Positions 1-64,000 of a stretch of 64,000 nucleotides of DNA are shown here, piece after piece. A model generated the notes under the pieces. That model worked only from the letters and a program-made list of their open reading frames with translations. It was not told the DNA's origin and did not search any database. The DNA lies in assembly GCF_005887635.2 (NCBI RefSeq), contig NZ_CP040818.1, positions 2,138,501 through 2,202,500 on the forward strand, read 5' to 3'. The stretch is from Paroceanicella profunda (GTDB taxonomy: Bacteria > Pseudomonadota > Alphaproteobacteria > Rhodobacterales > Rhodobacteraceae). A program made the translations under genes and the position numbers. Positions within the stretch are counted from its first letter, which is position 1, and every line of letters begins with the position of its first letter.

Positions 1-846
1 GCCGACCTGGGCCTGCCCGCCACGGCCCGGCTGGGTGTGGAGACCGACACCCACGGCCTCACCGCGCAGAACTGGCTGCGGCTGGCGGCGGCGCTGCCCC
101 GGGCCCGGCTGGAACCGGCCTCCGGCCTCGTCTCCGCGCTGCGGCTGGTCAAGAGCCCGGCGGAGATCGCCTGCGTGCGCCGCGCCGCGGAGCTGGGCGA
201 CGCCGCCTACGAGGCCGCCCTGCCGCTGATCGGGCCGGGCGCCGACGAGGCCGCCATCCTCTCCGCCCTGCAGGGCGAGATCTTCGCACGGGGCGGGGAT
301 TATCCGGCCAACGAGGTCATCATCGGCTCCGGCGCGCAGGCGCTGCTGTGCCGCTATGCCTCCGGGCGCAGGCGGCTGGACGCGCAGGACCAGCTCACGC
401 TGGAATGGGCCGGGGTCTGGCGGCATTACCACGCGGCGCTGATGCGCACCGTGGCGGTGGGCACGCCCCGCCCGCGCCACCTGGAGCTGCACGCCGCCGC
501 CGAGGAGGCCCTGCTCGCCTGCGAGGCGGCCCTGCGGCCGGGCGCGGTGATGGGCGATGTCTTCGCCGCCCACGCCGGGGCGCTCGATGCGCGCGGCCTC
601 TCCTCCCACCGGCTCAACGCCTGTGGCTACGCGCTGGGCGCGCGCTTCTCGCCGAGCTGGATGGAGCGGGAGATGTTCTACGAGAACGCCCCGGCGGCCA
701 TCGTGCCCGGCCAGGTGTTCTTTCTGCACATGATCCTGATGGACAGCGACAGCGGCACGGCGATGACGCTGGGCCGCACCTCGCTGGTCACCGAGGCCGG
801 GGCGGAGCCGCTCTCCCGCCTGCCGCTCGCGCTCGACGTGAGGTAG
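1..846 (+). CDS. M24/creatinase-fold hydrolase (Xaa-Pro peptidase family), 5' end cut by window edge
   Basis: The reading frame is open from base 1, so the N-terminal domain lies outside the window. What remains is the pita-bread C-terminal domain of the M24 family. Visible blocks are the LVKSPAEI linker helix, GGDYPA, the LTLEWAG.WRHYHAALMRT strand, HRLNACGYALG and FLHMILMDSDSGTAMTLG. True metallo-prolidases carry two Asp ligands where this protein has LEW and HYHA, so the metal site looks absent. In the family this is typical of metal-free creatinase-like members and of ectoine-hydrolase relatives. An amidohydrolase acting on a small substrate is therefore more likely than a peptidase, but the substrate cannot be named. 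It is followed by a 580-bp spacer and a convergent Lrp regulator. Confidence 0.8.
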   Translation, partial: ADLGLPATARLGVETDTHGLTAQNWLRLAAALPRARLEPASGLVSALRLVKSPAEIACVRRAAELGDAAYEAALPLIGPGADEAAILSALQGEIFARGGDYPANEVIIGSGAQALLCRYASGRRRLDAQDQLTLEWAGVWRHYHAALMRTVAVGTPRPRHLELHAAAEEALLACEAALRPGAVMGDVFAAHAGALDARGLSSHRLNACGYALGARFSPSWMEREMFYENAPAAIVPGQVFFLHMILMDSDSGTAMTLGRTSLVTEAGAEPLSRLPLALDVR

Positions 847-1423
847 GCCGGCCATCGCGCCACCCGCTCCGCAGGATCCGCGCTGGCTGGGCCCCGGAGG
901 CCGGGGGAAACCCGGAGCGGGCCCGTCGTGCGCCGTGTCTGGCCTTCGGGCCGGGGCGCCGCGCGGAAAACGGCATTCCGGCGGGGAGGGCGCGAGCGGC
1001 GCCGGCCCGCGCGCCCGCCCGGGACGGCGCGATCGGCACGGGCCTGAACCTCGGTCCGGTCAGCGCGATCGGCGCCGACCTGCGCTTCGGTCCGGGATGG
1101 CACCATCGGCGCGAGCATGCCCTCCGGCCCGGACAGCGCCGGGCGTCCGACCTTCGGTCCGGGACGGGGCCAGGCGTCCGGCCCTCTGTCCGGGACAGCG
1201 CGATGCGCCCGGCGACCGGCCCGGGACCGTGCGATGCGCCCGGTCTTCGGCCCCGGGGCAGTGCGGGGCACCCGGCGACCGGTCTTCGGGCAAGGACGGC
1301 GCGCGGTGCCCGGCTCGCGAGACATGACAGCTCGGGCCGCCCTGTCCCCGGGCGTGCCGCCGGAGCGCCGCGGCACTTGGGGCGCGGGCGCATGCCGTCG
1401 GGCGGCAGGCGCCGGAGGAGGGC
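847..1423. other. spacer between convergent genes, mostly degenerate repeats
   Basis: No credible gene is seen. Frames stay open on both strands only because of the GC content, and none has a start signal or a recognisable domain. The second half is the 30-37 bp array annotated separately. The first part is GC-rich sequence with weaker traces of the same motif (cttcgggccgg near 944-955). Confidence 0.7.
1021..1320. repeat. degenerate tandem array, about nine units of 30-37 bp
   Basis: Units read roughly as GGACAGCGCGATGCGCCCGG followed by a variable core and ending TTCGGTCCG. Boundaries recur near 1057, 1093, 1130, 1160, 1191, 1222 and 1253. The central units (about 1131-1253) are 30-31 bp and the flanking ones are longer. 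The array fills the space between two convergent genes. The period is not constant modulo three, so coding is unlikely. Confidence 0.75.
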
Positions 1424-1924
1424 TCAGCTCTCGGAGCGGGCGCGTTCCTCGACCACCTCGAAGGGCACGCCCGGCTCGTCCTTCCCGCAGCGGATCACGA
1501 GGGAGGTCTTCACGCTGGCCACGTTCGGCGCGGAGGTGAGGTTCTCGGTGAGGAAGCGCTGGAAGCTGGAGAGGTCGGGCGCCACGCATTTGAGCATGAA
1601 GTCGATCTCGCCGTTGAGCATGTGGCACTCGCGCACCAGGGGCCAGGAGCGCACCCGCGCCTCGAAGGCGGAGAGATCCGCCTCCGCCTGGCTGATCAGG
1701 CTCACCAGGGCGAAGACCATCACCTCGAAGCCCAGCTCGCGGGAGTTCACTTCGGCGTGGTATCCGGTGATGAAGCCGGTTTCCTCCAGCGCGCGCACGC
1801 GGCGCAGGCAGGGCGGCGCCGAGATGCCCACGCGCCGGGAAAGCTCCACGTTCGTCATCCTGCCGTCGGCCTGCAGTTCAGCGAGGATCCGGCGGTCGAT
1901 CGGGTCTAGTTTGATGCTGGGCAT
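1424..1924 (-). CDS. Lrp/AsnC family transcriptional regulator
   Basis: 166 residues, full length for the family. The N-terminal winged helix-turn-helix (about 5-65) has the classic LDPIDRRILAELQADGRMTN start and the VGISAPPCLRRVRALEE recognition helix. The C-terminal half is a RAM (ligand-binding, oligomerising) domain with GEIDFMLKCVAPDLSSF near residues 105-120. Lrp-type proteins assemble as octamers or hexadecamers and sense amino acids. It is divergent from the ELM1-family gene across about 120 bp, a neighbourhood I associate with Rhodobacterales genomes next to trxB. An A/T-rich GATATTAGA sits just upstream of the start and could be its -10 element. The effector and targets are unknown. 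Confidence 0.9.
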   Translation of the reverse strand: MPSIKLDPIDRRILAELQADGRMTNVELSRRVGISAPPCLRRVRALEETGFITGYHAEVNSRELGFEVMVFALVSLISQAEADLSAFEARVRSWPLVRECHMLNGEIDFMLKCVAPDLSSFQRFLTENLTSAPNVASVKTSLVIRCGKDEPGVPFEVVEERARSES

Positions 1925-2043
1925 GTTCGGTCTAATATCGCATGTGACTGTGCCGCCTGGTGGCGGTTCGGACTCTTGTTATCCTGCCCGCGCCCCGGGG
2001 GCAATAAAGTTGCGAGATTGAGCAAGATTTGGATAGGGATTCC

Positions 2044-2994
2044 GTGAACATTCGCGTCGTGACCGATGGCCGCCCCGGAAATGCCACCCAGGCGATGGGC
2101 CTGGCCGAGGCGCTGGCCCGGCGCCTGCCCGCGCAGATAGACGAGCAGGTCGTGCGCCTCAAGCCCGTTTTCCGTGTCCTGCCGCAACGGGTGGCGGCCC
2201 TGTTCGGCCGGGGCGCCTTTGCCGCGGGCCCGGCCTTCGAGGGCACGCCGGACCTGGTGATCGGCGCGGGCCGGCGCGGCAACCTCGCCGCCGCTGCGCT
2301 GCGCCGGGGCGGGGCGCGCGCGGTGGCGATACTCGATCCGCAGATGGCCACGGCGGATTTCGACGCGGTGATCGTGCCGGGGCATGACCGGCTGCGCGGC
2401 CCGAACGTGCTCACCACGCTGGGGGCGCTGAACCGGCTGGGCGGCCGGGTGCTCACCCCGCCCGAGGCCCTGCCCGCGCTGCCCGCGCCGCGCCTCGCGC
2501 TGCTGATCGGCGGGCCCAGCCGCTCCGCCCGCTTCGACCGCGCCGCGCTGGCCCGGCTGCTGGAGGATCTCGCGGCATTCGAGGGCTGGTCCGTGCTCGC
2601 CACGCCCTCGCGGCGCACGCCGGCCTGGGTGGTGGCGGAGATCCGCGCCGCCCGCCCGGACGCCTGGATCTGGGACGGGGAGGGGGAGAACCCCTATCCC
2701 GGCATGCTTGGCGCCGCGCAGGCCATCATGGTCACCGAGGACAGCGTGAACATGACCTCGGAGGCCGCGGTCACCGGCAAGCCGGTGCATGTGTCCGGCC
2801 TCGGGCGCATCGATGCGAAATTCCTGCGCTTCCACGCCGCGCTGCGGGCGCGCGGCATCACCCGGCCCGCCGCGGAAGGGCCGGGGATGTGGAGCTATAC
2901 GCCGCTGGCCGAGACCGAGCGCATGGCGGCCATGCTCTGCGAGCGGCTCGGGCTTGCCGCCGCCTTCCCCTCGGCGGCACCCTTGCCTATATAG
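2044..2994 (+). CDS. ELM1/GtrOC1-family protein (mitochondrial fission ELM1 family, DUF1022)
   Basis: 316 residues from a GTG start, chosen because AGGGA lies four bases upstream. A TTG at 2029 would add five residues. The N-terminus has the family signature VVTDGRPGNATQAMGLAEAL. Later blocks are DLVIGAGRRGNLAAAALRR, VPGHDRL.GPNVLTTLGALN and ITVTEDS-like IMVTEDSVNMTSEAA. The fold resembles a glycosyltransferase-B Rossmann pair and the last motif resembles a nucleotide-sugar binding loop. The name comes from a plant homologue; the bacterial role is not established, though an envelope glycosyl transfer is possible. It is followed after 45 bp by trxB, probably in one transcript. Confidence 0.85.
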   Translation: MNIRVVTDGRPGNATQAMGLAEALARRLPAQIDEQVVRLKPVFRVLPQRVAALFGRGAFAAGPAFEGTPDLVIGAGRRGNLAAAALRRGGARAVAILDPQMATADFDAVIVPGHDRLRGPNVLTTLGALNRLGGRVLTPPEALPALPAPRLALLIGGPSRSARFDRAALARLLEDLAAFEGWSVLATPSRRTPAWVVAEIRAARPDAWIWDGEGENPYPGMLGAAQAIMVTEDSVNMTSEAAVTGKPVHVSGLGRIDAKFLRFHAALRARGITRPAAEGPGMWSYTPLAETERMAAMLCERLGLAAAFPSAAPLPI

Positions 2995-3984
<990 letters not shown>

Positions 3985-4463
3985 GGCCCCGCGCCGCCCT
4001 CCGACCCCGCGCCGGAGACGCGGCACGCGGCGACACGGCGGTCGGGGGCTCGATGCCCCCGTCCGACGTTTTTGCCTCTCGCGCCCCGACCGGCATCCCT
4101 TGCGCCCCGGCCAGTAGGCCTCGGGCCACGGCTGCCATTGCTCGCGTCCCGGCCGACATCCCTCGCGCCTTTGCCGGCACCTCTGGCGCCACAGCTGCCA
4201 TTCCTCGCGTCCCGGCCGGGTACCCCTTGCGTCCCGGCTGCCATCCCTCCTGCCATGGCCGCCATCCCTCGCGACCGGGCGGCCGCCGTTCGCGCGATGA
4301 CCTGACGTTTCCCGCTGCCTCTCGCCGCCCGCCGCCCGTTCGATCCGGGAGCCGGCGTCCGGCATGCCCGCGGGATGTCGGGCGCCGGCTCCCGCAAGGA
4401 CGGGGGCGCTCCGCTCTTGGCGCAAGTTCAATGCGGCGCCGGGCACGCGCCGAGCGTCTCCCC
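3985..4463. other. spacer between convergent trxB and maiA
   Basis: No supported gene. It contains the 21-bp array described separately (4070-4290) and about 170 bp of unique GC-rich sequence before the maiA stop. Open frames through the array are a consequence of the 21-bp (seven-codon) period. Confidence 0.7.
4070..4290. repeat. degenerate 21-bp tandem array, about ten units
   Basis: Successive units of 20-22 bp read like CCTCGCGTCCCGGCCGACAT, CCTTGCGTCCCGGCTGCCAT and CTCTGGCGCCACAGCTGCCA. The pyrimidine-rich start CCTYGCG and the end GCCAT are the most conserved parts. Units have diverged at several positions each, so the array is old or formed by error-prone copying. It lies between two convergent genes. 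Confidence 0.75.
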
Positions 4464-5096
4464 TCAGGCTTCGGGGGGCGGGCCCACCCGGTCGGGATGT
4501 GCCGCGGCCACCGGCTCCAGCGCCTCGAGCCGCTCCATCACCGCGCCGATGCGCGGCAAGGCCGAGAGGTCGATGCCATAGCGGCGGGCGTTGAACACCT
4601 GCGGCACCAGGCAGATGTCGGCGAGGCTGAGGTGGTCGCCGTGGCAGAACTGCCCGTCGCCGGCGATCAGCGCCTCCACGTCCTTCAGCCCCGCCGGCAG
4701 GAAGGCCTCCATCCAGTCCTGCACGCTCATCGCCCCGCCGGAGCGCTGGGTCACCAGCCGCGAGACGCGCAGGTTGCATACGGGGTGGATTTCCATCGCG
4801 ATGGCATAGGCCGTGGCGCGCACCTGCGCCCGCGCCGCCGGATCCTGCGGCAGGAAGCCGGTGCCGCGCGTCTCGTCGAGATACTCGATGATCGCGAGCG
4901 ACTGGGTGAGGGTGCGCCCGTCGATCTCCAGCGCAGGAACCAGCCCCTGCGGGTTGCGCGCCAGATGCTCGGGCGCGCGGTGCGCCCCGGTGAGCAGGTT
5001 CACCGGCACGCTCTCATAGGCGATCCCGGCAAGGTTCAGCGCGATGCGCACGCGGTAGGCGGCGGACGAGCGCCAGTAATCGTAGAGCACGGTCAT
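4464..5096 (-). CDS. maiA: maleylacetoacetate isomerase (zeta-class glutathione S-transferase)
   Basis: 210 residues, full length. The N-terminal thioredoxin-like domain begins MTVLYDYWRSSAAYRVRIAL, containing the zeta-class SSxxYRVRI motif with the catalytic Ser and the glutathione-contacting region. LTQSLAIIEYLDE supplies the glutathione gamma-glutamyl contacts, and the helical C-terminal domain has GDHLSLADICLVPQVFNARRY. It isomerises maleylacetoacetate to fumarylacetoacetate in tyrosine/homogentisate breakdown using glutathione. The ATG at 5096 begins exactly at the conserved strand; a longer upstream frame adds only unrelated sequence. No other homogentisate-pathway gene is nearby. Divergent from the VOC gene. 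Confidence 0.93.
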   Translation of the reverse strand: MTVLYDYWRSSAAYRVRIALNLAGIAYESVPVNLLTGAHRAPEHLARNPQGLVPALEIDGRTLTQSLAIIEYLDETRGTGFLPQDPAARAQVRATAYAIAMEIHPVCNLRVSRLVTQRSGGAMSVQDWMEAFLPAGLKDVEALIAGDGQFCHGDHLSLADICLVPQVFNARRYGIDLSALPRIGAVMERLEALEPVAAAHPDRVGPPPEA

Positions 5097-5235
5097 GAAC
5101 GGTCCCTCGGTTCGTTTCTGTTGCAACGATAGGCGGCCGCGCCCAGGATGTGAAGCCGCCGCCCGGGGGCGGGGGCAACCCGCCGGCCCCGGGCGGATCT
5201 CGGGCAGGATGTGCCCGGAGCAGAAGGACAGGCAG

Positions 5236-5709
5236 ATGACGACACGCCCCGAGGATGCGGCCGAAAACATGACCGAAACCGTCACCCGGGAGGCCGGCGC
5301 CTCCGACACCCTGGTGGGCGGGCTGCTCGAAACCTGCCTCTACGCCGCGGATCTGGAGGCGGCGGAGGCCTTCTACGGCGGGGTGCTCGGCCTGTCGCGA
5401 GTGGCGCGCGTGGCGGGGCGGCACGTGTTCTTCCGCGCCGGGCCCTCGATGTTCTTCGTCTTCAACCCCGCCGCCACGCGGGAGCCGACCCCCGGCGCAA
5501 CCCTTCCCGTGCCGACGCACGGCGCCACCGGCCCGGGCCATGTCTGCTTCCGCTGTACCGCGCTCGACGCCATGCGCGCCCGGCTGGAGGCCTGCGGCCA
5601 CCCGGCGGAGGCGGATTTCCGCTGGCCCAACGGCGCGCGCTCGCTCTATGTGCGCGACCCGGCCGGAAACTCGGTGGAATTCGCCGAACCGGCGCTCTGG
5701 GGCTGCTGA
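5236..5709 (+). CDS. VOC (glyoxalase/bleomycin-resistance) family protein
   Basis: 157 residues, one vicinal-oxygen-chelate module pair. Beta-alpha-beta units are seen at LLETCLYAADLEAAEAFYGGVLGL (about 32-55) and GHVCFRCTALDAMRARLEACG, ending with RSLYVRDPAGNSVEFAEP, the classic DPxGNxxE strand that supplies the last metal ligand. A conserved His (TGPGHVCF) is the likely partner ligand. Such proteins bind a divalent metal and act as lyases, dioxygenases or sequestering resistance proteins. ATG 5236 has AAGGACAGGCAG upstream. Divergent from maiA and about 100 bp before a molybdenum hydroxylase gene; the substrate is unknown. Confidence 0.85.
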   Translation: MTTRPEDAAENMTETVTREAGASDTLVGGLLETCLYAADLEAAEAFYGGVLGLSRVARVAGRHVFFRAGPSMFFVFNPAATREPTPGATLPVPTHGATGPGHVCFRCTALDAMRARLEACGHPAEADFRWPNGARSLYVRDPAGNSVEFAEPALWGC

Positions 5710-5818
5710 CCTGCGGATTTCCGCACCGGATTTCCGGGGCTTGCCGGCATTTGGGGGATGGACGCGCGCGCGCGAGGCGTTACCTTCGCAGGCGAATCTG
5801 TGAAAGGAAGCGCCCGCC

Positions 5819-8119
5819 ATGACCAAGTTCGGTGTCAGCCAGCCCGTCACCCGTGTCGAGGATACCCGGTTCCTCACCGGGAAGGGGAGATATGTGGACG
5901 ATATCGCCCCCGCGAACGCCGCGCATCTGTGGGTGTTCCGCTCGCCGGTCGGGCACGCCACCATCACCGCGCTCGATGTCTCCGAGGCGGCCGCGGCGGA
6001 CGGCGTGATCGCGGTGATGACCGCCGCCGATCTCGAGGGCAAATGCGACAACGCGCTGGACTTCTCCACGGTCAAGAACCGCGACGGCAGCTCCGGCGCC
6101 ACCCCGGTCTACCCGCTGCTGGCCACCGACCGGGTGCGCTTCGTCGGCCAACCGGTCGCCGTGGTCATCGCCGAGACCCTGGAGGCCGCGCGTGACGCGG
6201 GCGAACTCATCTCCTTCGACTACGAGGAGCTTCCCGCTCATGTGGACACCGCCGTGGGCGGCTACCCGCTGCATGAGGACAGCCCGGACAACCTGTGCTT
6301 CGACTGGGGCTACGGCGACGAGGCGGAGATCGACGGCATCTTCGCCTCCGCCCCCCACACCACGAAGCTCGACCTGATCGACAACCGCGTCATCGCCAAC
6401 CCGGTGGAAACCCGCGGCGCCTACGCGGAGTGGGACGGCAAGCGCCTGCACCTCGCCCTCAACGGCCAGGGCGTGTGGGACACGAAGGCCGAGCTCGCCT
6501 CCAAGCTGCACATGGAGCCGGAAAACATCCGCGTGACCAACCCTGACGTGGGCGGCGGCTTCGGCATGAAGAGCTACAACTACCCCGAGCATTTCCTGCT
6601 CGCCACCGCGGCGCGCGAGCTGGGCCGCCCGGTGCGCTGGCTGGCCGAGCGCGGCGAGGGCATGATGAGCGACGTGGGCGGGCGCGACCATGTCACTACC
6701 GCCGAGGCCGCCTTCGACGCCGATTACAAGCTCATCGCCCTGCGCATCAACTGCGTGGCGAACATGGGCGCCTATTGCTCGGCCTTCGCGCAGTACATCC
6801 CCTCGGAACTGGCGCTGAAGGTGATGCCGGGCGTCTATGACGTGCAGAAGGCCTTCTTCGGCGTGAAGGGCGTGTTCACCAATACCACCCCGATCGACGC
6901 CTATCGCGGCGCCGGCCGGCCGGAGGCGATCTACGTGATCGAGCGGCTGATGGACTGGTCGGCCCGCGAACTGGGGCAGGACCCGGTGGCCTTCCGCCGC
7001 AAGAGCTTCATCCCGAAGGAGGCCTTCCCCTACCGCTCGGTCTCCGGCGAACTTTACGACGTGGGCGATTTCAACCGCGTGCTCGACCGTGCGGTGACGG
7101 AGGCCGACATCGCCGGCTTCCCCGCCCGGCGGGCGGAGGCCGCGGCGCGCGGCCAGCTGCGCGGGCTCGGCCTGTGCTTCTACATCGAATCGATCCTCGG
7201 CGCGCAGAACGAGTCCACCAAGATCGCCTTCGCGGAAGACGGCATGGTGGACCTCTTCGTCGGCACCCAGTCCAACGGGCAGGGGCATGAGACGGTCTTC
7301 GCCCAGATCCTGCACCAGCGCTCGGGCATCCCCTTCGAGAAGATCCGCTTCGTGCAGGGCGACAGCGACCTGATCGCCCATGGCGGCGGCACCGGCGGCT
7401 CGCGCTCGGTGACCATGCAGGGCAACTCGATCAACGCCACCACCGACGTGATGGTGAACCGCTTCATGCCGCTGGCGGAGGAGGAGCTCGAGGTCTCCGC
7501 CGCCGACATCCATTTCGAGGACGGCCAGTTCCGCGTGCGCGGCACCGACCGGACGACGGACATGATGGCGCTCTCCGTCCGGGCCCGGAAGGCCGGCAAG
7601 CTGGACCTGCTGGTCACCGACCACGAGAACACCGTGCCCGGCCGCTCCTACCCCAACGGCGCGCATTTCGTGGAGGTGGAGGTCGACCCGGAAACCGGCG
7701 TCACCCGGGTGGTGAAATACACCGTGGTCGACGATTTCGGCGTGCTGATGAACCCGATGCTGGTGCGCGGCCAGGTGCATGGCGGCGTGGCGCAGGGCAT
7801 CGGCCAGGCGATCACCGAGCAGGTGGTCTACGATTCCGACGGCCAGCTGCTCTCCGCCAGCTTCATGGATTACGCGATGCCGCGGGCGGACGACATCCCG
7901 ATGATCCCCTTCCACACCGAGCTGGTGCCCTCCACGGCCAATGACATCGGCATGAAGGGCTGTGGCGAGGCCGGGACGGTCGGCGCGCTGGCCGCCGTCA
8001 CCAATGCGGCACTCGATGCGGTCTACCCCGTGGGTGTGCGGCGGGTGGACATGCCGATGACCCCGGTGCGGATGTGGAACTGGCTGCAGGCGGCATCCGC
8101 CTCCGTCGCCGCCGAGTAA
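5819..8119 (+). CDS. xanthine dehydrogenase/CoxL-family molybdopterin-binding large subunit (orphan)
   Basis: 766 residues, the normal length for a molybdenum hydroxylase large subunit. The N-terminal a/b-hammerhead domain starts VEDTRFLTGKGRYVDDIAP, then come the two molybdopterin domains. Visible signatures are [24 protein letters not shown] (about 360-370, the form II active-site loop), GQGHETVFAQ, GGSRS and C-terminal GCGEAGTVGAL, whose Glu is the general base. The enzyme would hydroxylate or oxidise a small substrate at a Mo-cytosine-dinucleotide site. No 2Fe-2S or FAD subunit is adjacent, so it must borrow partners, for example from the coxSLM set at 25-29 kb. Start ATG with AAAGGAAG upstream. 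A strong terminator hairpin follows. Confidence 0.9.
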   Translation: MTKFGVSQPVTRVEDTRFLTGKGRYVDDIAPANAAHLWVFRSPVGHATITALDVSEAAAADGVIAVMTAADLEGKCDNALDFSTVKNRDGSSGATPVYPLLATDRVRFVGQPVAVVIAETLEAARDAGELISFDYEELPAHVDTAVGGYPLHEDSPDNLCFDWGYGDEAEIDGIFASAPHTTKLDLIDNRVIANPVETRGAYAEWDGKRLHLALNGQGVWDTKAELASKLHMEPENIRVTNPDVGGGFGMKSYNYPEHFLLATAARELGRPVRWLAERGEGMMSDVGGRDHVTTAEAAFDADYKLIALRINCVANMGAYCSAFAQYIPSELALKVMPGVYDVQKAFFGVKGVFTNTTPIDAYRGAGRPEAIYVIERLMDWSARELGQDPVAFRRKSFIPKEAFPYRSVSGELYDVGDFNRVLDRAVTEADIAGFPARRAEAAARGQLRGLGLCFYIESILGAQNESTKIAFAEDGMVDLFVGTQSNGQGHETVFAQILHQRSGIPFEKIRFVQGDSDLIAHGGGTGGSRSVTMQGNSINATTDVMVNRFMPLAEEELEVSAADIHFEDGQFRVRGTDRTTDMMALSVRARKAGKLDLLVTDHENTVPGRSYPNGAHFVEVEVDPETGVTRVVKYTVVDDFGVLMNPMLVRGQVHGGVAQGIGQAITEQVVYDSDGQLLSASFMDYAMPRADDIPMIPFHTELVPSTANDIGMKGCGEAGTVGALAAVTNAALDAVYPVGVRRVDMPMTPVRMWNWLQAASASVAAE

Positions 8120-8140
8120 GCCGCCGCGAAGCGTCCGTCA

Positions 8141-8170
8141 GGCCCGCCGCACGGCCCCGTGCGGCGGGCC
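8141..8170 (+). terminator. stem-loop after the 5.8 kb large-subunit gene
   Basis: A perfect 14-bp inverted repeat (8141-8154 with 8157-8170, arm GGCCCGCCGCACGG) lies 22 bp after the stop codon. There is only a short pyrimidine-rich tail (gtcctgtctt), so it may stop transcription imperfectly or protect the mRNA 3' end. Confidence 0.65.
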
Positions 8171-8257
8171 GTCCTGTCTTCGCCGCAGGGCCTCCGGCGG
8201 CCTCCCTCACCTGCGGCGCGACGCCCCGGCGACACGCAGTTCCCCCGCATGCGCCTG

Positions 8258-8350
8258 CCTGTTCCCTGTTCCCTGTTCCCTGTTCCCTGTTCCCTGATCC
8301 CTGATCCCTGATCCCTGATCCCTGATCCCTGATTCCCTGTTCCCTGTGCC
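8258..8350. repeat. 7-bp microsatellite, two unit variants in blocks
   Basis: About thirteen heptamers: first a run of CCTGTTC, then a block of five CCTGATC, then an eight-base slip unit (CCTGATTC) and back to CCTGTTC. The near-perfect copies mean a young, slippage-prone tract. A block of variants flanked by the parental unit indicates secondary expansion of a mutated copy. It lies in the 8120-8542 spacer, which otherwise holds no gene I can support. Confidence 0.9.
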
Positions 8351-8542
8351 CCGGCGCTGTGTGTCCCGCATTCGCTGAGCACGATCCCGCCGCGGCGGCG
8401 GCCAGCGCCGGAGGTGTCGATCATCGGGAGGACGGGCAGGCGGACCGGTCCGCGCGGTCCGTCGGGCGCGCGGTCCGGAGGGGCGGTGCGTGGGCGCGGC
8501 GTGGGAAGCCGGTGCGCTGTCCGCCGGGGGGAAGGCGCCGGG

Positions 8543-9163
8543 TCAGCATCCGGCCGCGCGCAGCAGGTCGAACTGGGCTGGCGGCGTGAAGCGGTCCAGG
8601 GCGAGGGCGGGGAGGCGGCCGCTGCGCAGCTCGTAGATGTCTCCCTCCCGCACGGCGACGACCTGCGCGGCCACGCGGCGCACCGGCAGGCATTCCCAGC
8701 CCTGTTCCGGCAAGTCGGCCCGCGCGCGGGCGCCATAGCGGCGGCAGAGCTTCGATTCCGCGCCGTGAAAGGCCGGCGAGGCCTTCGACAGCACTTCCGT
8801 CACCGATGTATCCGGCACGCGCCGGGGCGGCGGCGGCGGCTGCCCCGGCTTGCGGCGCAGCGGGTCCTCCACCCGCCAGACCCCCGGTACCGGCGCGCCG
8901 GCATGCGGTGCCCAGAGGGCGGACGTGCCGTCCCGGGCGAAATACTCCACCGCGAAGCCGGTGGCGGGGGCGAAGGTGAGATAGGTCCGGTCCGGCAGCG
9001 GATACCTCTCCACGGCCGGCTGCAGTACCATGTCGCTCGGATAGGGGCCGGTGCAGGCTGCGAGGATGAACCCCATCAGCAGGATGAAACGCCAGCCCGC
9101 CCAGCGCAGCGCCCGCCGGAGCGGCCCGGCGCGCCGGGCCCTGCGGCTCAGCCTCAGTGGCAC
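8543..9163 (-). CDS. putative lipoprotein of unknown function
   Basis: 206 residues from a GTG at 9163. The N-terminus is arginine-rich followed by a hydrophobic stretch ending in a lipobox (GFILAAC, Cys at about residue 36), so export and lipidation are predicted. The ATG inside that stretch is too close to the Cys to make a signal peptide, which is why the GTG was chosen. After the Cys come PYPSDMVLQPAVERYPLP, an LTFAPATGFAVEYF strand block, a poly-Pro linker (PPPPPRR) and a C-terminal half with three cysteines. I do not recognise the family. Isolated on the minus strand between an array and a convergent secreted hypothetical. Confidence 0.65.
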   Translation of the reverse strand: MPLRLSRRARRAGPLRRALRWAGWRFILLMGFILAACTGPYPSDMVLQPAVERYPLPDRTYLTFAPATGFAVEYFARDGTSALWAPHAGAPVPGVWRVEDPLRRKPGQPPPPPRRVPDTSVTEVLSKASPAFHGAESKLCRRYGARARADLPEQGWECLPVRRVAAQVVAVREGDIYELRSGRLPALALDRFTPPAQFDLLRAAGC

Positions 9164-9397
9164 GGGCGGGGGCCCCCCGCCCGGTGCCCGAGAGATGTGT
9201 CAACCCGCATGCACGCCTCCGCCCCGGTTTCACGGTTCCCGGGGCGGCAGCGCGCCGGCCCCGGTGCGCACAGAGTGGGGGCAGGGGGCTGAATAAAACG
9301 TGAAGGCGCGCGGGCATCCGCCGGGAAAGGGCTATATGGTCGTGCGGGCGCAGGATGCGGCGCGACACCGCAGGACGGGGACACCGGAGGAGAGGCC

Positions 9398-10180
9398 ATG
9401 CAGCGCAGGATCGGAGATCGCCACCGCCACGCCGTCGGCGCCGGGCTGGCCGCGCTCTGCGTGCTGGCCGGCGGTGCGGGGCAGGTGGCCGGCTGGCAGG
9501 GGCTGGCCTGGAATGCGGATCTGCCGGAGCTGCGCGTCGCCCTGGGCGATGACGTGGCGCTGGTGCAGCCGGCGCGGGTCTACGGCGCGGGGCTGGAGGC
9601 GCCGCTGCGGCTGGAGACGGCCATGCTTGCCGGCCACGCCTTCCGCGCCTGGCTGCAACTCGACGAGAACGGTCTGCGACAGATCCTGTTCGACCCCCCG
9701 GGCCAGGAGGTCGGCTTCGACGACCTCGTCGCCCGGCTGGCGCAGGACTGGGGGCCGGCCGCGCGCTACTGCACGCGCCGCGCCGCCGGGCGGGTGGAGG
9801 CCGTGGAAGCCGTGTGGCGCCGGCCCGAGGGCACGCTGCATGCCGTGCTGCTGGACCCCGCGGCGCAGATGGCCCAGCGGCAGGAGGACGAGGGCCGCTT
9901 CTCCGCCCCGGCCACCGGCCCGCGCCCCAGCCTGCGCCTGCCCAGTGAGCCGCGCGACGCCTTCCCGCCCACCCCGGGCAGCGAGCGCCAGCGCATTCCG
10001 CCGCGCACCGACACCATTCCGCCGCCGCGCTTCTCCGCCCCGCCCGCCGTTCCGCCGACGCGCGATCCGGACAGGCCCTCGCCGCGCATCGGGCCGGACT
10101 ACGGGCCGAACAGCCGGCTGCTCCTGCGCTGGCACGACCCGGAGGCGACCCGACTGGCTTCCGTCACCTGCGACCGCTGA
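9398..10180 (+). CDS. secreted hypothetical protein with proline-rich C-terminal region
   Basis: 260 residues. The basic start MQRRIGDRHRHAVGAG is followed by a short hydrophobic run (LAALCVLAGGAG) that could be a signal peptide. Residues 35-160 look folded, with two cysteines (YCTRR and the near-terminal VTCDR). From about 165 the chain is Pro/Arg/Ser rich (PRPSLRLPSEPRD, RIPPRTDTIPPPRFSAPP) and probably disordered, ending in LLLRWHDPEATRLASVTC. The start has ACCGGAGGAGAGGCC upstream, a good ribosome site. It precedes cobQ by 67 bp on the same strand. No family recognised and no evident link to cobalamin synthesis. Confidence 0.65.
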   Translation: MQRRIGDRHRHAVGAGLAALCVLAGGAGQVAGWQGLAWNADLPELRVALGDDVALVQPARVYGAGLEAPLRLETAMLAGHAFRAWLQLDENGLRQILFDPPGQEVGFDDLVARLAQDWGPAARYCTRRAAGRVEAVEAVWRRPEGTLHAVLLDPAAQMAQRQEDEGRFSAPATGPRPSLRLPSEPRDAFPPTPGSERQRIPPRTDTIPPPRFSAPPAVPPTRDPDRPSPRIGPDYGPNSRLLLRWHDPEATRLASVTCDR

Positions 10181-10247
10181 GAGGCGGCTGGTGTCCGGGA
10201 GGGCGCGCGGGTAGGCTCGCGCCCGGCCGGGAATGACGGGGAGTGGC

Positions 10248-11693
10248 ATGGCGAAGGCGCTGATGATCCAGGGGGCGGGGTCGAACGTGGGCAAGTCGAT
10301 GCTGGTGGCCGGCCTGTGCCGGGCCGCCCTGCGCCGTGGCCTCACCGTGCGCCCGTTCAAGCCGCAGAACATGTCCAACAACGCGGCCGTCACCGCCGAT
10401 GGCGGCGAGATCGGCCGGGCCCAGGCGCTGCAGGCGCTGGCCTGCGGCTGTGCGCCGCTCACCGACATGAACCCCGTGCTGCTGAAGCCGGAGACCGACC
10501 TGGGCGCCCAGGTGGTGGTGCAGGGCCGGCGCGTCGCCACCCTGCGCGCGCGCGACTATGCCGCGATGAAACCGCGCCTGCTGGCCGCGGTGCTGGAGAG
10601 TTTCACGCGGCTGAAGGCCGGGGCGGACCTGGTGATCGTGGAGGGCGCGGGCAGCCCGGCCGAGATCAACCTGCGCGCCGGCGACATCGCCAACATGGGC
10701 TTTGCCGAGGCGAGCGGCACCCCGGTGGTGCTGGTGGGCGACATCGACCGCGGGGGCGTGATCGCCCAGATCGTCGGCACGCGCGTGGTTCTGGCGGAGG
10801 CGGACGCGGCCCGGATATCCGGTGTGATGGTGAACAAGTTCCGCGGCGACCCGAGCCTGTTCGACGAGGGCATGGCCGAGATCGTGCGGCGCACCGGCTG
10901 GCCCTCCTTCGGGCTGGTTCCGTGGTTCGCGCAGGCGCATCGCCTGCCGGCGGAGGACGCGCTGGACATCGGCTCCACCCGGGGCGGGCCGCTGAAGATC
11001 GCCGTGCCGCTGCTGTCGCGCATCGCGAATTTCGACGATCTCGACCCGCTGAAGCTGGAACCCTCGGTGAGCGTGGAGATGGTGCCGCCGGGCCGGGCGC
11101 TGCCGGGCGACGCGACGGCGATCATCCTGCCCGGCTCCAAGAGCACGGCCGGCGATCTCGCCTTCCTGCGCGCGCAGGGCTGGGACGTGGACATCGCCGC
11201 GCACCTGCGCCGGGGCGGGCATGTGCTGGGCATCTGCGGCGGCTACCAGATGCTGGGCCGGGTGATCCGCGACCCCGGGGGAATCGAGGGGCCGCCGGGC
11301 GACATGCCGGGGCTGGGCCTGCTGGACGTGGAGACGGTGATGCACCCGAAGAAGCGGCTGGCGCAGGTTCGCGGCCGGCACCTGGCCAGCGGCGCCGCGC
11401 TCACCGGCTACGAGATCCATATCGGCGACACGCAGGGGCCGGACCTGTCGCGTCCCTGGCTGGAGATCGGGGGCCGCGCGGAGGGGGCGATGTCTGCCGA
11501 CGGGCGCGTCTCCGGCGCCTACCTGCACGGCATCTTCGCCTCCGACGCCTTCCGCGCCGCCTGGATTGCCGGCCTGGGCGGGCAGGCCGGAACGCTGGCG
11601 TATTCCGCCGAGATCGACGCGACCCTGGACCGGCTGGCCGCCCATCTGGAAACCCATTGCGACGTGGCGGGCCTGCTGGCGCTCGCCCGCTGA
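10248..11693 (+). CDS. cobQ: cobyric acid synthase
   Basis: 481 residues, full length. It uses glutamine and ATP to amidate four carboxylates of adenosylcobyrinic a,c-diamide. The N-terminal dethiobiotin-synthetase-like ATPase has the P-loop [17 protein letters not shown] (about 10-26) and [12 protein letters not shown]. The C-terminal class I glutamine amidotransferase-like domain has GSKSTAGDL, the nucleophile loop [11 protein letters not shown] (about 328-338) and the His in GAYLHGIF near 425. The ATG at 10248 was chosen for the GGGGAG seven bases upstream and the canonical MAKALMIQG start; an ATG 15 bases upstream is less likely. Convergent with the HNQGP-motif protein; other cob genes follow at 12.7-15 kb on the opposite strand. 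Confidence 0.96.
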
Positions 11694-11729
11694 GGGCCCG
11701 GACGGGGCGCGCGCCCGGGCGACGGGCGC

Positions 11730-12353
11730 TCAGGCGGCGTTGGTGCCGAAATATCCCGGGGCGGCCATGAACTTCGCCAGGCGGGCGGCCTCGGCCCAGT
11801 CACGCTCCTCGGCGCGGGTGCCGATCATCACCACGGCGTCGCCCGGCAGGTTCAGCGGGTCGAGCAGGGCGCGGATCGCGGCGCGGCCGGCGGCGGGGTG
11901 GGAGGCGTCCTCGGGCTCCGGGCCGGTGCCGGCGAAGCGCAGCTTCAGCTCGTCCTCCAGCAGGCCGGAGAGGCGGGCCGGATCCGTGTCGCGGTCGGTC
12001 ATCAGCAGGCGCTCGCAGCGCTCCAGCGCGCCCAGCTTGCGGGTGACGGGCAGGGGCAGGGAGACGGTGCGCTGCAGCCGCAGCCCGATGGCCTCGCAGG
12101 TGAAGAGAAAGCCCACGATGTCCCGCCCGGTGCCCAGCAGGATCGAGGCATAGGCCGGGTAATCCAGCCCCAGTTCCCGCGCCCGGCGCACCCGGCGGCG
12201 CACCACCTCGAGCGGGATGGTGCCGACGAGCGATTTGCGCGCCGCCCCCCAGCAATGCCGCCGCCAGCTCGTGGCGGGGTCCAGCGGCGGGCCCTGGTTA
12301 TGGCCGATGGCCGGCGGCGTTTCCCCGGCAAGCCTGCTGTAGGGCGATCTCAT
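11730..12353 (-). CDS. conserved hypothetical protein with HNQGP motif
   Basis: 207 residues from the ATG at 12353. Near the N-terminus is AIGHNQGPPLD, a short motif I know from many otherwise unrelated alphaproteobacterial proteins, often phage- or accessory-linked. The rest is helical with SLVGTIPLEVVRRRVRRARE and YPAYASILLGTGRDIVGFLF, a possible short hydrophobic helix, then LPLPVTRKLGALERCERLLM and VVMIGTRAEERDWAEAARL. No catalytic signature is recognised. It is convergent with cobQ (36 bp) and preceded by a 15-bp tandem array. A nucleic-acid or regulatory role is possible but unsupported. Confidence 0.75.
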   Translation of the reverse strand: MRSPYSRLAGETPPAIGHNQGPPLDPATSWRRHCWGAARKSLVGTIPLEVVRRRVRRARELGLDYPAYASILLGTGRDIVGFLFTCEAIGLRLQRTVSLPLPVTRKLGALERCERLLMTDRDTDPARLSGLLEDELKLRFAGTGPEPEDASHPAAGRAAIRALLDPLNLPGDAVVMIGTRAEERDWAEAARLAKFMAAPGYFGTNAA

Positions 12354-12742
12354 GCGTGCAGTCCTTCTCCGCGTCGACAGCACCGATGCTCGCCGAGCCG
12401 GAGGCGCTTGTCCAGCCCGCAGGGGCCGTATCCCGCACCCCGGCCAGCCGAGGCCCGCCCGGCCTCATGCGGCCTCATGCGGTACGGCCCCAACGGTCCA
12501 GCCTCTCGTCCCGTCAAACCTCGTCCCGCCTGGCCGCGCCCCGCCTGGCCCCGCCTGGCCGCAACCCGCCTGGCCACAACCCGCCCGTAAGCAACCTGCA
12601 CAGGAGCAACCCGCCCGGCCGCAACCTTTGCGGCTGCATACCGCCCGGGCGGAAAGCCCGTCCGGCTGCATCCCGTCTGGCCGCGTCCTGTCCGGCGGAA
12701 GCCCGGCTGGCCGCAGCCCGTCAGGCCGCAACCCGTCGCGCC
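12354..12742. other. spacer between cbiB and the HNQGP-motif gene
   Basis: Both flanking genes are on the minus strand. The cbiB-proximal two thirds are a 15-bp array (see that entry). The remainder (12354-12510) is GC-rich with no supported gene. Confidence 0.7.
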
Positions 12743-12752
12743 TCAGCCCGCC
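12516..12752. repeat. 15-bp tandem array reaching the cbiB stop codon
   Basis: About fifteen units of consensus GCAACCCGCCTGGCC, with clean 15-bp register from 12561 to 12650 and from 12668 to 12742 and one 17-bp unit between (12651-12667). Individual units differ at two to six positions. The last full unit ends at 12742, exactly where the cbiB stop codon begins (12743), and a further partial unit continues into the gene's last codons. Confidence 0.85.
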
Positions 12753-13660
12753 AGCGCCAGCAGCCCGAGCGCGAGCAGCACGATGCCCCAGGCCCGCCAG
12801 GTGAGGGCGACGGCACGGGCGATGTCGCGCGGGCCGGGGGTGCGGCTGCCGCCCGAGTTCATCCAGGGCGCCGCCACGGCGCGGCCCTCGTAGCTGCGCG
12901 GGCCGGCCAGCGCCACGCCGAGCGCTCCGGCCATCGCCGCCTCCGGCCAGCCGGCATTGGGCGAGGCGTGCTGGCGCGCCTCCGCGCGCATCCCCCTCCA
13001 GGCCGCCGTGCTGCGGGCCGCGAGGCAGATCAGCCCGCCGGTGAGCCGCGCGGGCGCCCAGTTCATCGCGTCGTCGAGCCGGGCGGCGGCCCAGCCGAAC
13101 TCCCGATAGCGCGGGCTCATATGGCCGATCATCGAATCGGCGGTGTTCACCAGCTTGTAGAGCGCCAGCCCCGGCAGGCCGAGGAGAAGGAACCAGACGG
13201 CCGGGGCGATCACCCCGTCGGAGAAATTCTCCGCCGCGCTCTCGATGGCCGCGCGCGCCACGCCCGGCCCGTCCAGCGCCGTCACGTCACGCCCGACGAT
13301 GCGCGACACCGCCAGCCGTCCCTCGGGCAGGCTGCGCGCCAGCGCCCCGGCCACGGCGGAGACATGGTCGGCCAGGCTGCGCTGGGCCAGCAGCGTGGCG
13401 GCGGCCACGGCCTCCAGCAGCCCCGCATCCGGCAGCGCGGCGATCAGCCCGCCCAGGAGCGCCGCGGCGGCACCGAGACCGAGGACCACCGCCACCCCGC
13501 GCGCCCGGCGTGCCGGGCCGTGGTTCAGCGCGGTCTCGGCGCGGGCCAGCGCGCGGCCCATCGCCACCACCGGGTGCGGCACGCGTGACCACAGCCACTC
13601 CGGTTCGCCGAACAGCGCGTCCAGCGCCAGCGCCACCAGCAGCATTTCGGCATGTGACAT
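12743..13660 (-). CDS. cbiB: adenosylcobinamide-phosphate synthase (CbiB/CobD)
   Basis: 305 residues, full length for this membrane enzyme, which condenses adenosylcobyric acid with aminopropanol (phosphate). The N-terminus has the family signature LALDALFGEPEWLWSRVPHP and VVAMGRAL. Then come hydrophobic spans (VVLGLGAAAALLGGLIAAL, VWFLLLGLPGLALYKLVNTA), the conserved SAAENFSDGVIAP and YKLVNTADSMIGH, and a C-terminal ARSYEGR-like PRSYEGRAVAAPWMN. Named cobD in the aerobic-pathway nomenclature, which clashes with the decarboxylase name in Salmonella. It lies 14 bp after cobC, so it is probably co-transcribed with DUF1636 and cobC. The 3' end abuts the 15-bp array. Confidence 0.94.
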   Translation of the reverse strand: MSHAEMLLVALALDALFGEPEWLWSRVPHPVVAMGRALARAETALNHGPARRARGVAVVLGLGAAAALLGGLIAALPDAGLLEAVAAATLLAQRSLADHVSAVAGALARSLPEGRLAVSRIVGRDVTALDGPGVARAAIESAAENFSDGVIAPAVWFLLLGLPGLALYKLVNTADSMIGHMSPRYREFGWAAARLDDAMNWAPARLTGGLICLAARSTAAWRGMRAEARQHASPNAGWPEAAMAGALGVALAGPRSYEGRAVAAPWMNSGGSRTPGPRDIARAVALTWRAWGIVLLALGLLALAG

Positions 13661-13674
13661 CGCGCCCCGCCCCC

Positions 13675-14649
13675 TCAGCGCGCGGCGAGCGCGGCGCGAA
13701 GCCGCTCCCACTCCGCCTCCGTGCCCGGCAGGCCGAAGCGCAGCAGCGTGTCGGACCAGGGAAAGCGCCGCACCAGCACCCGCGCGCGGGCCAGCGCCCG
13801 GACGCAGGCGGCCGCATCGGGGCAGGCGGCGAGGCGGAAGAGCGGCGTGCCGCCCGTCACGCGCAGCCCGGCCGAGCCGAGCAGCGTGTCGAGCCGGGCG
13901 GCATCCTGCGCCAGCCGCTGCCGGGTGGCCGCCGCCCAGGCCCGGTCGGAGAGCGCGGCGGTGCCGATCTCCAGCGCCGGGCCGGAGACGGCCCAGGGGC
14001 CGAGCGCGGCGCCGAGCGGGGCCAGCGCCGCCGCCGGGCCGATGGCGAAGCCGAGGCGCAGCCCGGCGAGGCCCCAGAACTTGCCGAAGCTCTTCAGGGT
14101 GATCTGCCGGCCATGCGGCAGCGCGCAGCCGGCCTGCGCATCCGCGAAGCTCTCGTCGACGATGAGCGGGCCGGGCCCGGCGGCGCTTGCCTGCCAGAGG
14201 CGGCCGTCGGGATTGTTGGGGTGGACCAGCACGGTGGTGTCCCCCGGGCCGGGCCGCGCGGCGAGCGGGCCGTCCTCCACCTGCCAGCCCGCGGCGCGGA
14301 AGGCGGCGGCGTGCTCGTTGTAGGTGGGGCCGGGAACATGCGCGCGGCCGGGCGCGCGGAGCCGGGGCAGCGCCGCGATCAGCGCGGAGGCACCGGCGGC
14401 CGGCAGCACCGCGTGGCTGTCCGGCACGGCCCAGAAGGCCCGGGCGGCCGCCTCCAGCGCCGCGAAGGCGCCGCGATCGGGCAGCCGGGTCCAGGCCGTG
14501 TCGGGAAGCGGCGGCAGCGGGAAGGGGCGGGGGTTGATCCCGGTCGAGAGGTCGAGCCACTCCTCCGGCCGCCCGCCCCAGAGCGCGGCGGCAGCGTCGC
14601 GCCCGCCGCCATGGTCGCGCTCCGGGGAGGAGGAGGGGTGGCCGGTCAT
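13675..14649 (-). CDS. cobC: threonine-phosphate decarboxylase (aminotransferase fold)
   Basis: 324 residues, class I/II PLP fold. It makes (R)-1-amino-2-propanol phosphate, the nucleotide-loop linker used by CbiB, whose gene lies next to it. Visible are the N-terminal WLDLSTGINPRPFPLP, YNEHAAAFRAAGWQ, VHPNNPDGRLW with LIVDESFAD (PLP ring Asp), the lysine motif TLKSFGKFWGLAGLRLGF (Schiff-base Lys) and the C-terminal DTLLRFGLPG with its substrate-phosphate Arg. The start codon overlaps the stop of the DUF1636 gene (ATGA), so translation is coupled. Called cobC in Pseudomonas/Rhodobacter nomenclature, cobD in Salmonella. Confidence 0.92.
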   Translation of the reverse strand: MTGHPSSSPERDHGGGRDAAAALWGGRPEEWLDLSTGINPRPFPLPPLPDTAWTRLPDRGAFAALEAAARAFWAVPDSHAVLPAAGASALIAALPRLRAPGRAHVPGPTYNEHAAAFRAAGWQVEDGPLAARPGPGDTTVLVHPNNPDGRLWQASAAGPGPLIVDESFADAQAGCALPHGRQITLKSFGKFWGLAGLRLGFAIGPAAALAPLGAALGPWAVSGPALEIGTAALSDRAWAAATRQRLAQDAARLDTLLGSAGLRVTGGTPLFRLAACPDAAACVRALARARVLVRRFPWSDTLLRFGLPGTEAEWERLRAALAAR

Positions 14650-15017
14650 GGCGCCGGCAGCGGCGGAATGCGCGCGACGAAATGCCCCTTCACCCCCTGG
14701 GGCCAGGCGCGGAACGGCACCTGGCCGCTCTCGCTCAGCGCGTGCTGGCGGGCGAAATCCACGATCGCCTCGGCGGCCTCCGCCTCGGGCAGGAAGCGTC
14801 CGAGCACGTAGGTGAGCTTGCCGGGCGCAGAGAGGGCGACGTTGCAGTGCCGCTCGCAGCCCATCAGGCAGGAATGGCGGCGCACGGCGACGGTTTCGCC
14901 GTCCGCGCCGCGCTCGATCATGGCAGCGAGCAGGGCCCCGCCGGTCTCGCCATCCGGCGAGAGCTTCTCCGCCTCGGAGAAGCGGCAGGTGTCGCAAATG
15001 GTGATCACGGTCTGCAT
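14646..15017 (-). CDS. DUF1636 family metal-binding protein
   Basis: 123 residues, a thioredoxin-like ferredoxin relative. The N-terminus MQTVITICDTCRFSEAEK gives CxxC at about 8-11, and HSCLMGCERHCNVAL supplies three further cysteines near 49-58, a likely Fe-S or metal site. Members of this family are often found beside cobalamin genes or cobalt transporters, consistent with its position at the head of the DUF1636-cobC-cbiB run. The role is inferred to be cobalt/corrin handling or redox support; no biochemical function can be claimed. I looked for a cobalamin riboswitch upstream and did not find a convincing one. Confidence 0.85.
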   Translation of the reverse strand: MQTVITICDTCRFSEAEKLSPDGETGGALLAAMIERGADGETVAVRRHSCLMGCERHCNVALSAPGKLTYVLGRFLPEAEAAEAIVDFARQHALSESGQVPFRAWPQGVKGHFVARIPPLPAP

Positions 15018-15314
15018 GTGGCCGGGCTCCCTCGTCTGGCGTCCGGCGCAGGTCTAGCGGCAGGCCGCGCGGCTGGCAATCCTGCGGGCCGCGACCGGGG
15101 CTGCGGAGTGGCGGGAAGGGGATATGTCCGGGCCGCCCGGCGCGCTCCGGCCACGCCGCAGCCGGGGGAAGGGGGCGGAGCCCGAGCAGTTTCATGCGCC
15201 TGTCCCTCCGGGCCCGGTCCATGTGCGCGCCGTCCCGGGACGATTGCCGGTGGCGCAGGGACCGTGTCCGGGTGCTGGCCGGCCCGGGAAAACCGGGCAG
15301 ATCCGCCCCGGGCG

Positions 15315-15396
15315 GGGCCTGTTGCCCCGGGGGCTGCGGGCTTCCGGACGGGCGGGGGCCTGGTGCCCCGGGGGATGCGGGCTTCCGGACGGGCGG
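15315..15396. repeat. two tandem 41-bp copies
   Basis: 15315-15355 and 15356-15396 are head-to-tail copies differing at two positions (T/G at base 7, C/A at base 20 of the unit). Each contains GCGGGCTTCCGGACGGGCGG. The low divergence indicates a recent duplication. Confidence 0.95.
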
Positions 15397-15489
15397 AGAC
15401 ATGGGGGGCGAGCGCGGGCCACCCCGTGGGAGAGGCTGCGGTGGGGCCATCCGCGCCGGCTGGTTACAGTGACCGTGCCCATGCCCTTG

Positions 15490-15557
15490 GCCGTAGCCAT
15501 AGCCATTGCCGTAACCGCAGCCGTAGCCGTAGCCGTAGCCGTAGCCGTAGCCGTAGA
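15490..15557. repeat. GCCGTA hexamer tract
   Basis: About eleven hexamers of GCCGTA. The first half is degenerate (GCCATA, GCCATT, GCCGTA, ACCGCA) and the second half is a perfect run. Because the unit is six bases, all frames remain open and give false dipeptide-repeat ORFs. Confidence 0.95.
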
Positions 15558-15792
15558 CATGGACTTAGACATGATCCTGCCCCGCGCCCCGCGCCCTTGC
15601 ACTGCGCGGCGTCTGCGGTGCGCGCGGAAAGCGCGCGGGCCGCGGGCAAATTCGCGTGAGGCGCGATCATGAGGGCTTGCCCGCCGCTGCTGCGCGCTAC
15701 ATCCTCCCGAAAGAGTGAACGACGGAGCCGGGCCGATGGTCCGTAGGTATCCGCGAGATCTTGAACCCCGAAAGATTCAGTGAAGAGGCGTC

Positions 15793-17145
15793 ATGTCCAT
15801 CAGCACTGCGACCCTTGCGACCCTGCGATACGGTTACGGTTTCCGACCCGGGGAGACCCCGCCCTCCGGCGCCGCCGACCTGCTGGCCCAGCTTGACGCA
15901 CCCGACCCGATGATCGCGCGGGATCTCCCCGCGATCGCGGACTTCTACGAGAAGCTCAAGACCCGTCAGCGCGCGGTGAAGGCGAACGTGAAGGACGGCG
16001 ACGGCGCCGTCTCGGACGATCTCAAGGCCGCGAACGAGGCCCTGCGCACGCTGCGCGACCCGCTGCAGGCCCGGCGCATCCTGTCGCCCGCGCTGTCGCC
16101 GCAGGGCTTTCGCGAGCGACTGGTGGCGTTCTGGGCCGATCACTTCACCGTGATCTCGCAGGGGCTCACCCTCAGCACGCTGGGGCCGCTGATGGTCGAG
16201 ACCTCCATCCGCCCCCATGTGGCGGGCAAGTTCGACGAGATGCTCATCGCCTGCACGCTGGACCCGGCGATGCTGATCTACCTCGACCAGAACGTCTCCT
16301 TCGGTCCGGGCTCGCCGGCGGGGGAGCGCAACAAGCGCGGCCTGAACGAGAACCTCGCCCGCGAAGTGCTGGAGCTGCACACGCTCGGCGTGGGCGGCAG
16401 CTACACCCAGGCCGACGTGATCCAGTTCGCCGAGCTGCTCACCGGCTACACCGTGATGCCGATGGAGGGGATGGTCTTCGCCGCGAACCGCGCGGAGCCG
16501 GGGGCGGAGACCGTGCTCGGCGCCTCCTACGGCGGCAAGAAGCCGAACCCGGACGACGCGAAGAATTTCCTGCGCGACCTCGCCCGCAAGCCCGACACCG
16601 CGCGCCACATCGCCCGCAAGCTGGTGGTGCATTTCGTCTCCGACACGCCGCGGGACGACCATGTCGCCCAGGTGGCCGAGGCCTGGGGCGACGGCGGAGA
16701 CCTGAAGGCGGTCTACGCCGCCCTGCTGGACCATGAGGCCGCCTGGGCCCCGCAACTGGTGAAGGCCCGCCAGCCGCTGGACTATTCCGTCGCCTGCCTG
16801 CGCGCCTTCGACGCGGTCTCCTTCGAGAAGCGCCGCCCCAAGCTTGCCCAGCAGACCAAGCGCTTCCTGCGCCTGATGGGCCAGCCGCTGATGGAGCCGG
16901 GCGGGCCGAACGGCTGGCCGGAGGAGGTGGACGCCTGGCTCACCCCGCAGGGGCTGGCGGGGCGCATCCGCTACGCGAAGTTCCTCTCCCAGCACTATGG
17001 CCGGAAGACCGACCCGCGCACCTTCCTGCAGGACACCCTGCAGGACGCGGCCGATGACAAGCTCACCTTCGCGGTCTCGGCCGCGGAGCAGAAGTGGGAG
17101 GGCATCTCGCTGACCCTCCTCTCCCCCGTGTTCAACCGCCGCTGA
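15793..17145 (+). CDS. DUF1800 domain-containing protein
   Basis: 450 residues, complete. The mostly helical DUF1800 domain is recognised from RYGYGFRPGE at the N-terminus, FRERLVAFWADHFTV, NENLAREVLELHTLGVGGSYTQADV (family core, about 185-210), LTGYTV and HIARKLVVHFVSD. The cytoplasmic or periplasmic function of the family is unknown, but it is almost always encoded directly before a DUF1501 protein, as here (7-bp gap). In some systems the pair is tied to secreted or surface polysaccharide or sulfatase-like chemistry; that link is not shown by this sequence. No clear signal peptide. Confidence 0.92.
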   Translation: MSISTATLATLRYGYGFRPGETPPSGAADLLAQLDAPDPMIARDLPAIADFYEKLKTRQRAVKANVKDGDGAVSDDLKAANEALRTLRDPLQARRILSPALSPQGFRERLVAFWADHFTVISQGLTLSTLGPLMVETSIRPHVAGKFDEMLIACTLDPAMLIYLDQNVSFGPGSPAGERNKRGLNENLAREVLELHTLGVGGSYTQADVIQFAELLTGYTVMPMEGMVFAANRAEPGAETVLGASYGGKKPNPDDAKNFLRDLARKPDTARHIARKLVVHFVSDTPRDDHVAQVAEAWGDGGDLKAVYAALLDHEAAWAPQLVKARQPLDYSVACLRAFDAVSFEKRRPKLAQQTKRFLRLMGQPLMEPGGPNGWPEEVDAWLTPQGLAGRIRYAKFLSQHYGRKTDPRTFLQDTLQDAADDKLTFAVSAAEQKWEGISLTLLSPVFNRR

Positions 17146-17152
17146 GGACGCC

Positions 17153-18343
17153 ATGACCCGATCCTTCGATCCCAGCCGCCGCCGGTTCCTGGGAACCGGC
17201 CTCGCCCTTGGCTGTTCCGCCGCGGCGAGCCCGCTGTTCACCCCGGTCACCTTCGCCGCGGTGCCGGGCGACAACCGCCTCGTCGTCATCCTGCTGCGCG
17301 GGGCGATGGATTCGCTCGACGTGGTCCAGCCCTATGGCGACAAGGCCCTCGCGGGCATGCGCCCCACCCTGCTTACCGGCGAGAAGGGCGGCGCCTCCGA
17401 TCTCGACGGCTTCTACTCCCTCCATCCGGCGCTGAACCCGCTCATGCCGCTGTGGAAGGCGGGCGAACTGGGCTTCGTGCACGCCGTCTCCACCCCCTAC
17501 CGCGACCGCCGCTCCCATTTCGACGGCCAGGACCTGCTGGAGAACGGCAGCGCCAGCCCGGACGGCACCCTCACCCCCGGCCGTGACGGCTGGCTGAACC
17601 GCGCGCTGGGCATGATCCCGGGCGCGGACGTGCGCACCGCCTTCGCGGTGGGGCAGGAGGACATGCTGCTGCTGGAGGGGAAGGCGCCGGTCTCCGAGTG
17701 GTCGCCGGACGCGCAGCTGGACATGTCGCCCCAGGCGCATGACCTGCTGGACATGATCTACGCGAAGGACCCGGTGCTAAAGGCCGCGAGCGACGCCGCC
17801 TTCGCCCTCGCCAACGAGGAGAGCGGCGCGATGGAGGGCGAGAACCGGCTCGGCCCGGTGCCGTTGGCCCGCTACACCGCCGAGCAGCTCTCCCGCGAGA
17901 GCCGCATCGCGGCCTTCTCGCTCGGCGGCTGGGACACGCACCGCGCCCAGGGCCAGACCCTGCCGCGCGCGCTCCAGCAGCTCGCGGATGCCATCGTGAC
18001 GCTGAAATCCGGCCTCGGCCCGGTGTGGGAGCGCACCACGGTGGTCTGCGTGACGGAGTTCGGCCGCACGGCGCGCGAGAACGGCTCGCGCGGCACCGAC
18101 CACGGCACCGGCGGTGCGATGATCCTCGCCGGCGGGGCGGTGAAGGGCGGCAAGGTCTACGGCACCTGGCCGGGCCTCTCCGAAGGCAACCTCTTCGAGG
18201 ACCGCGACCTGCAGCCCACCGACGACATGCGCCGCTGGCTGGGCTGGACCCTGCGCGACATGTTCGACATCGCCCCGTCCGACATCGAAAGCCGCGTCTT
18301 CCCCAAGCTTGACATGGGCAAGAACCCCGGCTTCCTCGCCTGA
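17153..18343 (+). CDS. DUF1501 domain-containing protein, Tat-exported
   Basis: 396 residues. The N-terminus SRRRFLGTGLALGCSAAASP is a twin-arginine signal, so a folded, probably metal-loaded protein is exported. DUF1501 belongs to the alkaline phosphatase/sulfatase superfamily. VVILLRGAMDSLDVVQPYG near 43-61 supplies the nucleophile region, SHFDGQDLLENG a middle metal segment, GGWDTHRAQGQ (about 258-268) and VTEFGRTARENGSRGTDHGT (about 300-320) the remaining ligands. Substrate unknown; phosphate or sulfate ester hydrolysis is the family-level expectation. Probable operon with the DUF1800 gene; a strong terminator hairpin lies five bases after the stop. Confidence 0.92.
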   Translation: MTRSFDPSRRRFLGTGLALGCSAAASPLFTPVTFAAVPGDNRLVVILLRGAMDSLDVVQPYGDKALAGMRPTLLTGEKGGASDLDGFYSLHPALNPLMPLWKAGELGFVHAVSTPYRDRRSHFDGQDLLENGSASPDGTLTPGRDGWLNRALGMIPGADVRTAFAVGQEDMLLLEGKAPVSEWSPDAQLDMSPQAHDLLDMIYAKDPVLKAASDAAFALANEESGAMEGENRLGPVPLARYTAEQLSRESRIAAFSLGGWDTHRAQGQTLPRALQQLADAIVTLKSGLGPVWERTTVVCVTEFGRTARENGSRGTDHGTGGAMILAGGAVKGGKVYGTWPGLSEGNLFEDRDLQPTDDMRRWLGWTLRDMFDIAPSDIESRVFPKLDMGKNPGFLA

Positions 18344-18347
18344 AATC

Positions 18348-18376
18348 GCCCCCGCCGCCACCCCGGCGGCGGGGGC
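18348..18376 (+). terminator. stem-loop after the DUF1501 gene
   Basis: Perfect 12-bp inverted repeat (arm GCCCCCGCCGCC at 18348-18359, partner 18365-18376) with a five-base loop, starting five bases after the stop. No T-run follows, so termination strength is uncertain. Confidence 0.7.
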
Positions 18377-18404
18377 CGATCAGCCCTGCCTCGCCCCGGC
18401 AGGA

Positions 18405-18755
18405 GGGCCGTCCGAAGCGCCCTGTCGCCACGCCGCAAGCGGGGCTCGCCGGAAGCGCCCGGCCGCCACCCCGGCGGGCTCCCCCCGAAGAGCCCGGCCA
18501 TTGCTCCGACGGAGGGGCCTTCCCAAGTGCCCTGTCGCCGTGCCGCAGGCGGGTGTCTCCGGAGGAGCCCGGCCGCCATCCCGGCGGCGGCCACCCCGAA
18601 TGGCCCGTCCACCCCCCGGCGGGGAACCCGCCGAAGGGCACGGCCGCTACCCTGCCAGCGGGGCCTCCCAAGAGGTTCTGCCGCCATGCCGCAGGTGGTC
18701 CTCTCCCGAAGGCCCGTCCATCTCCACTGGGGCCCCTTGAAACGCGCTGCCACCA
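18405..18755. repeat. degenerate 35-38 bp array, about nine units
   Basis: Units begin GCCCGGCCGCCA (or GCCCTGTCGCC), pass through a CCGGCGG-like centre and end CCGAAG. The starts GCCCTGTCGCC, GCCCGGCCGCC, GCCCGGCCATT, GCCCTGTCGCC, GCCCGGCCGCC, GCCCGTCCACC, CACGGCCGCTA, GTTCTGCCGCC and GCCCGTCCATC follow one another at this spacing. Two unit subtypes (GCCCGG and GCCCTG) are mixed, suggesting higher-order duplication. Confidence 0.8.
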
Positions 18756-19059
18756 TGAAGGCGGCGGAGTGACCGGCGGGCCTCTGCCGGCCCTCTGACG
18801 GCGGCGCCCCCCGACACCTCTCCACGCCGTCGGGCGGACGCTTCCCCGCCTCTTGGCGGCACGCCGGAGGCCGGCCCCTTCGGACGGGGGTACGGGCCGG
18901 GCGCCCCTGAAGGCGGCAGGGTGACCGGCGGGCCTTTGCCGGCCCTCTGACGGCGGCACCCCTCGACACCTCTCCATGCCTTCGGGTGGACGCGTCCCCG
19001 CCTCTTGGCGGCATGCCGGAAGCCGGACCCTTCGGGCGTGCGGGCCGGGCGCCGCAGCT
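18756..19059. repeat. two tandem copies of a 152-bp segment
   Basis: Copy one starts TGAAGGCGGCGGAGTGACCG at 18756 and copy two TGAAGGCGGCAGGGTGACCG at 18908. The long middle parts match (for example CGCCTCTTGGCGGCA near the end), with scattered substitutions. The offset is constant at 152 bp for most of the length and shifts by a few bases near the end. Confidence 0.9.
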
Positions 19060-19274
19060 CCTGCCCTCGGGGTGCATGCGTGCGGGCATGAGCACCGCCG
19101 CCCTCTGCGCCCGTGCGATGCCTCCGCCGGCCCGGCCACGCGCCGGAAGCGGGGCGTGCGGCGTCGGGGGTGTGGGCCCTCCGGTCCCCATCGCCGTCCT
19201 GCACCGCAATGGGGCGCGAAATTGCGGACGCGGGCTGCCGGCGCTTGACCTCCGGCGCGGCATCGGCTCCAGTC

Positions 19275-19988
19275 ATGCGCATGAACGATGAACGTCCGAT
19301 CGGCCCTCCGGTTCTGAACTGGACCCCGCCGCCCCGCCCTGATCACCGGCCCTTCGACGGGCGATATGCGCGGCTCGAGCCGCTGAACCCGGCCCTGCAC
19401 GCGGCTGAGCTCCACGCCGCCTTCGCCGAGGATGCCGGCGGCATGTGGGACTACATGCCCGTTGGGCCCTTTGCGGACGCCGATGCGTTTCGCGCCTGGG
19501 CCGACACCGCCGCCGCCGGCACGGACCCGCTGTTCTGGGCGATCCGCGACCATGAGAGCGAGAGCTGGGCCGGGGTGTTCTCCCTGCTGCGCATCGCGCC
19601 GGAGGCGGGCAGCATCGAGATCGGCTATATCGCCTTCGCGCCGCGCATGCAGCGCAGCCGGGCGGCCACCGAGGCGGTGTGGATGCTGATGTCCTGGGCC
19701 TTCCTGGCCGGCTACCGCCGCTTCGAGTGGAAGTGCAACGCGCTCAACGCCGCCTCCCGGCGCGCGGCCCAGCGCTACGGCATGAGCTACGAGGGCGTGT
19801 TCCGCCAGGCGGCGGTGGTCAAGGGCCATAACCGCGACACCGCCTGGTATGCCTGCATCGACCTGGAGTTCCCGCTCTTGCAGACCGCCTTCGAGGGTTG
19901 GCTGGCGGAGGAGAACTTCGATGCCGAGGGCCGGCAGATCCGCAGCCTCAGCGCGCTCACCGCACCCATCCTCGTGGCCCGCGGCTGA
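19275..19988 (+). CDS. GNAT family N-acetyltransferase (RimJ/RimL-like)
   Basis: 237 residues from ATG 19275 (a second in-frame ATG six bases later is equally possible; neither has a strong ribosome site). The GNAT fold spans about 25-200. The strand VFSLLRIAPEAGSIEIGYIAF leads into the acetyl-CoA pyrophosphate loop region RMQRSRAATEAVWMLMSWAF, and RRFEWKCNALNAASRRAAQRYGM is the motif B typical of RimJ/RimL-type enzymes. FRQAAVVKGHNRDTAWYACID closes the domain. The acceptor is unknown; members acetylate ribosomal proteins, small amines or antibiotics. The gene stands alone, with an inverted repeat beginning over its stop codon. Confidence 0.88.
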   Translation: MRMNDERPIGPPVLNWTPPPRPDHRPFDGRYARLEPLNPALHAAELHAAFAEDAGGMWDYMPVGPFADADAFRAWADTAAAGTDPLFWAIRDHESESWAGVFSLLRIAPEAGSIEIGYIAFAPRMQRSRAATEAVWMLMSWAFLAGYRRFEWKCNALNAASRRAAQRYGMSYEGVFRQAAVVKGHNRDTAWYACIDLEFPLLQTAFEGWLAEENFDAEGRQIRSLSALTAPILVARG

Positions 19989-20088
19989 TCCTCCCGGGGG
20001 GCGGAGGCGCCGCTTCCGCTGCCCCCGGTCCGTGCCGCGCCAGCCGTCCCGCCAGCGCCCGAAGCCGCCCGGGGGGATCAGCCGCGGG
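19978..20088. repeat. long inverted repeat overlapping the end of the GNAT gene
   Basis: The arm 19978-20003 (containing CCCGCGGCTGATC and CCCGGGGGGCGG) is inverted at 20065-20088 with two mismatches, leaving about 60 bases between. It includes the stop codon of the GNAT gene. It can act as a weak terminator or be an inverted duplication of the gene's end. The rest of the 19989-20554 spacer holds no array or gene I can support. Confidence 0.75.
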
Positions 20089-20554
20089 CGCACCGGCATG
20101 GTTCTGCCCCGCCGGGCGCCCGCCCCGCTCATCGGCCCTGACGGACACCGCGTGCGGGGAGGGTCCTGCCCGGCTGCATGACGCCGTCGCCCGCGCAGGC
20201 GGCCTGTCGCCGGGCTTGCCACCCGCGCCGCACGCGCGACCGGGAGGGGCGGAGCCCCGCTTCTCCGGCGCCGGGGCCGCAGGATAGCGGACCGGGTGGC
20301 GCGGCGTGCGGCGGGCGCCACCGGGGCCGCGCGGGAGCGGCCCGGATGGCGCGACGGGCGCTGACGCAGTGCGATGGCGCCACGGCCCGGGCAGCAGCGC
20401 CGGCGCACAAGTGGCACAGGGGCGGGCGCCCCCGGGAGGCCCAGCAGCCGGGGGCGTGCCGGTGACAGGTCATCGGCGGGTGCGGGCCGTGGCATGGCTT
20501 GACTTGGCGGCCCGGTACGAACACATCCAAGGCGCGCAACTGACCGGAGGTCCC

Positions 20555-21130
20555 ATGCCCGCACCCCGCCCGGAAGTTCTGGACTTCCTGCTCACCCGCC
20601 GCTCCCACCCCGCCAGAAGCCTCACCGCCCCCGCGCCCGACAGGGCTGCGCTGGAGGGCCTGCTCACCGCCGCCGCCCGCACGCCGGACCATGGCATGCT
20701 GGTGCCGTGGCGCTTCATGGTGTTCCGCGGCGCCGCCCTGGCGCGGCTGGCCGGCGAGGCCGCGGCGCGGGCCATCGCGCTGGGCAAGCCGGAGGCGGAT
20801 GTCGAGAAGGTGCGCGGCGTGTTCGCCGCCGCGCCGCTCATCGTCGGCGTGGTCTCGGCGCCGCAGGTCTCTCCGAAGATCCCGGAGGTGGAGCAGCGCC
20901 TGTCGGCCGGGGCCGTGTGCCTGTCGCTGGTCAACGCCGCCCTCGCAGACGGCTGGGGCGCGAGCTGGATCACCGGCTGGGCCGCCTTCGACCCGGAGTT
21001 CTGCGCGGCCCAGGGGCTGGCGCAGGGGGAATATTTCGCCGGGCTGGTCCATATCGGCACCGGGAGCGTGGCCCCCGCCGAGCGCCCCCGCCCGGATCTC
21101 GCCGCCATCACCGAATGGGTGGAGGCATGA
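20555..21130 (+). CDS. nitroreductase family protein (RutE/YdjA-like)
   Basis: 191 residues, an FMN-dependent NAD(P)H oxidoreductase of the short type. FLLTRRSHPARSLTAPAPDR contains the RRS FMN-phosphate contact near residues 12-14; RTPDHGMLVPWRFMVFRG (about 45-62), LSLVNAALADGWGASWITGW and FAGLVHIGTGSVAPAERPRP follow. The ATG has GACCGGAGGTCCC directly upstream, an excellent ribosome site. Substrate unknown; members reduce nitroaromatics, quinones or enamine-type intermediates. Its stop codon overlaps the start of the EI24-domain gene (ATGA), so the two are translationally coupled. Confidence 0.9.
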   Translation: MPAPRPEVLDFLLTRRSHPARSLTAPAPDRAALEGLLTAAARTPDHGMLVPWRFMVFRGAALARLAGEAAARAIALGKPEADVEKVRGVFAAAPLIVGVVSAPQVSPKIPEVEQRLSAGAVCLSLVNAALADGWGASWITGWAAFDPEFCAAQGLAQGEYFAGLVHIGTGSVAPAERPRPDLAAITEWVEA

Positions 21131-21828
21131 TCGTCGGGGATTTCTTCCGCGCCCTCTCCCAGCTCGCCGACAGCCGCTTCAGCTTCGTGCTGGTGAAGTC
21201 GCTGGCGCTGACCGTGGTGCTGCTGGTCGCCTCCTATTTCGGCGTGGGCTGGCTGGGCTCGCTGCTGCCGGCATGGGACGTGTCGGTGCCGCTGCTGGGC
21301 GACATCTCGCTGAGCATGGTGGCCACGGGCTTCGCCGTGGTCACGCTGATGCTCGCCTCGGCCTTCCTGATGTTTCCCATCGCCTCGATGTTCGTGGGCT
21401 TCTTCCTCGACGACATCGTGGAGGCGGTGGAGGAGCAGCATTATCCGCAGCTCCACGAGATCACCCCCCAGCCGATGCTGGAGGCGGTGCTGGACGCCTT
21501 GCGCTTCCTCGGCATCATGATCGTCGCGAACCTGATCGCGCTGGTGTTCTACGTGTTCTCGGGGCCGCTGGCGCCGCTGATCTTCTGGCTGGTGAACGGC
21601 TACCTGCTGGGCCGGGAATACTTCCAGATGATCGCGGTGCGCCGGATGCCCTCCGCCGAGGCGGAGACGCTGCGCAAGCGGCATTTCGGGCAGATCTGGA
21701 TGGCGGGCACGCTGATGGCGGTGCCGCTGAGCATCCCGATCCTCAACCTCGTCATCCCGATCCTCGGCGTGGCCACCTTCACCCACCTCTATCACCGGCT
21801 CACCGGCACCCGCCCGCAGCCTGCCTGA
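21127..21828 (+). CDS. EI24/CysZ-like integral membrane protein
   Basis: 233 residues with four or more strongly hydrophobic spans: FVLVKSLALTVVLLVASYFGVGWL (split around 20-43), MVATGFAVVTLMLASAFLMF (about 60-80), FLGIMIVANLIALVFYVFSG (about 125-145) and LMAVPLSIPILNLVIPILG near 200-220. The conserved segment FWLVNGYLLGREYFQMIAVRR identifies the EI24 domain, which in CysZ forms a sulfate channel. Here transport specificity is unknown; no sulfate-assimilation gene is adjacent. The start codon overlaps the nitroreductase stop. Confidence 0.88.
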   Translation: MIVGDFFRALSQLADSRFSFVLVKSLALTVVLLVASYFGVGWLGSLLPAWDVSVPLLGDISLSMVATGFAVVTLMLASAFLMFPIASMFVGFFLDDIVEAVEEQHYPQLHEITPQPMLEAVLDALRFLGIMIVANLIALVFYVFSGPLAPLIFWLVNGYLLGREYFQMIAVRRMPSAEAETLRKRHFGQIWMAGTLMAVPLSIPILNLVIPILGVATFTHLYHRLTGTRPQPA

Positions 21829-22012
21829 GGCCGCACCGCCGCCCCTCACGGCCCCCCCGACTGCCTGCCGCCATCGGCACGGCGCGGGCCAGCGCGGCGG
21901 ATGTCGGAGGGGCATCCGCCGCGACGCCCGTCCGGCGGGCTGCTCCCCGTGGGAGCCCAGCCGCGCTGGTGCCACAGCCGGGGTGGCGTGCCGCTGGCGA
22001 GGGAGCGCGTGT

Positions 22013-22876
22013 CTACCCGGCCGCCCGGGCGGAGCAGGGCGTGTCCGGGCCGGTGTGCATGAAACTGTCGATTTCGGCGAGCACCGGCGCGCGGCCCTTC
22101 AGGATCGGGGCGAGTGCCGAGGCGATGCCCACATGGCCGAGATCGGGGTAGAGCCGCAGCGTCACCGCGGTGCCGCCGGCCTCCAGCGCCCGGGCGAGGG
22201 CGGTGCTGTCCTGCGGCTCGACCACTCTGTCCTCCGCGCCATGCAGCAGCAGCGCCGGCGGGTGCGGGCCGGCGGCGAAGGCGATGGGCTGGCTCTGCGC
22301 CCGGGTGGCCTCGGGGAAGATGCGACGATAGCGGTCGTCCTGCAGCGGCAGGAAGTCATAGGGCCCGGCCAGGCCGATGAACCCGGCCACGTCGCGGCAG
22401 GGCTCCATCCCCTGCGCCCCCAGCCAGCGCGGATCGAGGGTGAGAAGCGCCGCGATCTGCGCCCCCGCCGAATGCCCGGCGAGATAGAGCGGGTGGCCGG
22501 GAAACCGCGCCCACAGCGCCGCCACCGCCGCCGCGCCATCTTCCACGAAGGCGGGAAACGTCACCCCGGGGGCCAGCCGGTAGGCCGGCAGCGCGGTGAT
22601 CGAGCCGAGGGCGGCGAGGGACTGGCCGGCGAAGCGGTAGAGGTCCGGGCTGCCGCTGTCCCAGGATCCGCCGTGGAAGAACACGATCAGCGGCGCGTCA
22701 GCGGCCACGCCGCGCTCGGCATAGAGGTCGTAATATTGCAGGGGGTCGGGGCCGTAGGCCTGGTCGGGCACCGCGTCCACGTTCCGCGAGGCACCCAGTT
22801 CCGCCAGCACGTCGGCTCCGAGGGAGGTGCAGCCGGACAGCAGGAGGCTTGCAAGCAGGCCGGTCAGCCCCCTCAC
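22013..22876 (-). CDS. alpha/beta hydrolase lipoprotein (BD-FAE/HSL-like esterase)
   Basis: 287 residues from a GTG at 22876, chosen because VRGLTGLLASLLLSGC makes a clean lipoprotein signal with Cys at about 16. The catalytic fold shows the oxyanion motif FFHGGSWDSGSPDLYRFAG (about 72-90), the nucleophile elbow YLAGHSAGAQIAALL (Ser near 133), LLLHGAEDRVVEP for the acidic residue and LGHVGIASALAP for the His. It would hydrolyse small esters or carbamates at the outer membrane or periplasmic face. The preceding gene on this strand encodes a 48-residue secreted protein. Convergent with the EI24 gene. Confidence 0.88.
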   Translation of the reverse strand: MRGLTGLLASLLLSGCTSLGADVLAELGASRNVDAVPDQAYGPDPLQYYDLYAERGVAADAPLIVFFHGGSWDSGSPDLYRFAGQSLAALGSITALPAYRLAPGVTFPAFVEDGAAAVAALWARFPGHPLYLAGHSAGAQIAALLTLDPRWLGAQGMEPCRDVAGFIGLAGPYDFLPLQDDRYRRIFPEATRAQSQPIAFAAGPHPPALLLHGAEDRVVEPQDSTALARALEAGGTAVTLRLYPDLGHVGIASALAPILKGRAPVLAEIDSFMHTGPDTPCSARAAG

Positions 22877-22947
22877 GCGAGGGGTTTTCCACGGCAGTCG
22901 GACCCGGGCACCGGCCCGGACCCGGTCATTGCGTCCGGCAAGGGGCG

Positions 22948-23094
22948 TCAGCTTCCGGCGGTCTTCGGATCGGCGGGCGGCAGCTCGGCGCTCTGGTCGG
23001 CCGGGGCCTTCGCACGCGCCCAGGGGCAGGCGGCGGCAGTGCCCACCACGGCCAGCATCGAACACACGGTCAGGAGGGCTGCAATCGTCTTCAT
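22948..23094 (-). CDS. small secreted protein, 48 residues
   Basis: A short gene supported by an excellent ribosome site (AGAGGAGA seven bases before the ATG) and a textbook signal peptide, MKTIAALLTVCSMLAVVGTA, with cleavage likely after TAAA. The mature part is only about 25 residues (CPWARAKAPADQSAELPPAD), with one Cys right after the cleavage region, so lipidation is conceivable although the lipobox is poor. No family recognised. It lies between mce/DUF1467 and the esterase on the same strand. Confidence 0.6.
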   Translation of the reverse strand: MKTIAALLTVCSMLAVVGTAAACPWARAKAPADQSAELPPADPKTAGS

Positions 23095-23156
23095 CGGCGG
23101 GTCTCCTCTCTGCGGATGCGCCGGAGCATAGCACGCGCCGCCTGCCACGCGCCCAA

Positions 23157-23420
23157 TCACATTCGATTGAAAAAGTCGATGTCGTGCACGGTGAGCGCGC
23201 CGGAGAGGATGAAGGCGCAGAGCGCCGCCCAGATCACCGTGCTCACCACCGTCACCCAGAAAAACTTGCGCCCCAGCCGCGGGTTCACCGGGGCGGAGGG
23301 GGCGGTTCCGGGGATGATCTCTCCGGTGTCGTTCTGGGTGGTCACCCGGATCGGCAGCGCGATGAACAGGCACATGAACCAGGTGACGGCGTAGAGCACG
23401 ATGACGGAGGTGATGGTCAT
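23157..23420 (-). CDS. DUF1467 family membrane protein
   Basis: 87 residues with two transmembrane helices, SVIVLYAVTWFMCLFIALPI (about 5-24) and KFFWVTVVSTVIWAALCAFI (about 52-72). The intervening loop has the family's conserved LPIRVTTQNDTGEIIPGTAPSAP-type sequence. Function unknown. In alphaproteobacteria it is commonly encoded right after methylmalonyl-CoA epimerase, and here the start codon overlaps the mce stop codon (ATGA), so the pair is translationally coupled. Confidence 0.9.
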   Translation of the reverse strand: MTITSVIVLYAVTWFMCLFIALPIRVTTQNDTGEIIPGTAPSAPVNPRLGRKFFWVTVVSTVIWAALCAFILSGALTVHDIDFFNRM

Positions 23421-23821
23421 ACCTGCTCCAGTTCGATGAGCGTGCCGTTGAAATCCTTCGGGTGCAGGAACAGCACCGGCTTGCCATGCGCGCCGATCTT
23501 CGGCTCGCCGGTGCCCAGAACCCGGGCGCCGGCGGCCTGCAGCCGGTCGCGCGCGGCCAGGATGTCCCCGACCTCGTAGCAGATGTGATGGATGCCGCCC
23601 GCCGGGTTCTTCTCCAGGAACCCGGCGATGGGCGAGGCGTCGCCCAGGGGGTACAGCAGTTCGATCTTGGTGTTCGGCAGCCCGATGAACACCACGGTCA
23701 CGCCGTGATCGGGCTCGTCCTGCGGCGGGCCCACCGTCGCGCCCAGCGTGTCGCGATACTGGGCCGCGGCCGCCTCCAGGTCGGGAACGGCAATGGCGAC
23801 ATGGTTCAGGCGTCCGATCAT
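23417..23821 (-). CDS. mce: methylmalonyl-CoA epimerase
   Basis: 134 residues, full length VOC-fold enzyme. It interconverts (S)- and (R)-methylmalonyl-CoA in propionyl-CoA catabolism using a divalent metal. RLNHVAIAVPDLEAAAAQYRDTLG opens the first module (metal His at 7), TKIELLYPLGDASPIAGFLEKNP contains the catalytic/metal Glu region, GIHHICYEVGDILAARDRL supplies the second metal His, and GTLIELEQ the last Glu. A ribosome site (GGAGGACCACCGCG) precedes the ATG. Mutase and carboxylase genes are not in the window. Confidence 0.95.
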   Translation of the reverse strand: MIGRLNHVAIAVPDLEAAAAQYRDTLGATVGPPQDEPDHGVTVVFIGLPNTKIELLYPLGDASPIAGFLEKNPAGGIHHICYEVGDILAARDRLQAAGARVLGTGEPKIGAHGKPVLFLHPKDFNGTLIELEQV

Positions 23822-24017
23822 CGCGGTGGTCCTCCGGCCCCTGGGGTTCTGTTCTTTGAAACAGGCCTAGCCGCCGCGCGCGCCTCATGCAAGCGCGGCG
23901 CGGGGGGCGGGACGCCGGGCCGCAGGCCCCCCCGGCGCCGATGTGCGCTGGCGCACAGCCCCGCGGCCGCTCTTCGCGGCATCCTGCCCGCCGGACAGGG
24001 ACGGGAGGAGACGGGAC

Positions 24018-24890
24018 ATGGAAAAGGCGAACTGGGTTGCGGTCCTCGCGGCCGGAGTGTCAATCTTCTCGGCCGTTGCCGCCTGGCAGTCCAGCCGCCA
24101 GGCGGCCGCGCTGAAGGAGCGCGAGTTCGCCACCGAGAAGACACTGGAGATCCTCAGCTCGGTCTATTCCGAGGTGCTGGAGGCCCAGCAGGACCAGGTG
24201 CGGGCGAAGTGGAGCTGCTTCTTCGTCGAGACCCTGGCGCGGACGGAGGAGCGCGCGGTCACGGGCGGCCCGAACCCCGAGCAGGCGCCGCGCTTCGTGC
24301 GCGGGTTCGTCGATGACGTGACCCGCGCGGGGCTCTGGAATTCGAGCTGCGCACCGCGGCTGGAGGCGCTGGTCTCCGGCGCCGATCCGCAGGAAACCTA
24401 TGCTGCCGCCTACGGCCCCCCGCCCGAGGCGATGGTGATCGTGCCCCGCGAGGACGCGGATGCAGGCGGCACGCCTCCCGCCGCGGTGCCGCAGCCCGAT
24501 CCGCGGCCCGCGCCGGGCGTCTCTCCGGGCACGGAGCGGGTGGCCATCGGCCGCTGGCATGCGCTCATCGCCTCCTACGACGTGACGGAGAAGGGCTGCC
24601 GCCAGGCAACGGACGACGTGGACTGGGCGGCCAAGGCCCTCGCGGCCCCTGCGTTCAGAGGTGCGTACGACGGGCGCACGGTCTCGGTGGTGCGCACCAC
24701 CATCTCCAACAATTACGTGGCCACGGTGGACGCGGGCGACGACCGCGGCGTCGCCGATGCCCTCGTCACCGCCATCCGCACGGCGGCGGCGGACCGGCGC
24801 GACGGCACGGGCCGGGACTCCTACGCCCAGGGCAACCGGAACTGGCAGATCGACCCCGGCTGCGACCACCGCGCCACGGTCGGCGGCTGA
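24018..24890 (+). CDS. membrane-anchored hypothetical protein
   Basis: 290 residues. The N-terminal [20 protein letters not shown] (about 6-25) is a single transmembrane helix or uncleaved signal, followed by a charged helical region ([31 protein letters not shown]) that could be a coiled coil. A Pro-rich linker ([17 protein letters not shown], about 155-172) separates it from a C-terminal domain. Cysteines at WSCFF, NSSCAP, KGCRQ and DPGCDH may form disulfides. ATG chosen for GGGAGGAGACGGGAC upstream. I do not recognise the family; a periplasm-facing role is inferred from topology. Confidence 0.65.
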
Positions 24891-24988
24891 GCTGCGGCAC
24901 GGCCGTTTACGACCAAGGGCGCAATTCTCCCCGAAACCCCTTGCCGCCGGGGACGCTGCCCGTCAAAAGTGTGCGCAATCGAAGGTGG

Positions 24989-25017
24989 TTGCGAGACTCG
25001 GACTTCCGCCATAGGCT
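24989..25017 (+). promoter_or_regulatory. candidate sigma-70-type promoter for coxSLM
   Basis: TTGCGA (24989-24994) and TAGGCT (25012-25017) are separated by 17 bp, 30 bp upstream of the coxS start. The match to consensus is moderate and the surrounding sequence is less GC-rich than average. Assigned by eye only. Confidence 0.35.
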
Positions 25018-25046
25018 CGCGAAAACTCTGAAACGGGGAGAATGTC

Positions 25047-25517
25047 ATGACCTCAGTTACCATGACGGTGAACGGCAAGAAGATGTCAGGCGAGGTCGAA
25101 GGCCGGACCCTGCTGGTCCAGTTCCTGCGCGATACGCAGGGGCTCACCGGGACCCACGTGGGCTGCGACACGTCCCAGTGCGGCGCCTGCGTGGTGCACG
25201 TGGACGGGCTGGCGGTGAAGGCCTGCACCATGCTGGCGCAGGAGGCCGAGGGCGCGCAGGTCACCACCATCGAGGGCATGGCGAATGCCGATGGCTCGCT
25301 CAGCGTGATCCAGCAGGCCTTCCAGGACCACCACGGCCTGCAGTGCGGTTTCTGCACCCCGGGCATGGTGATGTCCGCCGCGGACCTGCTCAAGACCAAC
25401 GCGGACCCCTCGGAGACCGAGATCCGCGAGTATCTCGAGGGCAACATCTGCCGCTGCACCGGCTACCACAACATCGTGAAGTCGATCCAGGCCGCCGCAG
25501 CCAGCCTGCGCGGCTGA
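25047..25517 (+). CDS. coxS: molybdenum hydroxylase 2Fe-2S subunit (CoxS-like, form II)
   Basis: 156 residues. The N-terminal plant-ferredoxin-like domain binds the distal cluster through C40, C45, C48 and C60 ([10 protein letters not shown]). The C-terminal helical domain binds the proximal cluster through C100, C103 and C135, C137 (QCGFCTPG and NICRCTGYH). It passes electrons from the Mo site of the large subunit to FAD in the medium subunit. ATG with GGGGAGAATGTC upstream. First gene of an S-L-M order cluster; this order marks the form II/putative-CODH lineage rather than true form I CO dehydrogenase (M-S-L). Confidence 0.93.
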
Positions 25518-25746
25518 GCCCCGGCGCGCCGCCCCCGCCGGGGCCGGCGCCCTCTGCCCGCAGACGGGCAGGACGAGACCAGTGGGGAGCGGCGCCATGA
25601 CGCCGCTCCGGGGGGCCAGCCCTCCCGCCCCAAGGGGCCAGACCCCACCCCAGCCCATCAAGACCCCGCACCGGCGCATGCGCCGTGACAAGAACGCGGG
25701 TCGGACAATCCGGGAGCCCCGCGCTCCCTGCCAGGGAGAAGAAACA
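25518..25746. other. coxS-coxL spacer with two strong palindromes
   Basis: GGAGCGGCG (25586-25594) pairs with CGCCGCTCC (25601-25609) around a six-base loop. Further on, CGGCGCATGCGCCG (25672-25685) is a perfect 14-bp palindrome. Neither is followed by a T-run. They are placed where differential mRNA processing or attenuation could set the S:L ratio, or where a dimeric regulator could bind. Confidence 0.5.
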
Positions 25747-28119
25747 ATGCCGAAGGATCATGACGGGATCGGTGCCTCCACCAAACGGCGCGAGGACGTG
25801 CGCTTCCTCTCCGGAGCAGGGCGCTACACCGACGACATCAACCTGCGCGGACAGGCTTACGCCTATTTCCTGCGCTCCTCCGTGGCCCACGGAAACCTCA
25901 CCTCCGTCGACACCGCCGAAGCCGAGGCCATGCCCGGCGTGGTCCGCATCTTCACCGCGAAGGATTTCGAGGGCGTGGGCGGGCTGCCCTGCGGCTGGCA
26001 GGTGACCGACCGGTTCGGCCAGCCGATGAAGGAGCCCGGCCACCCGGTGCTCGCCACCGGCAAGGTGCGCCATGTGGGCGACCCGATCGCCGTGGTGGTG
26101 GCCGAGAGCCTGGCGCAGGCGAAGGACGCCGCCGAGGCGATCCTGGTCGACATCGACGAGCTTCCGGCCGTCATCGACATGAAGGCCGCCGTGGCCGGGG
26201 GCTCGGCCCTCGTGCATGACGATGTGCCCGACAACCTGTGCTACGACTGGGGCTTCGTGGAGGAGAACCGCGACGCGGTGGACGCCGCCATCCGGGGCGC
26301 GCACCATGTCACCACGCTGGAACTGGTGAACAACCGCCTGGTGGCGAACCCGATGGAGCCGCGCGTGGCCGTGGGCGATTATGACCGCACCACCGGCGAG
26401 CACACGCTCTACACCACCTCGCAGAACCCTCACGTCATCCGCCTGCTGATGGGCGCCTTCGTGCTGGGTATCCCGGAGAACAAGCTGCGCGTGGTCGCCC
26501 CCGACGTGGGCGGCGGCTTCGGCACCAAGATCTTCCACTACGCGGAGGAGGCCTTCTGCACCTTCGCCGCCAAGGCGGTGAACCGCCCGGTGAAATGGAC
26601 CTGCGACCGCTCGGAGGCCTTCATCACCGATTGCCACGGCCGCGACCATGTGACGAAGATCGAACTGGCGCTGGACGCGGAGGGCAAGTTCCTCGCCGTG
26701 CGCACCGACACGCTGGCGAACATGGGCGCCTATCTCTCCACCTTCGCGCCCTCGGTGCCCACCTGGCTGCACGGCACGCTGATGGCGGGGAACTACACCA
26801 CGCCGCTGGTCTACGTGAACGTCCGGGCCGTCTTCACCAACACCGTGCCGGTGGACGCCTATCGCGGCGCCGGGCGGCCGGAGGCCACCTTCCAGCTCGA
26901 ACGCGTCATCGACAAGGCGGCGCGCGAGCTCGGCATCGACCCGATCGAGCTGCGCCGGCGCAACTTCATCAAGCCCGAGCAGTTCCCCTACCAGACCCCC
27001 GTCGCCGTGGTCTACGACACCGGCAACTACCACGCCACGATGGACAAGCTGGTGGAGATCGCCGACGTGGCGGGCTTCCCCGCCCGCCGTGCGGCCTCCG
27101 AGGCGAAGGGCAAGCTGCGCGGCTTGGGCATCGCGCATTACATCGAGGCCTGCGGCATCGCGCCCTCGCAGCTCGTCGGCCAGCTCGGCGCCCGCGCCGG
27201 CCTCTACGAGAGCGCCACCGTGCGGGTGAACGCCACCGGCTCGATCTCGGTCTACACCGGCTCGCACAGCCACGGGCAGGGGCATGAGACCACCTTCCCG
27301 CAGGTGGTGGCCCAGATGCTGGGCATCGATGCGAGCCAGGTCGACATCGTGCATGGCGACACCTCGAAGATCCCGATGGGCATGGGCACCTACGGCTCGC
27401 GCTCCATCGCGGTGGGGGGCTCGGCAATGTTCCGCGCCACGGAGAAGATCATCGCCAAGGCGAAGAAGATCGCCGCCCACCTCATGGAAGCCTCCGAGAC
27501 GGACGTGGAGCTGGCCGACGGCAAGTTCTCCGTGAAGGGCACCGACAAGTCCGTCGCCTGGGCGGAGGTCTGCCTCGCCGCCTACGTGCCGCACAACTAC
27601 CCGCTGGAGAGCATCGAGCCCGGGCTGGAGGAAACCTCCTTCTACGACCCCTCCAACTTCACCTACCCCTCCGGCGGCTATGCCTGCGAGGTGGAGGTGG
27701 ACCCGGAGACCGGGAAGGTCGAGATCCTCGCCTTCTCCGCGGCGGATGATTTCGGCAATGTCATCAACCCGATGATCGTGTCGGGCCAGGTGCATGGCGG
27801 TATCGCCCAGGGCATCGGCCAGGCGCTGCTCGAACAGGCGGTCTATGACGAAAATGGCCAGCTTCTGACCGGATCCTATATGGACTATGCGATGCCGCGC
27901 GCCGATGATGTGCCGATGTATGCCGTCGATCACAGCTGCGTCACGCCCTGCACCCACAATCCGTTGGGGGTGAAGGGCTGCGGTGAGGCCGGGGCCATCG
28001 GCTCGCCGCCCGCCGTGGTGAACGCGGTGATCGACGCCCTCTCCGCCAGGGGGGTCACGCATATCGACATGCCGCTCACGCCGGCCCGGGTCTGGGCGGC
28101 GATGAATGCGGCAGGGTGA
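25747..28119 (+). CDS. coxL: molybdenum hydroxylase large subunit (CoxL-like, form II)
   Basis: 790 residues. The N-terminal hammerhead domain starts [20 protein letters not shown]. Molybdopterin-domain signatures are [54 protein letters not shown] and [11 protein letters not shown] with the catalytic Glu. The loop AYRGAGR (about 371-377) defines form II; form I CO dehydrogenases have AYXCSFR with a Cys carrying the Cu atom, absent here. CO oxidation is therefore not assured and an aldehyde or N-heterocycle substrate is equally possible. The ATG at 25747 has GGGAGAAGAAACA upstream; earlier in-frame ATGs give non-homologous sequence. Confidence 0.93.
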
Positions 28120-28166
28120 AGACCGGGACGTGAGGAACGGGCACGACCCGTCCAAGGAGATGAGAC

Positions 28167-28952
28167 ATGTATGATTTCGAATTCGTGAAACCGGCCAGCG
28201 TCGCGGACGCCCTGGCGGCCCTCAACGACGAGGACGCGAAGCCCCTCTCCGGCGGCCAGACCCTGCTGCCGACCATGAAGCAGCGCCTCGCCATGCCCAC
28301 GAAGCTGGTGAGCCTCGCGGGCATGGCCGAGCTGATCGGCGTCTCCGCCGAGGGCGGCGTGCTCACCGTGAAGGGCGCCACGCCGCACGCGAAAGTGGCC
28401 GTGGAGGCCACCGCCTATCCGGCGCTCGCGGCCCTCGCCTCCCACATCGGTGACCCGGCGGTGCGCAACCGCGGCACCATCGGCGGCAGCCTCGCCAACA
28501 ACGACCCCTCGGCCTGCTACCCGGCCGCGGCGCTGGCCTCGGGGGCGACCATCGTCACCAATGCCCGCGAGATCCCGGCGGACGAGTACTTCCAGGGCAT
28601 GTTCACCACCGCGCTGGAGGAGCACGAGATCATCACCGCGGTGAAGTTCCCGATCCCGGAGGCGGCGAACTACCAGAAGTTCGTGCAGCCGGCCTCGCGC
28701 TTCGCCCTCGTGGGCGTGTTCGTGGCGAAATACGCGACCGGCGTGCGCGTGGCCGTGACCGGTGCCTCCGAGGAGGGCGTGTTCCGCTGGACCGAGGCCG
28801 AGGAGGCGCTCTCCGCCAGCTTCACGCCGGAGGCGGTGGCCGGGCTGAAAGCCTCCGCCGAGGGGCTGATCGGCGATATCCACGGCACGCCGGAATACCG
28901 CGCCCACCTGATCGGCGTGATGACGAAACGCGCCGTCGCCGCCGCGGCCTGA
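28167..28952 (+). CDS. coxM: molybdenum hydroxylase FAD-binding subunit (CoxM-like)
   Basis: 261 residues. It begins MYDFEFVKPASVADALAALN with the VAO-type FAD domain; flavin contacts are visible in SGGQTLLPTMKQRLAMP (about 30-46) and in RNRGTIGGSLANNDPSACYP (about 101-120). The C-terminal CO-dehydrogenase flavoprotein domain covers about 170-260. It transfers electrons from the 2Fe-2S subunit to an acceptor such as quinone or NAD. ATG with AAGGAGATGAGAC upstream. Last gene of coxS-coxL-coxM; the next gene encodes a quinone oxidoreductase. Confidence 0.93.
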   Translation: MYDFEFVKPASVADALAALNDEDAKPLSGGQTLLPTMKQRLAMPTKLVSLAGMAELIGVSAEGGVLTVKGATPHAKVAVEATAYPALAALASHIGDPAVRNRGTIGGSLANNDPSACYPAAALASGATIVTNAREIPADEYFQGMFTTALEEHEIITAVKFPIPEAANYQKFVQPASRFALVGVFVAKYATGVRVAVTGASEEGVFRWTEAEEALSASFTPEAVAGLKASAEGLIGDIHGTPEYRAHLIGVMTKRAVAAAA

Positions 28953-28975
28953 GCGCCGCTTCGCATGCCACGCCG

Positions 28976-28999
28976 GCCCCGGCCCGTCACGGCCGGGGC
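28976..28999 (+). terminator. stem-loop between coxM and the quinone oxidoreductase gene
   Basis: GCCCCGGCC (28976-28984) pairs perfectly with GGCCGGGGC (28991-28999) around a six-base loop. No T-run follows, so read-through into the downstream gene is likely. Confidence 0.5.
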
Positions 29000-29035
29000 T
29001 GCCGCGTCTCTGCAACCCTCCCGGGAGTATCGGCC

Positions 29036-30010
29036 ATGGCCAAGGCAATCCGCATTTCCTCCTTCGGTGGCCCCGAAGTGCTCGAATACGTCGACGTGGA
29101 GGTGGGGCAGCCGGGCCCGGGCGAGATCCGCCTCTCCCAGCGCGCCGTGGGGCTGAACTACATCGACGTCTACCAGCGCACCGGCCTCTACAAGCTGCCG
29201 CTGCCGGCGGTGATCGGGCTGGAAGGCGCCGGGATCGTCACCGCCGTGGGCGAAGGCGTCACCCATCTCTCGGAGGGGGACCGCGTGGCCTATGCCGCCG
29301 CCGCTCCCGGCGCCTATGCCGAGGAGCGGGTGATGCCGGCCGCGCAGGTCGTCGCCCTTCCTCCCGAGCTCTCCTTCGAGCAGGGCGCCGCGATGATGCT
29401 GCAGGGCCTCACCGTGCAGTACCTGTTCCGCTCCACCGCCAGCCTCGCGCCGGGCGACACGGTGCTGTTCCACGCCGCTGCCGGCGGGGTCGGGCTCATC
29501 GCCTGCCAGTGGGCGCGCGCCATGGGGCTGCGCCTCATCGCCACCGCGGGCACGGACGAGAAATGCGCCCTCGCGAAGGCCCATGGCGCGGCGGAGGCCA
29601 TCAACTACGCCACCTCCGATTTCACCGCCGCGGTGAAGGAGCTCACCGATGGCCGCGGCGTGCCGGTGGTGATGGATTCGGTCGGCGCCAGCACCTGGGA
29701 AGGGTCGCTGAACTGTCTCTCGCCGCGCGGGCTGATGATCACCTTCGGCAATGCCTCCGGCCCGGTGCCGCCGTTCAGCGTGTCCGAACTGGCGGCCAGG
29801 GGCTCGCTCTACGTCACCCGCCCGACGCTCTTCACCTACATCGCCGAGCCCGGCTCCGCGCAGGACCGTGCGGCGGACCTGTTCGACATGGTGTTGAGCG
29901 GCAAGGTGAAAATCGACATCGCCCGCATCCGCCCGCTGGCGGAGGCGGCCGATGCCCACCGCGACCTCGAGGCGCGCCGCACCACGGGCACGACGGTCTT
30001 CACCCTCTGA
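29036..30010 (+). CDS. qor: NADPH:quinone oxidoreductase (zeta-crystallin-like, MDR family)
   Basis: 324 residues. The GroES-like N-terminal domain (about 1-125) includes VGLNYIDVYQRTGLYKLPLP and VIGLEGAGIVTAVGEGV, the QOR signature; zinc ligands of true alcohol dehydrogenases are missing, as expected. The Rossmann domain has HAAAGGVGLIACQWARAMG (NADPH pyrophosphate loop, about 143-161) and ATAGTDEKCALAKAHGA. It reduces quinones by one electron in characterised members. Same strand as coxSLM, 83 bp downstream after a hairpin, so partial co-transcription is possible but functional coupling is only inference. Confidence 0.92.
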   Translation: MAKAIRISSFGGPEVLEYVDVEVGQPGPGEIRLSQRAVGLNYIDVYQRTGLYKLPLPAVIGLEGAGIVTAVGEGVTHLSEGDRVAYAAAAPGAYAEERVMPAAQVVALPPELSFEQGAAMMLQGLTVQYLFRSTASLAPGDTVLFHAAAGGVGLIACQWARAMGLRLIATAGTDEKCALAKAHGAAEAINYATSDFTAAVKELTDGRGVPVVMDSVGASTWEGSLNCLSPRGLMITFGNASGPVPPFSVSELAARGSLYVTRPTLFTYIAEPGSAQDRAADLFDMVLSGKVKIDIARIRPLAEAADAHRDLEARRTTGTTVFTL

Positions 30011-30083
30011 TCACCCTTTCACGGCATGCTGCGCGCCGGGCGGGCAAGACGGGGCAGGCGGGACAATTCGGAAGGTCCGGACC

Positions 30084-30572
30084 ATGACACGAACAGTTTC
30101 GATCCGCGCGGCAAGCCTCATGGGGCTCGCCGCCGCTCTCCTGCTCGGCGGCTGCGCCGACAGCCCGCCCGAGGGCGCCGCGGACACCGGCGCCCTGCCG
30201 CCGGCCACGCTGAACGGAGCGGAAGTCGTCACCGGCCCGGACAAGCCGAGCCCCGAGGCGCTGGACCGGGCAGAGGCGGTGTCGGACGCGGCAGCCGCCA
30301 CCACCGGCGCCCATGCCGATGTCGGCCCCCGGGCCCGCGAGATCGGCGAGCGTGAGCGCGAGCTGGCCCTCGTGCGCCGCAAGCTGGTGAGCCAGCGCCA
30401 CACGCTGCGCCAGCGCCGCGTTGCCGTGGACCCGGGGCTGGACGCCGAGGTCCTTGCTGCGACCACCGCACGGCCGAGCGCCACAGAGCCCGCGGCCCGG
30501 CTGGCGGAGATCAACGCCGCCATTCTCGACGCGCGCAACCTGTCGGACCGGCTCGCGGCCCTCCTGTCCTGA
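30084..30572 (+). CDS. putative lipoprotein, helical
   Basis: 162 residues. MTRTVSIRAASLMGLAAALL followed by LGGC is a standard lipoprotein signal with Cys near 24. Residues 25-70 are Ala/Pro/Gly-rich and likely flexible; 85-160 are highly charged and helical (REIGERERELALVRRKLVSQ, RLAEINAAILDARNLSDRL), compatible with a coiled coil reaching from the membrane. No family recognised. ATG chosen for GGAAGG upstream and the lipobox. A short inverted repeat (30579-30593) follows the stop. Confidence 0.65.
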   Translation: MTRTVSIRAASLMGLAAALLLGGCADSPPEGAADTGALPPATLNGAEVVTGPDKPSPEALDRAEAVSDAAAATTGAHADVGPRAREIGERERELALVRRKLVSQRHTLRQRRVAVDPGLDAEVLAATTARPSATEPAARLAEINAAILDARNLSDRLAALLS

Positions 30573-30774
30573 CGGGCGCCCCGTGGCACGGGGATTCAAC
30601 CGCAAGCCGTTCCGGCGTCTCGGGGTTAACACCTGATTATCAAATCCGCGCTCCAATGAGTGTCCGGGGGAATCGAGGTGGCCGCCGGCCGGGACGGGCA
30701 GCGCCACCATGATCTCCGCCATGAAAGGCCCACCGGCCGGCACTGCCTGCCGGAGAGGCGCTCGGGGAAGAGAG

Positions 30775-32388
30775 ATGGTAACGCAAGAACATCTTCAGGA
30801 TCTGGAATTGCTTGCTGCAATGATACGGCGCCGGCGACATGCCCAACTCATCGCGAGCCCCGGCCGATTCGAAGCGATGCATGCCTGCGAGGGCGATCTC
30901 CTGCTCGACCTGTCCTCCGCCGCGATGACACCGGAAGTGATTTCGGCGCTGCTCTCCTTCGCCGCCGCCTGCGGGCTGGGGGAACGCCGGTCGGCCTGGA
31001 TCGACGGGGAAACCGCCGCGGATCCCTCGCTGGAGGCGATCCCCGCGCCTGCGCTGCGTTGTCCGCCCGGGCAGGTGTCGGAGGTGGACGGCCAGGATAT
31101 CTCCCGCGCGCTGGACGCCAGCAGGCAGTGGCCCGAGACCCTCGCCATGGCCATCCGCAGAGGAGAGATCGGCGGCGCGGGCGGCCGGCCCTTCACCGAC
31201 ATCCTCCAGCTTGGCCCCGAGACGGCAGATCCCGGCCCGGCGATGGTCACGCGGAGCCTCACCGCCGCCGGGGGCGCCGCGCCACGGGTGCATTTCCTGT
31301 CCTCGAAGGAGGGCAACCGGCTGCGGCGCCTCACCGCGCGGCTGGACCCGGGAACAACGGCAATCGTCTTCGCCGAGCGCGAGATCCTGGCGCCGGAGAT
31401 CCGGATGCTGGCGTCGCGCCTGCGCGGCTGGCTCATCGCCCATCTCGGGGAAGCGGCGGCGCGCCGCCAGCTCTTTGCCGTCACCCGGGACGTGGAGACC
31501 GCGCGCGCCCTCGGCATGGATCCTGCGCGGATCATGGGCTTCACGAATCGCAGCCATGCCAGCTTCAGCTGCTGGTCGCCGCTCAATCTCGGCCTGCAGA
31601 TCGCCATCGGTCCGGACGCCCTGCTCGACCTGCGCCGGGGCGCCCATCAGATGGACATGCATTTCCGCGACGCCCCCAGCGCGATCAACCTCGGCACCCT
31701 GCTCGGCCTCGCGGATTTCTGGCATGAGGACATGCTGGGCCTCGCGCAGGCCGATCCGATGCAGTTCGGCGCCGGGCCGGATGACTGGGCAGCCTACATG
31801 CGCGGCCTGCGCAGCCGCCGGGGCGCCTCGTCCTCGCCGGGGCGCGCCAGGGTCGCCGATCTGCTGGTCTCGGCCCTGCCGGAGGACGTCGATTGGGATG
31901 AGTACCAGGTGTCCGCGATGGCCGAGGGCCTGCACAGCCTGCGGCAGCGCAGCCACGGGGGGCGGCAGCGCAGGCCGGGCGGGCCGGTTCTGATCGAACC
32001 GCGCCGTGGCGCGAGCCTGCCCGAACCCGGCCAGCCCACCGTGATCCTCGCCTATGGCCGCTTCGATGCCGTGACGCTCGGCCGACTGATGGCGCTCAGC
32101 GAACATCGGCTGTTCGTGACCGCCAGCCTGCGCGGCCGCAGCTTCCGCAGCGAGCCGCGCCGTGTGCCGGAGGAGGTGGCGCGACTGGGGCGCGTGTTCA
32201 GCACCGGGTCCATGACCGGCACGGACCCGGTGTTGCACGGGCTGGTCGCGCACCTGGTGCAACTGCGCGGCCTCACGCCGGAAGCGGGGCCGCACACCGG
32301 CAGGGCCGCTGAAGTCATCACCTTTCCCGGATTTTCCGGACGGCGCAGGCGCTCGGGCGCGCAGCAGCTTCCGCACCGGACCGGGTAA
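30775..32388 (+). CDS. glucose-6-phosphate isomerase-like protein lacking catalytic residues
   Basis: 537 residues, the usual PGI length, and collinear with PGI throughout: SPGRFEAMHACEGDLLLDLS near the start, GRPFTDILQLG (about 137-147), SCWSPLNLGLQIAIGPDALL with GAHQMDMHF (about 264-300), and VTLGRLMALSEHRLFV (about 433-448). Yet the functional motifs are altered. PGI's GIGGSDLGP reads GPETADPGP, the phosphate-binding SKTFTT segment reads AEREIL, the GGRYS arginine region reads HASFS, the GxNGQHAFYQLIHQG helix is not found, and the C-terminal VELGK lysine is replaced (RRVPEEVARLG). It keeps the fold and probably dimerises but should not isomerise glucose-6-phosphate. ATG 30775 follows GGGGAAGAG. 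Confidence 0.8.
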   Translation: MVTQEHLQDLELLAAMIRRRRHAQLIASPGRFEAMHACEGDLLLDLSSAAMTPEVISALLSFAAACGLGERRSAWIDGETAADPSLEAIPAPALRCPPGQVSEVDGQDISRALDASRQWPETLAMAIRRGEIGGAGGRPFTDILQLGPETADPGPAMVTRSLTAAGGAAPRVHFLSSKEGNRLRRLTARLDPGTTAIVFAEREILAPEIRMLASRLRGWLIAHLGEAAARRQLFAVTRDVETARALGMDPARIMGFTNRSHASFSCWSPLNLGLQIAIGPDALLDLRRGAHQMDMHFRDAPSAINLGTLLGLADFWHEDMLGLAQADPMQFGAGPDDWAAYMRGLRSRRGASSSPGRARVADLLVSALPEDVDWDEYQVSAMAEGLHSLRQRSHGGRQRRPGGPVLIEPRRGASLPEPGQPTVILAYGRFDAVTLGRLMALSEHRLFVTASLRGRSFRSEPRRVPEEVARLGRVFSTGSMTGTDPVLHGLVAHLVQLRGLTPEAGPHTGRAAEVITFPGFSGRRRRSGAQQLPHRTG

Positions 32389-32407
32389 CGCACCTGTCAG
32401 AGGAGGG

Positions 32408-32884
32408 TCACTGCTGCTCGCGGGCGTCGAGCAGGATGCGCATGTGCCTCAGTACCGGCAGGAGGGCGCGCAGCTTGTCCGGGCCTAGCCGCTCGGCCAG
32501 CTCCGAAAACACCGGTGCCACGGCGGCGACGGCCCTCTGGCGCGCTTCGAGCCCGGCGCGGCTGGCGGAGACATACTTGCGGCGTCCGTCCTCCCAGTCC
32601 GGGCGGATGTGGATGTACCCGGCATCGTCCAGACGCTGCAGGGTGTTGGTCATCGCGCCGCGGGTGACCTGGAAGATCCGGGCCAGTTGGGCGGGTGTGC
32701 GCTCCCCTCCCTGCCGGGCGAAATGAGTGAGGACCATGTAGTGTGACAGCTGCATGCCGGCGGGAAGGGCGCGCTGGATGCGCGTGCGGGCATGTTGCTC
32801 GATGCTCAGAATCTCGGAGAGCAGCGCCACCGTCAGCGGATCTTCATCCGCGGTGCCCGGAACCGCGAGGGGATTGCGCATCAT
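32408..32884 (-). CDS. MarR family transcriptional regulator
   Basis: 158 residues. A winged helix-turn-helix is flanked by dimerisation helices. The DNA-binding part includes LSHYMVLTHFARQGGERTPA, QLARIFQVTRGAMTNTLQRLDDAGYI (recognition helix) and the wing RPDWEDGRRKYVSASRAG, whose DxRxxxV pattern is family-typical. MarR proteins usually repress neighbouring genes and release on binding phenolics or oxidants. Its start overlaps the stop of the upstream nitrilase gene (ATGA), so it is in that operon and may report on or control it. Confidence 0.9.
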   Translation of the reverse strand: MMRNPLAVPGTADEDPLTVALLSEILSIEQHARTRIQRALPAGMQLSHYMVLTHFARQGGERTPAQLARIFQVTRGAMTNTLQRLDDAGYIHIRPDWEDGRRKYVSASRAGLEARQRAVAAVAPVFSELAERLGPDKLRALLPVLRHMRILLDAREQQ

Positions 32885-33723
32885 GCCGGTCCGGGGGCGG
32901 CGGAAAAGGGCCGGTCATGCTGCAGGCTCGGAACCTTCCTGCGCGCGCTGTCGACGAGGGCGAGGTCGAGATCGACCAGCGTGACGCCCGGCGCCTCGCC
33001 CGCATCGGCGAGCACCTCGCCCCAGGGCGCCACGACCAGAGAGTGACCCCAGGTGCGCCGCGGGGTCTCGCCGCCGCCGGGATGCGTGCCGCATTGCGCC
33101 GGGGCCAGCACGAAACAGCCGGTCTCGATGGCGCGCGCGCGCAGCAGCACTTCCCAATGCGCGCGGCCGGTGGGCACGGTGAAGGCGGCCGGCACCGTGA
33201 GCAGCCGCGCGCCGGCCTGCGCAAGCGCCCGGTAGAGGGCGGGAAAGCGCAGATCATAGCAGACGGTCATGCCCAGCGGTCCCCAGGGCGTGTCCGCGCA
33301 GACCAGCGCCTCTCCGGGGCGGAAACCGGCCGATTCGCGGTAGCTCTCGCCATCGGTCAGGGTGACGTCGAACATGTGGATCTTGTCATACCGCGCGCGG
33401 ATACCGCCATCGGGCCCGATCAGGAAGGAGCGGTTGGCGAAACGGCCATCGTCGTCGCCGGTCTTCAGCGCCAGCGAGCCGATGAGCAGCCAGACCCCGA
33501 GTTCCGCCACCACTGCGCGCAGGCGGGCGAGGGTGAGGTCATCCGCTTCCCGGCGCAGAACCTCGTGCTGGTGCGCGCGGCTCGAGGAGATGATGTTCGT
33601 CACCTCGGGCGTGAGAACGAGCTCGGCTCCGCCTGCGGCGGCCTCCCGCAACAGCGCCTCCGTGACCTCCAGGTTCTGCCGGGGGTCATCAGAGGCGGTC
33701 AGCTGGAGGAGGCCTGCGCGCAT
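32881..33723 (-). CDS. carbon-nitrogen hydrolase (nitrilase superfamily, Nit2/omega-amidase-like)
   Basis: 280 residues with the Glu-Lys-Cys triad of the superfamily. Glu is in ELVLTPEVTNIISSS (about 40), Lys in RYDKIHMFDVTL (about 112) and the nucleophile Cys in MTVCYDLRFPALYRALAQAG (about 155). HWEVLLRARAIETGCFVLAP and GHSLVVAPWGEVLADAG complete the fold. The YDKIHMFD and CYDLRFP forms match the Nit/omega-amidase branch, which removes ammonia from alpha-ketoglutaramate or deaminated glutathione. It lies 3 bp from the grxC stop on the same strand, which fits a link to glutathione repair. Confidence 0.93.
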   Translation of the reverse strand: MRAGLLQLTASDDPRQNLEVTEALLREAAAGGAELVLTPEVTNIISSSRAHQHEVLRREADDLTLARLRAVVAELGVWLLIGSLALKTGDDDGRFANRSFLIGPDGGIRARYDKIHMFDVTLTDGESYRESAGFRPGEALVCADTPWGPLGMTVCYDLRFPALYRALAQAGARLLTVPAAFTVPTGRAHWEVLLRARAIETGCFVLAPAQCGTHPGGGETPRRTWGHSLVVAPWGEVLADAGEAPGVTLVDLDLALVDSARRKVPSLQHDRPFSAAPGPA

Positions 33724-33726
33724 GCG

Positions 33727-33984
33727 TCAGGCGGCCAGGATGGGATCGAGCTTGCCCGTGCGCTCAAGCGCGTAGAGGTCGTCGCACCCGCCGATATGCG
33801 TGTCATCGATGAAGATCTGCGGCACGGTGCGGCTGCCCGCGGCGCGCGCGACCATTTTCGGGCGCAGCGTGGGGTCAGCCGCCACGTCGTATTCGATGAA
33901 GGCAACGCCCTTCTGGGAGAGGAGATTCTTGGCCATCCGGCAATAGCCGCAGGTGGGCGTGGTGTAGATTTCGACCTGTTTCAT
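33727..33984 (-). CDS. grxC: glutaredoxin 3
   Basis: 85 residues, normal for bacterial Grx3. The active site CGYC lies in TTPTCGYCRMAKNLLSQKG (about 11-14 for the cysteines). The cis-Pro segment SRTVPQIFIDDTHIGGCDDL and the glutathione-binding GGCDD are intact. It reduces protein disulfides and glutathione mixed disulfides using GSH. The ATG at 33984 has AGAGGTCCCCC upstream. First or second gene of a minus-strand run comF?-grxC-nitrilase-MarR. Confidence 0.95.
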   Translation of the reverse strand: MKQVEIYTTPTCGYCRMAKNLLSQKGVAFIEYDVAADPTLRPKMVARAAGSRTVPQIFIDDTHIGGCDDLYALERTGKLDPILAA

Positions 33985-34044
33985 GGGGGACCTCTGGGAA
34001 AACCGGAACAAAGCCAGATATAAGCGTTTCGTCCCGGCTTGCAA

Positions 34045-34767
34045 TCACCCGGGCGGGCGAACGCGGGTTTCCGGGGCGAGGGCGCGCGCCGCGGCGAGCA
34101 CGTCCACACCCGCGGCGCCGCCGGCGAGACAGGCCGTCGCGCAGGCGGTGAGCGTGGCGCCGGTGGTCATCACGTCATCGACCAGCAGGATGCGCAGGCC
34201 GGTGAGGGAGTGTCGCGGCCCCGGCGCGATGGCTCCGGCGAGGTTCGCGGCGCGGGCATCCAGGTCGCGCCCCACCTGGCTGGGCGTGTGGCGATGCCGG
34301 GCGAGAAGGTCGAGGACGACGGGCTTGCCGGAGAGGCGGGCGAGCGCGCGGGCCAGTTCGGCGGACTGGTTGTGCCCGCGCCGGGCAAGGCGCAGCCAGT
34401 GCAGCGGCACCGGGGCGATCACGTCTGCCCGGTCGAGCAGGTCGGCTCCGGCTCGCGCCATCCACCCGGCGATGGGCTTGGCGAGTTCCAGCCGGCCGGA
34501 GTGTTTCAGTGACAGGATCAACCGCCGGCCGGGCCCCTCATGCGCGATGGCGGCACGGGCGATGTCCCACGGCGGCGGGTGGGCGGAGCAGCGTGCGCAG
34601 TGCAGGTCGGGGCCGGCGAAGGCCCCCTCCACCGGGCTGGCGCAGCCCTCGCAAAGCGCGCCGGTGAGGAACTGCGTGTCGCGCCAGCAGGCCGCGCAGA
34701 GCGCGCGCTGGCTCTCCACCGGCTCGGCGCAGGCGATGCAGACCGGCGGGTAAACAAGGTCCAGCAT
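34045..34767 (-). CDS. comF: ComF family phosphoribosyltransferase-like protein
   Basis: 240 residues. The N-terminal zinc region has four CxxC-type pairs (PPVCIACAEP, ALCAACWRD, ALCEGCASP, HCARCSAHPPPW). The type I phosphoribosyltransferase domain has VIAPVPLHWLRLARRGHNQS (about 110-130) and the PRPP loop LRILLVDDVMTTGATLTACA (about 190-210). ComF proteins act in DNA uptake or processing in competent species and are otherwise widespread with unclear function. The ATG at 34767 is used; a TTG at 34791 would add eight residues matching the usual N-terminal helix. Divergent from the methyltransferase-like gene. Confidence 0.92.
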   Translation of the reverse strand: MLDLVYPPVCIACAEPVESQRALCAACWRDTQFLTGALCEGCASPVEGAFAGPDLHCARCSAHPPPWDIARAAIAHEGPGRRLILSLKHSGRLELAKPIAGWMARAGADLLDRADVIAPVPLHWLRLARRGHNQSAELARALARLSGKPVVLDLLARHRHTPSQVGRDLDARAANLAGAIAPGPRHSLTGLRILLVDDVMTTGATLTACATACLAGGAAGVDVLAAARALAPETRVRPPG

Positions 34768-34854
34768 CCGCCGGCCAAGGGCGTTCAGCAAAGGAATGGG
34801 TTTTCTCCGGCCGCGCCACGCACTATCTCCGGTGTCCCGGACATTTGGCGGATC

Positions 34855-35712
34855 ATGATGACGACTCCCCCCGATCTCTTCGATATCGACCTGCTCGCGC
34901 GCCGCCGCGCCAGGCTGCCGGCGCCGGAGACCTTCCTGCACCGCGAGGCCGCGGCGCGAGTCTCAGAACGCCTGATCGAGGTTAACAGATCGTTTAGCGC
35001 ACCGGCGGTGATCGGCTGGCAGGCGCCGGTCTGGGCGGAGGAACTGGCGGGAAACCCGCGTCTCTCCGGGGCCCCCGCACTGGTGGAGGACACGGAAGTG
35101 CTGGCGCTGGAGCGTGGCGCGCAGGACCTGGTGGTGCACGGGCTGGGCCTGCACTGGTCGCGTGACCCGGTGGGCACGCTGATCCAGATGCGGCTGGGGC
35201 TGAAGCCGGACGGGCTGATGCTGGCGGTGAGCTTCGGCGGCCAGACCCTGCACGAGCTGCGCGCGGCCCTGGCGGAGGCCGAGGTGGAGCGCGCCGGCGG
35301 CCTGTCGCCCAGGGTGGCGCCGATGGCCGAGATTCGTGACCTGGGGGCCTTGCTGCAACGGGCGGGCTTCGCGATGCCGGTGGCGGACACGGAGCGGCTC
35401 ACGGTCACCTATGCCTCGCCGCTCAACCTGATGCGGGAGCTGCGCGCGATGGGGGAGGGCAACGTGATGCGGCAGCGGCGTCGGGTTCCGCTGCGCCGTG
35501 ACGTGCTGTTGCGGGCCTGCGAGATCTACCAGGCGCGCTGGGCGGGTGCCGACGGGCGGGTGCCGGCGACCTTCGATCTGGTGTTTCTCACCGGCTGGGC
35601 TCCGTCGGCGGACCAGCCGGTGCCGAAGCGCCCGGGCTCGGCCGTGGCGCGGCTGGCGGATGCGCTGGGCACCGCCGAGCGCAGCGCCGGCCAGAAGGCC
35701 GGCGAGGATTGA
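34855..35712 (+). CDS. methyltransferase-fold protein (BioC/NDUFAF5-like) with degenerate SAM motif
   Basis: 285 residues. It starts with a helical cap (DLFDIDLLARRRARLPAPETFLH, REAAARVSERL) like NDUFAF5 and BioC. The position of the usual SAM-binding glycine loop reads VIGWQAPVWAEELAGNP, without ExGxGxG. Later blocks are well kept: DLVVHGLGLHWSRDPVGTLI, GLMLAVSFGGQTLHELR, GGLSPRVAPMAEIRDLGALL and FDLVFLTGWAP. In mitochondria NDUFAF5 is a complex I assembly hydroxylase; the alphaproteobacterial relative may do the same, but this is inference. Divergent from comF by about 90 bp; 83 bp before hemH. Confidence 0.85.
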   Translation: MMTTPPDLFDIDLLARRRARLPAPETFLHREAAARVSERLIEVNRSFSAPAVIGWQAPVWAEELAGNPRLSGAPALVEDTEVLALERGAQDLVVHGLGLHWSRDPVGTLIQMRLGLKPDGLMLAVSFGGQTLHELRAALAEAEVERAGGLSPRVAPMAEIRDLGALLQRAGFAMPVADTERLTVTYASPLNLMRELRAMGEGNVMRQRRRVPLRRDVLLRACEIYQARWAGADGRVPATFDLVFLTGWAPSADQPVPKRPGSAVARLADALGTAERSAGQKAGED

Positions 35713-35795
35713 CGGGCGCGACCGCTGCGCACTTGGAGCCCGGCGTGGCGCGGGGTACACCGGGCCTGCCACCCAGAGGACAGAGGAGTGCCACG

Positions 35796-36881
35796 ATGGC
35801 TGACGAGACGGACCGGGACCAGCCGGGGCAGGGGCGCCTGGCCCATGCGCCCGCAGACCACCCCGCGCAACCGCGGGCCCGGGTGGGGGTGATCCTGTCC
35901 AACCTGGGCACGCCGGATGGCACGGATTACTGGTCCATGCGGCGCTATCTCTCTGAATTCCTGTCGGATTCCCGGGTGATCGATTACCCGCGCTGGAAGT
36001 GGCAACCGATTCTCCAGGGCATCATCCTCACGAAGCGCCCGTTCAGTTCCGGCCGCGCCTATGCCAGTATCTGGAACACCGAGCGTGACGAGAGCCCGCT
36101 GCTGACCACCACGCGTGAGCAGACGGAGGCGGTGCGGGCCGGCCTCGCCGCGCTGTTCGGCGACAGCGTGATGGTCGATTTCTGCATGCGGTACGGCAAT
36201 CCGTCCACCGAGAGCGTGATCCGGCGCATGCAGGCGGCGGGCTGCGAGCGCATCGTGTTCTTCCCGCTCTACCCGCAATATGCCGGGGCCACCACGGCCA
36301 CCGCGAATGACCAGGCGTTCCGCGCGCTGATGAAGCTGAAATGGCAGCCCTCCATCCGCACCGTGCCGGCCTATTATGACCATCCGCTCTACATCGACGC
36401 GCTGGCGCGCTCGGTGGAGGCGGTGTACGCGGGAATGGAGCGGCGGCCGGAGCACCTCATCACCTCCTATCACGGTGTGCCGAAGCGCTACCTGATGGAG
36501 GGCGACCCCTATCACTGCCAGTGCCGGAAGACCTCGCGCCTGCTGCGCGATCGGCTCGGGATGAGCGATGACGAGCTGAAGGTGACCTTCCAGTCGAAGT
36601 TCGGGCCGGAGGAGTGGCTGCAGCCCTACACGGTCGAGGAGGTGGCGCGGATGGCCAGGGCCGGCACACGGCGCATCGCGATCATGGCGCCGGCCTTCTC
36701 GTCGGATTGCGTGGAGACGCTGGAGGAGATCAACGAGGAGATCCGCGAGAGCTTCCTGCACGCCGGCGGTGAGGAATTCACCTATATTCCCTGCCTGAAC
36801 GCGGGTGACGCGCATGTGGCGATGCTGATCGACATCCTGTGCCGGGAGCTTCAGGGCTGGGCGGTGCCCGCCGCAGGCTGA
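35796..36881 (+). CDS. hemH: ferrochelatase
   Basis: 361 residues. It inserts Fe2+ into protoporphyrin IX, the last step of haem synthesis. VGVILSNLGTPDGTDYWSMR (about 28-47) opens the domain; the catalytic His is in HLITSYHGVPKRYL (about 220-235), the second key residue Glu in APAFSSDCVETLEEINEE (about 297-314). Between them DPYHCQCRKTSRLL carries the cysteines of the ferrochelatase GDPYHCQC motif, and the C-terminus has FTYIPCLNAGDAHVAM. The ATG at 35796 was chosen for AGAGGAG upstream; a more upstream in-frame ATG adds unconserved residues. The N-terminal 27 residues are hydrophilic. Confidence 0.97.
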   Translation: MADETDRDQPGQGRLAHAPADHPAQPRARVGVILSNLGTPDGTDYWSMRRYLSEFLSDSRVIDYPRWKWQPILQGIILTKRPFSSGRAYASIWNTERDESPLLTTTREQTEAVRAGLAALFGDSVMVDFCMRYGNPSTESVIRRMQAAGCERIVFFPLYPQYAGATTATANDQAFRALMKLKWQPSIRTVPAYYDHPLYIDALARSVEAVYAGMERRPEHLITSYHGVPKRYLMEGDPYHCQCRKTSRLLRDRLGMSDDELKVTFQSKFGPEEWLQPYTVEEVARMARAGTRRIAIMAPAFSSDCVETLEEINEEIRESFLHAGGEEFTYIPCLNAGDAHVAMLIDILCRELQGWAVPAAG

Positions 36882-36914
36882 GCCCGGGCAGCGCAGTACC
36901 GGCAGACATGAAAA

Positions 36915-36941
36915 CGCCCGGCCCTCGAAAGAGGCCGGGCG
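36915..36941 (-). terminator. rho-independent terminator between hemH and a convergent small gene
   Basis: An 11-bp stem with one bulged C (CGCCCGGCCCTC at 36915-36926, GAGGCCGGGCG at 36931-36941) and a GAAA loop. Four A residues lie just before it on the plus strand, giving a T-run for minus-strand transcripts from the 62-residue gene. It may also stop hemH read-through. Confidence 0.8.
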
Positions 36942-36975
36942 AAGGGAATTCTGTTTTCAGGATGTCTGCTGGCCG

Positions 36976-37164
36976 TCAGGCCACGGAGACACGACGCGGG
37001 GTGACGACGGCCGGCGCGCGCGCGGCCGATTCCTCTCCCGCATTCACGGCGCGACCCGTGAACGTGAGGTTCCCGACACGTACACTCATGCGCCCGTCAC
37101 GGTGGTACCGGACGATTTCACCCTGAACGGAGACACAGCTCCCGATGACGATGGTTCCAAGCAT
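36976..37164 (-). CDS. small conserved-looking protein, 62 residues
   Basis: A short gene with a good ribosome site (GGGAAAGGAAACGCC before the ATG) and a dedicated terminator downstream. The sequence MLGTIVIGSCVSVQGEIVRY with RDGRMSVRVGNLTFTGRAV reads as a small beta-rich protein; the C-terminal 20 residues are Ala/Val/Arg-rich. I recall similar short proteins in other Rhodobacterales, but cannot name a family or function. The A/T-richer sequence upstream (37190-37290) is a plausible promoter region. Confidence 0.65.
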   Translation of the reverse strand: MLGTIVIGSCVSVQGEIVRYHRDGRMSVRVGNLTFTGRAVNAGEESAARAPAVVTPRRVSVA

Positions 37165-37286
37165 TGGCGTTTCCTTTCCCCGAATGAGGCGGCTGTTATG
37201 TAGTTTCTATGGCCGCTGTGTTAAAGATGCGTGAAGATTGAGGGAGATGCACGTACCATTTTCGTCGGAGACGGTAAAATCGTTCG

Positions 37287-37685
37287 TCATATCCACTGCA
37301 TGAGATGCGGGATGAGTGGCACATCCGCATCGGGCATGGGGTAGTCGCGCAGCGCGTTCGGGCGCACCCAGCGGATGGTCTGCCCTTCGCGCGGCGCCGG
37401 AATTCCCTGCCATTTCCGACAGATATAGAGCGGCATCAGCAGGTGGAAGCTCTCATAGGCGTGGGAGGCGAAGGTGAGCGGGGCAAGGCAGCTCTGCCAG
37501 GTCTCGATGCCCAATTCTTCGTGAAGTTCGCGGATGAGGGCGGCTTCCGGGGTCTCCCCCGGCTCCACCTTTCCGCCCGGGAACTCCCACAGGCCGGCCA
37601 TGGACTTGCCTTCCGGGCGCTGCGCGAGCAGCACCCGGCCGTCGGGGTCGATCAGCGCGCAGGCCGAGACGAGCACCGATTTCAC
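37287..37685 (-). CDS. mutT: 8-oxo-dGTP diphosphatase (Nudix)
   Basis: 132 residues from a GTG at 37685 that overlaps the argJ stop codon (GTGA), indicating translational coupling. It sanitises the nucleotide pool by hydrolysing 8-oxo-dGTP. The Nudix box GGKVEPGETPEAALIRELHEE (about 36-56) is complete with the REXXEE core. The N-terminal VSACALIDPDGRVLLAQRPEG and the C-terminal IRWVRPNALRDYPMPDADVP are MutT-like. The gene order parvulin-argJ-mutT beside secA recurs in Rhodobacterales. Confidence 0.93.
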   Translation of the reverse strand: MKSVLVSACALIDPDGRVLLAQRPEGKSMAGLWEFPGGKVEPGETPEAALIRELHEELGIETWQSCLAPLTFASHAYESFHLLMPLYICRKWQGIPAPREGQTIRWVRPNALRDYPMPDADVPLIPHLMQWI

Positions 37686-39040
37686 GAGCGGTAATCCGCG
37701 TTGATCTCGATGTAGCGGTGGGTGAGGTCGCAGGTCCAGACCGTGGCGGCCCCGCTGCCCACGCCCACGTCGACATGGATGTCGATCTCGGCGCGCTTCA
37801 TGTAGGCGGCACCGTCTTCCTCGCGATAGGCGGGCGAGACCCAGCCGTTCTCGGCCACCACCGTGTCGCCGAAGCGGATGGTGAGCTTGTCGCGGTCGGC
37901 CGCCTGGCCGGACTTGCCGACGGCCATCACGATGCGGCCCCAGTTCGGGTCCTCGCCGGCCAGCGCGGTTTTCACCAGCGGCGAGTTCGCGATGGCGAGG
38001 CCGATGGTGCGGGCGGCCGCGGTGCTCTTCGCGCCGGTGACGGAAACGGAGACGAATTTCGTCGCCCCCTCGCCGTCGCGCACCACCTGCTGGGCGAGGT
38101 CCAGCATCACCTCGCCGAGCGCGTCGGAGAACGCCTTGCCGGCGGCGGAGGTGGCGGAGGTGATCGGCGCCATCTTCGCCTTGTTGGTGGCGGCCAGCAC
38201 CAGGCTGTCGGAGGTGGAGGTGTCGCCGTCCACGGTGATGCAGTTGAAGGTGGCGGCGTTGCGCGCGGAGAGGATCTTCTGCAGCACCGGCTGCGCGATG
38301 CAGGCATCGGTGAAGATGAACACCAGCATGGTGGCCATGTCCGGCGCGATCATGCCGGACCCCTTGGCGAAACCGGAGATCGTCACCGGAGTGCCGTCGA
38401 TCTCCACCATGCGGGTGCACCCTTTCGGAAAGGTGTCCGTGGTCATGATGGCGCGGGCGGCGAATTCCATCTTCTCGGGGGAGAGGCCGGCGGCGAGTTC
38501 GTCCATCTTCGCGGTGATGCGCTCGGCGGGCAGGGGCTCGCCGATCACCCCGGTGGAGGCGACGAAGACCTTGCCGGGCCGGGTGCCGATGGCGGCGGCG
38601 GCGGAGGCGGCGGTGGTCTCCACCCCGATGCGGCCGTTCGAGCCGGTGAAGGCATTGGAGTTGCCGGAGTTCACCAGGATGCCGTACTTGCCCTTGGGCG
38701 CGGTGCCCTCGGCCTCACGCGCGATGATCTCCTCGCACCAGTGCACCGGGGCGGAGCGGGTGAGCGAGCGGGTGAACACGCCGGCCACGGAGGCGCCGGC
38801 GTCGATCTCGGCCAGCATCACGTCCAGCCGGCCCTTGTAGCGCACCCCGGCCTCCACGGCCGAGAGCCGCACGCCGGCGATGGCGGGCAGGGCGGGGAAG
38901 CCGCCCTCGGGCGCCAGCGGCGAGACCGCGGGCGCGGCTTTCACCGGCGCGGCTGCGGCGGCTTTCGCCTTGTCCTTCTTGCCGCCGTTCTTCTTGTCGG
39001 CTTTCGCCTTCTTGGCTTTCTTGCCGTCGTCCTTGGCCAT
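37682..39040 (-). CDS. argJ: bifunctional glutamate N-acetyltransferase/amino-acid acetyltransferase
   Basis: 452 residues. It recycles the acetyl group between N-acetylornithine and glutamate in arginine synthesis. SPLAPEGGFPALPAIAGVRL starts the conserved part. The autocleavage site is in GSGMIAPDMATMLVFIFTDA, where the Thr after MA becomes the new N-terminal nucleophile of the beta chain. NSGNSNAFTG, TGVIGEPLP, CITVDGDTSTSDS and EDPNWGRIVMAVGKSG are intact. The first roughly 40 residues are an unusual Lys/Ala-rich extension (KKAKKAKADKKNGGKKDKAK) absent from the usual family start. ATG 39040 has GGGAACAAATCC upstream. The stop overlaps the mutT start. Confidence 0.95.
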   Translation of the reverse strand: MAKDDGKKAKKAKADKKNGGKKDKAKAAAAAPVKAAPAVSPLAPEGGFPALPAIAGVRLSAVEAGVRYKGRLDVMLAEIDAGASVAGVFTRSLTRSAPVHWCEEIIAREAEGTAPKGKYGILVNSGNSNAFTGSNGRIGVETTAASAAAAIGTRPGKVFVASTGVIGEPLPAERITAKMDELAAGLSPEKMEFAARAIMTTDTFPKGCTRMVEIDGTPVTISGFAKGSGMIAPDMATMLVFIFTDACIAQPVLQKILSARNAATFNCITVDGDTSTSDSLVLAATNKAKMAPITSATSAAGKAFSDALGEVMLDLAQQVVRDGEGATKFVSVSVTGAKSTAAARTIGLAIANSPLVKTALAGEDPNWGRIVMAVGKSGQAADRDKLTIRFGDTVVAENGWVSPAYREEDGAAYMKRAEIDIHVDVGVGSGAATVWTCDLTHRYIEINADYRS

Positions 39041-39256
39041 GGATTTGTTCCCGGATGTCCCCGTCAGTCGCTGTTCAGGCGCGTGTTGCAGATAGAATCG
39101 GGCCGCGGAAACGGTGTTCCGCGGCCCGGGCACTCTAGAGGGAAAACGGTTCGGACTGAACCTGCCTGAACCCGGGCGTCCCCTCTGACTGGTCGAAGCG
39201 GAGCAGGATCCCTTCCCGGATCGCGGTTCAACCCGGAACGGTCCTGCCCCGGCAGC

Positions 39257-40180
39257 TTACTGGCCCAGGAGGGCCGGATCCTTGATCGCGTCGGCCGGGA
39301 TGCCGGTGTCCGGCTTCTCGATCTTCGCAGCGGCGCGCAGGGCGTCGACGCGCTCGCGCACCACGTTCTCGGAGAGCTGGTTCACAAGCTGGTCATGAAT
39401 CTCGTCCAGCGTGGGCTTGGGCTTCACGCGGGTGTCGTTGAGCTTGATCACGTGCCAGCCGAACTGGGTCTGGACGGGGTCGGAGACCTGGCCCTTTTCC
39501 AGGCCGAAGGCCACTTCCTCGAAGGCGGGAACCATCTGGCCCTTGCCGAACCAGCCGAGCTCGCCGCCCTGCGGGCCGGAGGGGCCGGTGGACTTGTCCT
39601 TGGCCAGGGTGGCGAAATCGGCGCCGCCGTCCAGCTCTGCCTTGATCTCCTTGGCCTCGTCCTCGGTCTCGACCAGGATGTGGCTGGCGTTGATCTCCTG
39701 CTCCTCGGGCAGGTTCGCGACCTGCGCGTCATAGGCGGCCTTCACCGCCTCGTCGGTCACGGTCTCGTCGATCGACTTGCGGATGAGCGCGCCGGCGATG
39801 GCGTCGCGGCGGGCATTCTCCACTGCGAGCTTCACGCCGTCGGTCTGGTCCAGGCCCTCCTCCTCGCCGGCCTTGGCGAGCAGGATCTGGTTCACGACCT
39901 GGTCGATCAGCGCGGGGAACAGCACGTCGCCGGGGAGCTTCTTGTACTGGTCGGGCAGCGCGGCCCAGACCATGTTGATCTGCCCCAGGGTGATCTCCTC
40001 GCCGTCGACGGTGGCGACGACGGACTGGGCGGTGTAGTCGGCCGCTGCGGGAGCTTCGTCGGCCGCGGCGGGAGCCGTCGCATCCGGCGTCGTGGCCGGA
40101 GCGGTGTCCTGCGCGAAGGCCGCCGGAACGAGGGCCGCGGAGGCGAGCAGCGCCAGGGCCGTCGAGGAGAGCAATTTCAT
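39257..40180 (-). CDS. periplasmic parvulin-type peptidyl-prolyl cis-trans isomerase
   Basis: 307 residues. The signal peptide MKLLSSTALALLASAALVPA is cleaved after AFA. It continues through an Ala/Pro/Thr-rich linker into a SurA-like helical chaperone region (about 60-150) and a parvulin domain (about 160-260): NASHILVETEDEAKEIKAEL, GGADFATLAKDKSTGPSGPQ, GGELGWFGKGQMVPAFEEVA and FGWHVIKLNDTR. It should help outer-membrane or secreted proteins fold. ATG with GAAAGGAA upstream. Located between argJ and divergent secA, fitting a role in the export pathway. Confidence 0.93.
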   Translation of the reverse strand: MKLLSSTALALLASAALVPAAFAQDTAPATTPDATAPAAADEAPAAADYTAQSVVATVDGEEITLGQINMVWAALPDQYKKLPGDVLFPALIDQVVNQILLAKAGEEEGLDQTDGVKLAVENARRDAIAGALIRKSIDETVTDEAVKAAYDAQVANLPEEQEINASHILVETEDEAKEIKAELDGGADFATLAKDKSTGPSGPQGGELGWFGKGQMVPAFEEVAFGLEKGQVSDPVQTQFGWHVIKLNDTRVKPKPTLDEIHDQLVNQLSENVVRERVDALRAAAKIEKPDTGIPADAIKDPALLGQ

Positions 40181-40451
40181 GAAAGTTCCTTTCGTGCATG
40201 TCTGCGGCACGGCCGCTGGGGGTCGGAGCGCCCGCGTCCCCGGGTGCCGTTGACAGGTGCCGCCACGCCCCTTACATCTCGGCCCGGCCGATTTGAGGCC
40301 ACGGCGGCGACTTGCCCTCATCTACTGCGTCGGACGCTGGCGGACAATCCCCCCAACGCTCCTGTGAACGCAAGCCGGGGGTGCGTGCCGCCTTCATGAG
40401 ATTCCGCGCCCAAGAGACGGCGCACCCGCGACGTGACTGGGAGAGCAGACA

Positions 40452-43319
<2,868 letters not shown>

Positions 43320-43346
43320 TCCGGACCGCGCCCGCGCGAAACCCCT

Positions 43347-43380
43347 CACCGCCGCCCCGGTTCCCGCCGGGGCGGCGGTG
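43347..43380 (+). terminator. stem-loop after secA
   Basis: CACCGCCGCCCCGG (43347-43360) pairs perfectly with CCGGGGCGGCGGTG (43367-43380) around a six-base loop; the tail is tcgtttccgg. Stem quality is very high, the T-run weak. Confidence 0.75.
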
Positions 43381-43878
43381 TCGTTTCCGGGGGGGCGAGA
43401 GGGCGCTCGGGTCTCCGCGTGGAGGCAACTCTGCCGGAGCTGAGGTGTCCGACGTCTTCTGTCTCTCCAGAAGCGCGGGGCGCCGGCGCGGGATCGGGCC
43501 CGGGCAACGCATCCTGCGGAACAGGCTCCGGCCGCACCCCTTGGCCGAGGCACCGTCCGCGCCCCGCACTTCGTCGGAGGCACCGTCCGGCCCCGCATCT
43601 CGGCCAGGCCCCGACAGTGGGGCCGCAGTCCGGGGATGAGCGATGGCCTCCCACGCCCCGGGGAAGGGGCGACCGGGTGGTTGAGGGCCATGGCACATGG
43701 ACCGGCCCCCTGAACCCGGGGCCACCAGTTCGCGTGAAAACCCGGGCGCACGAGGGGCGGCACCGGCCCGGGAAAGCGCGCGGTGGCGGACGGGGTGCGG
43801 CGCGCCTCACCCTTCCCGCGGCGCCTGTCTCCGCCAGAGCGCCCCCTCCCGGCTGCGCCGGTGAGAGGGCGCAGCCGG
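43381..43878. other. spacer between convergent secA and a molybdenum hydroxylase gene
   Basis: No supported gene. From about 43519 to 43598 there are traces of a 29-bp unit (TTGGCCGAGGCACCGTCCGC and TTCGTCGGAGGCACCGTCCG at 43541 and 43570, with a shorter, more divergent copy before). The remainder is unstructured GC-rich sequence. Confidence 0.6.
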
Positions 43879-46164
43879 TCAGACCACGCCTTGCAGCGCC
43901 TTCCACACCGTGAGCGGGGTGTAGGGCGGCCGCAGGGCGGAGACGCCGGCGGAGGCGAGCGCGTTCTGCACCGCCAGTGCCAGCGCCGGCAGCGCGCCGA
44001 CCGAACCGGCCTCGCCGCAGCCCTTCACGCCCAGCGGGTTCGTGGTGGAGCGGACCTCGTTGAAGCTGGTCTCGAACATCGGCAGGTCCGCGGCGCGCGG
44101 CATGGCGTAATCCATGAACGAGCCGGTGAGCGGCTGGCCGGTGTCCGGGTCCCAGACCGCCGCCTCGCCGAGCACCTGTCCCGCCCCCTGCGCGATGCCG
44201 CCATGCACCTGGCCGGAGGCCAGCAGCGGGTTCACGATCACCCCGAAATCATCGGTCACGACGTGGCGCAGGTAGGTGGTTTCGCCGGTTTCCGGGTCGA
44301 TCTCCACTTCCGCCGCGTGGCAGCCGTTGGGGAAGGTGGAGGTGCTGTCGCCCACCCGGCCCTGGCCGAGGATCTCCGCCTCCGCCGCAAGTTCCAGCAG
44401 GGTGACGGTGCGGTCCGTGCCGGCGATGCGGAACACGCCGCCCTCCTCGGCGGAGAAGGCGATGTCGGCCGGGGCGGCCTCCAGCCGGTCTGCCGCGCGC
44501 TCCAGCCCCTTGGCGATCACGTCCTCGGCGGCGAGGAGGAACACCCGGCTCGCCATGATCAGCGAGCGCGAGCCGCCCGTGCCGCCGCCCAGCGGCAGCC
44601 GGGCGCTGTCACCCGCCGCGAGGCGGATGGAGCCGAAGGGCAGGCCCAGCTTCTCGTGCACGATCTGCGCCCAGGCGGTCTCGTGGCCCTGGCCGGTGCT
44701 CTGGGTGCCCACGGCGGTGTCCACGGAGCCGTCGGTGTTCACCAGGATGGTGGCGTTCTCGTTCGGCCCGCCGCCGGTGCGCTCGAAGTAGTAGCTCACC
44801 GAGAGGCCGCGCAGCTTGCCTCGCGCCGCGCTTTCGGCGCGGCGGGCCGGGAAACCGGCATAGTCGACGGCCGCCAGGGTGCGGTCCAGGTTCGCCTCCG
44901 GGTCGGCGCTGTCGAACAGGAAGCCGCCCTGGGTGAGATAGGGGATCTGCGCGGCGCGGATCAGGTTGCGGCGGCGCAGCTCGGCCCCGTCGATGCCGGT
45001 GACGGCGGCGGCGGCCTCCATCACCTGCTCGGTGACATGGATCACCTCCGGCCGTCCGGCGCCGCGATAGGCGTCGGTGGGCGTGGTGTTGGTGAGCACG
45101 CCGCGCACCCGGTGGTGGAACACCGGCACGTCGTACATGCCGCCCAGCAGCGGGGCGGAGAACAGCGTGTGCACGCCCGGCCCCGAGGAGGAATAATACG
45201 CGCCGAGGTTCGACACCGAGGAGACGCGAAGCGCCAGCACCCGGCCCTCCGCGTCAAAGGCGCCCTCGGCCTCGGAGGTGAGGTCGCGGCCCTGCGCGTC
45301 GGAGAGGAAGCTCTCCGAGCGGTCGCCCACCCATTTCACCGGCTGGCCGGTGTCCTTCGCGGCGCGGGCGGCGAGCGGGTATTCCGGGTGGTCCATCAGC
45401 TTCATGCCGAAGCCGCCGCCCACGTCCGGCGTGTGGCAGCGCACCTTCTCGGCCGGCACGCCCAGGCCGCGGGCCAGGTTGTCGCGGGCGGAATGGGCGC
45501 CCTGGTTGCCGGTCCAGGCCTCCCAGCTCTCCGTCTCGGGCAGGTAGCGCACCAGGATGCCGCGCGGCTCCATCGGGTTCACCACCACGCGCTGGTTGAC
45601 CACCGTCATCCGGGCGATGTGGGCGGCCGCGGCGAAGGCGGCCTCGGTGCCCGCGGCGTCGCCGATGTCCCAGTCATAGGCGACATTGCCCGGAGCGGCC
45701 TCATGCAGCACCGGCGCGCCGGGCGAGAGCGCGGCCTCGGGCGTGACCACGACGTCGAGATCCTCGAACTCCATCTCCACCAGCTCGGCGGCATCGCGGG
45801 CGATGTCGCGCGTCTCGGCCACGATCCAGGCCACCGGCTGGCCGACGAAGCGCACCACCCCGTCCGCGAGCCGCGGCAGCAGCACCTCGGCGAAATCCCG
45901 CCCGTCGCTCTGCTTCAGCGGCATGCGGAAGGTGATGGGCCCGAGATCGGCGGTCTCGGCATGGGTGTAGACGGCCCGCACGCCGGGCAGGGCGCGGGCC
46001 TCGGTCACGTCCAGCGCGGTGAGCCGGGCATGGGCCACGGGGCTGCGCACCGCGTGGCCGATCAGGATGCCGGGCAGGGCGATGTCGTCGACATACGTGC
46101 CGGTGCCGGTAAGAAAACGCTGGTCCTCGACGCGGGACGCGGGTTGGCCGATGCCGAATTTCAT
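43879..46164 (-). CDS. xanthine dehydrogenase/CoxL-family molybdopterin-binding large subunit (second orphan)
   Basis: 761 residues, full length. It starts MKFGIGQPASRVEDQRFLTG, very like the 5.8 kb paralogue (MTKFGVSQPVTRVEDTRFLT). Signatures are [40 protein letters not shown] (form II loop), GQGHETAWAQIVHEKLG, GGTGGSRSLIM and GCGEAGSVGALPALALAV with the catalytic Glu. No iron-sulfur or FAD subunit is encoded next to it, so partner subunits must come from elsewhere. Similarity to the 5.8 kb protein is higher than either shows to CoxL at 25.7 kb, judging from the N-terminus and the GGSRS region. A long upstream in-frame extension is non-homologous and ignored. Confidence 0.9.
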   Translation of the reverse strand: MKFGIGQPASRVEDQRFLTGTGTYVDDIALPGILIGHAVRSPVAHARLTALDVTEARALPGVRAVYTHAETADLGPITFRMPLKQSDGRDFAEVLLPRLADGVVRFVGQPVAWIVAETRDIARDAAELVEMEFEDLDVVVTPEAALSPGAPVLHEAAPGNVAYDWDIGDAAGTEAAFAAAAHIARMTVVNQRVVVNPMEPRGILVRYLPETESWEAWTGNQGAHSARDNLARGLGVPAEKVRCHTPDVGGGFGMKLMDHPEYPLAARAAKDTGQPVKWVGDRSESFLSDAQGRDLTSEAEGAFDAEGRVLALRVSSVSNLGAYYSSSGPGVHTLFSAPLLGGMYDVPVFHHRVRGVLTNTTPTDAYRGAGRPEVIHVTEQVMEAAAAVTGIDGAELRRRNLIRAAQIPYLTQGGFLFDSADPEANLDRTLAAVDYAGFPARRAESAARGKLRGLSVSYYFERTGGGPNENATILVNTDGSVDTAVGTQSTGQGHETAWAQIVHEKLGLPFGSIRLAAGDSARLPLGGGTGGSRSLIMASRVFLLAAEDVIAKGLERAADRLEAAPADIAFSAEEGGVFRIAGTDRTVTLLELAAEAEILGQGRVGDSTSTFPNGCHAAEVEIDPETGETTYLRHVVTDDFGVIVNPLLASGQVHGGIAQGAGQVLGEAAVWDPDTGQPLTGSFMDYAMPRAADLPMFETSFNEVRSTTNPLGVKGCGEAGSVGALPALALAVQNALASAGVSALRPPYTPLTVWKALQGVV

Positions 46165-46630
46165 GATGCTGCTCTCCCAGGGTCCGATCCGGCGCATAGT
46201 GCTGGGCAGCGCGGCGAGGTCAATAGCCGAAGCGCCGGCACGCGGGCCGAGCCGGGCAGGGCAAGGCCGAGTTGGGCAGAGTAAGGCCGAGACGGGCCGG
46301 GCAAGGCCGAGATGGCAGGGCAAGGCCGAGGCGGGCAGCGCAGGGCTGAGCTGGGCAGCGCATAGCCGAGCCAGACAAAGCCAGGCCGGGCCGGGCAGGG
46401 CCAAGGCGGGCCGGGCAGGGCCAAGCCGGGCCGGGCAGGGCCAAGCCGGGCAGGGCGCGGGGACGACCCCGGGTGACATTGCGCCCGCCCCGCCGATATG
46501 GTCTTCATGTCCCCGGAAGCGGCCCCCCGCGCGGGTGGGCCCGGGGCCGCCCGTGCGGGCCTGTCGGATGGCCGGGCGGGCGCTCCGGCGGCACCTCGGT
46601 GTGAACCGGAAGCAGGGTGGAGATGATCCT
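46165..46630. other. spacer between divergent genes, mostly a 20-bp array
   Basis: It should carry promoters for the minus-strand large-subunit gene and the plus-strand PstS/OmpA gene. The middle is an 11-unit 20-bp array (listed separately). The 46456-46630 part is unique, and a ribosome site for the TTG start is found at its end. Confidence 0.65.
46245..46455. repeat. 20-bp tandem array, eleven units
   Basis: The register is exact: units start at 46245, 46265, 46285, 46305 (19 bp), 46324, 46344, 46364, 46384, 46404, 46424 and 46444 (partial). The consensus is GGCCGAGCCGGGCAGGGCAA. The last four units (GGCCGGGCAGGGCCAAGCCG) are nearly identical and younger; earlier units carry several substitutions each. 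Homogenisation thus proceeds from one end. Confidence 0.95.
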
Positions 46631-48202
46631 TTGAGTGCGAGACGCGGTTTCTTCCTGGCCACCTGTCTGGTCGCGGCCCTCGGGCAGGGCGCCGCGGCGC
46701 AGGACGACGCGACGGTGACCCTGCGGTCCACCGACGGCACGATGTCGGTGACCGGCAGGTTGCTGGCGGTGGAGGACGGCACCTTCCGGCTCGCCACCCC
46801 GGTCGGGGAAATCTCGCTCGACATCGACCGCGTGCGCTGCGAGGGCACGGCCTGCCCGCAGGAGGCCGGGGCGCAGGAGTCAGGGATGCAGGAGACGGGG
46901 CCGGAGGGCACGGTCCGGCTGGCCGTGGCCCCGGACCTGTCCGGCCGGCTGCTGCCCGGCCTGCTCGCCGGGTTCCGGTCCCGCGAGGGCGGGGGCGGGG
47001 CGGAGGAGACCGTCGCCTCCGAGACCCTGCCGACGGATGCCGGCCTGCAGGCGCTGCTGGACGGCACCGCCGACCTGGCGCTGACCGACCGCGCCCTGCG
47101 CCCGCGGGAGACGGAGGCGCTGCGTGCGGCCCGTCCCGCCTCCGGGCCGCGCGGTGCCGCGGAGCCCGGCCGGACGCTGGCGCTCGACGCGCTGGTGCCG
47201 GTGACCGCGCCGGGCAACCCGGTGGAGGCCATCTCGCTCACCGACCTGGCCCGGGCCTTCGCCGGCGAGATCACCGACTGGTCCGCGCTGGGGGGCAGGC
47301 CGGGGCGCATCGTGCCCTTCCTGCTCGCGCCGCAAGGCGGCTCGGGCGCCCGGGTGGAGGCGCTGCTGATGGCCCCGGCGGGCCGGGCACCGGGCGCGCA
47401 GGTGCGGATGTTCGACACGGCCGGGGCGCTGGCCGCCGCGGTGGCCCGCACGCCCGGGGCACTGGCGATGATCGGGCAATCCCATGCCGGCGGGCTGCGC
47501 CAGCCCGGCCTCGAGGATGCCTGCGGGCGGCTGGAGCCCCCGTCGCCCTTCACCGTGAAATCCGGCGATTATCCCTTCGTCGTGGCGCTGGAACTGGCCA
47601 GCGCGCGGCCCGGCGCACAGGCCCGCGGCCGCGCCCTCGCCAGCTTCCTGCTCTCGCCCGCGGCGGCGCCGGAGGTGGAGGCCGCCGGCTACGTGAGCCT
47701 GTCGCCGATGCGCATCGGGCTGGGCGAGCAGGGCGTGCGGCTGGCCAATACCCTGCTGGCCCCGGACGAGGACGGCCGGGTGGGCGAGATCCGCGCCCTG
47801 CTCACCGAGCTGCGCGACGCCGAGCGGCTGTCGACCACGCTGCGCATGGACCCCGCCACCGGCCGGCCCGACACGCGCAGCCGTGAGGAGATCGCCCGGC
47901 TGGCGCGGCTGCTCGCCTCCGGCGCCTTCGCCGGGCGCGAGGTGCTGTTCGCCGGGTTCACCGATTCCATCGGCCGGGCCGACCTCAACCGCGACCTCTC
48001 CCTGCGCGACGCAGAGGACATGCGGGCGCTGGTGCTCGGCGCGCTGCCGACCGGCCGGGCGGGCGATGTGCACATCGCCACCTTCGGCTATGGCGAGATC
48101 TCGCCGGTGGCCTGCAACGCCCATGCCGCCGGCCGGGCGGTGAACCGGCGCGTGGAGGTCTGGTTGCGCGCGGCGCGGGCCGGGGAGCCGGATCAGAGAT
48201 AA
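46631..48202 (+). CDS. PstS-like substrate-binding/OmpA-domain fusion protein
   Basis: 523 residues from a TTG at 46631, supported by GGTGGAGATGATCC upstream and by the signal peptide LSARRGFFLATCLVAALGQG (cleavage near AAAQ). Residues about 22-75 form a small beta domain (VTLRSTDGTMSVTGRLLAVE). Residues about 95-340 resemble a periplasmic phosphate-binding protein (TVRLAVAPDLSGRLLPGLLA, LTDLARAFAGEITDWSALGG, GSGARVEALL). About 415-515 is an OmpA/MotB-type peptidoglycan-binding domain (VLFAGFTDSIGRADLNRDLS, RDAEDMRALVLGAL, AVNRRVEVWLR). A periplasmic sensor or binder tethered to the cell wall is inferred. The stop overlaps the radC 3' end by ten bases. Confidence 0.85.
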   Translation: MSARRGFFLATCLVAALGQGAAAQDDATVTLRSTDGTMSVTGRLLAVEDGTFRLATPVGEISLDIDRVRCEGTACPQEAGAQESGMQETGPEGTVRLAVAPDLSGRLLPGLLAGFRSREGGGGAEETVASETLPTDAGLQALLDGTADLALTDRALRPRETEALRAARPASGPRGAAEPGRTLALDALVPVTAPGNPVEAISLTDLARAFAGEITDWSALGGRPGRIVPFLLAPQGGSGARVEALLMAPAGRAPGAQVRMFDTAGALAAAVARTPGALAMIGQSHAGGLRQPGLEDACGRLEPPSPFTVKSGDYPFVVALELASARPGAQARGRALASFLLSPAAAPEVEAAGYVSLSPMRIGLGEQGVRLANTLLAPDEDGRVGEIRALLTELRDAERLSTTLRMDPATGRPDTRSREEIARLARLLASGAFAGREVLFAGFTDSIGRADLNRDLSLRDAEDMRALVLGALPTGRAGDVHIATFGYGEISPVACNAHAAGRAVNRRVEVWLRAARAGEPDQR

Positions 48203-48966
48203 CCCTCGGCGCGGAAACTCACGTCGCTCTCCTTGCCGATCACCAGGTGGTCGTGCAGCACGAGGCCGAGCGCCTCCACCGCGTCGCGCACCTGCCCGGT
48301 CATGTCGATGTCCGCCTCCGATGGCGTGGGGTCGCCCGAGGGGTGGTTGTGGACGAGGACAAGCGCCGAGGCGTTCAGTTCCAGCGCCCTGCGGGCGACT
48401 TCGCGCGGGTAGACCGGCACGTGGTCCACCGTGCCCTGCGCCAGCGCCTCGTCGGCGATGAGCACGTTGCGCCGGTCCAGGTACAGGATGCGGAACTGCT
48501 CGGTGTCGCGGTGCGCCATCGCGGTCTTGCAATAGGCCAGCAGCGCGTCCCAGGAGGCGATGGCGTCGCGCCCCAGCACCTTCGCGCGGGCCAGCCGGTG
48601 GGCGGCGGCCTCGACGATCTTCAGCTCCTGGATCACGGCATCGCCCACGCCGCGCACCTCCGCCAGCCGGGCGGGCGCGGCGGAGATCACGCCGTTGAAA
48701 TCGCCGAACCGGGCCAGCAGGTCCTTGGCCAGCGGCTTCACGTCCCGCCGCGGAATGGCGCGGAACAGCAGGAGTTCGAGCATCTCGTAATCGGCCAGCG
48801 CGCCGGGCCCCGCCTGCATGAACCGGGCCCGCAGACGGCTGCGATGGTCATGGTAATGTGGGTCCGCGGCCGGCTGCGGCGGCACGGGCTCCGCGCCGCA
48901 CGCCAGCAGGTCGAAGCCCGGCAGGGGAGGCTCTCCGAGCCCGGTTCTGGTGGGTGATCTGGTCAT
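48193..48966 (-). CDS. radC: RadC/JAB-domain protein
   Basis: 257 residues. The N-terminal helix-hairpin-helix part has DYEMLELLLFRAIPRRDVKP and LAEVRGVGDAVIQELKIVEA (about 95-115). The C-terminal JAB metalloprotease-like domain has the complete JAMM motif LVHNHPSGDPTPSEADIDMT (about 200-219) with two His and the Asp, and an upstream Glu in the family position. Named as a DNA repair protein historically, but its role is uncertain. The 3' end runs convergently into the PstS/OmpA gene with a ten-base overlap. The first 40 residues are Pro-rich and variable. Confidence 0.93.
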   Translation of the reverse strand: MTRSPTRTGLGEPPLPGFDLLACGAEPVPPQPAADPHYHDHRSRLRARFMQAGPGALADYEMLELLLFRAIPRRDVKPLAKDLLARFGDFNGVISAAPARLAEVRGVGDAVIQELKIVEAAAHRLARAKVLGRDAIASWDALLAYCKTAMAHRDTEQFRILYLDRRNVLIADEALAQGTVDHVPVYPREVARRALELNASALVLVHNHPSGDPTPSEADIDMTGQVRDAVEALGLVLHDHLVIGKESDVSFRAEGYL

Positions 48967-49357
48967 GCGGCAGCTTTGTGCCGGCGTGGTAAATGGGAGG
49001 TTAAGCCCGGCGCGGCGACCTGCGCCTCACCCACGCCGCCGGGCCGCAGCGCGCGCCGGATCGGGGAACGGACCGCGCCTCACACCGGCCATGTCTGACC
49101 CGGGCGCCTCCCGCCCGTCAGATGGCATCGGCGGGCCGACCCCATGCAAACCGCGGAGCGACCCGGCGCGAACACATGCGTGCCGCGGGCAGGCGCAGCG
49201 GGAGTGTCGCAGGCGGGGCCCCGCCCGTTCTATGGGCCCCCGTCACCGCGCAGGCAGGCCGCGGAGCGGCCCGGTTGGCGGGCATGCGGGCCGGCAGGGG
49301 CCCCGGGAGTGTCGCACGCGGTCCGGCCGGCGGGCGCGAAGCGGCGCGCCTGCGGGC
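48967..49357. other. spacer between map and radC with a 108-bp tandem duplication
   Basis: CCGCGGAGCG at 49151 recurs at 49259, and GGGAGTGTCGCAGGCGG near 49200 recurs as GGGAGTGTCGCACGCGG near 49306. This marks two diverged copies of about 105-108 bp (49151-49366). No gene is supported. Confidence 0.75.
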
Positions 49358-50182
49358 TCAGGCGGTCCAGGTGGGGTGGAACAGGCCGGCGGGCGAGAGG
49401 GTGAAGATCTCGCAGCCCGTCTCGGTCACGCCGATGGAATGCTCGAACTGCGCGGAGAGCGAGCGGTCCCGGGTCACGGCGGTCCAGCCGTCGCCGAGGA
49501 TCTTGGTCTCCGGGCGGCCGAGATTGACCATCGGCTCGATGGTGAAGAACATGCCCGGCTCCAGCCGCGCCCCGGCGCCGCGGCGGCCGTAATGCAGCAC
49601 GTTGGGGGCGGAGTGGAAGCTGCGCCCCAGGCCGTGGCCGCAGAAATCGCGCACCACCGAGCAGCGCTCGCCCTCGCAGAACTCCTGGATCGCCGCGCCG
49701 ATGTCGCCGAACGTGTTGCCGGGCTTCACCTGGTCGATGCCGATCATCAGCGCGTCATGGGTGATCTGGATCAGCCGCTCGGCGCGGCGCGGCACCTTGC
49801 CGGCCACGAACATGCGGCTGGTGTCGCCGTACCAGCCGTCCACGATCACCGTCACGTCGATGTTCAGGATGTCGCCGTCGCGCAGCGCCTTCGCGCCGGG
49901 AATGCCGTGGCACACCACGTGGTTGATCGAGATGCAGGTGGCGTGCTGGTAGCCCTTGTAGCCGATGGTGGCCGAGATCACCCCGGCCTCCTCGATGAAC
50001 AGGCGGCAGCGCTCGTCCAGCTCTGCGGTGGTAACGCCGGGCTGCACGAAGGGGGCGATCATGTCGAGCACCTCGGCGGCCACGCGGCCGGCCTTGTGCA
50101 TGCCGGCGAAATCCTGCGGATCGTGCAGGTTGATGCCGTCACGGGAAAGGCGCGCGGTGCCGCGGGGCTTGCTGTCGTCCAT
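49358..50182 (-). CDS. map: type I methionine aminopeptidase
   Basis: 274 residues. It removes the initiator Met from nascent proteins. The five metal ligands are visible: Asp in LNIDVTVIVDGWYGDTSRMF (two Asp), His in FCGHGLGRSFHSAPNVLHYG, Glu in MFFTIEPMVNLG and Glu in QFEHSIGVTETGCEIFTLSP. HVVCHGIPG holds the conserved His of the substrate pocket. The ATG at 50182 is preferred because GGAG lies six bases upstream; an ATG twelve bases further upstream has its Shine-Dalgarno too close. Follows sfsA on the same strand across 184 bp. Confidence 0.96.
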   Translation of the reverse strand: MDDSKPRGTARLSRDGINLHDPQDFAGMHKAGRVAAEVLDMIAPFVQPGVTTAELDERCRLFIEEAGVISATIGYKGYQHATCISINHVVCHGIPGAKALRDGDILNIDVTVIVDGWYGDTSRMFVAGKVPRRAERLIQITHDALMIGIDQVKPGNTFGDIGAAIQEFCEGERCSVVRDFCGHGLGRSFHSAPNVLHYGRRGAGARLEPGMFFTIEPMVNLGRPETKILGDGWTAVTRDRSLSAQFEHSIGVTETGCEIFTLSPAGLFHPTWTA

Positions 50183-50366
50183 CTTCGTCTCCATTCCTCC
50201 AGCAGGCGCGCGGGCCCGGTGGCCACGCGCACTCGCGCCTCGCGCTCCGGTCGCTCCGCAGGAGCGGGCCGGAGACTGCGTGCCGCCGCTCCCCCTCGCG
50301 GCAGGTCGGACCTGCCGACGGGCCCCGCGGTGTCGCGGGGGCGCGGCACGGTTCCAGTCTGTTCAC

Positions 50367-51098
50367 TTACTCCTCCTCACCTGCCAAGTGAAGAGGGGGG
50401 ACAACCCCAACCGGCGCGCCGAGGCTGATTCCCCCCGGCGCTATCCGCGCCGCATGGGCCATCACCTCCACGCCGGCGGCACGCGCGGCGGTCATCGCCG
50501 CGTGATAGGCGGGGTCGATGTCGGCGGCGGTGGCGACGCGGGTGCAATCCGTCCGCTGCACGAGATAGAGCAGAACCGCCCGGTCTCCCGCCGCCACACG
50601 GGCCGCGAGCTCGGCCAGGTGCCGCGCGCCCCGGGCGCTCACCGTGTCGGGAAACTCGGCCAGGCCGGCGGTGCGGCACAGGGTGACGCTCTTCACCTCG
50701 AGCCAGAGCGGCGGCAGGCCCGGCCCCTCGAGGCGGAAGTCGGCCCGGCTGGCCGCGCCGTAACGCACCTCGGCGCGCATGTCGGGCCAGGGGGCGAGCG
50801 CGGGGAGAGCGCCTCCCGCCAGCGCCTCGGCCACCACCCGGTTGGCCAGCCCTGTGTCCACGGCGGCGAAATGGGGGCCGGGCAGCTCCGCCAGCCGCCA
50901 GGACCAGTCCAGCTTGCGCTTTCCCGGCGGCGCGGGTTCCAGCCAGACCGGCGTTCCCGGCACCGCGAGCCCGGTCATCGCCCCGGGGTTGGCGCAATGC
51001 GCCGTCACCTCCCGGCCGTCGGGCAGGGTGACGTCGGCCAGGAAGCGCTTGTATCGACGCAGGAGCGTGGCGCGCACGAGGGGCTGGGCAAAGTGCAT
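50367..51098 (-). CDS. sfsA: SfsA family DNA/RNA nuclease
   Basis: 243 residues, full length. MHFAQPLVRATLLRRYKRFL starts an OB-like domain; DVTLPDGREVTAHCANPGAM is the family signature. The nuclease-like core includes SRADFRLEGPGLPPLWLEVK with the Asp and the Glu-x-Lys of a PD-(D/E)xK site, and ADIDPAYHAAMTAARAAGVE near the end. Originally described as a sugar-fermentation stimulation protein; the nuclease role is inferred from the fold. Divergent from the CinA-like gene across 48 bp. Confidence 0.94.
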   Translation of the reverse strand: MHFAQPLVRATLLRRYKRFLADVTLPDGREVTAHCANPGAMTGLAVPGTPVWLEPAPPGKRKLDWSWRLAELPGPHFAAVDTGLANRVVAEALAGGALPALAPWPDMRAEVRYGAASRADFRLEGPGLPPLWLEVKSVTLCRTAGLAEFPDTVSARGARHLAELAARVAAGDRAVLLYLVQRTDCTRVATAADIDPAYHAAMTAARAAGVEVMAHAARIAPGGISLGAPVGVVPPLHLAGEEE

Positions 51099-51146
51099 CT
51101 CCCCCGGGTAGACCAGAGGCCGCAGCTTGACAAGGAGAGCCGAGGA

Positions 51147-51917
51147 ATGCCCAACCCCACCGCAGCCATGCTCGTGATCGGAGACGAGATCCTCTCCGGG
51201 CGCACCCGGGATTCCAACATGAACCACCTCGCCAGGCGCCTCACCGAGGCGGGGATCGACCTGCGCGAGGCCCGCATGGTGGCGGATGACGCGGGCGAGA
51301 TCGTCGCGGCGCTGAACGCGCTGCGCGCCCGCTACACCTATGTCTTCACCTCCGGCGGCATCGGCCCCACCCATGACGACATCACGGCCGATTGCGTGGC
51401 GCAGGCCTTCGGCGTGGGGATCGACGTGCGCGAGGACGCCCGCGCCATCCTCGCCACCAATTACCGCAACCCGGAGACCGAACTGAACGCCGCCCGCCTG
51501 CGCATGGCCCGCATTCCGGACGGAGCGGACCTGATCGACAACCCGGTCTCCAAAGCCCCGGGGTTCCGCATCGGCAACGTGCATGTGATGGCCGGCGTGC
51601 CGGCGGTGTTCGAGGCGATGGTGGAGGGCGTGCTGCCCACGCTCACCGGCGGCGCGCCGCTGCGCTCGCACTCCCTGCGGGTGTTCCTGCCCGAGGGGAC
51701 CGTGGCCGCGCCGCTGGGCGAGATCGCGGCGGCCAACCCGGATGTCGCCATCGGCTCCTATCCGTTCCAGCGCGAGGGCCGCTTCGGCTGCACGCTGGTG
51801 GCCCGGGCGCAGGACACCGACCGCCTCGGCGCGGTGGCCGCGGAGATCCGCGCCATGGCCGAAGCGCTGGGCGCCACCGACATCCTGGAAACCCCGCCGG
51901 ACGCCGCTCTCGCCTGA
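51147..51917 (+). CDS. CinA-like molybdopterin-binding domain protein
   Basis: 256 residues. Only the N-terminal MoCF/MoaB-like domain of CinA is present; the C-terminal deamidase domain is missing. AAMLVIGDEILSGRTRDSNM (about 6-25) and YVFTSGGIGPTHDDITADCV (about 63-82) are the two conserved loops, and NPVSKAPGFRIGNVHVMAGV follows. Related COG1058 proteins act on NAD-recycling pyrophosphates or are of unknown role. ATG with AAGGAGAGCCGAGGA upstream. Ends 53 bp before the tRNA-Leu. Confidence 0.92.
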   Translation: MPNPTAAMLVIGDEILSGRTRDSNMNHLARRLTEAGIDLREARMVADDAGEIVAALNALRARYTYVFTSGGIGPTHDDITADCVAQAFGVGIDVREDARAILATNYRNPETELNAARLRMARIPDGADLIDNPVSKAPGFRIGNVHVMAGVPAVFEAMVEGVLPTLTGGAPLRSHSLRVFLPEGTVAAPLGEIAAANPDVAIGSYPFQREGRFGCTLVARAQDTDRLGAVAAEIRAMAEALGATDILETPPDAALA

Positions 51918-51970
51918 GGGCCGCTTTTGCGCTCGAAAACTCCCGGGCGCCGTGGCAAGAGGGGCCTGTC

Positions 51971-52280
51971 GCGGACGTGGCGGAATCGGTAGACGCAACG
52001 GACTTGAGATACGCTTGAGTGCCCCGGGGGAAACCCCGGGTGCAGAACCGCTCAAATTCGGGGAAGGCTTCCGGTCCGGCCGATGCTGATCCCGAGCCAA
52101 GCCCGCACTTGCGGGAAGGTGTAGAGACTAGACGGGCGGCGCCTGTAGCCGGAAGGCCATGGCGAAGGGATAGTCCAGACTTGCAAACGTCCGGGAGGGC
52201 CCGGACGGCGGCGAAAGCCGTGGCGGTACGAAAATCCGTATCCTTCGGGAGTGAGGGTTCGAGTCCCTCCGTCCGCACCA
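51971..52280 (+). tRNA. tRNA-Leu(UAA), interrupted by a group I intron, CCA encoded
   Basis: Exon 1 (51971-52005) holds the acceptor strand GCGGACG, the leucine-type D arm and the anticodon stem ACGGA followed by CTT (C32, U33, U34). Exon 2 (52231-52280) starts AAAA (A35, A36, A37, A38), closes the anticodon stem with TCCGT, has a long variable arm, a T arm GAGGG/CCCTC with TTCGAGT loop, the acceptor CGTCCGC and an encoded CCA. Joined, the anticodon is UAA and the mature RNA is 85 nt, with seven perfect acceptor pairs, five anticodon-stem pairs and five T-stem pairs. The interruption lies between U34 and A35. Confidence 0.95.
52006..52230 (+). ncRNA. group I intron (IC3-like), 225 nt, no ORF
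   Basis: P1: exon ACUU (52002-52005) pairs with the guide GAGU (52017-52020), placing the canonical U.G wobble at the 5' splice site, and the stem continues as GAG/CUU. P2: CCCGGGG around a GAAA loop (52023-52040 region). P4: UCGGG (52058-52062) with CCCGA (52091-52095). P7: GACUA (52126-52130) with UAGUC (52171-52175). P9 region: GTCCGGG (52189-52195) with CCCGGAC (52200-52206) and a CGGC/GAAA/GCCG hairpin. The intron ends in G (52230), as group I introns do. The core segments resemble those of cyanobacterial tRNA-Leu introns. Confidence 0.92.
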
Positions 52281-52572
52281 GACCAACCCGGTAATCCCGC
52301 TGCGCACAGGGCCGCGATGCCGGGCGGGCATCTCACTTCATTCGGCGCGGCACTGCAAATGGCGGTGTTTCGCGTGCGAAGCGCGACCGTGCGATCCGGT
52401 TCATCAGAATTCCCGGGGCTGACCGGGTTCGCGAAGGAGACTTCCGCGGGCATTGGAGGGTACGATGGTCGAGCTTGGCGATTCGAGCACGCAATTATGA
52501 GTCGTATTTTCAATCATTTAATCCGCCTTGATCGTCTGGGGCTGGGGGGAAATTCTGGGGAAGCCAAAGCTC
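52281..52572. other. A/T-richer spacer between tRNA-Leu and an alpha/beta hydrolase gene
   Basis: Composition changes here: stretches such as gagtcgtattttcaatcatttaatcc (read in two parts around 52498-52523) are far less GC-rich than the rest of the window. No array and no integrase remnant are recognisable. Promoter elements of the following gene probably lie at 52490-52525. Confidence 0.5.
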
Positions 52573-53274
52573 ATGAGAGAAGTTTTTCGGGGAGGCGATT
52601 ACCGCGTTGTCATCGCGCCGCCTACAACGCGGCCGAAACAGCATCTGGTCGCATTCATGGCGTGGAACAAGCAGACCGGGCTGGATCGTCTCCCCGGCTC
52701 AGCAAGATTCACCGGATCCCTCGGGTACGGCTTCGTGGGAATCGTACCCCGAGCCAACTGCTGGTACCAAGGCGACGAAATGCAGGACGTGATCGACTGC
52801 GTCCGGAGCCTCGTTCCGGACGGAGATGAGAAAATTGCGTACAGTTCCTCGATGGGTGCCTATGCGAGCTTCAATTACGCGGAGGCATTGGGGATTTCGA
52901 GGGGCCTGCTGGTGTCACCGCAGTTCAGTGTGGACCCCAAAGTGGTTCCGTTCGAGAGTCGCTGGTCGCGGGATGTTGCCCGGATCGACTTCAGGCGGGA
53001 CCATCTCAGGACCATGACTTCGGACGTGCCCTTTTCGATTCTGCTCGACGAGGGGGGCAGGGCCGATGCGAAGCACGCGCGGCTGATCCGGCGCAGAGTC
53101 CGCGAAACCAGGGCTTACAGCATTGCCGGAGCCGGGCATAATCCGCTGAGGTTCCTCGCAGAACGTGGCCTTCTGAAGCCGCTTGTCGCGGAATACCTGG
53201 AGACGGGGCGGGTGATGCGGCACGAGGCGCTGCCGCTCTCGGAGATCGCCGGGCCCGCCGCGCTGCCGGTCTGA
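52573..53274 (+). CDS. alpha/beta hydrolase-fold protein of unknown function, atypical composition
   Basis: 233 residues from ATG 52573 (GGGGAAG about ten bases upstream; a TTG at 52528 is an alternative). The central KIAYSSSMGAYASFNYAEAL is a nucleophile-elbow-like SSSMGAY (Ser near 93), preceded by a strand with FVGIVPRANCWYQGDE. The acidic residue may be in VPFSILLDEGGRADAKHA and the His in YSIAGAGHNPLRFLAERG. Proteins of this sort appear with capsule or surface-polysaccharide genes, but nothing nearby supports that. Base composition is less GC-rich than its neighbours and it lies just after a tRNA, so horizontal acquisition is likely. Confidence 0.75.
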   Translation: MREVFRGGDYRVVIAPPTTRPKQHLVAFMAWNKQTGLDRLPGSARFTGSLGYGFVGIVPRANCWYQGDEMQDVIDCVRSLVPDGDEKIAYSSSMGAYASFNYAEALGISRGLLVSPQFSVDPKVVPFESRWSRDVARIDFRRDHLRTMTSDVPFSILLDEGGRADAKHARLIRRRVRETRAYSIAGAGHNPLRFLAERGLLKPLVAEYLETGRVMRHEALPLSEIAGPAALPV

Positions 53275-53334
53275 AATACCCGGGGCTCCGGGCTGGCCGG
53301 GGGCGGTCCGGAGCGTCGACCGCGCGCGGGCCAA

Positions 53335-53358
53335 TAAAAAAGGGCGCCGAAGCGCCCT
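53335..53358 (-). terminator. rho-independent terminator of the cold-shock gene
   Basis: On the minus strand AGGGCGC, loop TTCG, GCGCCCT is followed by a T-run (TTTTTT); plus-strand positions are 53341-53358 for the stem and 53335-53340 for the tract. It lies 45 bases after the csp stop. Confidence 0.92.
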
Positions 53359-53403
53359 CTCTCGAACCATGTCGCGCTGCTGCGAAGCAGCGCCTCGGCA
53401 ATC

Positions 53404-53610
53404 TCAGGCAAGAGCCAGATTGGCCGCGGACTCGCGGCCGTCACGGCCTGCTTCGATGTCGAAGGTCACGTCCTGGCCATCGGCCAGCGTGGTGAGGCCT
53501 GCGCGCTCGATTGCGGAGATGTGCACGAACACGTCGCGCTTGCCACCTTCCGGCTCAATGAAGCCGAAACCCTTGGTGGCATTGAACCATTTGACTTTGC
53601 CATTCGCCAT
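53404..53610 (-). CDS. cold-shock domain protein (CspA family)
   Basis: 68 residues, one complete cold-shock domain. It binds single-stranded RNA/DNA as an RNA chaperone. [20 protein letters not shown] carries the RNP1 motif KGFGFIEP, and [14 protein letters not shown] carries RNP2 VFVHI. AAGGAA lies six bases before the ATG. The upstream region is long and without genes, leaving room for the structured 5' leader common to csp genes, though I could not identify a specific fold. A clean terminator follows. Confidence 0.95.
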
Positions 53611-54139
53611 GGAATGTTCCTTCGTATCTAGTGTCGCCCGCAACATGCGGCGACCCGGCAGCTCAACGTCGAATGCTGGCCGGTAACGAACAGGATCACG
53701 AAATTCAGAATGCACAGTCTGTTTGCGCCTCCTGGCCGCAGATAGCAAGCTCTTTCCTTGGCGCGGACGGGTTTGACACCGGCCAGGGGCGCGCGGCGAC
53801 GGTGCGAAGGCTTGGTCCGGGCCGCCTGAAACGGGCCGGGCGGGGCGCCGGGCGGAGCCTGTTCCCGGGGGTGTGTCGCGCAGGGCGGACGGGCCGTCGC
53901 GGCGCGTGTGCACAGGGCGCGAGGCGGCTTGCGGGGCGGGGCGGAGAGGCCCGGTCCCGGCCGCGCGCGCCTGATGCACGGCGGTACCAGTGGGGAAAAA
54001 GGCGCGGCCCTGCACCCGTCTGTTAATAAATCTTCTCTGCAACCGTGATGCGAGCAGCTAAGGATGAATTTCGGGACACTGCTCCGATTGTGGCCTTCGC
54101 CGGCGGACGGGCAGTCACCGAGGGGGTTGATCGTTTGGT
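53611..54139. other. divergent spacer: csp leader and GGDEF-gene promoter
   Basis: No gene or array is seen. The csp leader (53611-53750) is moderately A/T-rich. 53760-54000 is very GC-rich without clear repeats. 54010-54139 is A/T-richer (for example gttaataaatcttctctgca near 54021-54041) and probably contains the promoter of the GGDEF gene. Confidence 0.55.
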
Positions 54140-57100
54140 ATGTATATTCTTGTGTTCTTGAAGTGGTTTGCATGGTGTTTTCACAGTGAATGCATGCGGC
54201 GGAACGGCCGATTGCGCTGCGCCTTCCTGATTCCCTGCGTGCTGCTCTGCGGGCTTCTGGCGGGCGCGGTGCGGGCGGGCCCGCTGGAGTTCAGCGACGA
54301 GGAACGCGCCTGGGTCCGGGCGAATCCGCGCATCTCCCTTGGCGTGGTGTCCGACAACGAGCCCTATTCCTTCTTCCGCAACGGCCAGATCATGGGCTGG
54401 ACCATCGATGTCCTGCACCGGCTGGAGGCGGAGACCGGCCTCACCTTCACCCTGCGGATGGGGGCGTGGCCCGAGGTGTACGGCCAGTTCCGCGAGGGCG
54501 CGCTGGACGCGATCGCGGACATCTCGCTCACCGAGGAACGCGAGGCCTTCATCAATTTCACCGAGGCCTACCACCTGCGCCGCACCGTGCTGTTCCACAA
54601 CGTGGACCACCCGTTGCAGGATCCGGAGAACGTGACGGCCCTGAGGGCGCAGCGAATCGGGGTGATCAAGGACATCTACTACGCCGGCGCGCTGCGGGCC
54701 GCGGGCATCGAGCCGGTGGAATACGACAGCTACCGCGACCTGATGGCCGCGGTGGCCTTCGGCTGGATCGATGCCGCCGCCGCCGCCGAGATGACCGGGA
54801 ACTTCTTCGCCCGCGAGAACGGGTTCTCCAACGTGGCCCTGGCCGGGGCGCTGCCGCTCTCGAACGTGAGCCTGGAGGATTTCCGCCTCGGCGTGCTGAA
54901 GGCGGCGGAGGACCGGAGCCGCGAGATGCTCTCGGCCATCCTCGACAAGGCGGTGGCGCGCCTGCCGGCGGAGGACCTCGCGGCCATCACCGAGCGCTGG
55001 CTCACCTACCGCACGGGCCGCACCAGCCCGGCAGGGCCCCTGCGCCTGCTGCCCGAGGAACAGGCCTTCGTGGAGAACGCGCCGCCGCTGAAGATCGGCT
55101 TCATCTCCGATTACGAGCCGTTCAGCTTCCTGTCGCAGGGGCGGGGGCAGGGGCTTGCGGTGGATCTCGCGCATGACATCTCGGCACAGACGGGGCTGGT
55201 CTTCGACCCGGTCTACGACAACTGGTCGAACCTGCTCACCGCCTTCCAGCAGGGCGACATCGACATCATCGCCAACATCTCGCGCACCGAGGCGCGCTCC
55301 GCCTACACGCTGTTCTCGCAGGAGTATCACCGCATCCCGAACGCGGTCTTCGTGCGCTCCGGCTTCGGGCCCTACGAGGGGATCGGCTCGCTCGCGGGCA
55401 AGACGGTCGGCATCGGGCGGGACATCTACTACGCCCGCGAACTGGAAGCGCGCATGGACCACGTGCGCAGCTTTCCCGCGCAGGACGAGATCCTGAAGGC
55501 GCTGTCGCGCGGGGAGATCGACGCGGCGATCCTGGCGCTGAGCAACGGCAATGCGATAGTGCGCCGCCTGGGCCTGATCAACATCGAGATCGGCGGCGAA
55601 TTCCTGATGGACGGGGTGGAACGCGAGGACCTGCGCTTCGGCGTGCTGCCGAAATACCCCTATCTCAAGAGCATCATCGACCGGGCGATGAGCGCCATGC
55701 CGCTGTCGCGCTGGGGGGAGCTGGAAACCCGCTGGCTGGGCCCCACGCTGGCCGAGTTCGGCGGCAGGCGCGCGGCGCTCACCACCGAGGAACGCGCCTA
55801 TCTGGACGGCAAGGGCGTGATCAAGGTGTGCGTGGACCCGCTCACCCCGCCCTACACGGAGGTGGACGAGGACGGCGGCTTCACCGGTGTGGCCGCCGAG
55901 GTGATGGCGCGGCTGGCGGAGCGCGGCGGGCTCTCCTGGCAGGTGGTGCCGGTGCCGCTGCGCGACGACGCGCTGGCCGGGGCGCAGCAGCACGCCTGCG
56001 ACGTGTTGCCCTTCGCGCTGCGCAGCCCGTCGCTGGAGGGCGAGTGGACCTTCACGCCGCCCTACCTGCTGCTGCCCATGGCGGTGGCGAACCGGCTGCC
56101 GCAGCCCTTCATGGAGAGCATGCGCGAGCTTGCCGGGCAGCGCGTGGGCGTGGTGCCCGGCCGCAGCCCGCTGGACCTGCTGCGCCGGCGCTACCCGGAG
56201 GTGACGCTCGTCGAGGTGGAGAGCGAGGAGGAGGGCCTGCGCCAGGTGCGCAAGGGCGGGCTGGACGCCACGCTCGGCACGCTGGCCAGCATGAGCTACC
56301 TCATCACCACCGGGGGCGACGACGACCTGAAGATCTCCGGCCGCATCGCCGAGGACTGGCAGGCCGCCGTCGCCACCCGCGCGGACGAGCCGCTGCTGGG
56401 CCAGATCTTCGACAAGCTGGTGGCCGGGCTGGGCGAGCAGGACGTGCAGAACATCCTGAACCACGAGATGCTGGTGCGCTTCGAGAAGCGGGCCGATTAC
56501 GCGCTGCTGTTCCGCATTGCCGCGGTCGCGGTGGTGCTCTTGCTGGTGTTCCTCTACTGGAACCGCAAGCTGCATGCGCTCAACGTCGCGCTGAACGCCG
56601 CGAACGCCAGGCTGCGCGAGGTGAGCGTGACCGACGGCCTTACCGGCCTCTACAACCGCATGCAGTTCGACATCCGGGGCGCGGAGGAATTCGGACTGTG
56701 CCAGCGCAACGGCTGGCTGTTCTCCATCGCCATGATCGACGTGGACCATTTCAAGGGCGTGAACGACGAGATGGGCCATGTCTACGGCGACGCCTGTCTG
56801 CGGCATGTAGCGGGGCTGCTGCGGCGCTACTTCCAGCGCGACGGCGATCTGGTGGCGCGCTATGGCGGGGAGGAATTCGCGGTGTTCACCATGGGCGGCG
56901 CGGAGGCGGAGTTCGCCGGGCATCTCGAGATGATGCGCCGGGGGGTGGCGGAGACGCCGTTCGAGAACGCCGCGGGCACCCGCTGGCTCACGGTCAGCAT
57001 CGGCTGCCATTCCGCGGTGCCGGAGCGCGGGCAGACCCTCGCCGATTTCGTGAAACGCGCCGATGCGCGGCTCTACGAGGCCAAGCATGACGGGCGCAAC

Positions 57101-57154
57101 CGCCTGGTGGCGGGCTCCGCGCGCGTGGAACCCGCCGGCTCCCCGGTGTCCTGA
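54140..57154 (+). CDS. diguanylate cyclase with three periplasmic solute-binding domains
   Basis: 1004 residues. An N-terminal signal/anchor (CAFLIPCVLLCGLLAGAVRA, about 28-47) is followed by three SBP_bac_3 (family 3 solute-binding) modules at roughly 50-285, 300-530 and 550-780. Repeated entry motifs are ISLGVVSDNEPYSFFRNGQI, LKIGFISDYEPFSFLSQGRG and IKVCVDPLTPPYTEVDEDGG. A transmembrane helix (LLFRIAAVAVVLLLVFLYW, about 788-808) leads into a GGDEF domain (about 830-985) with active-site GGEEF at 909-913 and an RxxD inhibitory site (RDGD) upstream. It should make c-di-GMP in response to periplasmic ligands. An ATG at 54194 would give a cleaner signal peptide. Confidence 0.92.
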   Translation: MYILVFLKWFAWCFHSECMRRNGRLRCAFLIPCVLLCGLLAGAVRAGPLEFSDEERAWVRANPRISLGVVSDNEPYSFFRNGQIMGWTIDVLHRLEAETGLTFTLRMGAWPEVYGQFREGALDAIADISLTEEREAFINFTEAYHLRRTVLFHNVDHPLQDPENVTALRAQRIGVIKDIYYAGALRAAGIEPVEYDSYRDLMAAVAFGWIDAAAAAEMTGNFFARENGFSNVALAGALPLSNVSLEDFRLGVLKAAEDRSREMLSAILDKAVARLPAEDLAAITERWLTYRTGRTSPAGPLRLLPEEQAFVENAPPLKIGFISDYEPFSFLSQGRGQGLAVDLAHDISAQTGLVFDPVYDNWSNLLTAFQQGDIDIIANISRTEARSAYTLFSQEYHRIPNAVFVRSGFGPYEGIGSLAGKTVGIGRDIYYARELEARMDHVRSFPAQDEILKALSRGEIDAAILALSNGNAIVRRLGLINIEIGGEFLMDGVEREDLRFGVLPKYPYLKSIIDRAMSAMPLSRWGELETRWLGPTLAEFGGRRAALTTEERAYLDGKGVIKVCVDPLTPPYTEVDEDGGFTGVAAEVMARLAERGGLSWQVVPVPLRDDALAGAQQHACDVLPFALRSPSLEGEWTFTPPYLLLPMAVANRLPQPFMESMRELAGQRVGVVPGRSPLDLLRRRYPEVTLVEVESEEEGLRQVRKGGLDATLGTLASMSYLITTGGDDDLKISGRIAEDWQAAVATRADEPLLGQIFDKLVAGLGEQDVQNILNHEMLVRFEKRADYALLFRIAAVAVVLLLVFLYWNRKLHALNVALNAANARLREVSVTDGLTGLYNRMQFDIRGAEEFGLCQRNGWLFSIAMIDVDHFKGVNDEMGHVYGDACLRHVAGLLRRYFQRDGDLVARYGGEEFAVFTMGGAEAEFAGHLEMMRRGVAETPFENAAGTRWLTVSIGCHSAVPERGQTLADFVKRADARLYEAKHDGRNRLVAGSARVEPAGSPVS

Positions 57155-57444
57155 GCCCCTAGCCCCGGCCCGCCCGGAGGGATGCGCCGGCCGGAGCCAG
57201 AGGCACGTTGCGCAAGCTCCGGGCGCGGCTCCCCGGCCCGGCGGTCACCACCTTCCGCACCCGTGCCGTCCGGAGACGGACGCGGACACCCCGGCAGCCA
57301 CCCCAGGCCCCTGGCGCCCGCGCGCGCCTCACGCCTGCTCGCCTCGCGACACCGGACGGCGTCCCCGGGCCGCGTGACGCGGGGGGTGTGCCTTGGAAAA
57401 GGCCGACGGCGGCACGGGGGCGGGCAGGCCGCTCGCGCCTGTGC

Positions 57445-57602
57445 GGCTGAGGCTCAGGCTGAGGTTGAGGTTGAGGTTGAGGCTGAGGCTGAGGCTTAGG
57501 CTTAGGCTTAGGCTTAGGCTTAGGCTTAGGCTGAGGCTGAGGCTGAGGCTGAGGCTGAGGCTGAGGCTGAGGCTGAGGCTGAGGCTGAGGCTGAGGCTGA
57601 GG
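57445..57602. repeat. GGCTGA hexamer tract with an internal GGCTTA block
   Basis: About 26 hexamers: GGCTGA and GGTTGA at the left, then a block of about six GGCTTA, then about fourteen perfect GGCTGA to the end. On the minus strand it reads as Pro-Gln and Pro-Lys dipeptides, but no gene start supports translation. The block structure shows successive expansions of different variants. Confidence 0.95.
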
Positions 57603-57876
57603 GGCCACGGTGCGCGTCTCGTGCCTCTTCTTCAGCGGCTCGGCCGGTCGTCTCATTCACATCGCCGGTGGCAGGTGTTCTGTGGGCCCTTTCCGGGTCA
57701 GGCCGGGGTGTGCGGGGCGCGGCCGATCCTTCACCGGCATCTGGCGGAGGCCGCGGCGCGGGGCATTGCTCCGCGGCCCGTGCGCTGCGCGTCTTTCGCG
57801 GGGTGAGGGGCTGCCGGTGAACCGGGCCGGGAGAACCGCCGGGTGGGCGCCGGGGCCGGCCGCGCGCTGGGCTGCG

Positions 57877-58075
57877 CGTCCTGTGCGGGGTCGGGGCGTC
57901 CTGTGGATAAATGCGGGGAAACCTGTTGGCGGGCGCGGGGGCGGGCCGTGGAAAAGCCTGTGGGCAAACCGGGGGCAAGCCTGTGGGCAGAATGTGTGCA
58001 AGCCTGTGGAGGCCCTGTGCACCGGCCTGTGGAAAAGGCCGGTACAACCCCGGGGAAACCCTGTGGGCGCGCGGT
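57877..58075. repeat. 23-bp array with DnaA-box-like cores
   Basis: From about 57956 units of 23 bp follow each other: AAGCCTGTGGGCAAACCGGG, AAGCCTGTGGGCAGAATGTG, AAGCCTGTGGAGGCCCTGTG, CGGCCTGTGGAAAAGGCCGG and AACCCCGGGGAAACCCTGTG. Earlier, less regular copies reach back to 57877. Included are TGTGGATAA (57902-57910, the exact complement of the DnaA box TTATCCACA), TGTGGAAAA (58028-58036) and CGTGGAAAA (57947-57955). Confidence 0.75.
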
Positions 58076-58109
58076 GGATGAGTATTCCGCCGCGCGCCGC
58101 CGCGCCGGC

Positions 58110-58835
58110 TCAGGCGGGGTCGTAGAGCGCCTGGGTGGCGCGCAGGGCCGCGTCGAGCGTGCCGCCTTCCGCGTAGGCGTCCAGCGTAGCGGGGCGCGCG
58201 ATGCCGGGCGCCATGTGCGGGCAGGGCTCGGCCGCGCCAAGCACCGTGCGCACGGGAAGCACGCCGGCCCAGACCGGGTGGCCGAGGTCCTCCGGGTCAT
58301 CCGCCACGCCCTTGGCGCGGATCTTGGCGGAGGCCTGGTCGATGGGCATGGCGATGACCGTGGTCGCCTTCACCTCCTGCACGGTGTTCGCGCGCAGGGT
58401 GGCGGCGCGCTCGGGGTAGAAGCGGTCGATCACGGCGATCAGCGCCCGGGCCTTCTCCTCCGGGTCTTCAACGATCCGCGCCGTGCCGAAGCAGATCGCC
58501 GAGCGGTAGTTGGCCGAGTGGTTGAACCCGCAGCGCGCCAGCACCAGCCCGTCGAGATGCGAGACGGTCACGCAGGCCGCCAGCCCGCCGCGCAGCGTGC
58601 GCAGCATCCGGCTGGCGGAGGAGCCGTGCCAGTAGAGCGTGTCGCCCTCGCGCCAGTGCAGGGTGGGGGTGCAGAACGGCTGGCCGTCGAGCACCCAGGC
58701 GACATGGCACAGCATGCCGGCGTCCAGGATGGCGTGCACGGTCTCGCGGTCATAATGGCCGCGATCCGGCGTGCGCTTCACCCGGTTGCGGGGGCTGACG
58801 GCATAGGCGGAGGCGGAGAGGGTGTCGTCGGACAT
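58110..58835 (-). CDS. pyridoxamine 5'-phosphate oxidase family (FMN split-barrel) protein
   Basis: 241 residues. The split barrel is recognised from RHYDRETVHAILDAG-like DRGHYDRETVHAILDAGMLC near 27-46, CHVAWVLDGQPFCTPTLHWR, LYWHGSSASRMLRTLRGGLA and VSHLDGLVLARCGFNHSANYR (FMN phosphate contacts). KVTTVIAMPIDQASAKIRAK-like KATTVIAMPIDQASAKIRAK and GHPVWAGVLPVRTVLGAAEP follow. Such proteins are flavin-dependent reductases or oxidases. It is divergent from a MocR regulator, the classic arrangement in which the regulator controls its neighbour. Confidence 0.9.
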   Translation of the reverse strand: MSDDTLSASAYAVSPRNRVKRTPDRGHYDRETVHAILDAGMLCHVAWVLDGQPFCTPTLHWREGDTLYWHGSSASRMLRTLRGGLAACVTVSHLDGLVLARCGFNHSANYRSAICFGTARIVEDPEEKARALIAVIDRFYPERAATLRANTVQEVKATTVIAMPIDQASAKIRAKGVADDPEDLGHPVWAGVLPVRTVLGAAEPCPHMAPGIARPATLDAYAEGGTLDAALRATQALYDPA

Positions 58836-58890
58836 TGTGTGGCTTTCGCTGGTTGCAATTCGCTGCTGTCCCCGTCAGTGCTAGCCGGGA

Positions 58891-58940
58891 TGATTGGTTC
58901 GGAAGAGATCCAATATGGCGAATAGAATGAAGACCAATCA
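58891..58940. promoter_or_regulatory. spaced inverted repeat TGATTGGT...ACCAATCA, candidate MocR operator
   Basis: TGATTGGT (58891-58898) and ACCAATCA (58933-58940) are perfect inverted copies 42 bp apart centre to centre. They straddle the MocR start codon within the divergent region. The arms are markedly A/T-rich against the background. MocR proteins often bind two spaced half-sites; which sequence is bound here is inference. Confidence 0.4.
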
Positions 58941-60345
58941 GCCGGACTGGTCTGCCCTGGTGCCGGTGTTGCCGGAGGGCGGGCCGCGGGCGCGGGCGCT
59001 CTACGCGGAACTGCGCCGGCTGATCGAGACGGGCGCGCTGCTGCCGGGGGTGAAGCTGCCGCCCACCCGCGCGCTGGCGGCGCGGCTGGGCCTGTCGCGC
59101 GGGGCGGCGGTGGCGGCCTTCGAGATGCTCGCGGCCGATGGCTTCACGCAGGCCCGCACCGGCGCCGGCACCTATGTCGCCGCGCAGGTGCCGCGCATGT
59201 CCGCGCCGCCTTCGCCTGCGCCTGCATCCCCGGCGCCTTCCACGCCGGCCCGGGTGCTGCCCGGAACCCTGGGGATGGCGCTGCCCGACGCGCGCACGCT
59301 GCGGATCTTCCGCAGCCTGCTGAACCGCCAGCTCGCCCGGCCGGCGACGGCGCATTTCCAGTACGGCGATCCGCGCGGCGGCCTCGCCCTGCGCGAGGAG
59401 GTGGCCGCCTACCTGCGCACGGCGCGCGGCGTGCGCTGCCACGCCGGGCAGGTGATGCTCACCTCCGGCACCCAGCAGGCGCTGGACCTGGTGATCCGCG
59501 CCGTGCTGCGCCCCGGCGACCCGGTGTGGGTCGAGGATCCGTGCTACCCGATGGCGCGGGCGGCCTTCGAGGGCGCAGGGCTGCGGCTCACCGGCGTGCC
59601 CGTGGATGCGGAGGGGCTGGACCCCGCCGCCGGCGTCCGCCGCGCGCCGGCCGCGCGCGCGGTGCACCTGACGCCCTCACACCAGTTCCCGCTCGGGGTG
59701 GCGCTGTCGATGCCGCGCCGCCTCGCGCTGGTCGACTGGGCGCGCCGCACGGACGCCTGGATCATCGAGGACGATTACGACAGCGAGTTCCGCTTCGCAG
59801 GCCCCCCGCTCACCGCGCTGCAGGGCATGGATGGCGCGGGGCGGGTGATCTACATCGGCACCTTCTCGAAGGCGCTGTTCCCGGGGCTGCGCAGCGGATA
59901 CCTGGTGCTGCCCGAACCGCTGGTCGGGCCGGTGAGCGCGCTGCGCGACCGGATCGACCGCTACCCGTCCACCCTGGCGGAAGGCGCGCTGGCGGCCTTC
60001 CTCGGCGAGGGGCATTTCGCCGCCCATCTCTCGCGGGCCCGCCGCAGGGTGCGCGCCGCGCGCGATGCCCTGGTGAGCGCGCTCGCGCCGGCGGTGGCGG
60101 AGCTGCGCGCGCCGGACCAGGGCTTGCACCTGATCGCCGGTCTGGCCGACGCGCGGGCCGAGGCCGAGGGCCTGGCCGCCGCCGGCCGGGTCGGGCTGGG
60201 CGTTCGGGCGCTGTCGCCGCTTTACCTGGACGCGCCGCCGCGCCATGGGCTCGTGATCGGATTCTCCGGTGCGACGCCGGAGGTGCTGGGCTCGGCGGCC
60301 GGGCGTCTCGCCGCCGAACTGGGGCAGGCCCCGGCAGCGCGTTGA
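58915..60345 (+). CDS. MocR family regulator (GntR wHTH plus aminotransferase domain)
   Basis: 476 residues. The GntR-type winged helix is at about 20-90: ARALYAELRRLIETGALLPG, KLPPTRALAARLGLSRGAAV and the wing ARTGAGTYVAAQVPR. A Pro/Ala-rich linker (about 95-120) joins a class I aminotransferase-like domain. QVMLTSGTQQALDLVIRAVL, VEDPCYPMARAAFEGAGLRL, LTPSHQFPLGVALSMPRRLA, IIEDDYDSEFRF and the PLP lysine in YIGTFSKALFPGLRSGYLVL are present. It senses PLP or an amine-linked compound. ATG with GGAAGAG upstream; an upstream TTG is less likely. Divergent from the PNPOx-family gene, its probable target; a PdxR-like role in vitamin B6 control is possible. Confidence 0.92.
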   Translation: MANRMKTNQPDWSALVPVLPEGGPRARALYAELRRLIETGALLPGVKLPPTRALAARLGLSRGAAVAAFEMLAADGFTQARTGAGTYVAAQVPRMSAPPSPAPASPAPSTPARVLPGTLGMALPDARTLRIFRSLLNRQLARPATAHFQYGDPRGGLALREEVAAYLRTARGVRCHAGQVMLTSGTQQALDLVIRAVLRPGDPVWVEDPCYPMARAAFEGAGLRLTGVPVDAEGLDPAAGVRRAPAARAVHLTPSHQFPLGVALSMPRRLALVDWARRTDAWIIEDDYDSEFRFAGPPLTALQGMDGAGRVIYIGTFSKALFPGLRSGYLVLPEPLVGPVSALRDRIDRYPSTLAEGALAAFLGEGHFAAHLSRARRRVRAARDALVSALAPAVAELRAPDQGLHLIAGLADARAEAEGLAAAGRVGLGVRALSPLYLDAPPRHGLVIGFSGATPEVLGSAAGRLAAELGQAPAAR

Positions 60346-60741
60346 CCGCGGCACCGCTCCCGTCGCGGGCAAGGCGACGCGGCCCCCGCCGCGCGGAACA
60401 GGACGCGCGGGTTTGTCGTCCGGACAGCGGCGCGGTTGTGGCGCCCCGGGGCGATGTGCGCGTCTCCAGCCCGTGGAACGAGGTGTATTGCCCGCCGCCG
60501 CAGGGTGTGGCTTTGCTCAGAGGCTCAGAGGCTCAGAGGCTCAGAGGCTCAGAGGCTCAACGGCTCAGGGGAACGCGGGCAAGCGGGCCGGCGGCGCGGC
60601 CGGGATCCTCGGAAGGCGCGGGGGCCGCCTGAAACCGGGCGGTCTGCGCGGCCATGCGCGCGGTCCGTGGCCACTGCGGTTCGGCGCGGGGCCGGGGCAC
60701 AGGCGCTGCGTGAACGGCCATGGCCCGCGGCGCGGGCGCGC
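60346..60741. other. spacer between convergent genes with an 8-bp array
   Basis: No supported gene. 60515-60568 is the AGGCTCAG array; the rest is GC-rich and without clear repeats. Confidence 0.65.
60515..60568. repeat. 8-bp tandem array AGGCTCAG, about seven units
   Basis: Units are AGGCTCAG repeated from 60521, with a partial copy before and two variants at the end (AGGCTCAA, CGGCTCAG). Nearly perfect, therefore young. Confidence 0.95.
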
Positions 60742-60996
60742 TCAGAGGGGCGTGCAGCACACCACCCAGACCATCGCCGTGCCCGCGTGGCGCGCGGCGG
60801 CCTGGCAGGCCCGGCGCCCGGCCGCGTCCAGCGTGAGGGCATCGACCTCGACGGCCAGCGTGCGGCCCGTCCGGTCAGACGGCCCGTGGCGCACCCGGAC
60901 CGTGCACAGGAACCGGCGTTCCGCCGCGGCCGCGAGGTCCCGCCCCGGCAACGGCAGCCCGTAGGGCAGGGGGCGCCGCGAAGGAATTGATGTCAT
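60742..60996 (-). CDS. small hypothetical protein, 84 residues
   Basis: The ATG at 60996 has GCGAGG about nine bases upstream, in a short A/T-richer patch that could hold a promoter. The N-terminal part (TSIPSRRPLPYGLPLPGRDL) is Pro/Arg-rich; the rest reads as a small alpha/beta unit (RRFLCTVRVRHGPSDRTG, LAVEVDALTLDAAGRRACQA, GTAMVWVVCCTPL). No family recognised. It is divergent from the nuclease gene across about 100 bp. Confidence 0.5.
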   Translation of the reverse strand: MTSIPSRRPLPYGLPLPGRDLAAAAERRFLCTVRVRHGPSDRTGRTLAVEVDALTLDAAGRRACQAAARHAGTAMVWVVCCTPL

Positions 60997-61099
60997 TGCA
61001 TTAACCTCGCTTTCACGCTCCGGCAGCCGGGCGCTTGTGCCCGCTGCCGGGGGAGCTATGGTGCGGCCCGGGAAGGGTGTTCGGGGAATGGGAGCGCAG

Positions 61100-61792
61100 A
61101 TGGCGTCTGGACTGCGCGTGGCTCTGGCCGCGCTGCTCTGCGCAGGGCTGCTGTCCTGCGGGAGCAAGGAAGATGTGCGCGTGGTGGACGGTGACACACT
61201 GGCCATCGACGGCACGAAATGGCGCCTGCACGGGGTGGACGCGCCCGAAGCCTCGCAGGTCTGCGCGCGCGCCGGGGGCGGAGACTGGCCCTGCGGTGCC
61301 CGCGCCACCGCGGCGCTGGAGAAGATGGTCGACGGCGAGACGGTGGCCTGCGCGCTGCTCGACACGGACCGGTACGGCCGCAGCGTCGGCCAGTGCGTGG
61401 CCGGCGGGCAGGACCTCGGCCGCGCGATGGTCCGCCAGGGCATGGCCTGGGCCTACCTGCGCTACTCGCAGGACTACGCGGCCGAGGAGGCCGGCGCCCG
61501 CAGCCGGGGCGACGGCGTGTGGCAGGCCCCCACCGAGGCCCCCTGGGATTATCGCGCCCACCGCCATACCGGTGGATCGGGGGCGGCGGCGGCGGCTCCC
61601 TCCGCGGAGACCGCGGCGCGCACCACCCGCCGGGCCTGCCCGATCAAGGGAAACATCAGCGCCGCGGGGCGGATCTACCACGTGCCCGGCTCGCGCTGGT
61701 ATGCGCGCACCAGCATCGACGAGAATGCCGGCGAGCGCTGGTTCTGCAGCCCGGAAGAGGCCGAGGCGGCCGGCTGGCGCGCGCCGGAGTGA
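61100..61792 (+). CDS. thermonuclease family (SNase) lipoprotein
   Basis: 230 residues from ATG 61100 (GGAG six bases upstream). The signal MASGLRVALAALLCAGLLSC is a lipoprotein signal with Cys at 20. The staphylococcal-nuclease domain (about 25-140) shows VRVVDGDTLAIDGTKWRLHG, WRLHGVDAPE with the catalytic Arg and acidic pair, and TDRYGRSVGQC with the second Arg. A low-complexity linker (GGSGAAAAAPSAETAARTTR) precedes a small C-terminal domain common to alphaproteobacterial SNases (CPIKGNISAAGRIYHVPG, WFCSPEEAEAAGWR). A secreted or periplasmic Ca-dependent nuclease is predicted. Confidence 0.9.
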   Translation: MASGLRVALAALLCAGLLSCGSKEDVRVVDGDTLAIDGTKWRLHGVDAPEASQVCARAGGGDWPCGARATAALEKMVDGETVACALLDTDRYGRSVGQCVAGGQDLGRAMVRQGMAWAYLRYSQDYAAEEAGARSRGDGVWQAPTEAPWDYRAHRHTGGSGAAAAAPSAETAARTTRRACPIKGNISAAGRIYHVPGSRWYARTSIDENAGERWFCSPEEAEAAGWRAPE

Positions 61793-62176
61793 CCCGCGGC
61801 GCGGCGTGCCGGGGCGTGTCGGACGAGGGCTCACGATCCTTGCTCCTGCAACGGGGCGGCGATTGCGTGCATCTGGTGGGGGAGGGCGTGAAAACTGCCC
61901 GAACGGATACGGCCTACACGTATCAGGTGAGGGCGAGCATACACCGCACGCGCGCCCGCGTGTAGCCTTTCCATGCCGCAACCGGTGAGGGGAGCTCCGG
62001 CGCGCGCCGCGCGCCGGCCGGGTTGACGCTGCCTGCCGGGCTGGTCAAGGTGCGGGCCGACGCGGTGCCGGCAGCTCTGCCGCACGGCTTTCCGGATGAC
62101 ATGCGAGGCAGGACGTGACGAAGCTCGGTGGGACGCAGGGCGCGGTGGGGATGGCAGGGGCCAGCGGGGCGCGGAC
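61793..62176. other. spacer before the flavoprotein gene
   Basis: No array and no gene are supported. CTACACG (61914-61920) and CGTGTAG (61959-61965) form an inverted repeat in a locally A/T-richer stretch that may hold the downstream promoter. Confidence 0.5.
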
Positions 62177-63628
62177 GTGACCGCCGCCGCCGCCCCCGGC
62201 CTGGCCGCGCTGGAGAACCGGCTGCGCCGGGACCTCGCCTTCCTCGAGGAGCCGGCGAAGAACTGGGTGCCCGCGCGCCCGGGCCCCGAGGGCCGGCCGA
62301 TGCTCGACGTGGCCATCCTGGGGGCGGGCATGGCCGGCATCGCCACGGCAATCGCGCTGCTGCGCCGGGGCATCCGCAACATCCGGCTGTTCGACAAGGC
62401 GGAGGCGGGGCGCGAGGGGCCCTGGGTCACCTATGCCCGGATGCGCACGCTGCGCTCGCCCAAACATCTCTCCGGCCCCTGCGTGGACGTGCCCGCGCTC
62501 ACCTTCCGCGCCTGGTTCGAGGCGCAGTGGGGCGCGGCGGAATGGGAGGCGCTGGGCCGGATTCCGCGCGTCCAGTGGATGGACTATCTCGACTGGCTGC
62601 GCAGGGTCACCGGCCTGCGGGTGGAAAACGGCAGTGCGCTCACGGACCTGGCGCCGGCCGGCGACGGGCTGGCCCTCACCTTCCGCCGGACCGGGGGGGA
62701 GGCGCATGTCACCTGCCGGCACCTGGTGCTCGCCAACGGCCGCGACGGGCTGGGCGGGCCGTGGATGCCCGCCTTCCTGCGCGCCCTGCCGGGCAGCCTG
62801 GTGTCGCATTCCGCCGACGACATCGACTTCGCCGCGCTGGCCGGGCGCGACGTGGCGGTGATCGGCGCCAGCGCCTCGGCGGTGGACAATGCCGCGGAGG
62901 CGCTGGAGGCCGGCGCCCGCCGGGTGGTCCTGCTGGTGCGGCGCCCGGATTTCCCGCGGGTGAACAAGAGCCTCGCGGCCAATTCGCCCGGCTTCGCCCG
63001 CGGCTTCCGCGCGCTGCCGCCGGAGGCGCGCTGGGCGCTCAACCGCCACATGCGCGAGGCGGGCGTGCCGCCGCCGAAGGCCTCCGTGCTGCGCTGCACC
63101 GAACATCCCGCCTTCGCCATCCGCATGCCCTGCCCGGTGACCGGCGCGGCGGTGGAGGGCGCGCGGGTGCGGCTGGAGACCGGGCAGGGGCCGATGCGCT
63201 TCGACCACGTGATCGCCGGCACCGGATTCACGGTGACCTGGGCGGCGCGGCCCGAGCTCGCCCGCCTCGCCCCCGCCGTACGCCTGTGGCGCGACCTGCT
63301 GCCCGACATGCGCGAGGACGCGGAGCTGCTCGACCACCCCGATCTCGGCCCGGGCATGGAATTCCTGCCCCGCCAGCCGGGCCGGGATGACTGGGTGTCG
63401 CGCATCACCTGCATGAACAACGCCGCGATGATGAGCCACGGGCGCATCGCGGGGGACATTCCGGGCATCAGCATCGGCGCGCAGCGGGTGGCCGACCAGG
63501 TGCTGGAGCAGCTGTTCACCGAGGACTGGCCAAGGCATTTCGACGCCCTGCGCCGGTTCGATGTTGCCGAGCTCACCGGAGACGAGTGGCAGGTGGAAGA
63601 CCCGTTGGAGGCCGCCCCCGGCGACTGA
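62177..63628 (+). CDS. FAD/NAD(P)-binding monooxygenase-like protein
   Basis: 483 residues from a GTG at 62177 (start uncertain; an ATG at 62096 adds 27 residues without visible conservation). The FAD Rossmann loop is DVAILGAGMAGIATAIALLR (about 45-64). The second dinucleotide loop is DVAVIGASASAVDNAAEALE (about 225-244), followed by RVVLLVRRPDFPRVNKSLAA. FDHVIAGTGFTVTWAARPEL is the ATG-like flavin strand. Overall this resembles flavin-containing or Baeyer-Villiger type monooxygenases (SidA/CzcO-like). The exact BVMO fingerprint is not seen. Substrate unknown. Alone on the plus strand. Confidence 0.88.
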   Translation: MTAAAAPGLAALENRLRRDLAFLEEPAKNWVPARPGPEGRPMLDVAILGAGMAGIATAIALLRRGIRNIRLFDKAEAGREGPWVTYARMRTLRSPKHLSGPCVDVPALTFRAWFEAQWGAAEWEALGRIPRVQWMDYLDWLRRVTGLRVENGSALTDLAPAGDGLALTFRRTGGEAHVTCRHLVLANGRDGLGGPWMPAFLRALPGSLVSHSADDIDFAALAGRDVAVIGASASAVDNAAEALEAGARRVVLLVRRPDFPRVNKSLAANSPGFARGFRALPPEARWALNRHMREAGVPPPKASVLRCTEHPAFAIRMPCPVTGAAVEGARVRLETGQGPMRFDHVIAGTGFTVTWAARPELARLAPAVRLWRDLLPDMREDAELLDHPDLGPGMEFLPRQPGRDDWVSRITCMNNAAMMSHGRIAGDIPGISIGAQRVADQVLEQLFTEDWPRHFDALRRFDVAELTGDEWQVEDPLEAAPGD

Positions 63629-63681
63629 CCCTGCGCCGGCGGCGGGTCTGCGCCGCCGTGCCCGTCCTCCCCGCCCGCCCG

Positions 63682-63785
63682 CTGTGTCAACCCACTGTGT
63701 CCACCCGCCGTGCCAGTCCGCCGTGCCAGTCCGGTCAGCCCCTCCGGCAGGGCCGTCCGCCGTGCTGCCCGCCCGCCGCGCCTGT
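63682..63785. repeat. 13-bp tandem array, eight units
   Basis: The register is exact from 63682 in steps of 13. Units include CTGTGTCAACCCA, CTGTGTCCACCCG, CCGTGCCAGTCCG (twice, identical), GTCAGCCCCTCCG, GCAGGGCCGTCCG and CCGTGCTGCCCGC. It lies between the flavoprotein gene and convergent argE. Confidence 0.85.
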
Positions 63786-63863
63786 CTGGCGGGCCGTCCG
63801 GCACGGCTCAGCACGGGGGCGGGGGCCTCCGCCTCCCGCCGCGGCTCTCCGGGGCCGGAGCGC

Positions 63864-64000
63864 TCAGGCGGTGAGGGTGCGGCCCAGCCCGCCGAGCATG
63901 TCCAGGCAGCGCGACATCTGCTCCACGCTCACGTATTCATCCGGCTTGTGAGCCTGGGCGATGGAGCCCGGACCGCAGACCACCACGTCGATGCCCAGGC
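63864..64000 (-). CDS. argE: acetylornithine deacetylase, C-terminal fragment (5' end beyond window)
   Basis: The last 45 residues are visible on the minus strand: LGIDVVVCGPGSIAQAHKPD, EYVSVEQMSRCLDMLGGLGR and a short tail. The GPGSIxQAHKPDEYV segment is characteristic of ArgE in the M20 peptidase family and carries the His that binds the second zinc. It deacetylates N-acetylornithine in arginine synthesis. With argJ also present in the window, ArgE may serve a catabolic or paralogous role, but the fragment cannot decide this. Confidence 0.85.
   Translation of the reverse strand, partial: LGIDVVVCGPGSIAQAHKPDEYVSVEQMSRCLDMLGGLGRTLTA

Follow-up and report, generated by a model that had tools for sequence, protein, structure and literature searches.

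The group I intron of tRNA-Leu(UAA) is a textbook example of an old intron, shared by cyanobacteria and plastids, and introns of the same group interrupt tRNA-Arg(CCU) in Agrobacterium and tRNA-Ile(CAU) in Azoarcus. In such introns P1, P7 and the terminal G have established roles. Split genes have also been described in other Proteobacteria: in Beggiatoa (BOGUAY) and Thiomargarita, putative group I introns divide tRNA-Leu-TAA and were noticed as the tRNA was missing (PMC4853749), and tRNA-Ile2 carries group I introns in Acidovorax and Burkholderia (PMC8450103). The phage group I introns known in 2014 were located in protein genes according to a review of that year, even though tRNA genes occur in many phages (PMC3984707). 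Here we analyse a 64,000-nt stretch of the genome of the alphaproteobacterium Paroceanicella profunda (hereafter the window), which contains a tRNA-Leu(UAA) gene split by an intron. A search of the open-licence literature brought up neither tRNA-Leu(UAA) introns of Alphaproteobacteria nor split phage tRNAs nor the plasmid copy described below, which is a weak negative. The features of the locus, with the evidence for each, are the following.

51147–51917, forward strand: MoCF_biosynth-domain gene, directly upstream of the tRNA (Pfam PF00994; synteny with relatives)
51971–52005, forward strand: exon 1 of tRNA-Leu(UAA), to U34 (sequence; ends ACGGA CUU)
52006–52230, forward strand: group I intron of 225 nt with a terminal G (sequence, RF00028, alignment of relatives, R1 model)
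52231–52280, forward strand: exon 2 of tRNA-Leu(UAA), from A35, with encoded CCA (sequence; AAAA UCCGU ... CCA)
52002–52008 with 52014–52020, forward strand: P1 (UG at the splice-site pair in 163/163 sequences; outermost pair A-C in 59/163)
52023–52029 with 52034–52040, forward strand: P2, GAAA loop (alignment of relatives)
52048–52053 with 52134–52139, forward strand: P3 (four pairs with double-sided change)
52058–52063 with 52090–52095, forward strand: P4 (5′ strand fixed by the search pattern for the most part; variants in L031 and L234)
52102–52106 with 52111–52115, forward strand: P6a (the endonuclease ORF of relatives sits in this P6 loop region)
52126–52130 with 52171–52175, forward strand: P7 (last pair in several forms)
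52140–52143 with 52161–52164, forward strand: P8 (alignment, covariation)
52189–52195 with 52200–52206, forward strand: P9 (alignment; inner pairs gappy)
52209–52212 with 52217–52220, forward strand: P9b, GAAA loop (alignment)

The first-pass annotation of this DNA had described the gene as non-contiguous, and the halves of the anticodon stem (ACGGA/TCCGT) do lie 232 bases apart. Removal of 52006–52230 restores, as it had stated, a leucine tRNA with the anticodon UAA: the joined exons form 7/7 acceptor, 5/5 anticodon and 5/5 T-stem pairs, and CCA is encoded. The insertion point that it had given, between U34 and A35 of the anticodon loop, is correct to the base. This corresponds to the site of the cyanobacterial and plastid tRNA-Leu intron, which is also alike in host tRNA, in a P1 with U.G, in small size and in having no ORF. 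The introns of tRNA-Arg(CCU) and tRNA-Ile(CAU) share the anticodon-loop site, where the model built here from tRNA-Leu introns finds introns too, but differ in host tRNA; the window intron presumably resembles that of Azoarcus and may be of subclass IC3. The introns of Beggiatoa and Thiomargarita are alike in host tRNA and in occurring in Proteobacteria, a likeness drawn by description; they are gammaproteobacterial and were left unclassified (PMC4853749). The split gene was missed by ARAGORN in a scan of the window. The only call of this program there, a 96-nt tRNA-Ala(GGC) at 47336–47431, is probably false: it falls within a long ORF and does not appear among the RF00005 tRNAs of the genome.

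The group I identity of the intron was examined using covariance models. At the curated cut-offs, Rfam gave no match in the window. In E-value mode, RF00028 matched 51996–52193 with 41.7 bits (E = 4.3e-9), the sole Rfam match in 51700–52600; genome-wide, the intron was the only place matched, and this match was lost under stricter filters. The check with RF00028 proposed in the first-pass annotation is therefore answered in two parts: the intron is matched with a low E-value, but its score lies below the curated cut-off of 50 bits, and literally there is no above-threshold match. A second model, R1, was built from 26 tRNA-Leu introns, leaving out the window and its congener (L255). Against the window it scored 133.8 bits (E = 7.8e-30), with all 142 positions covered and without a mismatch mark.

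For comparative analysis, complete split tRNA-Leu(UAA) genes were extracted from the fetched loci (n = 179); without six repeats (three of the window and three of other loci) 173 remained, and the 163 distinct sequences were aligned. The pairs of P3, P7 and P8 are kept in 158 to 163 of the 163 rows, with many double-sided changes, and the fifth (last) pair of P7 occurs in three Watson-Crick forms (A-U in 114 sequences, U-A in 44 and G-C in 4, next to a single G-A). In the 26 aligned cores without the window, pairing at the 29 core positions is retained in 99.7% of the cells, while slid versions of the pairing drop to 28.8–48.1%; 13 pairs are double-changed, as against 6.0 in shuffles (0/500), and these are found in P3, P6, P7 and P8. 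Invariance is no evidence in part of exon 1, in the 3′ end of the 5′ strand of P3 and, for most loci, in the 5′ strand of P4, because there it was imposed by the search patterns. The covariation of P4 noted in the first-pass annotation is borne out among relatives by the forms UCGGGG/UCCCGA in the window, UCGAGG/UCUCGA in L031 and UCAGGG/UCCUGA in L234. Most sequences here have UCGGGG, whereas the cyanobacterial type is UCAGRG. The splice-site pair of P1 is UG throughout the alignment, and the window intron ends in G, as do 176 of the 179 extracted introns, with ends as placed by the script. The P1 with U.G, P4, P7, the GNRA-capped hairpins and the terminal G read by the first annotator are all seen in these sequences. 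Single-sequence folding of the intron (z = -2.65) is weak evidence, the pseudoknot being unable to form in such folding. Overall, it is nearly certain, as firmly as sequence can make it, that this is a group I intron, and its class implies that it very probably removes itself by self-splicing.

On this scheme, the split gene would be transcribed as a single precursor, in which the intron would take on the fold of a group I ribozyme and its internal guide would pair, in P1, with the end of exon 1. A two-step guanosine reaction would excise the intron and join U34 to A35, and the product would be the sole tRNA-Leu(UAA) found in the genome. The RF00005 list for the 5.47-Mb genome contains 47 tRNAs, all typed, with CAA, CAG, GAG and UAG as the leucine anticodons and no tRNA-Leu(UAA). 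This list is incomplete, since it lacks tRNA-Ile(GAU) and tRNA-Ala(UGC); two separate sequence patterns likewise found no intact tRNA-Leu(UAA) in this genome (G000). The second, uninterrupted copy that had been suggested as a check was thus found by neither route.

The codon UUA accounts for 2 of 11,594 codons in the 24 coding-like ORFs of the window and is almost unused, so that a need for the tRNA argues only weakly for splicing. The same scarcity would suit a damaged intron in a gene that is now a silent remnant, UUA being read otherwise or hardly needed. In addition, J4/5 and J5/4 of the window are AAG and UGA, as compared with AAA and CAA in most relatives. This form recurs, however, in L113 and L201, the tRNA stems and core helices are without exception intact, and neither the list nor the patterns hold another UAA tRNA; we consider such a remnant very unlikely. 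No observation was found in favour of an assembly artefact or of a chance inserted sequence mistaken for an intron, and either is improbable in the extreme, given that the congener (L255) and the loci of many separate genomes have the same structure and given the E-value obtained with R1. The whole reading that we prefer, with a probability of roughly 85%, is that of a self-splicing group I intron in the sole tRNA-Leu(UAA) gene found, whose family moves by repeated entry.

Upstream of the split gene lie genes for RadC, an M24 peptidase, SfsA and the MoCF-domain protein, with an SBP/GGDEF protein further on, and no mobile element was seen beside it among the neighbouring genes of the window. 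In relatives, the MoCF gene is found on the same strand, its match ending 65–197 bases before tRNA-Leu(UAA). At this locus the intron is present in the congener (L255) and in G388 (L240), and absent from five genomes of the family, namely G108 (L286), G005 (L289), G002 (L291), G016 (L296) and G009 (L304). The locus is therefore shared, and the intron occurs in some of its copies and is missing from others. Of 81 aligned positions, 75 are identical between the joined exons of the window and the intronless tRNA of G108. In L310, from the same class, the MoCF gene lies on the opposite strand. Since the congener (G001) carries the intron, it is older than the split of the two species, or was gained twice.

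The rarity implied by the first reading does not hold: the intron is widespread, though patchy. A scan of named genomes for exon 1 followed by the beginning of the core gave at least 119 stretches, 118 of these being complete split genes; they belong mostly to Alpha- and Gammaproteobacteria, with some Bacteroidota and, among the matches listed, single or few MAGs labelled Acidobacteria, Bacilli, Desulfobacterales and Bdellovibrionales (labels as recorded). There was no cyanobacterium among the matches listed. Cyanobacterial introns were also sought by two pattern scans of viral contigs, one giving L234 and L235, neither of them demonstrably cyanobacterial, and the other none, and by a plasmid search, which gave eight records, none cyanobacterial. 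In the family of the window, 21 of 394 genomes carry the split gene; a tally of 23 was reduced by G199 and G403 (plus a second match in G388), which yielded no complete gene. A strict intronless pattern fits 96 of the 394 genomes, a count of pattern matches and not the complement of the carriers, and a looser one matched 43 of 61 relatives, some by chance; intronless genes were reconstructed in 47 of the 50 loci opened for that purpose. R1 matched at least 41 of 289 genomes of the class and at least 34 of 349 of the phylum, the window's own included, these being lower bounds since few candidates per genome were taken under strict filters. One genome of the family (G414) has both a split (L245) and an intact (L281) tRNA-Leu(UAA), which differ in sequence.

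As judged by reading the flanks, the introns matched by R1 interrupt tRNA-Leu(UAA) and also tRNA-Arg(CCU), tRNA-Lys, tRNA-Ile(CAU) and tRNA-Leu(CAA). Among 55 such loci, 23 were assigned to Leu(UAA) by a regular expression, 26 to other tRNAs, with isoacceptors read by eye, and six were without the core motif. Typing of the host tRNA through trial joins in ARAGORN gave noise, mistyping the window itself, and flank reading was used instead. Group I introns at other anticodon loops, in tRNA-Lys and tRNA-Leu(CAA), were recognised by eye in L034, L328, L334, L344 and L345.

A minority of the extracted introns (13 of 179) measure 677–706 nt and contain, in the loop region of P6, an HNH-type ORF of about 150 aa, in which they are like the mobile homing group I introns treated in the 2014 review (PMC3984707). 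In ten of the 13, carrying gammaproteobacterial labels, the ORF is antisense (about 154 aa; L089, L090, L095, L111, L118, L140, L164, L168, L177 and L178), and in a Bacilli MAG and two virus contigs it is sense. Pfam scans of three of the 13 ORFs gave HNH or HNH_3 in every case, with at least one of the two above its cut-off, and a query with one intron ORF found 7,452 relatives at E 0.001. In the 225-nt window intron none of the six frames resembles these ORFs, and the intron of L195 retains a 69-aa remnant. The MAG behind L177 is titled Klebsiella pneumoniae, probably wrongly.

Complete split tRNA-Leu(UAA) genes are also found in 33 of 39 virus-contig loci, some of them within tRNA arrays (30 further tRNAs in L201, 19 in L199 and 12 in L216), as well as in Agrobacterium phage Atu_ph07 and in a 735-kb phage record. 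These copies lie in a tRNA, in contrast to the protein genes of the reviewed phage introns (PMC3984707, passages on phages). Apart from the named phages, most contigs are assigned to phages on the strength of IMG/VR and of the tRNA arrays; among ten proteins near the phage copies, two were matched by PHROGs. The exons of L220 are 90–93% identical, in two pieces, to intact tRNA-Leu genes of Synechococcus phages, and tRNA-Leu-TAA of Synechococcus phage S-CAM4 is intronless. The window itself was matched by no phage record. Examples of viral split genes are L199:9044-9826, L211:7040-7801, L201:1082-1358, L216:2685-2962, L313:2480-2900 and L314:2960-3330, two of them with an HNH ORF.

On plasmids, a full-length split-gene copy 76% identical to that of the window occurs in 1,270 of 72,556 records, 843 of which are from Escherichia or Klebsiella. 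The copy is present in 635 of 5,426 complete E. coli genomes (about 12%), with 589 of its 670 places on plasmids, and its distance from aac(3)-II genes is 0.6–2.1 kb in the three plasmid records examined. Its nearest fetched relative is that of Rhodovulum steppense (L079; 89.3%), so that part of the aac(3)-II plasmid region may be of rhodobacterial origin. The split genes at L236:6001-6299 (pCTX-M3), L237:4001-4297 and L238:4001-4300, on clinical and environmental plasmids, are intact and unannotated. Four records of Bradyrhizobium plasmids, e.g. CP094621.1 (160682–160920), show a 68% match over 83% of the L234 split gene.

The question of transfer versus descent, raised in the first-pass annotation, is answered partly. 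The occurrence of empty sites at the same locus, together with endonuclease-bearing relatives and phage and plasmid carriers, favours repeated transfer. Introns would enter tRNA-Leu(UAA) genes repeatedly, by homing of forms bearing an HNH endonuclease, and plasmids and phages would carry the whole split gene; the endonuclease would afterwards be lost and the intron inherited or lost. We regard this course of movement as fairly probable. A tree of 175 introns mostly follows class (9 changes for alphaproteobacteria, as against 58.5 when shuffled), which counts against movement because long vertical inheritance would give the same picture. Within it, Carnimonas, a gammaproteobacterium, pairs with an alphaproteobacterium (99/86) inside a group of 15 alphaproteobacterial rows (99/89), and the virus label requires 7 changes, 3 of them forced by well-supported branches. 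The tRNA-Arg(CCU) intron L035 lies on a long branch among the alphaproteobacterial Leu introns. In this tree the bootstrap was not settled, the two outgroup rows are not on one side of a branch, and the plasmid introns L236–L238 are absent. A second tree, of 79 cores with site labels and built from few columns, neither establishes nor rejects a single Leu(UAA) clade apart from the introns of the other tRNAs (p-AU 0.105).

Vertical inheritance of an ancient tRNA-Leu(UAA) intron of bacteria, with loss in most relatives and little transfer, would agree with the clustering by class and with the sharing of the intron by the congener, and loss explains the tRNA locus with and without the intron as well as gain does. 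It would need very many losses, however, with 21 of 394 family genomes as carriers, and it sits badly with Carnimonas inside the alphaproteobacteria, with the mixed virus rows and with the plasmid and phage carriers; this account is possible but rather doubtful. The intron is real and a new member of an already known kind, and horizontal movement of its family is very likely. We also lean towards viewing tRNA-Leu(UAA) as a site through which introns circulate among bacteria, phages and plasmids, occupied by one family with some HNH-armed members, of which the window copy is a disarmed resident. If so, the circulation spans proteobacterial tRNA-Leu(UAA), the tRNA arrays of phages (cyanophage-like contigs, the 735-kb phage and Atu_ph07) and conjugative plasmids, and another member, close to that of Rhodovulum, has spread in the vicinity of aac(3)-II to about 12% of the complete E. 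coli genomes. Empty sites, endonuclease-bearing forms and phage and plasmid carriers make the question of age versus transfer testable, and with this common, patchy proteobacterial counterpart of the old intron it can be addressed in sequenced strains.

Finally, two further sequences were observed. In L104, a second copy resembling exon 1 of tRNA-Leu, perhaps decayed, lies about 0.2 kb before the split gene at 2255–2560. In Pelagibacter phage HTVC120P (L316:2001-2155), a stretch resembling the intron core is found between two ORFs both annotated as capsid protein, and is perhaps a group I intron in a capsid gene.
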